NCBI GenBank assembly: GCA_027622275.1
Contig: JAQBZB010000076.1
Coordinates: 1 to 33,672 of the forward strand
Source: Planctomycetota bacterium
GTDB lineage: Bacteria > Planctomycetota > Planctomycetia > Pirellulales > Pirellulaceae
DNA: 33,672 bases
Direction of reading: 5' to 3'
Shown here: in pieces, positions 1 through 33,672 of the stretch
Layout of the letters: each line of letters starts with the position of its first letter
Position numbering within the stretch: position 1 is the stretch's first letter
Notes under the pieces: model-generated
Told to the model about the DNA's origin: nothing
The model's input: the letters and a program-made list of their open reading frames with translations, nothing else
The model's database searches: none
Made by a program: the position numbers and the translations under genes

Positions 1-1
1 T

Positions 2-148
2 CTCGAAGCACCGCCGGACGAAAGGAAGAAGTGTCCGCACTGCGAGACCGAGATGGTCTTGGAAGCACACACCCGTCGTCCGTCCTGGCGCGAGTTATTC
101 TACGGCCCCGACCATCCGCGCTGGATGGAATGGCGGGGCAGCGGATGA
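2..148 (+). pseudogene. C-terminal fragment of a zinc-ribbon protein, possibly a transposase
   Basis: The reading frame is open from the window edge and stops at the TGA at 146-148. It encodes a 48-residue tail containing CPHCETEM, one half of a zinc-ribbon or zinc-knuckle, followed by a tryptophan- and proline-rich end (RPSWRELFYGPDHPRW). I recall similar CxxC tails at the ends of IS91-type (Y2) transposases and of other planctomycete transposases, but a 48-residue tail is too short to fix the family. The start lies outside the window, so it cannot be said whether the gene is broken or only cut by the window edge. Its position beside an HNH gene and truncated defence genes fits a mobile-element remnant. 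Confidence 0.45.
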
Positions 149-496
149 CGTGTCTTGTCGCCAGCTTCCATTACGGCCATGAGCCGTCTCCGAAGAACGC
201 CGAAAGTGACCACTCACGATCGACACGGCTAGAGGTTTGGACGCACGTCATGGGCGGGCCACAACAAAGCTCACAACCGGCAACACCGTGGCTCGTGTGT
301 CGGCCAGATTCTCGTCACGCCGAGTTGCAAGGTCTGCTTGGCACGCACTAAAATGCGACGAGTCGAGACCAACCGGCAATGCATCCGCATAGGCGACCAA
401 CCGCCCCCAGCCAAGCGTCTCAGTTCAACGCACAATCTATCCGCCCGAGGACAGACGGATAGATTGATATTCGTTCGGCCTCATGAGAGTCGGCAC
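149..496. other. Non-coding stretch before the HNH gene
   Basis: About 350 bases without a convincing gene. A 106-codon open frame starting at 31 has no recognisable motif and overlaps the tail fragment at 2-148, so I do not call it. The only clear structure is the inverted repeat at 433-466. The region may be the end of a mobile element that carried the preceding fragment, but no terminal repeats or target duplication could be identified. Confidence 0.5.
433..466. repeat. Perfect 11-bp inverted repeat (hairpin) upstream of the HNH gene
   Basis: CAATCTATCCG at 433-443 is repeated inverted at 456-466 with a 12-base loop. It ends 30 bases before the HNH start codon at 497. It has no T-tract, so an intrinsic terminator is unlikely. 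It could be an operator in the HNH leader or a subterminal hairpin of a mobile element. Confidence 0.7.
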
Positions 497-1138
497 ATGG
501 ACGAGGACCGGCGTACTTACCGCGAGAAGCTGCTTGACCCGCGATGGCAGCGAGTCCGGCTCCGAGTGTTTGCGCGTGATGCTTGGTCGTGTGTCGTTTG
601 CGGCGATTCATGCCGGACGTTGCATGTCCACCACCTGCGTTACGAGCGGGGAAGGGAGCCGTGGGAGTCGCCTCCAGACGCCTTGGCCACGCTGTGCGAG
701 TTATGCCACCGACTTCTCAGCCCAACGGCCATGGCAAGGTCGATGGCCGAATTGGGCATGACCGTGAAGCAGCGATGGGAGGCGGCAAGTCGGGTTGAGG
801 ATGGACTGGCTGAATGGATGGAGCGGCGGCGTGGTCTGGCCGAAGCGGCCCAAGTCGCGCCCACCCCGTCGGGGTTCGTGTCGAGTTGCCCGAACTGGCG
901 GGAATTGAGACCACGAGCGGGCCGAGTTTGGACGCCGGATGAGGACGAGGCATTGTTGTTGGAGTTCGACGCAGGCTTGTCACTAGAGTCTATTGCGCTC
1001 TCAAGAGGGCGCGGAGTCTTTGGCGTCGCAGTGCGCCTGTGCAAGCTGGGCCGCAAGCCGCCTGAGCCGAGTCCGGCCGAACCAGACGCTGAACTTGACC
1101 GGGGCCGGGGCCGCATTCCTGTTTCGCGCGGCGTGTAG
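497..1138 (+). CDS. HNH endonuclease with C-terminal Myb/SANT-like helix-turn-helix
   Basis: A 213-residue protein. Residues about 8-75 carry an HNH zinc-finger nuclease fold: a CVVCG pair, then LHVHHLRY with the catalytic histidines, then LCELCH as the second metal-binding pair. This is the usual order in small phage and mobile-element HNH nucleases. A second module near the C-terminus begins VWTPDEDEALL and ends near AVRLCKLG; it resembles the Myb/SANT-like DNA-binding helices that scan for a target sequence. I chose the ATG at 497 because an in-frame extension upstream to 338 has no homology-like content and runs through the hairpin at 433-466. Target and role are unknown; a homing or mobile-element nuclease is the simplest reading. 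The stop codon lies inside a 105-bp palindrome. Confidence 0.75.
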   Translation: MDEDRRTYREKLLDPRWQRVRLRVFARDAWSCVVCGDSCRTLHVHHLRYERGREPWESPPDALATLCELCHRLLSPTAMARSMAELGMTVKQRWEAASRVEDGLAEWMERRRGLAEAAQVAPTPSGFVSSCPNWRELRPRAGRVWTPDEDEALLLEFDAGLSLESIALSRGRGVFGVAVRLCKLGRKPPEPSPAEPDAELDRGRGRIPVSRGV

Positions 1139-1179
1139 TTGTTGCAGCGGCCCCGGCAAGTTAGCTTGGGCGTTCGGCC
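1075..1179. repeat. 105-bp nested palindrome overlapping the HNH stop codon (recombination-site-like)
   Basis: Outer arms GGCCGAAC (1075-1082) and GTTCGGCC (1172-1179) pair perfectly. Inner arms at 1088-1107 and 1148-1165 pair over 18 bp, with two extra bases, G1091 and A1098, bulged on the left arm only. Outer and inner arms are separated by 5-6 unpaired bases. Two-step arms with one-sided bulges recall integron attC sites, which also sit at the 3' end of a cassette gene. However, the outer right box GTTCGGC departs from GTTRRRY at one base and the inner boxes have the wrong orientation, so attC is not established. Confidence 0.75.
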
Positions 1180-1242
1180 ATGTGAATTATTTGCCGACTC
1201 AAGTTTAGTCACAGGTCGCTCCAATCAAGCCGAGGTTGATTC

Positions 1243-1401
1243 GTGCCGGACGAGACAAAACCCGAAGACAAGAAGGACTCGTCGCGTCTCGAACAATTGC
1301 GGGATGCGGCTGCGTTTCCGCTGGCATCCTATTTCCGACAGCAGCGAAGAACTGACGGTTGCGTGCAAGGCGCTGCTACGAAAACCATCGGCGATGAGTG
1401 A
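1243..1401 (+). pseudogene. 5' stub of an unknown gene, fused out of frame to jetC
   Basis: A GTG at 1243 sits 7 bases after a plausible ribosome-binding site (CGAGG, 1231-1235). The frame reads a charged, coding-like sequence starting PDETKPEDKKDSSRLEQL and continuing through an alanine-rich stretch to about base 1335. It then runs into the jetC remnant, which is in a different frame, and stops at 1399-1401. I do not recognise the protein. The likely reading is a gene whose 3' part was lost when its 5' end was joined to the 3' part of jetC. It could also be a chance frame. Confidence 0.35.
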
Positions 1402-1960
1402 CGAGGATCGTGCGGCCTTGGGCCAATTCCTGCAGCAGCGGATCGCCGAGGCGCGCAGCCGTGACGACGTAGGGACTTGGCAGCAACATCTGGCCGACGC
1501 CTTGGACTATCGATCTTGGTTCACATTCGACATCGAGCGCGAAACGGATGGGCGCTGGCAGCGTTTGACACGCCGCACGCACGGAACCGGCTCGGGCGGC
1601 GAACGCGCCGTGGCGTTGATCATTCCGATGCTGGCCGCTTTGGCGGCGTATTATCAATCGGCGGATCGGGACGCGCCGCGAATCATCCTGATGGACGAAG
1701 CCTTTGTCGGGATCGATAACGAGATGCGGGCCAAGTTCATGGATCTGATGGTGCAGTTCGATTTGGACTTTATGATGACCAGCGAACGTGAATGGGGTTG
1801 CTATCCCACGATGCCGGCTCTCGCGATTTATCATCTATCAACGCGCCGCGGCGTGGACGCGATACTGGCAACTCGTTGGGTGTGGAACGGCAACGGGCGG
1901 ACGCAGAGCGATGTTCACGATCGGCCGCGACAACTGGAAATGTTTACCGCAGAGTCATGA
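1352..1960 (+). pseudogene. jetC: 3' remnant of jetC (Wadjet SMC-like ATPase, TIGR02680 family)
   Basis: About 200 codons closely resemble the extreme C-terminus of the TIGR02680 family of SMC/SbcC-like proteins, which are normally well over 1,000 residues. The ABC signature appears as THGTGSGGERAVAL, the Walker B strand as RIILMDEAFVGID, and the family-typical MTSEREWGCYP follows. The N-terminal Walker A motif and the coiled coils are missing. Upstream of about 1350 the sequence is unrelated, and the frame is open back to 1139 only with a TTG codon. An ATG at 1394 could start a 188-residue product, but no ATPase could form. In the family, JetC drives loop extrusion on plasmid DNA with JetA and JetB, and JetD cuts. 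Confidence 0.85.
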
Positions 1961-1976
1961 GTTGCACAAACTTGCC

Positions 1977-2122
1977 GTAGGGCGGGTCTCCAGGCCCGTC
2001 CTTATACGAAAAGTGCTGGTAGCTTGGCGGTTGCACGCAGGCTTCACATTGAGTGAGTTCTGCAAACACCGAACGAAACTCCGTTTCGCATGGAATCGGA
2101 CGGGCCTGGAGACCCGTCCTAC
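1977..2122. repeat. Palindromic repeat element between jetC remnant and jetD
   Basis: Arms at 1977-2001 and 2098-2122 are 25 bases long and inverted to each other with one mismatch. Each arm is itself a small hairpin: GGACGGG and CCCGTCC flank an 8-base loop in the right arm. It begins 16 bases after the jetC stop and ends 23 bases before the jetD start. The double-hairpin layout resembles REP/BIME elements spread by RAYT-type transposases. No transposase is nearby. Confidence 0.8.
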
Positions 2123-2145
2123 ACTCTGTTTTGCAAAGCTAGGCC

Positions 2146-3384
2146 GTGGATCAAACCAAACTCGAAGCGTTGCTGGGAGCCGAGTCGCTTCGTCCCTTGA
2201 TTCGCAAGCTCGATCGGCGACTCGCCAAGAAGCCGGAAGTCGCTGGGCACGTGACTCTGAAGAATCCTTCGGACGAAACCAGGGAGGCAGTCACGGCATT
2301 GCTCGGTTTACCGCCCAAGGTCGCTGGGCCAGTTCGGGTCAGTTTGGCCAAGCTAGAGCAAACGATTCGTGATAGCGGTGCGGCGGCGGACTTAACGACT
2401 GCCTTGACGCGTCTGCTTGGCCGCAAGCCTCAGCATCCGGCGGTTGAAACTCGCAAAGTGAAGGACGAGTGGCAGTCGGCGTGGCAAGTAATTGCGCAGA
2501 CAAAGATGGTTCCCGCCGCGGCGCTGGATTACTTTCGCGACATCTGTTCCAGCGGAGTGCTTCGCCGCGCCGCGCGAGGTTCTTTGGAGGAAGGGCAACG
2601 GATATTGCAGTCGCTGGCGGCCTGCATCACGGCCATCCCGCCTGACGAACCAACTCCGCTACCTGTGTTTGCAGCTCACGTACTCGGCGACTCGCACGCC
2701 TTGGATATCGACCGTCCGATCTGCACCCTGTTGCTGCGAACGATCCGCAAAACCAGCGAATCGACAATTTCAGTGACTAAAGAGAACCATCGGCAGATGT
2801 GGTCCGAGGTCAATATCATTCAAGATGAACTTTCCTCGACGGTGCTAGTACTCAACCTGCCGACCGATGGAACCGGCCTGCTGGGGCGCATGCTCAGCGA
2901 ACACGCAACGATCGGCGAACCGTGTCGATTGACGTTTCGTCAATTGCGAATTCACGCTTTGTCGCTTGTCGATTCATCGCCCACAATCTTCGTCTGCGAG
3001 AACCCGTCCATCTTGGCGGCAGCGGCAAGCCAACTTGGACGACAGTCACGGCCATTGATCTGTATCGAAGGTCAGCCATCGCACGCGAGCGCTAAGTTGC
3101 TTACGGCCTGTAAGAAAGCCGGCGCGAGGCTGCTCTATCACGGAGACTTCGATCGCGCAGGCTTGCAGATCGCCGCACAAGTACTCGATCGCTTCGCAGC
3201 CGAACCTTGGCGAATGGCTGCGTCGGACTATCGAGACAGCGTGAGCCAATCGAGGCTGTCATTTGAAGGGCCGGTTCCATCGACACCATGGGATTCAGAT
3301 CTCGCCGACGAAATCAGGCAACACCGAAAAGCACTGCTTGAAGAATCCGTCGTTGAAGTACTCTTGAAGGATCTGGTCTGGTAG
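2146..3384 (+). CDS. jetD: JetD-like Wadjet nuclease subunit (TIGR02679 / DUF2399)
   Basis: A 412-residue protein of about the family's usual length. The N-terminal third matches the TIGR02679 layout (LDRRLAKK, then TREAVTALLG). The C-terminal third holds the DUF2399 Toprim-like domain: CENPSILAAAA with the acidic E285, ICIEGQPS, and YHGDFDRAG with D334 and D336, then EPWRM. In Wadjet, JetD is the topoisomerase VI-like subunit that cleaves circular plasmid DNA after JetABC extrude it. The GTG at 2146 is chosen because the family N-terminus begins directly after it; the ribosome-binding site is weak. jetC upstream is reduced to a stub and jetA and jetB are absent, so the protein is probably an orphan. 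The frame is intact and the key acidic residues remain, so the loss of its partners may be recent. Confidence 0.85.
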   Translation: MDQTKLEALLGAESLRPLIRKLDRRLAKKPEVAGHVTLKNPSDETREAVTALLGLPPKVAGPVRVSLAKLEQTIRDSGAAADLTTALTRLLGRKPQHPAVETRKVKDEWQSAWQVIAQTKMVPAAALDYFRDICSSGVLRRAARGSLEEGQRILQSLAACITAIPPDEPTPLPVFAAHVLGDSHALDIDRPICTLLLRTIRKTSESTISVTKENHRQMWSEVNIIQDELSSTVLVLNLPTDGTGLLGRMLSEHATIGEPCRLTFRQLRIHALSLVDSSPTIFVCENPSILAAAASQLGRQSRPLICIEGQPSHASAKLLTACKKAGARLLYHGDFDRAGLQIAAQVLDRFAAEPWRMAASDYRDSVSQSRLSFEGPVPSTPWDSDLADEIRQHRKALLEESVVEVLLKDLVW

Positions 3385-3497
3385 GCCGAGAATCACTGTT
3401 TCGAACGCGTCTCGCCGACGAGATAGATTGCAGCCTCCGTTCAACCGGCTATATTGTCATACAATTCGCCTGCGACCGTTCCGAGTGAGTATACATC

Positions 3498-5186
3498 ATG
3501 AGTATCCGGCAACTGCCTTTCATCATTGCAACCACCCTTTCCGTTTGGCTACCGCTGAGGGCAGCTGCCGACGAGACGCAGTTCATCGACTGTTCGTTGC
3601 TGGTCGCACCCGAGTATCCCGCGACGTGGCCCACGGCTCCGTTCCCGCGTTTTCAGATCATGCATCAGCGGACGATCGGGCCCGATAGTCCTTACAACAT
3701 CGACGCGCTGCTGATCGATGGGAATACGGGCACGCAAATTGACGTGCCGCCGCATTCGGTGGCGCGACCTGACTTGAAGCGTCCGAAATCGGGCGAGTTG
3801 GGTTTGGCTTACATCGACAAGACAGAAGCGTGGCAGTTCGGCGGCGAAGCCTGCGTCGTGGATGTGCGCGATTTGCTCGACCAGGCTCCGAAGGGCGAAA
3901 GTCCGCTGGTGACGCGCGAGCACGTGCTGCGTTTCGAAAAGCAGCATCGCCAGTTGCGGTTCGGCGATGTCGTGTTGTTCCGCAGTGATTACTCCGACAA
4001 ATACTACCTGCCGCTGCCGGCCGGCAATCGCTACATCGCCGACGCACTCGATCACAAAGCGCCCGGCTATCCCGATCCCGATCCCGATTGCATGGAGCTG
4101 CTGGCAACGCGCAAGGTGCTGACGCTGGGAACCGACAGCGCGAGCATGGGGCCGCTGCCAAGTCTTGCCGAGCCGACACATTATGCGGGACTGAAGTACG
4201 GCATGATCTGGACGGAAGGCGCGACGAATCTTGGCGCGTTGCCGCCGACTGGTGCGTTTTACTGTATGTTCGGGCCGAAGCACAAAGGCGGACCTTATGG
4301 CGAAGGCCGAGCGTTCGCGATCGCGGGAGGCGACTTGCCAAAGCGGTTGATTGAATCGGCGAAGGCGAAGCGGGCGATCGATCTCACGCCGACGCTGGCT
4401 GCTGATTCGCCGGTCACCTCGCCCGGCATCGGTGCGGGCCAGCATCGACAGGTCTACTTGAAGATCGACTTCTTGTACTCCGAATATCTCGACATGTGGC
4501 ATCACACGCATCTGATGGACAGCATGGCGGGCACGCATCTCGTCCCGCCGTCCTTTGCGCTGCCACCCGAAGGCAAAGCCGTGCAATACGCGCCCCAAGT
4601 CCGCGGCTGGCTCGAAGAGTATGAAGGGAAGTACGGCGAGCGCGGGACAAGCTCGATGACCACCGAGCAAGTTCCGCTGTCGTGGACCTGCGGCGAGGCT
4701 CGCGTGATCGACGTGACCGCGCTCGTTGGCACGACCGACAAGCGAAGCTGGCCTGCTTCTCCCGAAATCACCGTCGCGCATCTCAAGGCGGACGAGCAGA
4801 AGCACGGCGAGTTGAGGGCAGGCGACGTCGTGATCTTTCATACCGGCCACATCGACAAACATTTCAAGCCACAACCCGCGGACACCGGCTTGTGGCTCGA
4901 TCCGCTCAACGGCACTGCCGAAGGTTGGCCCGTGCCTGGTCCGGACGCGATTGTCTATCTGAAAGAGAAAGGCATTCGTTGCGTAGCGACCGACGCGCCG
5001 GACCTCGGCGGCGTTGAACCGAAACGCGCACTGATGACCTACTGGACGCTTGGCAGTAACGAGATCGTAGGCGTCGAGTTCCTACACAACGTCGGCGAGA
5101 TTCCCGACAACGCCTACTTCCTGTTCGCCGCCGTCAAGATTCGCGACTGTCATGGCGGACCAGGGCGCGCGATCGTTCTGTACTGA
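3498..5186 (+). CDS. Secreted tandem putative cyclase (two PF04199-type domains)
   Basis: A 562-residue protein with a signal peptide (hydrophobic residues 7-20, AAA before residue 25). Two cyclase/kynurenine-formamidase-like domains follow, about 28-280 and 295-562. The family hydrolyses cyclic amides, formamides or lactones with a metal held by HxGTHxDxPxH. In domain 1 the motif is N76-T-G-T-Q80-I-D82-V-P-P-H86, so two histidines are replaced. In domain 2 it is M343-A-G-T-H347-L-V349-P-P-S-F353, so only the middle histidine stays. The downstream glutamate is kept in both (TEGATNL, VEFLHNV). Metal binding is therefore doubtful or is built differently. It is the first gene of a co-directional catabolic run, so it may act on the substrate outside the cytoplasm. 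Substrate unknown. Confidence 0.8.
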   Translation: MSIRQLPFIIATTLSVWLPLRAAADETQFIDCSLLVAPEYPATWPTAPFPRFQIMHQRTIGPDSPYNIDALLIDGNTGTQIDVPPHSVARPDLKRPKSGELGLAYIDKTEAWQFGGEACVVDVRDLLDQAPKGESPLVTREHVLRFEKQHRQLRFGDVVLFRSDYSDKYYLPLPAGNRYIADALDHKAPGYPDPDPDCMELLATRKVLTLGTDSASMGPLPSLAEPTHYAGLKYGMIWTEGATNLGALPPTGAFYCMFGPKHKGGPYGEGRAFAIAGGDLPKRLIESAKAKRAIDLTPTLAADSPVTSPGIGAGQHRQVYLKIDFLYSEYLDMWHHTHLMDSMAGTHLVPPSFALPPEGKAVQYAPQVRGWLEEYEGKYGERGTSSMTTEQVPLSWTCGEARVIDVTALVGTTDKRSWPASPEITVAHLKADEQKHGELRAGDVVIFHTGHIDKHFKPQPADTGLWLDPLNGTAEGWPVPGPDAIVYLKEKGIRCVATDAPDLGGVEPKRALMTYWTLGSNEIVGVEFLHNVGEIPDNAYFLFAAVKIRDCHGGPGRAIVLY

Positions 5187-5193
5187 CTCTTTC

Positions 5194-5289
5194 AACCACG
5201 AAAGGCACGAAAATCACGAAAGGAAATCCGAAGATGCTTGTTCTGATTTGATCCCTTCTTCTTTCGTGTATTTCGTGCCTTTCGTGGTT
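5194..5289. repeat. Palindromic repeat, empty copy of the element flanking the GxxExxY gene
   Basis: Arms at 5194-5222 and 5261-5289 are 29 bases, inverted, with two mismatches. Each arm holds three spaced CACGAAA units. The 38-base centre has no gene. The right arm is identical to 10222-10250, the right arm of the loaded copy. It fills most of the gap between the cyclase stop (5186) and the transporter start (5310). Confidence 0.9.
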
Positions 5290-5309
5290 CCTCCTGTTCG
5301 AATACTTTC

Positions 5310-6887
5310 ATGAGCGACCTTCCAAAGACCTGCCTCCCCACATGGGACATCGCCGAACTTCCGGAACCGAAGCCGCTCGGTCTGCGGAACCTCGCTGGGT
5401 TCATCGGCCCCGGCATCGTGATGTGCGGGATTCAGATTGGGGGCGGCGAGTGGTTGTTTGGGCCCGCGATCACGGCGAAGTACGGCGGGGGGTTGATGTG
5501 GATTGCGACCGTCGCGATCGTATGCCAAGTCTTTTACAACGTCGAATGCGGACGCTATGCGCTCTACACCGGCGAACCTGTCTTTACAGGCTTCATGCGG
5601 ACCAGGCCCGGTCCGGGATTCTGGGTCGGCTTCGCGATGCTGCTCAGCATTGGAGCACTTATTCCAGGCCTGTCCACCAACGCCGCGGTGTTGATCACGT
5701 CGATGATTCTCAATCGTCCGCCCACGCCCGACGATGCGCTTATGGTCAATACGATCGCTTACTTGTGCCTTGCGCTAGTGGTCCTACCAGTGCTCGTCGG
5801 CGGCAAGGTCTACAACATGTTGCAGGTGGTAATGACCGCCAAGGTCTTTATCGTATTGGGGTTCTGTCTGTTCATCGGTGTGTTCTTTGTCAGCGCGCAG
5901 GGCTGGCTCGACGTCTTCAGCGGGTTCGTCAAATTTGGCAACGTGCCGGTGGATGACGGGCAAGGCGGCGAGAAAGTCGTCAACGCGTTCACGCATTGGT
6001 TTGAGTTCGGAGAGTTTCCCGTCGTGGCGATGACGAGCATCGCGGTGCTCGGTGCCTTCGCGGGATACGCCGGCGGCGGCGGACTGAGTAATTCCACCTA
6101 CAGCAACTTTGTCCGCGACAAGGGCTGGGGCATGGGCAGCGAGGTAGGAGCAATCGCCAGTGCCGTCGGTGGCCGCAATGTTTCGCTCAGCCACATCGGC
6201 AAGGTCTTTGTGATCAACGAAGACAATCTGCGCAAGTGGAGGGGATGGTGGAGGTACATTTTGACGGACCAGTTTCTTATCTGGATGCCCGGCTGCGTGA
6301 TGGGCATGGCGCTGCCCGCGTTGCTGTCGATCGAATTCGCGTCCAGTTCGCCGATGTTCGGCCAGGATCTCCCGTACGCGCAGTCGCTGATCTCGGCGGA
6401 CGGAATTCGCCACGCGCCGGGCCTCGCCGCTTCGACTCGCCAGCTGCTGTGGATAGCCACGCTGTTCGTCGGCCTGATGGTGTTTCTTCCCAGCCAGATG
6501 GCGATCGTGGACGACTTTGCCCGCCGCTGGACCGACATCATCTGGTCGTCGATCCCGAGAATTCGCAACCGGCTCAAGCCGCATCAGGCCGGCCGGATCT
6601 ACTACACGATTCTGGCCTTCTACGTCTTATGGTCGTTCGTTTCGGCTACGATCTTTCTGATGTTTGGCGATGCTCCCAGGCTGATGGTGCTAGTCATTGC
6701 GAACCTGAACAACGTGGCACTCGGCGTGACCGCGTTTCATGTGCTGTGGATTAATCGCACACTGCTGCCACAACCACTCCGTCCGCGCTGGTACAACCAG
6801 CTTGGCATCTTGGCGTGCGGCGTGTTCTATTGCGGCATGGCGATGCTCGTGTTTTGTGCCAAGATCCTTCCGTTGATAACCGGTTGA
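5310..6887 (+). CDS. Nramp-related membrane transporter lacking the metal motifs
   Basis: A 525-residue integral membrane protein with about 11 hydrophobic segments, matching the Nramp/LeuT-fold count. The first segment, after an N-terminal soluble stretch, reads GPGIVMCGIQIGGGEW (33-48), in the place where metal-transporting Nramps have DPGN. The sixth segment reads GAFAGYAGGGGLSN instead of the MPH-containing helix. Both unwound-helix sites are glycine-rich, so a substrate other than Mn2+ or Fe2+ is likely. Neighbours are a secreted cyclase before it and an SDR 11 bases after it, which suggests uptake of the organic product of the cyclase. This role is inferred from context only. The ATG at 5310 has no strong ribosome-binding site and lies 20 bases after the palindrome. 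Confidence 0.8.
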   Translation: MSDLPKTCLPTWDIAELPEPKPLGLRNLAGFIGPGIVMCGIQIGGGEWLFGPAITAKYGGGLMWIATVAIVCQVFYNVECGRYALYTGEPVFTGFMRTRPGPGFWVGFAMLLSIGALIPGLSTNAAVLITSMILNRPPTPDDALMVNTIAYLCLALVVLPVLVGGKVYNMLQVVMTAKVFIVLGFCLFIGVFFVSAQGWLDVFSGFVKFGNVPVDDGQGGEKVVNAFTHWFEFGEFPVVAMTSIAVLGAFAGYAGGGGLSNSTYSNFVRDKGWGMGSEVGAIASAVGGRNVSLSHIGKVFVINEDNLRKWRGWWRYILTDQFLIWMPGCVMGMALPALLSIEFASSSPMFGQDLPYAQSLISADGIRHAPGLAASTRQLLWIATLFVGLMVFLPSQMAIVDDFARRWTDIIWSSIPRIRNRLKPHQAGRIYYTILAFYVLWSFVSATIFLMFGDAPRLMVLVIANLNNVALGVTAFHVLWINRTLLPQPLRPRWYNQLGILACGVFYCGMAMLVFCAKILPLITG

Positions 6888-6898
6888 GGGATTTGAAT

Positions 6899-7708
6899 AT
6901 GACTCACTCGATGTTCGATCTTGCCGGCCGAGTCGCGCTCGTCACTGGTGCCGCGAGCGGCATGGGCAAAGCGTCTTCGCTGGCGTTGGCCGAAGCTGGT
7001 GCCGATGTTGTACTGGCCGATCTGAACGAAGAAGGAGCGAGAGCCGTGGCGGCCGAGATCGAATCGCTCGGTCGCCGGGCGATGCCCGTCCGCTGTGACG
7101 TCTCGAAGCCGGAGCACATTCGCGCGATGTTCGGCCTAGTCGACGATACGTTCGGGCAGATTGATTTCGTTGCCAACATCGCGGGCGAAGCGGTTCGCAA
7201 GAAGCCGGAAGTCATCTCGCTCGATGACGTCGAATGGACGTGGCGAAATCTGGTTTACGGACGCTTCTGCATGTGCCAGGAAGCTGGCCGCCGAATGTTG
7301 GCCGCTGGCAAGGGAAGTATCGTCAACCTCGGTTCGCTCGCCAGTATCACAGCAATGGGCCGCGGACACATTGCCTACAGCATGGCGATGGGCGCGGTGG
7401 TACAGATGACCCGCGAGCTGAGTACCGAATGGAGTGGCCGCGGCGTGCGAGTCAATTCGATCTTGCCGGCCCAGGTGTTAAATCCTGGCTTGCAGGCGCG
7501 AATCGATTCTGATCCTCGCATCAAGGACCGGTTCCTAAGCGGCATTCCAGCAGGCCGCTTCGGCAGCCCGGATGACATCAAAGGCCTCGTCGTTTTTTTG
7601 GCGTCCGACGCCTCGTCTTGGATCACCGGCGCGATCATTCCGATGGATGGTGGGAATCTAGCAATGAATGCGGGTGGGTCCGTTGGTAGCGAAGTGTTCA
7701 ACGAATAA
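6899..7708 (+). CDS. Short-chain dehydrogenase/reductase with YxxxM in place of YxxxK
   Basis: A 269-residue classical SDR. The NAD(P) loop is TGAASGMG (16-23), D41 at the end of the second strand suggests NAD+, and NIAG (93-96) is the structural NNAG-type motif. The catalytic serine is probably S146 (IVNLGS) and the tyrosine Y160. The catalytic lysine four residues later is methionine, M164 (codon ATG at 7388-7390; AAG would give lysine). The C-terminus has the usual SDR ending (GAIIPMDGG). It lies 11 bases after the transporter gene; in the pathway it would oxidise a hydroxy-acid or similar. With the lysine lost, activity is doubtful unless another residue substitutes. The start codon is chosen by family length; a longer frame reaches back into the transporter. 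Confidence 0.9.
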   Translation: MTHSMFDLAGRVALVTGAASGMGKASSLALAEAGADVVLADLNEEGARAVAAEIESLGRRAMPVRCDVSKPEHIRAMFGLVDDTFGQIDFVANIAGEAVRKKPEVISLDDVEWTWRNLVYGRFCMCQEAGRRMLAAGKGSIVNLGSLASITAMGRGHIAYSMAMGAVVQMTRELSTEWSGRGVRVNSILPAQVLNPGLQARIDSDPRIKDRFLSGIPAGRFGSPDDIKGLVVFLASDASSWITGAIIPMDGGNLAMNAGGSVGSEVFNE

Positions 7709-7714
7709 GCAGGG

Positions 7715-7786
7715 TCGTTTAACGGCAAGCCGGAGGCGACGGCTTCGGGCTGCCGGCATCGACGCCTGCGGCTTGCCGTTAAACGA
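7715..7786. repeat. Palindromic repeat between SDR and E1 genes
   Basis: Arms at 7715-7738 and 7763-7786 are 24 bases and inverted with one mismatch; the left arm starts TCGTTTAACGGCAAGCC. A 24-base centre separates them. The sequence is unrelated to the other palindromes in the window. It begins 6 bases after the SDR stop and ends 15 bases before the E1 start. Confidence 0.85.
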
Positions 7787-7801
7787 GTCAGAGCAACAAA
7801 C

Positions 7802-9799
7802 ATGACAACGACAACAAAGACGCAACTCGACAAGCAAACGCTGCTTTCGCTCTACCGCACGATGCAGATCATTCGCCAGTGCGAAGAGCGGCTGGCGAAG
7901 TCGCATCAACGCGGCTTGGTCCACGGAGCGTGCCACACGTACGTCGGCCAGGAAGCGATCGCCACCGGCGTGTTCGCCCATTTGCGCAACGAAGACGTCG
8001 TCTTCAGCACGCACCGTGGACATGGCCATGCATTGGCGAAAGGCATGCATCCCAAAGAGCTGATCGCCGAGCTGTACGGTCGCGAAACGGGCTGTTCACA
8101 AGGACGCGGCGGCAGTATGCACTTGTTCAAGCCAGAGATTGGCATGATGGGGACGAGTGGCATCGTCGGACCATGTATCTTGCATGCGTGCGGCGCCGGG
8201 TATGCCTTCAAGATCAAGAAGTCAGACAACGTCGCGGCGGCGTGTTTCGGCGACGGAGCGGTTAACAACGGCGCGTTCCATGAAGGGCTGAACATGGCCA
8301 GCATCTGGAAGCTGCCCGTGATCTTCGTCGTCGAGAACAATCAGTTCGCGACCGAGGTTCCGTTCAGCTACTCCAGCGGCATCCCCGACGTCGGCCGACG
8401 CGCGGAGAACTACGGGATGCCGGGGTTTGAACTCGATGGCAACGACGTTCTCGAGATACATCGCGTGGCCAGCGAGGCGATCGAACGGGCTCGTGTCGGG
8501 GGCGGGCCGACGTTGATCGAGTGCAAGACTTACCGCACGCGGGCCCACGCCGAAGGCATGGGCGATTTCAGCTATCGCACGAAAGAAGATGTTGAAGAGT
8601 GGAAGACGCGTTGTCCGATCCAGCGGCTGCGAAGCTGTCTTGTCGATGAAGGCGCGGCGACCGCCGACGAACTCGACGCGATCGAACAAGAAATTCGCGA
8701 TCTGATCGAGCAGTCGCACCAGTTCGCGGAAGCCAGTGCGTATCCCGCAGGCGAGTCCGCGACCGCGCATGCGTACTGGGAAGGTGAAGCGAAGCCGATT
8801 GCTGCCGAACCGCTGCCCGGTACGCGCGAAACAACTTTCGTCGCGGCGACTCACGAAGCGCTCGACCACGCAATGGCCGAGAACCCGCACATCTTCGTCA
8901 TGGGTGAAGGGATTGGCGTTCGCGGCGGGAACTTCATGACGACGGCCGGGCTATACGACAAGTATGGCGCGGAGCGGCTGTGCGATACGCCGATTTGCGA
9001 ACGCGGTTTTGTGGGACTCGGCTGCGGCGCGGCGGCGACGGGAGCGAGGCCGGTGATCGACTTCATGTTCATCGACTTCATCAACGATGCGTTCGGCGAG
9101 ATGATCAACCAGATCGCGAAGATGCAGTACATGAGCAGCGGCCGGCTGAAGATGCCGATCTTGCTGCGTGGTTGCGGCGGCATCGGGCATTCGGCCGCGA
9201 CGCACCACTCGGGCATGTATCACTCGATCTACGCACACATCCCGGGCTTGCGAGTCGTCATGCCGTCGACTCCGTACGATGCCAAAGGGTTGATCGCACA
9301 CGCCTTGCGATCCAACGACCCGGTGCTGTTTCTCGAACATCGCGAGCTGATGTCGATCAAGGGTCCGGTGCCCGAAGAGAACTACGAGATCCCGTTCGGC
9401 CAAGCCAAAGTCGTACGGGAAGGGACCGATGCAACGGTCGTCGCGATCTCGTTGATGGTCCAGCACGCCATCAAAGCGGCCGAGCAGCTCGCCGCCGAAG
9501 GCATCTCGATCGAAATCGTCGATCCGCGCACGGTGTCGCCGCTCGATACGGAGACGATCTTGAAATCGGTCGCCAAGACGGGCCGAGTGCTGGTCGTCGA
9601 TGAAGCGTTTGGTCCCTGTAGCGTCGCATCGGAGATCGCGGCTCAGATCGCGGATGCCGGCTTCGACGATCTTGATGCGCCGGTTAAACGGCTCAACGGA
9701 GCGTTTGCACCCACGCCGTATTCGCCGACGTTGGAGAAGGCGGTTGTGCCGCATGTGGAAGATGTTGTGAGGGCGATTCGCTTGCTGCTCGAAGAGTGA
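7802..9799 (+). CDS. 2-oxoacid dehydrogenase E1, alpha and beta subunits fused
   Basis: A 665-residue thiamine diphosphate enzyme that decarboxylates a 2-oxo acid and passes the acyl group to the E2 lipoyl arm. The alpha part (about 1-325) has the TPP motif GDGAVNNG (150-157) closed by ENN (178-180). A linker leads into the beta part (about 343-665), with VMGEGIGVRGG, the histidine-rich HHSGMYHSIYAH loop, VVMPSTPYDAKGL and a transketolase C-terminal domain. Alpha and beta are usually separate genes in the pyruvate, branched-chain and acetoin complexes; the fused form is known in some lineages. The closest recall is the acetoin/branched-chain type, but the substrate cannot be named. E2 is the next operon gene, after the inserted GxxExxY cassette; no E3 is present. 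Confidence 0.92.
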   Translation: MTTTTKTQLDKQTLLSLYRTMQIIRQCEERLAKSHQRGLVHGACHTYVGQEAIATGVFAHLRNEDVVFSTHRGHGHALAKGMHPKELIAELYGRETGCSQGRGGSMHLFKPEIGMMGTSGIVGPCILHACGAGYAFKIKKSDNVAAACFGDGAVNNGAFHEGLNMASIWKLPVIFVVENNQFATEVPFSYSSGIPDVGRRAENYGMPGFELDGNDVLEIHRVASEAIERARVGGGPTLIECKTYRTRAHAEGMGDFSYRTKEDVEEWKTRCPIQRLRSCLVDEGAATADELDAIEQEIRDLIEQSHQFAEASAYPAGESATAHAYWEGEAKPIAAEPLPGTRETTFVAATHEALDHAMAENPHIFVMGEGIGVRGGNFMTTAGLYDKYGAERLCDTPICERGFVGLGCGAAATGARPVIDFMFIDFINDAFGEMINQIAKMQYMSSGRLKMPILLRGCGGIGHSAATHHSGMYHSIYAHIPGLRVVMPSTPYDAKGLIAHALRSNDPVLFLEHRELMSIKGPVPEENYEIPFGQAKVVREGTDATVVAISLMVQHAIKAAEQLAAEGISIEIVDPRTVSPLDTETILKSVAKTGRVLVVDEAFGPCSVASEIAAQIADAGFDDLDAPVKRLNGAFAPTPYSPTLEKAVVPHVEDVVRAIRLLLEE

Positions 9800-9800
9800 C

Positions 9801-10250
9801 AACCACGAAAGGCACGAAAGGGGAAAGAGATGGGTATTGTTTATAAGGATGAGAGTTATGCGATTATGGGGGCGTGCTTTGAGGTTTATCGAGAGATCGG
9901 ATGTGGCTTTGTGGAGCCGGTGTACCAAGAGTGTTTGGAGATCGAACTTCAAATTCAAGCGTTGCCTTTCAAACCACGACAAGAGCTTGTGCTGACTTAC
10001 AAGAACAAGCAATTGAAACAGAAGTATGTGCCGGACTTCCTGTGCTATGACAAGATCGTTCTAGAAATCAAGGCGGTCGAGAAACTGATCGATAAGCACC
10101 GTGCTCAAGTTCACAACTATCTCAAGGCAACCGGCTACAAACTTGGCCTCCTCGTGAACTTCGGCGGCTACCCAAAAGTCGAATACGAACGCATCGTCCG
10201 TTAGCACCTTCCCCCTATCCCCTTTCGTGTATTTCGTGCCTTTCGTGGTT
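9801..10250. mobile_element. Putative mobile cassette: inverted repeats flanking a GxxExxY gene
   Basis: The left arm begins AACCACGAAAGGCACGAAAG (9801-9820) and the right arm at 10222-10250 is its inverse over 19 bases, then diverges. The right arm is identical over 29 bases to the right arm of the gene-free element at 5194-5289. The cassette carries one gene in the direction of the operon and occupies almost the whole gap between E1 (stop at 9799) and E2 (start at 10262). The purine-rich end of the left arm (GGGGAAAGAG) directly precedes the cargo ATG and may serve as its ribosome-binding site. No transposase and no target duplication were identified. Confidence 0.75.
9830..10204 (+). CDS. 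GxxExxY family protein (PD-(D/E)XK nuclease-like)
   Basis: A 124-residue protein. The name-giving motif is G26-F-V-E29-P-V-Y32. A PD-(D/E)XK-like core follows: P68-D69, then E79-I-K81, then the family-typical QVHNYLKATG and LLVNFGG. Members are small, often present in many copies per genome, and have no settled function; nuclease activity is inferred from the fold. The ATG at 9830 is preceded by GGGGAAAGAG, a good ribosome-binding site. The gene interrupts an otherwise standard E1-E2 gene pair and is bounded by inverted repeats, so it is probably an insertion unrelated to the pathway. Unlike its neighbours it is less GC-rich, with more AAG/AAA and TAT/TTT codons, which supports a different origin. 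Confidence 0.9.
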   Translation: MGIVYKDESYAIMGACFEVYREIGCGFVEPVYQECLEIELQIQALPFKPRQELVLTYKNKQLKQKYVPDFLCYDKIVLEIKAVEKLIDKHRAQVHNYLKATGYKLGLLVNFGGYPKVEYERIVR

Positions 10251-10261
10251 GGAAATCTCCC

Positions 10262-11443
10262 ATGCCCATCGAAATCGTAGTTCCGCGTCTCGGCTGGTCG
10301 ATGGACGAAGGTACGTTCGGCGAGTGGCTCAAAGACGACGGCGAGTTGATCAACGCAGGCGATATGATCTTCGTGCTGGAAGGCGAGAAGGCGTCGCAAG
10401 AGATCGAGTCGTTCGACGCGGGGATTCTTCACATCCCGCCGGACGCTCCGCAGCCGGGAGACACGGTCGCCGTCGGGCAGTTGCTCGGTTATTTGCTCGC
10501 GGAGGGTGAGTCTGCACCTGTGAGAAGCAACTTGGCGGTCGCTTCAAAGCCGCCAAGCACGATTGAAACTCGTGACACAGCAACACGAACCAGCGAACCG
10601 AAGACGCGACGGATTGTCGTCACGCCTCGCGCTCGGCGAAAGGCCAACGAGCTGGGAGTGGATTCGTCGTTAATCAGCGGCTCCGGACGAAATGGCAGGG
10701 TTCGTGAACGTGATGTCGTCGCGTTCACCCAACCTGCGGCATCGGGAACTCAACGATCCGTCACCAATATCCGCCTCACGATCGCCCAACGGGTGCTGGC
10801 GGGCGTCCAGCAAACGGCTCCCGTCACCTTGACCACGAAAGTCGATGCCACGCAATTGCTGGCGTACCGGGAGCGGCTGAAGCTGGAGCAGGCTGGCGGA
10901 AACATCCCGAGTTACAACGATATCCTCACGAAACTCGTGGCGGCGGCGCTGCCGGAGTGTCCCGAGTTGAATGCTTGTTGGCGGAACGACGGTATCTTCC
11001 TCTACGACCAAGTCAACATCGCGATCGCCATCGACACCGAGAGCGGACTCGTCGCTCCCGTCATCAACAATGTGGCAGCTCTTTCGTTGGACGAGATCGC
11101 CTCGCAATCGCGCATGCTCGCCGAACAAGCGCGCGCGGGAACGCTTTCGCAGAGCCAGCTGCAAGGCGGAACTTTCACGATTACGAATTTGGGCATGTTC
11201 GACATCGACTTCTTTACGCCGATCATCAACTTGCCGCAAGCCGCGATCCTGGGCGTTGGCCGGATCGTTCGCGAGCCTGTCGTTGTTGGCGATCGTGTTG
11301 AACCAGGGTATCAGTTAAGCTTGAGTCTGACGTTCGATCATCGCATCCTAGATGGTGGTCCAGCCGCCCGCTGGCTGCAACGACTTGCAAAGATGATCCG
11401 AGATCCAGAGCAATACCTTTCGCTATCTATTGACGCTCGATGA
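10262..11443 (+). CDS. 2-oxoacid dehydrogenase E2 (lipoyl acyltransferase)
   Basis: A 393-residue protein with the three usual parts. The lipoyl domain spans about 1-80, with the lipoylated lysine at K43 (EGEKASQE). A flexible linker is followed by a short E3/E1-binding domain (about 120-155; TPRARRKANELGV, then GSGRNGRVRERDV). The catalytic domain is about 165-393 and ends with FDHRILDGGPAA, where H360 is the catalytic histidine. It takes the acyl group from the E1 encoded just upstream and transfers it to CoA. The single lipoyl domain fits the branched-chain/acetoin type. The E3 partner must be encoded elsewhere. Its TGA overlaps the ATG of the next gene, which suggests translational coupling. 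Confidence 0.93.
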   Translation: MPIEIVVPRLGWSMDEGTFGEWLKDDGELINAGDMIFVLEGEKASQEIESFDAGILHIPPDAPQPGDTVAVGQLLGYLLAEGESAPVRSNLAVASKPPSTIETRDTATRTSEPKTRRIVVTPRARRKANELGVDSSLISGSGRNGRVRERDVVAFTQPAASGTQRSVTNIRLTIAQRVLAGVQQTAPVTLTTKVDATQLLAYRERLKLEQAGGNIPSYNDILTKLVAAALPECPELNACWRNDGIFLYDQVNIAIAIDTESGLVAPVINNVAALSLDEIASQSRMLAEQARAGTLSQSQLQGGTFTITNLGMFDIDFFTPIINLPQAAILGVGRIVREPVVVGDRVEPGYQLSLSLTFDHRILDGGPAARWLQRLAKMIRDPEQYLSLSIDAR

Positions 11444-14400
11444 GCCACGAGCCGAGAGTAAGATGCTCGATGCGCATGTATAAAGCTTTCGCGGTTGTTG
11501 TCGTTTCATTAGCCTTGCCGACACTGGCGGCCGTCGGCCAAGGGTTTACGCCTGACGAAGCCGTCCAGCGCATGAAGGTGCCGGATGGCTTTGACGTTCA
11601 GCTGGTCGCGAGCGAACCACTTGTGCGGCAGCCGGTTTGCATCGAGTTCGACGATCGCGGCCGCTTGTGGGTCATTCAGTATCTGCAGTACCCGAACCCA
11701 GCGGAATTGAAACGCGTCGAAGTCGATCGCTATTCGCGGACCCAATACGACCGCATCCCGAAGCCGCCGCCGCACGGACCGCGCGGCGCGGATCGGATCA
11801 CGATCCTGGAAGACTCCGACGGCGATGGGCAGATGGACCGCGGACGTGACTTCGTTGACGGATTGAACTTGGCGTCGGGCATCGCGTTCGGGCACGGTGG
11901 AGTGTTCGTCTTGAACGTGCCCTATCTGCTCTTCTATCCAGACAAAGATCGCGACGACATTCCCGATAGCGATCCCGAAGTCCTACTGACCGGCTTCGGC
12001 ATGGACGACGCACACAGCGTGGCCAACTCGCTGACGTGGGGACCCGATGGTTGGCTCTACGGTTGCCAAGGCAGTACGGTGACAGCCAATGTTCGGGGCA
12101 TCGAGTTTCAACAAGGCGTTTGGCGCTACCACCCGCTGACGCGTGAATTCGAACTCTTCTGTGAAGGCGGCGGCAATTCATGGGGTTTGGATTTCGATCG
12201 CGTCGGCAACTTGCTCTACAGCACCAACTATGGCGGATTCGTGTTGTTGCACGGCGTGCAAGGAGGCTACTTCGTCAAGTCCTTCGCCAAACATGGAGCC
12301 TTGCACAACCCGCACGCTTACGGCTACTTTAATCACGCGCCGCACAACAACTTCCTCGGCGGACATGTGACGGTAGGTGGGATCGTCTATCAAGGCGATT
12401 CGTTTCCACCGTCCTTCCGCGGCAAGTACATTGCCGCGGATTTGCTCGGGCACGGCGTCTATTGGCACGACGTCGAGCCGCACGGTTCAACATTCCGCAC
12501 GGCTCATGGCGGCGAGCTGCTGGTTGCCAATGACACGTGGTTCGCGCCGACCGATGTGACGATGGGACCGGACGGCGCGATTTACGTTTCCGATTGGCAT
12601 GACCCACGCACGGCTCATCCCGATCCTGATGCAGACTGGGACCGGTCGAACGGCAGGATCTATCGGATCGCGGCGACCGGGACAAAGCCCGCGAAGCCAA
12701 TCGACTTCGCGAAGCTGTCGGCCGACGCGTTGCTAGACTTGCAGGAGCATCGCAGCCAGTGGTACGTTCGCCGCGCCCGTCAAGAGTTGGCTCGCCGCCG
12801 TGATAGCTCAGCGGCGATGCGCCTTCGCAAAACTTCATTGAACGAGTCCGACGAAGCCGCCGCTCTCGAAGCCCTCTGGTCGTTGAATGCCATTGGCGGG
12901 TTTGACGAATCGGTCGCGATGAAGTTACTCGACAGCCCGCACCCGGCGGTGCGAGCTTGGACGGTGCGATTGATTGGCGGTGCGAAACGCGAGGTTTCTG
13001 AACAGCTGGCTCATCGGTTGGACGAATTCGCCGAACAAGAACTCGCTGCCGCCGTCCGGCAACAACTGGCCTGCACCGCCGCGCGATTGCCAGCTCATCA
13101 AGCCCTACCGATCATCAACGCCAATATCAATCGAGACATCGACAACGACGATCCGTATCTGCCGCTGTTGTGGTGGTGGGCGGTTGAGCGGCATAGCGTC
13201 AGCGGTCGCGACGAAGTGATGCGACGATTCGTTCGCCCGTCGCTGTGGAAATCGCGGCTGGGACGCGACACGCTGCTGACGCGGCTGATCCGGCGTTACA
13301 TGGCGGAAGGGACGAGCGAGGGGCTCGATTCGGTCGCGCAGTTAGTGAAAGCCGCACCCGATGATTCCGCTCGGGACACGCTGTGGTCGCCGATCCTGCA
13401 AGGCTGGCGCGAAGTGCCTCGCGGCGATAGTCGTGACGCTTGGAAAGAACTGTCACGCAACCATGAACTCTCACGATTGGTCCTCCAGCGTTGGCAGGCC
13501 AAGCCCGATGATCTCACGTTGCAGCAGCTAGGTATCGCTTTGGGGAATCAAGAGCCGCTCAATGTCGCAATGCACGATGTCGCGAATCCCGAGTCAGATG
13601 TTGCGCGACGCGTTGCGATACTTGAGATATTCGCTGACGGGCTCGACGGAGTGCCTCTTGGCGCTTTCTACCCGCTCGTCAACTCCGACGCTCCCGAACC
13701 GGTACGCATTGCAGCCTTGAAGGTCGTCGGTCTTGCTACCGATTGGCGACTTGCAGCGGCCATGATCGAACTGCACAGAGAATCCGACTCGGAAGCCTTG
13801 AAGTCGCAGATCCGCGAAGTCCTCTTATCTCGCCAGAACTCGGCACTGGCTTGGCTGAATGCCGTCGATCGCGGCAAAGTGCCGGCATCTTCGACGCCGC
13901 TGGAACAGATTCGTCGCGTCACGTTTTTCGATGATCCGAAGATCGATTCACTAGTAACGAAACACTGGGGCAAGTTGCAAGCTGCCTCGCGTGGCGAGCG
14001 ACTTGCCGAGGTACGGCGTCTCAACAACGATCTGCGGGCAGCGGGCGGAAACACCTCCGTTGGCAAGGGGCTGTTCAAAACGCACTGTGCGTCCTGCCAT
14101 CAGCTGTTCGGCGAAGGGACGAAGCTCGGCCCGGATCTTACGACGGCCAATCGTGCCGATCTAGACTATCTGCTGATCAGCTTGGTTGATCCTAGCAGCG
14201 TGATCCGCAAGGAGTATGTCGATCTGATTGTGCAAACGACCGACGGGCGTGTACTGACGGGCCTGCCGGTTGCTCGCGACGATGCCGGCTTGACCCTCGT
14301 CAATGCAAAAAACGAAAGGATCAACATCGCGGCCGGCGAGATCGACCAATTACACGAGTCGCCCGTATCGATGATGCCCGATGATCTATATCGCAAACTC

Positions 14401-14454
14401 AAGCCGCAAGAACTCCGCGACCTGTTCGCCTACCTGCAATCGACGGATCGCTGA
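11440..14454 (+). CDS. Secreted membrane-dehydrogenase-type propeller protein with HEAT repeats and C-terminal c-type heme
   Basis: A protein of 1,004 residues of the architecture expanded in planctomycetes (TIGR02604 dehydrogenase-like domain plus TIGR02603 heme domain). A signal peptide (MRMYKAFAVVVVSLALP) precedes a beta-propeller-like domain of roughly 25-410, with repeated GPDG/GR motifs (WGPDGWLYGCQG, MGPDGAIYVSDW). A helical HEAT-like stretch follows to about 860. The heme site is C883-A-S-C886-H887, then LGPDLT, with a candidate axial methionine in SPVSMMPDDL. It probably oxidises a substrate in the periplasm and passes electrons on; the substrate is unknown. The ATG at 11440 overlaps the E2 stop; an in-frame ATG at 11470 would place the signal peptide at the very N-terminus and is equally possible. 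Confidence 0.88.
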   Translation: MSHEPRVRCSMRMYKAFAVVVVSLALPTLAAVGQGFTPDEAVQRMKVPDGFDVQLVASEPLVRQPVCIEFDDRGRLWVIQYLQYPNPAELKRVEVDRYSRTQYDRIPKPPPHGPRGADRITILEDSDGDGQMDRGRDFVDGLNLASGIAFGHGGVFVLNVPYLLFYPDKDRDDIPDSDPEVLLTGFGMDDAHSVANSLTWGPDGWLYGCQGSTVTANVRGIEFQQGVWRYHPLTREFELFCEGGGNSWGLDFDRVGNLLYSTNYGGFVLLHGVQGGYFVKSFAKHGALHNPHAYGYFNHAPHNNFLGGHVTVGGIVYQGDSFPPSFRGKYIAADLLGHGVYWHDVEPHGSTFRTAHGGELLVANDTWFAPTDVTMGPDGAIYVSDWHDPRTAHPDPDADWDRSNGRIYRIAATGTKPAKPIDFAKLSADALLDLQEHRSQWYVRRARQELARRRDSSAAMRLRKTSLNESDEAAALEALWSLNAIGGFDESVAMKLLDSPHPAVRAWTVRLIGGAKREVSEQLAHRLDEFAEQELAAAVRQQLACTAARLPAHQALPIINANINRDIDNDDPYLPLLWWWAVERHSVSGRDEVMRRFVRPSLWKSRLGRDTLLTRLIRRYMAEGTSEGLDSVAQLVKAAPDDSARDTLWSPILQGWREVPRGDSRDAWKELSRNHELSRLVLQRWQAKPDDLTLQQLGIALGNQEPLNVAMHDVANPESDVARRVAILEIFADGLDGVPLGAFYPLVNSDAPEPVRIAALKVVGLATDWRLAAAMIELHRESDSEALKSQIREVLLSRQNSALAWLNAVDRGKVPASSTPLEQIRRVTFFDDPKIDSLVTKHWGKLQAASRGERLAEVRRLNNDLRAAGGNTSVGKGLFKTHCASCHQLFGEGTKLGPDLTTANRADLDYLLISLVDPSSVIRKEYVDLIVQTTDGRVLTGLPVARDDAGLTLVNAKNERINIAAGEIDQLHESPVSMMPDDLYRKLKPQELRDLFAYLQSTDR

Positions 14455-14465
14455 GTTTGACGGGA

Positions 14466-14486
14466 TCGGGAGCCTTTTTCGGCCAA
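14466..14486. repeat. Dispersed 21-bp motif, copy 1
   Basis: TCGGGA, two variable bases (GC), then CTTTTTCGGCCAA. The same motif with AT at the variable bases occurs at 27541-27561. Both copies start 11-19 bases after a stop codon and lie upstream of the next gene on the same strand. Function unknown; it may be a remnant of a longer dispersed repeat or a regulatory site. Confidence 0.6.
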
Positions 14487-14565
14487 GGAACTTTCCAGTT
14501 GAAATCGCCCTCCCCGCCACCCGAGAGTTCGTGCAGTCCACTCAAGCTGTCGGTATAACGGAGAT

Positions 14566-16608
14566 ATGCTCGAAGCTCCTGCAACATCTGTGATGCGATA
14601 CGTCCGCCACCGCCTGCCGATGTTGTTCGCGCTTATTCCCATCGCAGCCGGCACTCTGTGGCTCGCATATTGGCCGCCGAAGATTCACCGCGCATTTATC
14701 GCGGTGGATGGGAAGTACGTGGTCACGGCGACACAATTGGAAGTGGATCCGGATCGGTGGGAAGTGCGGAGGCTGGATCTGAAGTCCGGCGAAACGGAAC
14801 GCATGTCGCGAATGGTAGGTTCGATGCCCTTTGGATATTCACCCGATGACCGGTGGGTGACCGCAACGGTGGACGAGCGGGGAGTTACGTCGTTTTCCAT
14901 CCTGCACCTCGACGACTTCAGCGAGGAACCGATTGGTGATGCGGATCGCTGGAAGCTCGTACCGCAGATCTTGGACGAGCAGCGACTGGTTGGCTTCGAT
15001 CGCGATGGGAATCTTCTAGTGGTCAATCGAAGCACTGGCACCGAACAACATTTTTCGCTTCCTCCTTCAAACGCGTTTCGATTGACTTTTCACGTGCCCA
15101 CGCCTGATCGAATCGTGACCTTCGAGCGTCCGCAGGGAGGAGGCGCGGACAAGATGCGGTTGATCTCGTTGACCGAGCCGGTCGCGCAGATTGCAGAATG
15201 GAACTCAGCTTTCAGCGGGGATTCAGACGACGAGTGGTATATCTTAAACCCCGATGCGGATCGTTTGCAGCGCCTCTCACTTGAATCTGGCAGCGTGGTG
15301 GAAGAGTATTCACTGGCACCACTATTTGAAAAGGTTCCCGGCGCGGAAGTGGGGACGATACTGCCTCAAAGAAAACTAATCGGCCTCTACGACCCAATCG
15401 AAAAACGCTGCTTGCTTTACAATCTTAACACTCACGAGATCGTTGATTGTCTGCTACCTGACGTTGCTGGCGTTGTTGTCTCGAAGGACGAATCCTTTTT
15501 GGTTCTGGGCCAAGATCCTGTTGGGAAGTTGAAGGGAGTTAGCATCTTCGATCTAGACACACTCAAGACGCGCTGGTTGCATCTGCCCACGCAGGAATTG
15601 GCTACTTGGGAATTGTCTCGTGACCAGAGTCAATTGATTACAGTCTTCTACGACGGTTCGGTGACCGTCTTGGACATAGCCGATGGCGAAGTCGTGCGGA
15701 CCTACCGCAGCCGTGCATTGGTATTGCCGATCTTCGGCTGCATGTTGGGGGGATTCATCGCGTGGTGGGTACTTTGGGTGCGGGCTGGGAACCGATTAGA
15801 ATCTTCGCCATTGATCGATGCGATCTTTCTGAACGGACTGATCGCGGCTGCGTTTATCGTGCGAGTGAATCTGTCGGGCTCGATGCGAGATCCGTCGCGA
15901 ATGGCCTATCAAACGGCGCAATCATTGTTCGCGAGCTGGCTCGTCTTGCTCACTTGTTGGGCCGTGTTCGGAAAGACGCGCTGGTCGCTCCGCATACTGG
16001 CTCCGCTGTTCGGGATAGCCGGCACTTTCATTTTCGTACTCCTGAACTTTCGCGGAGATCACCTCGGCGTCTGGCAACTTGTCATCGGTGCCTTCGTCGT
16101 CGCGACCTTGTGCACGCTTTGGTTCGGCTTGCTGCGACGTTGGGGCTACTCCCTGATGTGCAGTGACCGCCGGGCGATATGCTCCGCGCGGGACCGCCGG
16201 CACCTCCCTTTGCGAGATCTGTTCTTCATCACGGCTGCAGTCGCGGCACTGCTGGCGGTGGTGCGTCTTGTGTCGCCCCATACGTTCGCTGCACGCGAAG
16301 CGGCCGAGTTGGCCTTGATTGCAATCACCGTCTCGCTGAACGGCGTCGCGGCCACTTGGGCCGCACTTAGCCGGCGGCATTGGATCGTGCGCCTCGTCTT
16401 GTTGTCGCTGGTTGTACTCGCGGCGGGTACCGTCCTTCCCGCCGTTTTTCCTGACCATCGACACTGGTATCACTGGCGGTTCATTGCGAAGTACCATGCC
16501 TTCATTGCACTCTTCACAGTCGCTACGGCACTCATATTCCGGTCGCACGGCTGGCGATTCCGCCGCGTGCCGCAGGGTGGATGCCACGATGCAATTAACC
16601 TCCTATAA
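14566..16608 (+). CDS. Membrane protein with propeller-like extracytoplasmic domain and C-terminal helix bundle
   Basis: A 680-residue protein I do not recognise as a named family. One hydrophobic helix near residues 19-36 anchors the N-terminus. Residues about 45-385 form a mostly beta, repeat-like region with recurring short motifs (VDGKYVVTA, SPDDRWVTA, VSKDESFLVLG, SRDQSQLITVF) typical of WD40/YVTN-type propeller blades. From about 390 to the end there are roughly nine hydrophobic segments. The arrangement suggests a propeller outside the cytoplasm tethered to a membrane bundle; a sensor or a component of the cell-envelope machinery is possible. It starts 111 bases after the heme protein gene. 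The ATG at 14566 has GGAG only 3 bases upstream; an alternative start at 14593 would remove nine residues. Confidence 0.65.
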   Translation: MLEAPATSVMRYVRHRLPMLFALIPIAAGTLWLAYWPPKIHRAFIAVDGKYVVTATQLEVDPDRWEVRRLDLKSGETERMSRMVGSMPFGYSPDDRWVTATVDERGVTSFSILHLDDFSEEPIGDADRWKLVPQILDEQRLVGFDRDGNLLVVNRSTGTEQHFSLPPSNAFRLTFHVPTPDRIVTFERPQGGGADKMRLISLTEPVAQIAEWNSAFSGDSDDEWYILNPDADRLQRLSLESGSVVEEYSLAPLFEKVPGAEVGTILPQRKLIGLYDPIEKRCLLYNLNTHEIVDCLLPDVAGVVVSKDESFLVLGQDPVGKLKGVSIFDLDTLKTRWLHLPTQELATWELSRDQSQLITVFYDGSVTVLDIADGEVVRTYRSRALVLPIFGCMLGGFIAWWVLWVRAGNRLESSPLIDAIFLNGLIAAAFIVRVNLSGSMRDPSRMAYQTAQSLFASWLVLLTCWAVFGKTRWSLRILAPLFGIAGTFIFVLLNFRGDHLGVWQLVIGAFVVATLCTLWFGLLRRWGYSLMCSDRRAICSARDRRHLPLRDLFFITAAVAALLAVVRLVSPHTFAAREAAELALIAITVSLNGVAATWAALSRRHWIVRLVLLSLVVLAAGTVLPAVFPDHRHWYHWRFIAKYHAFIALFTVATALIFRSHGWRFRRVPQGGCHDAINLL

Positions 16609-16643
16609 CAGACATTCGCTACTTTTCCGTGAGGGATCTCGCC

Positions 16644-17708
16644 ATGCTTCGCTGTACAACCTTGGTTCTCTCGGGCATCACATCGTTGGTGCTGGCTTCA
16701 CGCGCAGTGGCCGACGAACCCGCGGCGGCAACGCGCGTCTACCAGAACCAGCTGGTCCGTATCGACAACCCGAAGCCGCTGCTCGCCGATCATCCGGAGT
16801 TCTTCGAACCGATCATCGAACAAGCTCACTTCGAGGCCCCGCCGCTGGTTACTGATGAAGGGGCCGATCTGCATGTGCGAGCGTGGCGGTTTTCGTACAA
16901 CGCGCGCGGGATCATCGAGATGCCAAATCATCTGAAAGCTTCGCACACCGCCGTGATCATGGTTCACCCGTGGGGCATCGACGATGGGCAAGGCTGGGAC
17001 ACGCCGGAGCCGGCTGGCGTCGCGGACTTTTGTACGAAGGAGAAGAACCACCTCGCCGCGCGGCACACGCGCGAGATCGTGCGGCCGTTCATCAACTCCT
17101 TGCGCGGCGAGGCGGCTTTCGTGATGTACAGCCTGCCCGGCGGTAAAGATCCGATTCGACAGAAGCTCTATCGGTCGCTTGCTCACACACCGAGTGAAGC
17201 GGAACGAAAAGAGGGTGCAGCCGAGTTGAGCGCCAAGTTGAAGGGGTTTCAATATCAAGGCGAGCCGTTGCCGACGCAGTTATCGCTGTCGCAAGACAAG
17301 CCGGTGATCGACTACTTCCGCCAGTTCCCTGGGCTCGACGCCGGGGCGAAGTACAACAATGATGGCTTCTGGAGCCTGCCGATTCCCGTCACGTCCGATG
17401 TCGACGTCGCTCCGGAGGATATCGTCATTTACGATGCGGAGGGCTACGAGCCGCTGAAGAAGTTCTTGCAAAGCAACGCCATTCGGCACGTTTTGCTGAC
17501 CGGCTATGCCACGGACATGTGCTTTTGCCGAACGACCGCCGGATACGAGAATCTCTCCAAGGATTTCAATGTGTTTTTAGTTGGCGACGCGTCGCTCGCG
17601 ACTTTTCCGGCGAACACATCACCCCGCTTTGCGGTTAACGCAGCGATCTCTTTTGCTGCTCTCAATCAACTCGTTACGCAAGTCTCTTGGGTCAAACTGG
17701 ATCGGTGA
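16644..17708 (+). CDS. Secreted isochorismatase-fold cysteine hydrolase-like protein
   Basis: A 354-residue protein with a signal peptide (residues 1-23, ending AVADE). The isochorismatase/nicotinamidase fold is seen in residues about 100-345: a hydrophobic strand AVIMVHPW, and the nucleophile loop LTGYATDMCFCRTTAGYE with C293 in the position of the catalytic cysteine. The family triad is Asp-Lys-Cys. Here the strand that normally ends in the aspartate has H108, and the lysine before the cysteine loop is not evident (VIYDAEGYEPLKK), so the chemistry may be altered. The first 95 residues are not part of the usual fold. I prefer the ATG at 16644, with GAGGGA 9 bases upstream, over a GTG at 16629. 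It ends 2 bases before the next ATG, so the two genes are probably co-translated. Confidence 0.75.
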   Translation: MLRCTTLVLSGITSLVLASRAVADEPAAATRVYQNQLVRIDNPKPLLADHPEFFEPIIEQAHFEAPPLVTDEGADLHVRAWRFSYNARGIIEMPNHLKASHTAVIMVHPWGIDDGQGWDTPEPAGVADFCTKEKNHLAARHTREIVRPFINSLRGEAAFVMYSLPGGKDPIRQKLYRSLAHTPSEAERKEGAAELSAKLKGFQYQGEPLPTQLSLSQDKPVIDYFRQFPGLDAGAKYNNDGFWSLPIPVTSDVDVAPEDIVIYDAEGYEPLKKFLQSNAIRHVLLTGYATDMCFCRTTAGYENLSKDFNVFLVGDASLATFPANTSPRFAVNAAISFAALNQLVTQVSWVKLDR

Positions 17709-17710
17709 CA

Positions 17711-18739
17711 ATGAACGCTCAAATACAGACGACTTCTGTTTCGCGGCGAGACTTCCTTGCTGGAAGCGTTGCCGCATCGGCGCTGAGTCTGGCCGCACCG
17801 CACTCACTAGCGGCCGGCGCGGAAGCACCCAGCAGTAACGGGAACAAAGCGCTCATCGCGATCACTTTCGATCTCGAGATGAGCCGCAACTTTCCGACTC
17901 GCGAGACGACTCACTGGGACTACGAGAAAGGGAACTTGAACGAGGAAACGAAGCGATACTCCGTCGAAGCCGCCCGCCGTGTGAAAGAGGCGGGCGCATT
18001 GATGCATTTCTTCGCAGTGGGCCGAGTCTTTGAACAAGAAAACGTCGATTGGCTCCGCAAGATTATCGAAGCGGGCCACTTCGTGGGCAATCACACCTAT
18101 GATCACGTGAACGTGACGGCGACGAAGCTGGAAGACGTTCAATTCCGTTTCAGTCGTTCCCCCTGGTTAGCCGCCGGCAAGAAGCCCGCGGACTTGATCC
18201 GCGACAACATTCGGCTGTGCGAGTTGGCAATGCAAAGCCGACTCGGCATCAAGCCCGCCGGTTTTCGCACACCGGGCGGATTCAGCAACGGCCTGCGGGA
18301 TCGGCCTGATATCCGAGCCCTGTTGCAAGACCTCGGCTACAGCTGGATCAGCAGCCTGTATCCGCCGCATCCGAACACCGACCCGATGCAGGAGCCGTCT
18401 CGTGCCATCATCGACGCGATCGTCGCCGCGCAAGTGAACGCGCAGCCGTTCGCCTATCCCGACGGATTGATCGAGATTCCGATGAGTCCCATCAGCGACA
18501 TCGGTGCCTTCCGAACGGGACGCTGGCAGTTGGAGTGGTTTCTGCAAGTGATTCGAGAGTCGGTCGAATGGGCGATCGAACACCGAGCGGTCTTCGACTT
18601 CTTGGCTCATCCTTCGTGCATGTACGTCGTCGATCCCGAATTCAAAGCGATCGAATTGATTTGCGAACTGGTAAGGCAAGCCGGTGACCGCGCCGCGATT
18701 GTCGGCTTGGACAATATCGCGCAACGCGACTCGCCGTGA
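17711..18739 (+). CDS. Tat-exported polysaccharide deacetylase (NodB-type)
   Basis: A 342-residue protein. The N-terminus has a twin-arginine signal (SRRDFLAGS, 11-19) with an alanine-rich hydrophobic stretch. The NodB-type carbohydrate esterase fold (CE4) follows: motif 1 is TFDLE (52-56), with D54 as the likely base and E56 in place of the second aspartate. Motif 2 is H128-T-Y-D-H132, supplying the metal-binding histidines, and motif 3 is RTPGG (186-190). Such enzymes remove N-acetyl groups from chitin-like polymers or peptidoglycan-like sugars. Tat export suggests that it folds, possibly with its metal, before secretion. The ATG at 17711 follows the previous stop by two bases. The gene converges on the sigma factor gene, with 14 bases between the stops. 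Confidence 0.85.
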   Translation: MNAQIQTTSVSRRDFLAGSVAASALSLAAPHSLAAGAEAPSSNGNKALIAITFDLEMSRNFPTRETTHWDYEKGNLNEETKRYSVEAARRVKEAGALMHFFAVGRVFEQENVDWLRKIIEAGHFVGNHTYDHVNVTATKLEDVQFRFSRSPWLAAGKKPADLIRDNIRLCELAMQSRLGIKPAGFRTPGGFSNGLRDRPDIRALLQDLGYSWISSLYPPHPNTDPMQEPSRAIIDAIVAAQVNAQPFAYPDGLIEIPMSPISDIGAFRTGRWQLEWFLQVIRESVEWAIEHRAVFDFLAHPSCMYVVDPEFKAIELICELVRQAGDRAAIVGLDNIAQRDSP

Positions 18740-18753
18740 ACGTACAGGCGGTC

Positions 18754-20430
18754 TCAATTGCTATGAAAGGCGAACTCGCCCGAATCCGAGAGGGCATCGA
18801 GCCGTGCGTGGGAGGCCGCTTCGCGCAGCTTCTGCATGGCGCGAGCTTCGATCTGCCGAACTCGCTCTTTGCTGACGCCGAGTTCCACACCGACATCCTT
18901 CAACGTCATCGGTTCCCGCCCCGAGCCGATCCCGAATCGCGAAGTGATGATCTGCCGTTCGCGATCGGTCAGCCGCTGCATGATGCCGCTGACTTGATCC
19001 TCGCGCCGGCGTTGAGCGGCCAGTTGGGCGGTCGGATCGCTGCGGTGGCCGGGGCTGGCATCGAGCAATTCTTCCTGGCCGGTTCGGAAGCGATCCGTTT
19101 GCTTGATCTCGTTCGAGTACGCGCGGATGTAATTCTTCTTGATCGCCCACGTGGCGTAGGTGCTGAATTTGAAGCCGCGCGTGTAATCGAATTTCTCGAC
19201 GGCCCGCATTAGCGAGAGATTGCCTTCACTCACCTTGTCAAACAAGTCACCAGTACTCCCGATGTACTTCTTCGCGACCGCCACGACCAACCGCAAGTTC
19301 GAGCGGATGAGCAGGTTCTTCGTTTCAATGGCTTCCTTGTACAGCGACTCGATCTCATCCAAGAGCCGCGCCTTGGGGCGAGCCAAGTCAAGCTCCTCGC
19401 GAAGCTTCGATGTCTTGTACTTTAAGTAATTGTACTTGCGAAACAGATGTGTTTCCTGCGCGGCGGTCAGTAGCGGCACGTCGTACAAGCTGGCGATGTA
19501 CGCCGGCAAGTCCGATGGCTTGCGGGGCAAGCGCTGTCCGCTGGGTGCCATCGGCGTCGGTGCCAGTATCCGCTCGTCGGCACCTGACTTTTTGAACTCG
19601 GGCGAGTCCATGTGATCGAGCGGCAACTCGAAGATCCGCTCGGCGCGCGCCCGGTTCAGAACCCGAGCGGCGACCTTCGTATCGATCCCATACTGCTGTG
19701 CCAGCGCCGCCAGCGACTTGCCGCGGCGAAACTCTTTGTAGATGCGACGCTCAGCGCGTTCGTTCAACTTGCCTGGTGCCGCTCCTTCGTTCTTGCTGGC
19801 TTGCTTCAGCAACTGGCGAATCGACTCCAGGCTGCGTTGCGTGTCTCGCGCGATGGTTGCCACGACTTTCGAGATGGGAGTGCCGTTGTTCAACATCTCG
19901 TCGGCACGTCGCAACGTGTGTGTGCGTTCTTCTTCGGTGATCCGGCTGAACCGGCTGCCGCGACGAACAAGCTGCGGGTGCGCGGTCGCAAAGCGCTTCA
20001 ACGAGCTTTCCAAGAAGCCCACTCGCTGCCGCCCTTCAAAAGTGAACGTGCGTGCAATCAGACCCCGGTTCCGCCAGCGGCTGATCGTTTTGGCAGACAC
20101 ATTCCAGCGCCGGGCCACTTCATCAACCGTCAGCACCGGCTCCGCAGCGGCTTCAACCGGTGTAACCGTTGCCGCGGAGATCTCGTCAATCAGAAGCAAT
20201 AACTCGCGGCAGATCTCACTGCCCAACGCGGCTGGCGTTGCCGCGCCGCTACGATCGATCCCCAGCACCCGTTCCGCAACAGTGCCCATTTCGTACGATT
20301 TGCGCGCATCGATATGACTCAGTAATTGCTCGGCCCGCCGTGAACACTCCAAACGTGCCGCGGGATCGGTCATCGCCAAAATCCCTTGACCCAGCTCGTC
20401 AAAGATCGGTGTGTGTTGTTGAGTGTTCAT
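18754..20430 (-). CDS. Sigma-70 family RNA polymerase sigma factor with N-terminal helix-turn-helix modules
   Basis: A 558-residue protein and the only long gene on the minus strand. The C-terminal half is a sigma factor: region 2 at about 365-440 (SNLRLVVAVAKKYI, GNLSLMRAVEKFDY, FSTYATWAIKKNY) and region 4 at about 485-540 (LTDRERQIITSRFG, LGVSKERVRQIEARAM). The N-terminal half has a MerR/excisionase-like helix-turn-helix (VLTVDEVARRWNVSAKTISR, 99-118). Two further helical DNA-binding-like stretches lie at about 178-210 and 228-262 (SLAALAQQYGIDTKVAARVL). Group 1 and 2 sigma factors do not normally carry such modules. An AGGAGA box lies 6 bases upstream of the ATG. It could direct RNA polymerase to a specialised gene set and read a second DNA site itself; this is inferred. 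Confidence 0.9.
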   Translation of the reverse strand: MNTQQHTPIFDELGQGILAMTDPAARLECSRRAEQLLSHIDARKSYEMGTVAERVLGIDRSGAATPAALGSEICRELLLLIDEISAATVTPVEAAAEPVLTVDEVARRWNVSAKTISRWRNRGLIARTFTFEGRQRVGFLESSLKRFATAHPQLVRRGSRFSRITEEERTHTLRRADEMLNNGTPISKVVATIARDTQRSLESIRQLLKQASKNEGAAPGKLNERAERRIYKEFRRGKSLAALAQQYGIDTKVAARVLNRARAERIFELPLDHMDSPEFKKSGADERILAPTPMAPSGQRLPRKPSDLPAYIASLYDVPLLTAAQETHLFRKYNYLKYKTSKLREELDLARPKARLLDEIESLYKEAIETKNLLIRSNLRLVVAVAKKYIGSTGDLFDKVSEGNLSLMRAVEKFDYTRGFKFSTYATWAIKKNYIRAYSNEIKQTDRFRTGQEELLDASPGHRSDPTAQLAAQRRREDQVSGIMQRLTDRERQIITSRFGIGSGREPMTLKDVGVELGVSKERVRQIEARAMQKLREAASHARLDALSDSGEFAFHSN

Positions 20431-20827
20431 GTCAGTTCTCCTGAGACGGGGTCCGACTCGTTAGTTCGCGGCGACTGTCGATTTTGAGCCAAACCGGTGT
20501 CAAATCCACTGCGTTCTATCTTCTTCAATCTGGCAGCGAACCTTTGTTGCCAGATCAGACAAGCAAATTCGATGCCGTGGATGAATTCCTCAGATTTGTG
20601 GTATTTCCTACGAACCGTTTCTGGAAGAGTTCGTGACAAACTCGTCCCGCGATGAGTTGCCTGTCATCACTATGACAACGCCCGAAAGGGGCACTGCGAG
20701 GTCGGCGATTTCCGCCACACGGTCAAATTGTGACCTAGATTCGTGAAGAAACTTCACGCGCCTCCCAGGGGAGGCGGCCGGATCTTGCCCATCCGATGTT
20801 GGCCATTGTTTAGGAAATACATGTCCC
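20431..20827. other. Divergent intergenic region with three adjacent hairpins
   Basis: About 400 bases between the minus-strand sigma gene and the plus-strand small secreted protein, so it must hold both promoters; none could be assigned with confidence. Near the right side three inverted repeats follow one another: GGTCA/TGACC (20721-20735), GTGAAG/CTTCAC (20743-20757) and CGCCTCCC/GGGAGGCG (20759-20776). They have no T-tract, so they are more like a structured leader or operator cluster than a terminator. Confidence 0.6.
20437..20442 (-). promoter_or_regulatory. Ribosome-binding site of the sigma factor gene
   Basis: AGGAGA on the minus strand, 6 bases before the ATG at 20430. It is one of the clearest ribosome-binding sites in the window and fixes this start. 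Confidence 0.75.
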
Positions 20828-21037
20828 ATGAACACTCGGACTCAGTTGCTGCTGTTGGCCGTTGCATTAACCACGGCTTCGTTGCTGCCGGTCGAAGCCG
20901 CTTCTGCGTCTGGTCCAGTTATCGCACGAGGCGCTCAACGAGAAGCCATCAAATCGGAGCACATCCTCAATCGCCCCTACCGCCCGCTGCACTTCTACGG
21001 AAACACGGTACGCCGTCGCCACACACGGCACCGCTAA
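20828..21037 (+). CDS. Small secreted basic protein of unknown function
   Basis: A 69-residue protein with a clear signal peptide (MNTRTQLLLLAVALTTASLL, cleavage near VEAASA) and a short mature part ending in a basic tail (RPLHFYGNTVRRRHTRHR). I recall similar tiny planctomycete proteins with an RPLHFYGNTVRR-like ending, but no function is known to me. An AGGAA element lies upstream. The gene stands alone between a structured leader and a strong terminator-like hairpin at 21064-21109, which argues that it is a real transcription unit. The positive charge of the mature peptide would suit binding to nucleic acid or an anionic envelope polymer; that is speculation. Confidence 0.65.
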   Translation: MNTRTQLLLLAVALTTASLLPVEAASASGPVIARGAQREAIKSEHILNRPYRPLHFYGNTVRRRHTRHR

Positions 21038-21063
21038 CACAGTCCATCAACTTGAGACGTTTT

Positions 21064-21109
21064 CAACGAGCTCTGGTTCGCTTCTGTGAACCGGGGCTCT
21101 TGTTGTTTT
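21064..21109 (+). terminator. Rho-independent terminator after the small secreted protein gene
   Basis: Arms at 21064-21081 and 21086-21105 pair with a few mismatches around a 4-base loop (TTCT). The right arm is followed by TTTT. It starts 26 bases after the stop at 21037. Confidence 0.75.
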
Positions 21110-21222
21110 AGAGTGACTCGCAGTAGGCTCGTTGTCAGGTCGGACCACGGTTGTGCGATCAATGCACCTTTGCGTGCGTTTCGAGGAGAAGTATTGACGC
21201 CTCTCGTCATTGACGCCCTAGA

Positions 21223-21340
21223 AGTCTGTCCGCTTAATCACGTACGATGGCCTTCCAAGGCCGTCGTTCACCCGCATCGTAGGGAGACGACGGCCTTGGA
21301 AGGCCATCGTCCGAAAGGAAACGCGGTATCCGGACAGACT
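21223..21340. repeat. Nested palindromic repeat upstream of the kinase gene
   Basis: Inner arms at 21244-21267 and 21287-21310 are perfect 24-base inverted repeats. Outer arms AGTCTGTCCG (21223-21232) and CGGACAGACT (21331-21340) are also perfect. Each inner arm contains its own palindrome (GGCCTTCCAAGGCC), so each can fold alone. The element ends 38 bases before the kinase start, and the rest of the 21110-21378 gap shows nothing else. It resembles the BIME-like elements elsewhere in the window in layout, not in sequence. Confidence 0.85.
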
Positions 21341-21378
21341 CCTAGCGTTCAGTACCACTCACAATTCGAGGCCACGCC

Positions 21379-24300
21379 ATGCCTGCACCAAACGCAGACT
21401 CGAACCTTTTGTTCGGGATGACCGCATTGCAAATGGATTTCATCACGCGCGACGCCTTGCTCGCCGCGATGCAGGCTTGGACGTTTGACAAACAGCGTCA
21501 GCTCGGTGACATCCTGATCGAACAAGGCGTTCTGACCGACTCACAACGCGCGTTACTGAAGGAACTAGTCCAAGAACATCTTAAGCAACACGGTGACGAC
21601 CCGCAGAAGAGCTTGGCGGCGATTCGCGCTGATTCGTCAATCGGTGAAGCTCTCCAAAGTATCGACGATCGTGACGTACATGAGTCGCTGATTCACTTTG
21701 CGATCACACGTACTCCGGATATGTACGCGACGCGCCAGGCGAACGAAACAAGTGACGATGGCCAGCGGTTTCGCATCTTGCGGCCCCATGCGCAAGGTGG
21801 GCTCGGCCAGATCTCAGTCGCTTTCGATAAAGAGTTGCATCGTGAAGTAGCGCTCAAAGAGCTGCAGATGAAATACGCAGCCAACGAAGCGACGCGTGAA
21901 CGCTTCATGATTGAAGCCGAGATCACCGGTGGTCTGGAACACCCCAGCATCATCCCGGTGTACGGACTTGGCCATTACTCCGACGGACGTCCGTACTACG
22001 CGATGCGTTTCATCCGCGGCGACAACTTGCAAGAGGCAATCGACGCGTATCATCGCAGTCCCCCGGACGCGCGACATCTCGAACTGCACAAATTGCTGCG
22101 TCGCTTCGTCGACGTGTGTGATGCGGTGCAATACGCACACAGCCGCGGCGTGTTGCATCGCGACTTAAAGCCCGGCAACATCATGCTTGGCAAGTACGGC
22201 GAGACGTTGCTCGTTGACTGGGGGCTGGCGAAACCGATCGATAGCTCGAATGCCCCGACCTTGGTGGACGGACCGCCGCTGCACATTAGTTCGGGCAGCG
22301 GTTCCGCACCGACAAGCATGGGGTCCGTGGTCGGCACGCCAGGTTACATGAGCCCCGAGCAAGCGGCTGGTCGGCTGGATCTGCTTGGTCCGGCAAGCGA
22401 TGTTTATGGACTCGGAGCAACGCTTTATCACCTGTTGACCGGCCAAGCTCCCTTTCACGACAAGCTGTCCGAAGTGCTGAAGAAGATCGAGCGCGGCGAG
22501 TTCCAACCGCCGCGACAAGTGAATTCAAAGGTCCCACGCGCGTTGGAAGAAGTCTGTTTGAAAGCCATGCAAAGGCGGCCGGAAGATCGCTACACGTCGG
22601 CATCCCGGCTCGCCGAGGACGTCGAGCATTGGTTGGCGGACGAGCCGGTATCGACTTGGAAAGAACCTGTCTCCCAGCGACTGCGGCGCTGGACACGTCG
22701 TCATTGGAACGCGACGGTTGGGCTTGCCGCGATCGTTGTCGCAGGATTGGCCATGCTTGCCGTGAGTGCCGTTGTGTTGCGACGTGCTTATGATCACGAG
22801 CAACAGCAACATGCGGTCGTGCGACAGGTCGTCGACGACTACTTTACCGAGGTCAGTGAAGCGACGCTATTGAATCAACCGGGATCGCAACCACTCCGGC
22901 GCGAACTTTTGCAGCGGGCGCTCAAGTACTACGAAGACTTTGCGAAGGAGCATTCGCGCGATAGCGAGGCGCGAGACGAGTTGGGGAAAGCTCACTATCG
23001 GATCGGCATCATCAAAGAAGCCGTCGGCTCCGCGGAAGACTCGCTCGCTGCATTCGATCGCGCGATCGCACTTCAACGGACCCTTGCCGAAGAACAGCCG
23101 GCCCTCGAGGACCGCCTGCATGCACTGGGGCTAAGTCTTAACGCGCGCGGCCGATTGCTGTACGACATGGGGACGGTTGGCGAGGCAATCGACGCCTTGC
23201 AGCAAGCCATCACCGTTCGAACGCGACTCACCGCCCTCGCGACCGACAATGCCGAGTTCGCACGTGTGTTGGCGAACAGCCACATGAATCTCGGCGAATG
23301 TTTTCGAATCCAACGCAAAGAACGTGAAGCCCGCGGCGAGTTCGTCAAGGCGCAAGCGATTCGCGAACCTTGGCGCAACCGCGCGGACAACGTCACGCTA
23401 CAGCGAGATCTCGCAAAGGGGAGCTACAACCTGGGCAACTTGGAAGCCGACACAAAGAACGATGACGCGGCGGCGACAAGTTTTTCGAACGCCATTACGA
23501 ACCTTGCCACGATCCGCAACTACGATCCGGGCGACTTGGAAGTGGCCGAGATGCTTGCCATCTCGAATCGTCGAATGGCGGACTTGGAGCAAGCGTCCGA
23601 CCGAAACGAAGCGGCGCTCGCACACTACGTTGCTGCGCTGGCCATTGGCGAGCCTTTAGCCGGGAACAATCCAAGCGTTCGACAGTACCAGGCAACACGC
23701 GCCGGCATCTTGATGAACTACGCCGGCTTGCTTGCCAAGTTGGACCGCGTTGACGAAGCAGTCGCGACTTATGGGTCGGCTCGGGACGCACTGGCAACGC
23801 TCGCGGAGCAGTATCCGACGGCACTGGACTATCAGCTTGACCTGGCCGCGACGCTGGCGAATCTCGGGCGTCTTTACTTGTGGCTCGAAAGGCCGGGGGA
23901 CGCAGCTGATCCGTTACAGTCAGCAATGACGACCGTCGAGCACATCACGGCGGCCGAATTCGCGGTCCGAACGAAGTGGGTTCGCTCGGTGAGCCAGTTC
24001 AATGTTGGCCGCTATCTGTGGGCAACGGTCAGCGAACCGGAAGCGGTTGCGACGCTGGCAGCCAGCCACGTCGCCGTATCGCAACTCGCGAACGAGTTCC
24101 CCAATGAAACGCGTTACGCGACACAGCGTGATGAAGCCGCGCTCGAATTCTTCGCCGCTCACTTTGCCGCATCCAAGATCGAAGGCTCCGCGTCCAACGA
24201 CGAGGAAGCGATGGAGTTTCGATTGGAAACGATTCGCAAGCAACTGCCGGCAGACGAGTTGAGCCGCAGGGTGGCGGCGCGACTGCAATCCATGGCCCGC

Positions 24301-24636
24301 CTTCAATGGGCAGCGAGTCAACCGCAACGTGCTCGAGGCACGATGCAACTCGCTTGTGATCGATGGCGCACGTTGACGCAAGACCTGCCAGATGATGCAG
24401 CGTCCGTCGAGCAACTCGGTGTCGCACAGGGCGATCTCGGGGCGATCCTGCTGGACATTGGGGCTGGCGAAATGGAAGCGGGAAACGCGACGGCTGCCCG
24501 AGATGCCTATCAGCAAGCTCGTGACGTACTCGCCCCGCTGGTCCTGCAACATCCGGATGACGAGTTCTATCGTCGCGACTTCGCAGCCGCCGAGAAGGCT
24601 CTCCGCGAGATCAAATTGCCCGAATCAGGCGATTAG
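21379..24636 (+). CDS. Ser/Thr protein kinase with transmembrane helix and TPR tail
   Basis: A 1,085-residue receptor-like kinase. A helical N-terminal region (about 15-75) of the type often seen in planctomycete kinases precedes the kinase domain (about 131-420). The glycine loop is AQGGLGQIS, the ATP-binding lysine K160 (VALKEL), the catalytic loop H260-R261-D262-LKPGN, and the metal motif D280-W-G in place of DFG. SPEQAAG forms the activation-segment end, with a GTPGYMS stretch before it. One transmembrane helix lies at about 446-467, so the long C-terminal TPR-like region (about 480-1080) is outside the cytoplasm. An aromatic residue other than Phe in DFG is common in this group. A GAGG box lies 7 bases before the ATG at 21379. 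Substrates are unknown. Confidence 0.92.
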   Translation: MPAPNADSNLLFGMTALQMDFITRDALLAAMQAWTFDKQRQLGDILIEQGVLTDSQRALLKELVQEHLKQHGDDPQKSLAAIRADSSIGEALQSIDDRDVHESLIHFAITRTPDMYATRQANETSDDGQRFRILRPHAQGGLGQISVAFDKELHREVALKELQMKYAANEATRERFMIEAEITGGLEHPSIIPVYGLGHYSDGRPYYAMRFIRGDNLQEAIDAYHRSPPDARHLELHKLLRRFVDVCDAVQYAHSRGVLHRDLKPGNIMLGKYGETLLVDWGLAKPIDSSNAPTLVDGPPLHISSGSGSAPTSMGSVVGTPGYMSPEQAAGRLDLLGPASDVYGLGATLYHLLTGQAPFHDKLSEVLKKIERGEFQPPRQVNSKVPRALEEVCLKAMQRRPEDRYTSASRLAEDVEHWLADEPVSTWKEPVSQRLRRWTRRHWNATVGLAAIVVAGLAMLAVSAVVLRRAYDHEQQQHAVVRQVVDDYFTEVSEATLLNQPGSQPLRRELLQRALKYYEDFAKEHSRDSEARDELGKAHYRIGIIKEAVGSAEDSLAAFDRAIALQRTLAEEQPALEDRLHALGLSLNARGRLLYDMGTVGEAIDALQQAITVRTRLTALATDNAEFARVLANSHMNLGECFRIQRKEREARGEFVKAQAIREPWRNRADNVTLQRDLAKGSYNLGNLEADTKNDDAAATSFSNAITNLATIRNYDPGDLEVAEMLAISNRRMADLEQASDRNEAALAHYVAALAIGEPLAGNNPSVRQYQATRAGILMNYAGLLAKLDRVDEAVATYGSARDALATLAEQYPTALDYQLDLAATLANLGRLYLWLERPGDAADPLQSAMTTVEHITAAEFAVRTKWVRSVSQFNVGRYLWATVSEPEAVATLAASHVAVSQLANEFPNETRYATQRDEAALEFFAAHFAASKIEGSASNDEEAMEFRLETIRKQLPADELSRRVAARLQSMARLQWAASQPQRARGTMQLACDRWRTLTQDLPDDAASVEQLGVAQGDLGAILLDIGAGEMEAGNATAARDAYQQARDVLAPLVLQHPDDEFYRRDFAAAEKALREIKLPESGD

Positions 24637-24734
24637 CCGCAGGTTCGCTAAACCACATCGATCCGCACAACCGATACAACCGATAAGACCGTACCCGTGC
24701 GCGCCCAGCGAACCCGCCCTGCGACTCAGACACC

Positions 24735-25967
24735 ATGATCAAGCATCGCACCTCGATCTCTTGCCTGTTGTTGATTGGCTCGCTGTTCGCAGGCAGGGCG
24801 GTGGTCGCGGAAGAGAGTTGGCTGGCGACTGCGGATGATGATGAGTTCGTAATCGAAGATCTACTGCTCGATGGCGACAGCGACGACTTTCGCTTCGTCC
24901 AATCGCAACCTTCGCGCCGGGGACGACCGCCAGTCGCTAGTCTGGTGGGACCAGCGATTCGCCGACCTCGCCGAGCGGCTCCCAGCGGTACGACGTTGCT
25001 CGCTCGCGTTCCCGGGATGTTCGGCGACTTCTTTGGTGGCGGACGACCGGTGTCAGGACCAGACACCGGCCCCAAAGGCGCACCACCTCGCGGTGGGGCG
25101 GCAACACGGCTCGTCAAGATCTCCGAAAACTACAGCCCCCAGCCGCGCAACCGTGTTTACGCGACCTATCACTTTTTCAACGATGCGTTAGACGGAAGCT
25201 TCGGCGACGTGAATCGATACGCGTTTGGGTTCGAGCATCTGTTCTGGGAAGACCGGTGGTCGTTCGAGCTTCGTGTGCCGTTTGCACACACGCTGGCGAG
25301 CGACCAGCTTGACGATCCCATCTCCTCGAAGGACACCGAATTTGGCAACATGACGATGCTCGTCAAAAAGGCCATCTGGTCGGACGAGCGAACGCTCCTA
25401 TCGACAGGGCTCGGAGTCTCGGTTCCCACGGCGGATGACGTCCGGTTGTTTCGGCCGGGCGATCGAAGATTGATCCTCGAAATTGAGAACCGGGCGGTGC
25501 ATCTGTTGCCGTTCTTGGGTTTGATTATGACTCCCAGCGAGCAGTTATTCATTCAAGGATTCACACAGCTCGATATCGACACGACGGGCAATCCAGCCCG
25601 CGGGGACCTGATGGCGATGAACTTGCATCCGTTAGGCGTCGTTCAAGATCCGACCTTGTTGTTTCTCGATCTGAGCGTTGGTTATTGGATGTGCGAAGAT
25701 TCAAGTCGCCCGTGGATTACGGGGTTCGCGCCAATTGTCGAATTGCATTACGCAACGACGTTGAATGATGCGGACCTCATCAAGCGATCGGGGTTCCTGA
25801 TCGGCGACCTCTCGCGCCGCTACGACATTCTGGATTTCACATTCGGGATGCATGTCGAGTTCCAGGAGCAGTTCTCGCTACGTCCGGGCATCGTCATCCC
25901 GCTGCGCACTGGTGATGATCGGCAATTCGATTACGAAGTGTTCCTGCAAGCCAACCTGACGTACTAG
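24735..25967 (+). CDS. Outer-membrane beta-barrel-like protein
   Basis: A 410-residue protein with a signal peptide (residues 1-25, ending VVAEE). A low-complexity, proline/arginine/glycine-rich stretch follows at about 55-125. From about 130 to the end there are alternating hydrophobic/polar strands with aromatic girdles (YATYHFFND, RWSFELRVPFAH, LFLDLSVGYWM, IVELHYATTL), ending in VFLQANLTY with a C-terminal tyrosine. This is the pattern of an outer-membrane barrel. I do not recognise a specific family; porins of the phenol-degradation MetA type look broadly similar. Within the low-complexity part the DNA holds a perfect hairpin: CCGGTGTC/GACACCGG at 25047-25069. It follows the kinase gene by 98 bases and may be co-transcribed with it. 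Confidence 0.7.
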   Translation: MIKHRTSISCLLLIGSLFAGRAVVAEESWLATADDDEFVIEDLLLDGDSDDFRFVQSQPSRRGRPPVASLVGPAIRRPRRAAPSGTTLLARVPGMFGDFFGGGRPVSGPDTGPKGAPPRGGAATRLVKISENYSPQPRNRVYATYHFFNDALDGSFGDVNRYAFGFEHLFWEDRWSFELRVPFAHTLASDQLDDPISSKDTEFGNMTMLVKKAIWSDERTLLSTGLGVSVPTADDVRLFRPGDRRLILEIENRAVHLLPFLGLIMTPSEQLFIQGFTQLDIDTTGNPARGDLMAMNLHPLGVVQDPTLLFLDLSVGYWMCEDSSRPWITGFAPIVELHYATTLNDADLIKRSGFLIGDLSRRYDILDFTFGMHVEFQEQFSLRPGIVIPLRTGDDRQFDYEVFLQANLTY

Positions 25968-26082
25968 AACGACGCTGTGATGGGGCCGCTTCGGACATGG
26001 GGATTCGCGTTGCACGACATCGCAAGATATAGTGCAAGCTCTCCCCTTCCCGTTCTGAACCCGATATCGAGTGTCCCGTTTC

Positions 26083-27522
26083 ATGACTGTGCGTTTCCTC
26101 TTGCCTTTCTATCTGGTCGGCCTGGCGGTTCTTGCCAACAACTCGCCGCTCGCCGCCGAGCAATCATCGCGCCCCAACATCTTGTTCATCTTCGCGGACG
26201 ACCAAACGTACGAGTCGATTCATGCCTTGGGCAATGAAGAAATCGAAACGCCGAATCTCGATCGGCTGGTTCGATCGGGAACGACGCTGACGCACGCCTA
26301 CAACCAAGGAGGCTTCCACGGTGCCGTGTGTGTTGCGAGCCGGACCATGCTGGTGAGCGGACGATATCTCTGGCACGCCCAGCAGTTGGAACAGACGATC
26401 AAGCAACCGGAGGAAATGGAAAAACTCTGGCCACGGCTGATGAAAAAGCAGGGTTACGACACGTACTTCACGGGCAAGTGGCACATCAAGGCGGATGCGG
26501 ACAAAGTGTTTGACGTCGCCCAACACGTACGAGGCGGAATGCCGAAGCAGACGCCGGAGGGCTACAACCGTCCGGTCGAAGGCGAGCCCGACAAGTGGTC
26601 GCCCTCCGATCCGAAGTTCGGTGGCTTCTGGGAGGGCGGCAAGCACTGGAGCGAGGTTGTGAAGGACGACGCAGTCGGTTACCTCGAAGCTGCCGCGAAG
26701 AGCGCCAATCCGTTCTTCATGTACATCGCGTTCAATGCTCCTCACGACCCGCGTCAATCGCCGCCAGAGTACGTGGATCGCTATCCGCTCTCGAAAGTCA
26801 AAGTGCCGGGCGACTTTCTTCCGGATTATCCGTTCAAGGATGCGATTGGCTGTGGCATGTCGTTGCGTGACGAAGCACTCGCGCCGTTTCCTCGCACGGA
26901 GTATGCCGTCAAAGTGAATCGTCAGGAGTATTACGCGATCATCACACACATGGACCATCAAATCGGCTTGATTCTCGATGCGTTGAAGAAGACGGGGCAG
27001 GAAGACAATACCTACATCTTCTTTACTGCCGATCACGGGCTATCGTGCGGACATCATGGCCTGATGGGCAAACAGAACATGTTCGACCATAGCGTCCGCG
27101 TCCCGTTGATGGTGGTCGGCCAGGGAATCGAAGCAGGCGCGAAAATCGACACGCCCGTTTATCTGCAAGACATCATGCCGACGACCCTCGAACTCGCGGG
27201 CAGCTCGATTCCCGAACATGTGAAGTTCAATAGCCTACTGCCTATTATCTGGGGCCAGCGCAAGCAGCAATACGACGCGATCTATGGAGCGTATACCGCA
27301 ACGCAGCGGATGATTACGGACGACGGCTTCAAGCTGATCCTCTATCCCCAGGTGCCGAAAGTGCTGTTGTTCGATCTGCAGGCAGATCCCAGCGAGCAAC
27401 ACGATCTGTCCGACGTCGCCGAACATCAGTCGCGCATCAAGTCCATGTTCGAGACGCTGCAATCGCTGCAAGCCGAGACCGGTGACAAGCTCGATCTGGC
27501 CGCGGCGTTTCCGAAGTTGTAA
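26083..27522 (+). CDS. Secreted sulfatase (formylglycine type)
   Basis: A 479-residue enzyme that hydrolyses sulfate esters. A signal peptide (1-23) precedes NILFIFADDQ, whose DD supplies two metal ligands. The formylglycine motif is C83-V-A-S-R87; the family consensus is CxPSR, and CxASR variants are known. TGKWHIK and FTADHGLSCGHHG supply further active-site residues, and the C-terminal domain is the usual small sulfatase fold. Planctomycetes carry many such genes for sulfated algal polysaccharides; the exact substrate cannot be read here. The ATG at 26083 is preferred over a GTG at 26071 because it gives a standard signal peptide. An FAD oxidoreductase gene starts 50 bases downstream on the same strand. 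Confidence 0.92.
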   Translation: MTVRFLLPFYLVGLAVLANNSPLAAEQSSRPNILFIFADDQTYESIHALGNEEIETPNLDRLVRSGTTLTHAYNQGGFHGAVCVASRTMLVSGRYLWHAQQLEQTIKQPEEMEKLWPRLMKKQGYDTYFTGKWHIKADADKVFDVAQHVRGGMPKQTPEGYNRPVEGEPDKWSPSDPKFGGFWEGGKHWSEVVKDDAVGYLEAAAKSANPFFMYIAFNAPHDPRQSPPEYVDRYPLSKVKVPGDFLPDYPFKDAIGCGMSLRDEALAPFPRTEYAVKVNRQEYYAIITHMDHQIGLILDALKKTGQEDNTYIFFTADHGLSCGHHGLMGKQNMFDHSVRVPLMVVGQGIEAGAKIDTPVYLQDIMPTTLELAGSSIPEHVKFNSLLPIIWGQRKQQYDAIYGAYTATQRMITDDGFKLILYPQVPKVLLFDLQADPSEQHDLSDVAEHQSRIKSMFETLQSLQAETGDKLDLAAAFPKL

Positions 27523-27540
27523 CGGTACAGGCGAAGAGGG

Positions 27541-27561
27541 TCGGGAATCTTTTTCGGCCAA
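27541..27561. repeat. Dispersed 21-bp motif, copy 2
   Basis: TCGGGA, two variable bases (AT), then CTTTTTCGGCCAA; see 14466-14486. It begins 18 bases after the sulfatase stop, and its last bases run into the AAGGA ribosome-binding site (27562-27566) of the next gene. Confidence 0.6.
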
Positions 27562-27572
27562 AAGGATTCGCG

Positions 27573-30293
27573 ATGTTAGAGACTTTCCACCGAACAAGAA
27601 TCACGACCCCGATGCGAGATTTCTGTTGTATCTTCAAGTGCTTCTCGTGGCTGGTGCTGTTTGTCGCATCGGTTCCCGCATCGGCGGAAGTCCGCGAACT
27701 GGAAACGGACTTGCTTATCGTGGGTGGTACCGAATCGGGGTGGGCCGCGGCGATCCAAGCGGCTCGGCTCAGTGTCGCTTCGATCGCGATCGTCCACGAC
27801 GGCGAGTGGTTGGGCGGGCAATACACGGAGCAAGCACTCGTTTGTGTCGACGAGAACAAGGGGGTCGGCGATGTGGGTTGGGGCGTCGATTGGCATCCGA
27901 TGAAACGATCCTTCCATCGCAGCGGGTTGTTCAAAGAACTGATGGATCGGATCGAAGCCTTCAACACTCAGAAATACGGATCGCCGATGCCGGGGCGGCC
28001 CTATCACGGCCCCTCGACATTCCGGCCCGCGGAAGCCGAAGCCGTCTTTCGCGAGATGCTTCAGCCGTATCTCGATTCAGGGCAAGTCCGCTTCATCACG
28101 AATCGTTATCCCTTGCGCGCCGAGGTCGAAAAGCACGACGGCCGCTCTCGGCTGACGGGCCTGTGGTTCGCTCCGCTCGATGACGAAGAAGCGGACCTGC
28201 ACGTCAAAGCCAAGTTGACGATCGATGCATCGGATTGGGGCGAGGCGATTCAGGTATCGGGAGCGGCGTTTGAATGCGGCCCCGACCCGCGTTCTCGATA
28301 CGGCGAACCGAGCGCGTCGGAAGACCTCTTGCAAAATCCGCCGAACGAGATGAATCCGATCACGTGGGCGATGATTGTGGCCGAGTCGGACGACGAGACG
28401 CCAATCGACAAGCCCGCGTTTCACGACGACCGCCGCTTTGTCCGAGTGAGCCACATCAGCCGCGAGGCGATGACCGGTCTCGACTGGGATCGGCCGGCGC
28501 AGGTGGGCAGCATTCTCCACTGGCCCGACGCGGGCAAAGCCTCGCCGCGACAACTGAGCGTTTACACGGTGCGCCGCATCGTCGACGGTCGTACAAGCAA
28601 AGACGGCCAGACAAGCATTCTGTTGAACTACATGAACGGGCAGGACTATCCGTTGGAGCGGCTGCCGCGGCATGTCGTCGAGGCGCTCGAAGCGACGCAG
28701 CCCGGCGCGTCCGAGAAGAACATTGTCGTGATGACGCGGCGGCAGCGGCAGATCGTGTTTGACGACGCCCAGCGGCAATCGCTCAGCGTGTTGTATCACC
28801 TGCAAAACTTCGTCCACGACCGAGCGCCCGACAAAACGAACAGCTTCCGCCGCTTTCATCTGAGCGACGAGTTCGGCACGCCGGATCGGTTGCCGCCCAA
28901 GCCGTACATTCGCGAGTCGCTGCGGCTCAAGGCGATGTACATGATGCGGGAACAAGACGGCCGCAATTCGGACGGCACATCGAAGCAGATGGCTCGCGAG
29001 CGATTCGCACAAGTCATGTACCCGGACGGACTGTTCGCGTGGCAATTCCATTACGACTTTCATCGCACGGGCCGTGCGTACCTGCGCGAGGAAGGAACGA
29101 GCGGGCCGTGGATCGACTACGAGAAGCCGGGCCGGCACACGCATCATGTCAGCGACCGGTCACTGTTTCCGCTGCGCAGTTTGATCCCCGAGGAGATGGA
29201 CGGGCTGCTTGGGGCGCAGAAAAACGTTGGTTACAGCAGCATCGTTTGCGCTGCCATCCGCCTGCACGACCAATGCATCGCCATCGGACAAGCGGCGGGA
29301 GCGACCGCCGCGATCTCGCTGCGAAACAACATTCAGCCTCGCGCGATTCCCTATGACCGCACGCGACTCGAACAAGTGCGAAGCGCCTTGTGCGGCGAGT
29401 CGACGGATGCGGTCCCACTTTTGATTTGGCCGTTCCGTGATTTGCCGGTCGATCACGAAGCCTTCGTCGCCGTGAATCGCCTCGCGGCTCGCGGTGGCTT
29501 GCCGTTGGACGTCCGTGACGTTGACTTCAAGCCTGATGAACCAGCGGCATTGGAATGGCGGAAGCAAGTCTTTTATCAGTGTTTGAAGTCAAAGCATATT
29601 CTTCTAAGGCAGCCCGATTCGCTACCCGAGATGACGCGCGGCAGATTTTGCCAGTGGATGTGGGACCGAATCGAAGAGTTGCCGGAGTTTCCGTACTTGC
29701 GGGCCAGCCAAGAAGACGCCGACGGAGACGGGATTCCCGATCGTGACGACCCGAGCCTCTTCACGCCGGCCGCCCCGATCGTGTGGAGCATCGCGGCCCC
29801 GTCGCCGGAGCAAGACGGACTTCCCGACGACTTGTCGCGCGACGAAGCAGGCGTCCGCTACTTCGATTTCACCGGAACAGGCTCAACGGCAATCGACGGG
29901 TTTGTCAGCGACTTCGGCCTGCCATTTGATGCGGTCAACGGGTTCGGGTGGGATCACGACATCAGCGCCAACCATCGCCGGCGAAACGTCTACTCCGAGG
30001 GAGAACGCGACACCTTTTTGTTCACCCGCGACGCCGCTCGTTGGGAATGCGTGGTTCCGAACGGCAGTTGGCGGGTGACGATTTGTGTTGGGGATGCCGG
30101 GCACGATCAGACGGGGCACCGCGTGACTGTCGAGGGGCAAGCGGCCATCCAAGACGAACCGACACCGGCCGGTCATTTCATGGAGCGGACCGTGACGGTC
30201 AAAGTCGGCGACGGGCGACTTACGATCGACCTCGGACCGCAGCGGCCAGGCGACAACACGTGTGTGAACTGGATTCGTTTACAGGCGCTCTGA
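27573..30293 (+). CDS. Secreted FAD-dependent oxidoreductase with calcium-binding repeat and C-terminal beta domain
   Basis: A 906-residue protein. After a hydrophobic export signal (about 14-38) the FAD_oxidored-type domain (PF12831-like) begins with DLLIVGGTESGWAAAIQ, an ADP-binding loop in which GGTESG replaces GxGxxG, as often in this family. EWLGGQYTEQALVCVDEN follows. The domain closes near IGQAAGATAAISLR. Near residue 715 is DADGDGIPDRDD, a thrombospondin type-3/calcium-binding repeat. The last 160 residues form a beta-rich module (FDFTGTGS, then VTVKVGDGRLTID) similar to domains that bind carbohydrate or polymers. AAGGA lies 6 bases before the ATG at 27573; a second ATG at 27612 would also leave a signal peptide. 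The gene follows a sulfatase, so both may act on the same sulfated sugar; this is inferred. Confidence 0.85.
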   Translation: MLETFHRTRITTPMRDFCCIFKCFSWLVLFVASVPASAEVRELETDLLIVGGTESGWAAAIQAARLSVASIAIVHDGEWLGGQYTEQALVCVDENKGVGDVGWGVDWHPMKRSFHRSGLFKELMDRIEAFNTQKYGSPMPGRPYHGPSTFRPAEAEAVFREMLQPYLDSGQVRFITNRYPLRAEVEKHDGRSRLTGLWFAPLDDEEADLHVKAKLTIDASDWGEAIQVSGAAFECGPDPRSRYGEPSASEDLLQNPPNEMNPITWAMIVAESDDETPIDKPAFHDDRRFVRVSHISREAMTGLDWDRPAQVGSILHWPDAGKASPRQLSVYTVRRIVDGRTSKDGQTSILLNYMNGQDYPLERLPRHVVEALEATQPGASEKNIVVMTRRQRQIVFDDAQRQSLSVLYHLQNFVHDRAPDKTNSFRRFHLSDEFGTPDRLPPKPYIRESLRLKAMYMMREQDGRNSDGTSKQMARERFAQVMYPDGLFAWQFHYDFHRTGRAYLREEGTSGPWIDYEKPGRHTHHVSDRSLFPLRSLIPEEMDGLLGAQKNVGYSSIVCAAIRLHDQCIAIGQAAGATAAISLRNNIQPRAIPYDRTRLEQVRSALCGESTDAVPLLIWPFRDLPVDHEAFVAVNRLAARGGLPLDVRDVDFKPDEPAALEWRKQVFYQCLKSKHILLRQPDSLPEMTRGRFCQWMWDRIEELPEFPYLRASQEDADGDGIPDRDDPSLFTPAAPIVWSIAAPSPEQDGLPDDLSRDEAGVRYFDFTGTGSTAIDGFVSDFGLPFDAVNGFGWDHDISANHRRRNVYSEGERDTFLFTRDAARWECVVPNGSWRVTICVGDAGHDQTGHRVTVEGQAAIQDEPTPAGHFMERTVTVKVGDGRLTIDLGPQRPGDNTCVNWIRLQAL

Positions 30294-30435
30294 GGCTGGT
30301 GCGCCGATCCTCGGTGGAACGCTCCTGGTTACATGGTCTGTCGGATTCTTGTCGGCTGCGACGCGGTAGTGCGATCACCGTTGCCGGAGTATGATTGATT
30401 GTGCTTTGTCAAAACGGTTGATTTCAGGTGAGTTG

Positions 30436-31827
30436 ATGACGAGTTCCGAGACGCTGCTTCAGGGCAACGCGATGAGCGAACCAGAGGCGTCGCTGCATAT
30501 CGCTGCTCTCATTGGCGAGAACCACCGGCGGAATCATGCCCGTTTCCGCATTGACGAAGCGCGGCCGGTCGAACGTGTTGGGATCGTCGGCGCGGGGGTG
30601 ATGGGAGGCGTCGTCGCGGCTTCCGCGATTGGCTACGGCATTCCTGTTGTCATCACGGACCAGAACCCCGCTGCCTTGGCCGACGTCAAGCGGGAAATTC
30701 CCAAGCGGATGCCGATGGAGGGCCTGGCTGCACTCACGGACCTCGACGAGCGAGTGGCCCGGCTTGTCTCGGTGACGCCGGATCTGGCCGAAGTGGCGGC
30801 GTGCGATCTGGTGGTCGAGTCGATCGTCGAGAATGTCACCACGAAGCGCAATTTTTACTCCGATCTGGAACAGCTTTGTCCGGACGAAACGCTCATCGTT
30901 TCGAATACCTCGACGCTGCCGATTGCCGAGTTGGCCGCGCACCTGCGGCTGCCACAACGCTTCGGCGGGTTGCACTATTTTCCGCCGATCGGCGCGCGGA
31001 AGATGTTCGAGATCATCCCCAGTGACAAGACCACGGACAACGCCACCGCGCGGCTGATCCAATTTGCCGAACGAATCGGCCGCATCCCGATCGTCGTGGC
31101 CGATGGGCGAGGGTTCGTCGTCAATCGAATTCTGATGGCCTACATGAACGCCGGCATCCGGCTGCTGATGCAGGGAGTCGGCATCAAGGCCATCGACTCG
31201 GCTGGCTTAGCGTTCGGGATGCGGTTGGGACCGATTCGGTTGTATGACGAAGTCGGGCTGGATGTCGCGATGCAGTGCGGATGGTCGTTTTCCGCCGATT
31301 CGGAGACGCTCGTCGCCCGCACTCCGATCATCGTACGGATGATGAAAGCGAAGCAGCTCGGCCGCAAAGCGGGCCGTGGTTTCTACATCTATGAGGCCGC
31401 GGATAACGGCGAGCAAGTTGGCGATGTCAATGCAAAAGCGGTGCAGATAATCGAGCCGCAAATCGAGTCGCGGATCGATCTCTCGCCCGCTGAGATCGAA
31501 GCCGCGGTCATCCTGCCGATGGTGATCGAGGCCACGAAGCTGCTCGAAACCAAGCGTGCATCCAGCGCCGGGCAACTCGACCTGGCCGTGATGTGCGGTA
31601 TTGGGTTCGCAACTTCGCGCGGTGGACCGCTGTATTGGGCCGATCGAGTGGGAGCCGATCGCATTGTGGACGCCCTCAAGTCGCTGGAGCATCTCGGACC
31701 GCACCTTTGCCCCACGCACTCGCTGCTGGATGCGGCGAAGCATGGCCTGCGCTTCTATGATCGAAACAACGACAACGGCGGCGATCCTCGTGCCGAGCCG
31801 TCTTCCGCTGTCAGGATCACGCCATGA
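30436..31827 (+). CDS. 3-hydroxyacyl-CoA dehydrogenase family protein
   Basis: A 463-residue protein of the FadB/FadJ dehydrogenase half, without an enoyl-CoA hydratase domain. The NAD-binding loop is GAGVMG (52-57), then VITDQNP. DLVVESIVENVTTK and SNTSTLPI follow the family order. The catalytic histidine is H180 in LHYFPPIG, where HFFNP is usual. Two C-terminal 3HCDH domains follow (GRGFVVNRIL at the join). It oxidises 3-hydroxyacyl-CoA in fatty-acid breakdown or a related pathway. The ATG at 30436 has AGGTG 5 bases upstream; an in-frame ATG at 30391 lacks this. Its TGA overlaps the ATG of the sulfotransferase gene (ATGA), so they are translationally coupled. Confidence 0.88.
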   Translation: MTSSETLLQGNAMSEPEASLHIAALIGENHRRNHARFRIDEARPVERVGIVGAGVMGGVVAASAIGYGIPVVITDQNPAALADVKREIPKRMPMEGLAALTDLDERVARLVSVTPDLAEVAACDLVVESIVENVTTKRNFYSDLEQLCPDETLIVSNTSTLPIAELAAHLRLPQRFGGLHYFPPIGARKMFEIIPSDKTTDNATARLIQFAERIGRIPIVVADGRGFVVNRILMAYMNAGIRLLMQGVGIKAIDSAGLAFGMRLGPIRLYDEVGLDVAMQCGWSFSADSETLVARTPIIVRMMKAKQLGRKAGRGFYIYEAADNGEQVGDVNAKAVQIIEPQIESRIDLSPAEIEAAVILPMVIEATKLLETKRASSAGQLDLAVMCGIGFATSRGGPLYWADRVGADRIVDALKSLEHLGPHLCPTHSLLDAAKHGLRFYDRNNDNGGDPRAEPSSAVRITP

Positions 31828-32981
31828 CCGACAAGGCCGAGAAGAAAAAGGCGGATGGCGGCGCGCGCGACATGCCCTGGGAGCCGCGAGTTTGGAACGG
31901 CATGAGGGTGAAAACGTGGTTCCGTCTCTTGGCCCGTAACCGCTTCCACGTGTCACCCACGCGCATCCCGATGGCTGTGCTCAACTCGGGGTTTTGTTTT
32001 TTCAACTCAGCCCTCGCGTTTCAACAACGCTTGTGGTTCGGTCGCAAGATCGCTGAATGCCAGCTCGCCGACGATCCGATATTCATCCTCGGCCATTGGA
32101 GGACCGGCACGACCTGGCTGCACGAGCTGCTGGTGCTGGACGAGCGTCATGCCTTTCCCACGACTTATGAGTGCCTTACGCCAAGTCACTTCCTGTTTTC
32201 CGAAGCTCTCACGAGTTGGTGGCTGTGGATGTTGATGCCCCGTCGACGGCCGATGGACAATGTTCGTCTCGGTCTCGACAGTCCCCAGGAAGACGAACTC
32301 GCCCTGTGTGCGCTCGGTGCCCACTCGCCCTATCTGACCTGGGCCTTTCCCAATCACCCGCCGCAAGACCAGGAGTATCTTGACCTGCGCGATGTCCCGC
32401 CGACGAATCTCGCACGTTGGAAGGCGACGTTCGATTTGTTTCTTCGCACTTTGCAAGTCAAGAATCCCGGCAAACGGATCGTCTTGAAGTCGCCGACGCA
32501 CACGTTTCGCGTCCCGGTTTTGTTGGACATGTTTCCGAACGCGCGCTTTGTCTATTTGGTGCGCGATCCATACGTTGTCTTCCCATCGATGATGAAGACT
32601 TGGAAACGCCTGCATCAGTACCACGGCGCCCAAGTTCCGAAACACGTCGGGTTGGAAGAGTACGTCTTCAAAACCTTCGAGCATCTCCATCGGGTGTTCG
32701 AGGAAGATCGCGAGCGAATCGCGCCAGAGCGACTGTGCGTGCTGCGATACGAAGACTTGGTGTCGGCACCGATCGCGGAGATGAAGCGGATCTACGACGA
32801 CCTCGACCTGGGTGGCTTTGACGACGTCAAACCGCGACTGGAGCAATTCTCCGCGGGGCTTTCTGATTACGTACCCAACCGGCATAATCTGCCGCCAGAA
32901 TTGCACGAGCAGATCACGGTTCGTTGCGCCGATTACATCGACAAGTACGGCTACGCGCCCGAACCGACGCCGTCGTCGTGA
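31824..32981 (+). CDS. Sulfotransferase family protein
   Basis: A 385-residue cytoplasmic enzyme of the PF13469-like family. The 5'-phosphosulfate-binding loop is GHWRTGTTWLH (90-100), and the 3'-phosphate-binding segment is YLVRDPYVVFPSMMKTW at about 240-256. The conserved central IVLKSPTH and the late LRYEDL motif are present. It transfers sulfate from PAPS to a hydroxyl or amine. The overlap with the 3-hydroxyacyl-CoA dehydrogenase gene suggests a hydroxy-acyl or lipid-like acceptor, but this is inference from coupling alone. The length is normal for the family. A basic and aromatic N-terminal stretch (residues 20-75) precedes the loop; a weakly hydrophobic part of it could touch the membrane. 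Confidence 0.9.
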   Translation: MTDKAEKKKADGGARDMPWEPRVWNGMRVKTWFRLLARNRFHVSPTRIPMAVLNSGFCFFNSALAFQQRLWFGRKIAECQLADDPIFILGHWRTGTTWLHELLVLDERHAFPTTYECLTPSHFLFSEALTSWWLWMLMPRRRPMDNVRLGLDSPQEDELALCALGAHSPYLTWAFPNHPPQDQEYLDLRDVPPTNLARWKATFDLFLRTLQVKNPGKRIVLKSPTHTFRVPVLLDMFPNARFVYLVRDPYVVFPSMMKTWKRLHQYHGAQVPKHVGLEEYVFKTFEHLHRVFEEDRERIAPERLCVLRYEDLVSAPIAEMKRIYDDLDLGGFDDVKPRLEQFSAGLSDYVPNRHNLPPELHEQITVRCADYIDKYGYAPEPTPSS

Positions 32982-33035
32982 TCGCGGGGAGTGTCTAGCG
33001 TTTCCACAATTCCGTGCGATCGATCCTCTCACTTT

Positions 33036-33101
33036 GTAGTGGTGGCTTCCAGCCGCCACGTGATTTCACGGGAATTTGTGGCGGCTGGAAGCCACCACTA
33101 C
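33036..33101. repeat. Perfect 24-bp inverted repeat downstream of the sulfotransferase
   Basis: Arms at 33036-33059 and 33078-33101 are perfect inverse copies with an 18-base centre. Each arm can fold on itself: GTGGTGGCT and AGCCGCCAC pair with one mismatch. The remainder of the 32982-33207 gap shows nothing recognisable. No T-tract follows, so a terminator role is possible but unproven. Confidence 0.85.
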
Positions 33102-33207
33102 CTCCGATTGTTTCGCGAACTGAGTGGCATTGGGCTCACGCCACCGGCAGAGGTTGTATCGTGCCTCCGGCACTGAAGATTGCGCAACTTCAATGACGGT
33201 CGGAATT

Positions 33208-33501
33208 TCACTCTGCGCCATGCGAATGGAGCAACTCGATAAGATCGCGATGCCCGCCCTTGATGGCCCATGCCAAGGGCATTGCCCACGGCTCGGCATC
33301 CAGTTCCAGTGCGTCGGTACCGCGCTCCAGATAAAGCTGAACGAGGGCGATCCGCCCCCAACGACACGCCCAGCCGAGCGGTGTTGACTTGAGCAACGAT
33401 TCACGTTCGCCCAATGATGCGCCGGCATTCAGCAGCAACTTCGCGCGGGCCAGACGTCCATCCTCGTCGATACCTGCCGCCGCGAGGTGGTGAAGCGTGG
33501 T
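33208..33501 (-). pseudogene. 5'-truncated ankyrin-repeat protein
   Basis: Read on the minus strand, about 98 codons carry two to three ankyrin repeats (TTLHHLAAAG, then STPLGWACRWGRIALVQLYL, then MPLAWAIKGGHRDLIELLHS) and a proper stop at 33208-33210. The frame is open back to an ATG at 33537, but the codons before about 33501 are the complement of a transposase-coding sequence on the plus strand, so the native 5' end has been lost. Ankyrin proteins bind other proteins; no partner can be named. The remaining repeats could still be made from the fused start, but a functional product is unlikely. Confidence 0.7.
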
Positions 33502-33672
33502 AGACTGCCCGCGCGGCGACGCGGAGAATCGGATCAAGGAGCAGAAGTATTTGTTCGCGGGGAAGTTTGCCGTGCGAGCACATGCGGGCGAACCAAATCC
33601 GCTTGTACCAAGGTTCGTTGGCCTACGTGTTGTGCATGCTGCTGCGGCGGTTTGGCTTGGCGGGCACCGAAC
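33500..33672 (+). pseudogene. IS1380-like transposase, C-terminal fragment with a frameshift
   Basis: One frame reads DCPRGDAENRIKEQKYLFAGK (split at the K, 33503-33565), which resembles the ENRIKE region of IS1380-family transposases. From 33567 the match continues in the next frame as LPCEHMRANQIRLYQGSLAY and then VLCMLLRRFGLAGTE to the window edge. Removing one T from the run at 33566-33568 restores a single frame, so a one-base insertion broke the gene. In the first frame a TGA lies at 33491, and the N-terminal part of the transposase is absent, its place taken by the ankyrin sequence. The 3' end lies beyond the window. Confidence 0.7.

Follow-up and report, generated by a model that had tools for sequence, protein, structure and literature searches.

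GxxExxY genes between inverted tandem-unit arrays: a candidate small mobile element of bacteria

In a planctomycete genome a small gene of the GxxExxY family lies between inverted repeats, and the same repeat occurs without a gene in the same gene run. Do repeats and gene belong together, and could they form one mobile element? The window analysed here is the whole stretch of 33,672 nucleotides, part of a 9.78-Mb genome in 555 contigs (contig 281). A sequence-only reading of it had claimed that the gene is bounded by inverted repeats, that the right repeat is identical over 29 bases to that of a gene-free palindrome, and that both elements fill gaps within one gene run. All three claims held. 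The features concerned are the following.

5194–5222, forward strand: left arm of the gene-free palindrome, from repeat analysis of the window
5223–5260, no strand: 38-nt loop of the gene-free palindrome, from repeat analysis and folding
5261–5289, forward strand: right arm of the gene-free palindrome, 29 nt identical to 10222–10250
7802–9799, forward strand: a single ORF for the alpha and beta parts of a pyruvate dehydrogenase-type E1, upstream of the insertion site
9800–9827, forward strand: left arm of the loaded cassette, two CACGAAA units at period 9, then the inner part GGGGAAAG
9818–9823, forward strand: Shine-Dalgarno-like AAGGGG at the inner edge of the left arm, inferred by reading the sequence
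9830–10204, forward strand: GxxExxY protein gene, 124 aa, PD-(D/E)XK nuclease with a predicted Cas4/lambda-exonuclease-like fold
10215–10251, forward strand: right arm of the loaded cassette, three units
10262–11443, forward strand: E2 acyltransferase gene, downstream of the insertion site

The ORF between the arms matches both TIGR04256 GxxExxY (E 3.5e-40, 137 bits against a curated cut-off of 35) and PF13366 (PDDEXK_3; E 1.2e-40, 138.9 bits against a cut-off of 22). The loaded cassette fills the gap between E1 and E2, and the gene-free palindrome fills the one between an ORF at 3498–5186 and the next ORF, which starts at 5310. The window arm is built of tandem CACGAAA units at a 9-nt period, with AACC at the entry. 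With two 9-nt units in the left arm against three in the right, the inner parts pair only after a shift of one unit. The gene-free palindrome has three units per arm, and its fold as DNA (5190–5293) reaches -33.1 kcal/mol (z -9.1, equalled by 0/200 shuffles). The suggestion that the left repeat supplies the ribosome-binding site is plausible, although inferred from the sequence only; AAGGGG lies 7–12 nt ahead of the GxxExxY ATG.

With up to two mismatches, the arm was matched at 16 places in the 9.78-Mb genome and its reversed control at none, so the repeats are not due to chance. Paired up, these 16 places yield seven gene-free palindromes with two arms each, besides a solo arm and the right arm of the loaded cassette. 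The only other GxxExxY gene of the genome is also located between inverted arms, of a different unit (CAGGATGGA), a clue that the rule exceeds one repeat sequence. A known RNA family was rejected as an explanation of the repeats: the sole match at E ≤1 in positions 4900–10700 was to a microRNA model (30.1 bits against a gathering threshold of 87) and was taken as chance.

The window holds other inverted repeats. Two of them (1977–2122 and 33036–33101) have outer ends GTAG...CTAC, which resemble those of GTAG-tagged REP elements (PMC3733652), and two further strong 27-nt inverted repeats (7715–7786 and 21241–21313) are not of the unit type. The genome has 14 matches to Y1 transposases, and true REPINs may therefore coexist with the unit palindromes.

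The sequence-only reading knew a single arm sequence. What holds generally is a class of short tandem units, with the unit differing by locus. In the arm test the left flank was aligned with the reverse complement of the right flank, and a best alignment score of ≥14 was counted as a pass. After 5 of 202 loci had been dropped for cut flanks, inverted flanking arms were found at 165 of the 197 GxxExxY loci with full flanks. The pass rate was 57/59 for loci from the window's own genome, its order and its phylum, 52/59 for loci of multicopy genomes, and 56/79 for loci of named genomes, one viral contig included. Judged from record titles, the passing loci cover at least 12 phyla, including Planctomycetota, Verrucomicrobiota, Bacteroidota, Chloroflexota, Acidobacteriota, Cyanobacteria, Pseudomonadota, Armatimonadota and Hydrogenedentota. 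ParE toxin genes from the same genome sample had arms at 0/30 loci, and in the shifted-window control (900–1000 nt) 2/177 and 1/144 passed, 3/321 in total. The samples are not random. Order and phylum loci are the best-scoring matches and hence selected; the named-genome sample comprises 80 of at least 540 confirmed cases, chosen by one peptide pattern; and 60 extra loci were taken from 14 hand-picked multicopy genomes.

Most arms are arrays in which a 7-nt unit, C-R-C-N-R-A-(A/G/T) or CRCNRAD, is repeated in tandem at a period of 8–10 nt; examples of the unit are CACAGAG, CACGGAG, CGCAAAG, CACGAAA, CACGAAT and CACAGAT. The best period was 8, 9 or 10 nt in 148/167 left arms. At least two CRCNRAD units were present in both arms at 123 of the 165 passing loci and in at least one arm at 131, and a three-unit chain in both flanks was seen at 105/197 GxxExxY loci versus 0/26 ParE loci. 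The remaining 34 passing loci lack a chain of two CRCNRAD units; by eye most of them bear variant units such as ACAGGAT, CATGAAG or GGGAGAT. Four loci (L261, L264, L269 and L272) pass the arm test, yet no unit array was found in them. The plan is arm-gene-arm in 135/162 loci, with a complete palindrome on one side in 21 and on both sides in 6. The arm test failed at 32/197 loci, 23 of which belong to the 79 named-genome loci. Clear non-examples below the threshold include L187, L209, L221, L224, L239, L277 and L312, and weak arrays include L191, L202 and L219; eight failing loci still have at least two units in both arms.

Often, as in L171, L175, L181 and others, the left arm contains no stop in the reading frame of the gene. 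An upstream start within it would add N-terminal residues such as HHRDTEDTE or TAEVAEGAE, and it is possible that annotated GxxExxY starts are wrong.

Arm sequence follows the protein, not the host. A unit resembles its partner in the opposite arm, and from locus to locus it changes along with the protein. The similarity of arms was correlated with the identity of proteins at a Mantel r of 0.51 against a null maximum of 0.12 in 2000 permutations (160 of 202 loci were usable, 42 were dropped). In comparisons between multicopy genomes, with the host held constant by permuting arms solely within each genome, r was 0.45 and the null maximum 0.24 (0/2000).

Ordered by identity to the window protein, the series is roughly graded. 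CACGAAA is found at 73% and 71%, CACGAAT at 70% and 63%, CGCGAAT at 67% (weak arms, score 11) and CACGGAT at 62%. Around 60% the picture is mixed, with CGCGAAA-like units at 60% (G031) and 54% (G014), CACGAAT-like at 60% (G091), CACGAAA at 59% (G121, score 13.5), and no arms around another protein of 59% identity (G107). CRCGAAT follows at 53–56% (G081, G123 and G058) and 49% (G064), and at ≤47% CRCTAAT is found in four of five cases, the fifth (G119) being without clear arms.

Arms are linked to the gene, and covariation in cis could thus reflect co-inheritance without recognition. In a trans test, a protein at least 54% identical to that of the window was present in 5/8 genomes with three or more CACGAAA arms versus 9/138 others (p 2e-4; within gene-bearing genomes p 0.004). 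The test is weakened by two of these five genomes, G014 and G031, where the arms flanking the gene of that protein are CGCGAAA-like.

In genomes that hold GxxExxY, gene-free palindromes occur in multiple copies. Of 146 genomes of the order, 15 show the CACGAAA pattern, and each of these is one of the 78 that have PF13366 (p 4e-5). In the phylum, the pattern ACCACRGAG occurs in 66/294 genomes. GxxExxY was found in 139 of these 294, namely in 57/66 arm-bearing versus 82/228 other genomes (Fisher 1e-13, not corrected for phylogeny). A repeat scattered without association to GxxExxY genes had been named as the refuting case; with co-occurrence in 15/15 arm-bearing genomes of the order and 57/66 of the phylum, this case did not arise. 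GxxExxY was undetectable in 9 of the 66 arm-bearing phylum genomes, and G432, a single-contig genome rated 100% complete, has none despite 30 arms. The sample maximum of 416 arms was reached in G189, a 12.3-Mb genome with only two GxxExxY genes.

Gene-free and loaded copies share termini within one genome, both in the window (5261–5289 equals 10222–10250) and in G189, where the empty palindromes L339, L341 and L342 share a longer arm extension, GGATGTCACCACGGAG, with the loaded L188. The IVP family is also present in all 15 arm-bearing genomes of the order sample, the only one of the two in which IVP was counted, so GxxExxY cannot be singled out on that sample. In G149, the unit palindromes L354 and L355 lie within a longer repeated stretch with AT-rich ends and by eye look captured by, or grown into, another element.

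Is the element variable at a given site? Presence and absence were shown at orthologous intergenic sites, namely the E1-E2 junction and one site of a second region, in the genus g54. E1 was sought in 40 family relatives; the 14 best-matching loci were examined, and 13 of these had E2 within reach. In 12 of the 13 the E1-E2 gap is 6–85 nt and holds no palindrome. The relatives' gaps lack the cassette, which most simply entered in the lineage of this genome. In the closest relative, G449 (E1 93% identical), the gap is 105 nt and contains an empty palindrome of another 7-nt unit (TTGGTCA/TTAGTCA type) directly after the E1 stop. The same junction has thus been struck by a different palindrome in the nearest relative. 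Comparison of E1-E2 loci, as the sequence-only reading had proposed, confirmed that relatives lack the cassette and left the exact insertion ends undefined.

In the g54 region two cassettes are in synteny across three species, which indicates slow movement. Site 2 is filled in three species; read by eye, it has no palindrome in two and carries an empty 7-nt-unit palindrome in another. Also by eye, the gene within the arms at site 1 is decayed in one species, and in another the site holds three palindromes of different units, nested concentrically. At L385 (G095:C2:510014-513433), site 1 is occupied by some 3.1 kb of other DNA.

The element was found in loaded, decayed and gene-free forms. Gene fragments lie between arms at four sampled places (L366/L151, L160, L166 and L382, the last at only 15 bits), and in L366 the N-terminus is fused to the C-terminus with intact arms. 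The long interiors of palindromes in G129 (388–430 nt) and G430 (401 nt) showed no trace of GxxExxY, and a long interior need therefore not be a recognisable relic. The earlier proposal of an empty, MITE-like form and a loaded form is thus supported by multicopy empties, decayed cassettes and site polymorphism. Overlapping or concentric palindromes of different unit types share one gap in L384 (G111:C37:15278-15865), L164 and L165; such nesting hints that loops could be preferred targets.

A target duplication of ≥4 nt was found in 0/59 arm pairs (shuffled mean 0.18), with the element end assumed at ACC/GGT and some of the 59 pairs sharing an arm. Exact element ends could not be defined in g54 either, where the spacers are too diverged for comparison. 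For the syntenic cassettes dS was undefined in 5/6 pairs, and dN/dS was 0.16 in the sixth.

What kind of protein is encoded? In a 44-sequence alignment E29, D69 and E79 are invariant, Y97 is invariant or nearly so, and K81 and Q93 are conserved in ≥90%. We take these conserved E, D, ExK and QxxxY residues to be the motifs of PD-(D/E)XK/Cas4-type nucleases. The model of the window protein (pLDDT 96.1) is predicted to fold like Cas4/lambda exonuclease. The top Foldseek match was SSO0001, which we take to be a Cas4 (E 1.4e-4, TM 0.61; VIA Z 10.1), followed by lambda exonuclease and LHK-Exo at E 1e-3 and above. Nucleases of this type act on DNA ends and single strands. A sequence search for relatives of solved structure gave none at E ≤1.

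A phage origin was rejected: there was no match among 50,697 phage records and none in PHROG at E 0.01, and IMG/VR gave one viral contig with GxxExxY, on which the arms are present. A GxxExxY relative was found in 8/72,556 plasmid records. PADLOC gave only PDC-M36A (E 0.007 over 55 residues). The bearing passages of open-access papers naming the GxxExxY/PF13366 family give no function for it.

On balance we favour, by a modest margin, the reading that the two arms and the GxxExxY gene they enclose make up a single mobile element, small at about 450 bp. With similarly limited confidence we regard it as a REPIN/RAYT-like two-part element built on a PD-(D/E)XK nuclease, the role of the nuclease as mover being inferred. 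The GxxExxY protein would recognise the unit array of its own subclade, an inference made without binding data, most likely as single strand, hairpin or cruciform, as palindromes form at replication forks. The nuclease would then cut at or in the palindrome and start movement, for which there are no cleavage data, and repair or replication would copy the element to a new intergenic place without target duplication. Alternatively, the gene may be copied into an empty palindrome with the arms as homology, a form of homing in which the empty site is cut and repaired from a loaded one. Loss of the gene would yield gene-free palindromes, by-products that may be moved in trans, in the way proposed for REPINs and RAYTs. 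Neither excision, insertion nor cleavage was observed, and movement by the nuclease remains an inference.

The sequence-only reading had left two possibilities, a protein acting on the repeats or a passenger. In the passenger reading another enzyme (Y1/RAYT, the IVP protein or host repair) moves the palindromes and GxxExxY is cargo at a safe address. Several observations speak for it: the nine arm-bearing genomes without the gene, the 416 arms beside two genes in G189, and IVP in all 15 arm-bearing genomes of the order sample. Furthermore, Y1 transposases (PF01797, which includes the RAYT type) are present in 185/294 phylum genomes and are by themselves associated with arms (53/66 vs 132/228, p 5e-4), marginally so outside gene-bearing genomes (7/9 vs 65/146, p 0.05), the seven being among the nine without the gene. 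Inside gene-bearing genomes, however, no association of Y1 with arms was found (46/57 vs 67/82, p 0.65), and Y1/RAYT as driver was rejected on this ground. The association of gene and arms holds both with Y1 (p ~2e-6) and without it (p ~1e-6), and 11 arm-bearing genomes have the gene but no Y1. IVP genes have strict 7-nt units of their own, and cargo would not be expected to track unit sequence over many subclades with the host controlled. The covariation of arms and protein thus leans towards a protein that acts on the repeats, in the absence of any activity data, and we consider the passenger reading unlikely.

Two other readings are very unlikely in our view. Long mRNA hairpins could stabilise or insulate a small operon gene, selected locus by locus and immobile, as the strong fold of the empty palindrome and the position of the left arm near the ribosome-binding site might suggest. 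Against this stand the dozens of gene-free copies in some genomes, the absence of the whole unit at orthologous sites, the nested palindromes of different units in one gap and the lack of arms at all 30 ParE loci; a regulatory role is already hard to hold as the sole one. The gene could also be the nuclease of an anti-phage or toxin system travelling in repeats, a defence or toxin islet. It is small, patchy and multicopy, and its predicted fold is Cas4-like, but the weak PDC-M36A match was all that PADLOC offered, PHROG gave nothing at E 0.01, the plan is plain arm-gene-arm in 135/162 loci, and about 450 bp is too short to accommodate a partner gene.

A bolder reading concerns IVP genes as well (PF05635, four-helix-bundle), which had inverted arms at 25/30 loci (L108–L137). 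These arms consist of tandem units whose best period was 7 or 14 nt at 23 of the 24 loci measured, and they covary with the IVP protein (r 0.45, 24 loci, 0/5000); six of the 30 loci were dropped from both measures. GxxExxY and IVP elements might each form a branch of a single class of selfish DNA in bacteria that has no name so far. In this class a small protein other than a transposase, either a Cas4-like nuclease or a four-helix-bundle protein, would spread by recognising the inverted tandem-unit arrays that belong to it, and the code linking protein to unit would be readable. The widespread short-unit palindromes of environmental bacteria, perhaps also cyanobacterial short tandem repeats, would be non-autonomous offspring. 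Insertion into the palindrome loop, i.e. homing, would explain both the nested palindromes and the loading of empties. We hold this joint claim only tentatively and would sooner bet against it than for it.

Returning to the favoured reading of a nuclease-based two-part element, gene and repeats together resemble a type of small mobile DNA that has so far been overlooked. With such covarying arms the widely annotated GxxExxY family has a testable substrate, and the gene's usual address between arms gives many orphan palindromes a likely origin. If the nuclease moves the palindromes, this would be a transposition-like system without a known transposase class; to our knowledge no such class matches it. 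No description of a GxxExxY-repeat element was found in the open-access literature searched, with preprints and most subscription papers outside the scope. Nor did the arm sequence strings match in the full texts of that literature, and papers on TIGR04256/PF13366-type accessions held nothing on these repeats in the bearing passages.

The closest known counterpart is REPIN-RAYT. There as here, extragenic multicopy inverted-repeat doublets forming hairpins occur beside one dedicated protein gene; the repeats are thought to co-evolve with the protein, and movement in trans has been proposed (PMC3116915). Unlike in REPIN-RAYT, the enzyme here is a PD-(D/E)XK nuclease (PF13366) and not a Y1/HUH transposase, and the co-occurrence of arm and gene is independent of Y1. 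Furthermore, a REP arm is an imperfect palindrome, whereas the arm here is a tandem short-unit array that does not fold alone. The left arm of the window, the only one tested, had a minimum free energy of 0 kcal/mol, and a single arm as a REP-type hairpin was rejected. The cassette works like REPIN-RAYT yet has neither a Y1 transposase nor a self-palindromic arm, two features that define that system, and was not filed there.

Intervening sequences also combine a small ORF with terminal inverted repeats. IVP ORFs have been described from intervening sequences of rRNA that carry a terminal stem, of 28 bp in the Coxiella 23S rRNA IVS, and for these sequences a transposition origin has merely been suggested (PMC4990558). 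However, the S23/IVP four-helix-bundle ORF is unrelated to a PD-(D/E)XK nuclease, the period is strictly 7 nt there versus 8–10 nt for GxxExxY, and the unit sequences differ. MITEs of DDE transposons resemble the present elements in having gene-free copies with terminal inverted repeats and internally deleted derivatives. What sets the GxxExxY elements apart is that their arms enclose no DDE transposase gene and that none of the 59 arm pairs showed a target duplication of ≥4 nt.

Among dispersed intergenic tandem 7-mers of unknown mechanism, STRRs are heptamer tandem repeats of cyanobacteria, and TAACTGA heptamer tandem repeats have been reported from Beggiatoaceae (PMC4679880). Such repeats have mostly been described in direct orientation, and the relevant passages name no linked protein, whereas the arrays here are inverted and tied to a gene family. 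The protein itself shares its predicted fold and the conserved E, D, ExK and QxxxY residues with Cas4, lambda exonuclease and RecB-type nucleases, but its model has 124 residues versus 202–228 in the top matched chains. Membership in this group is predicted from a model, and rests on fold and residues only.
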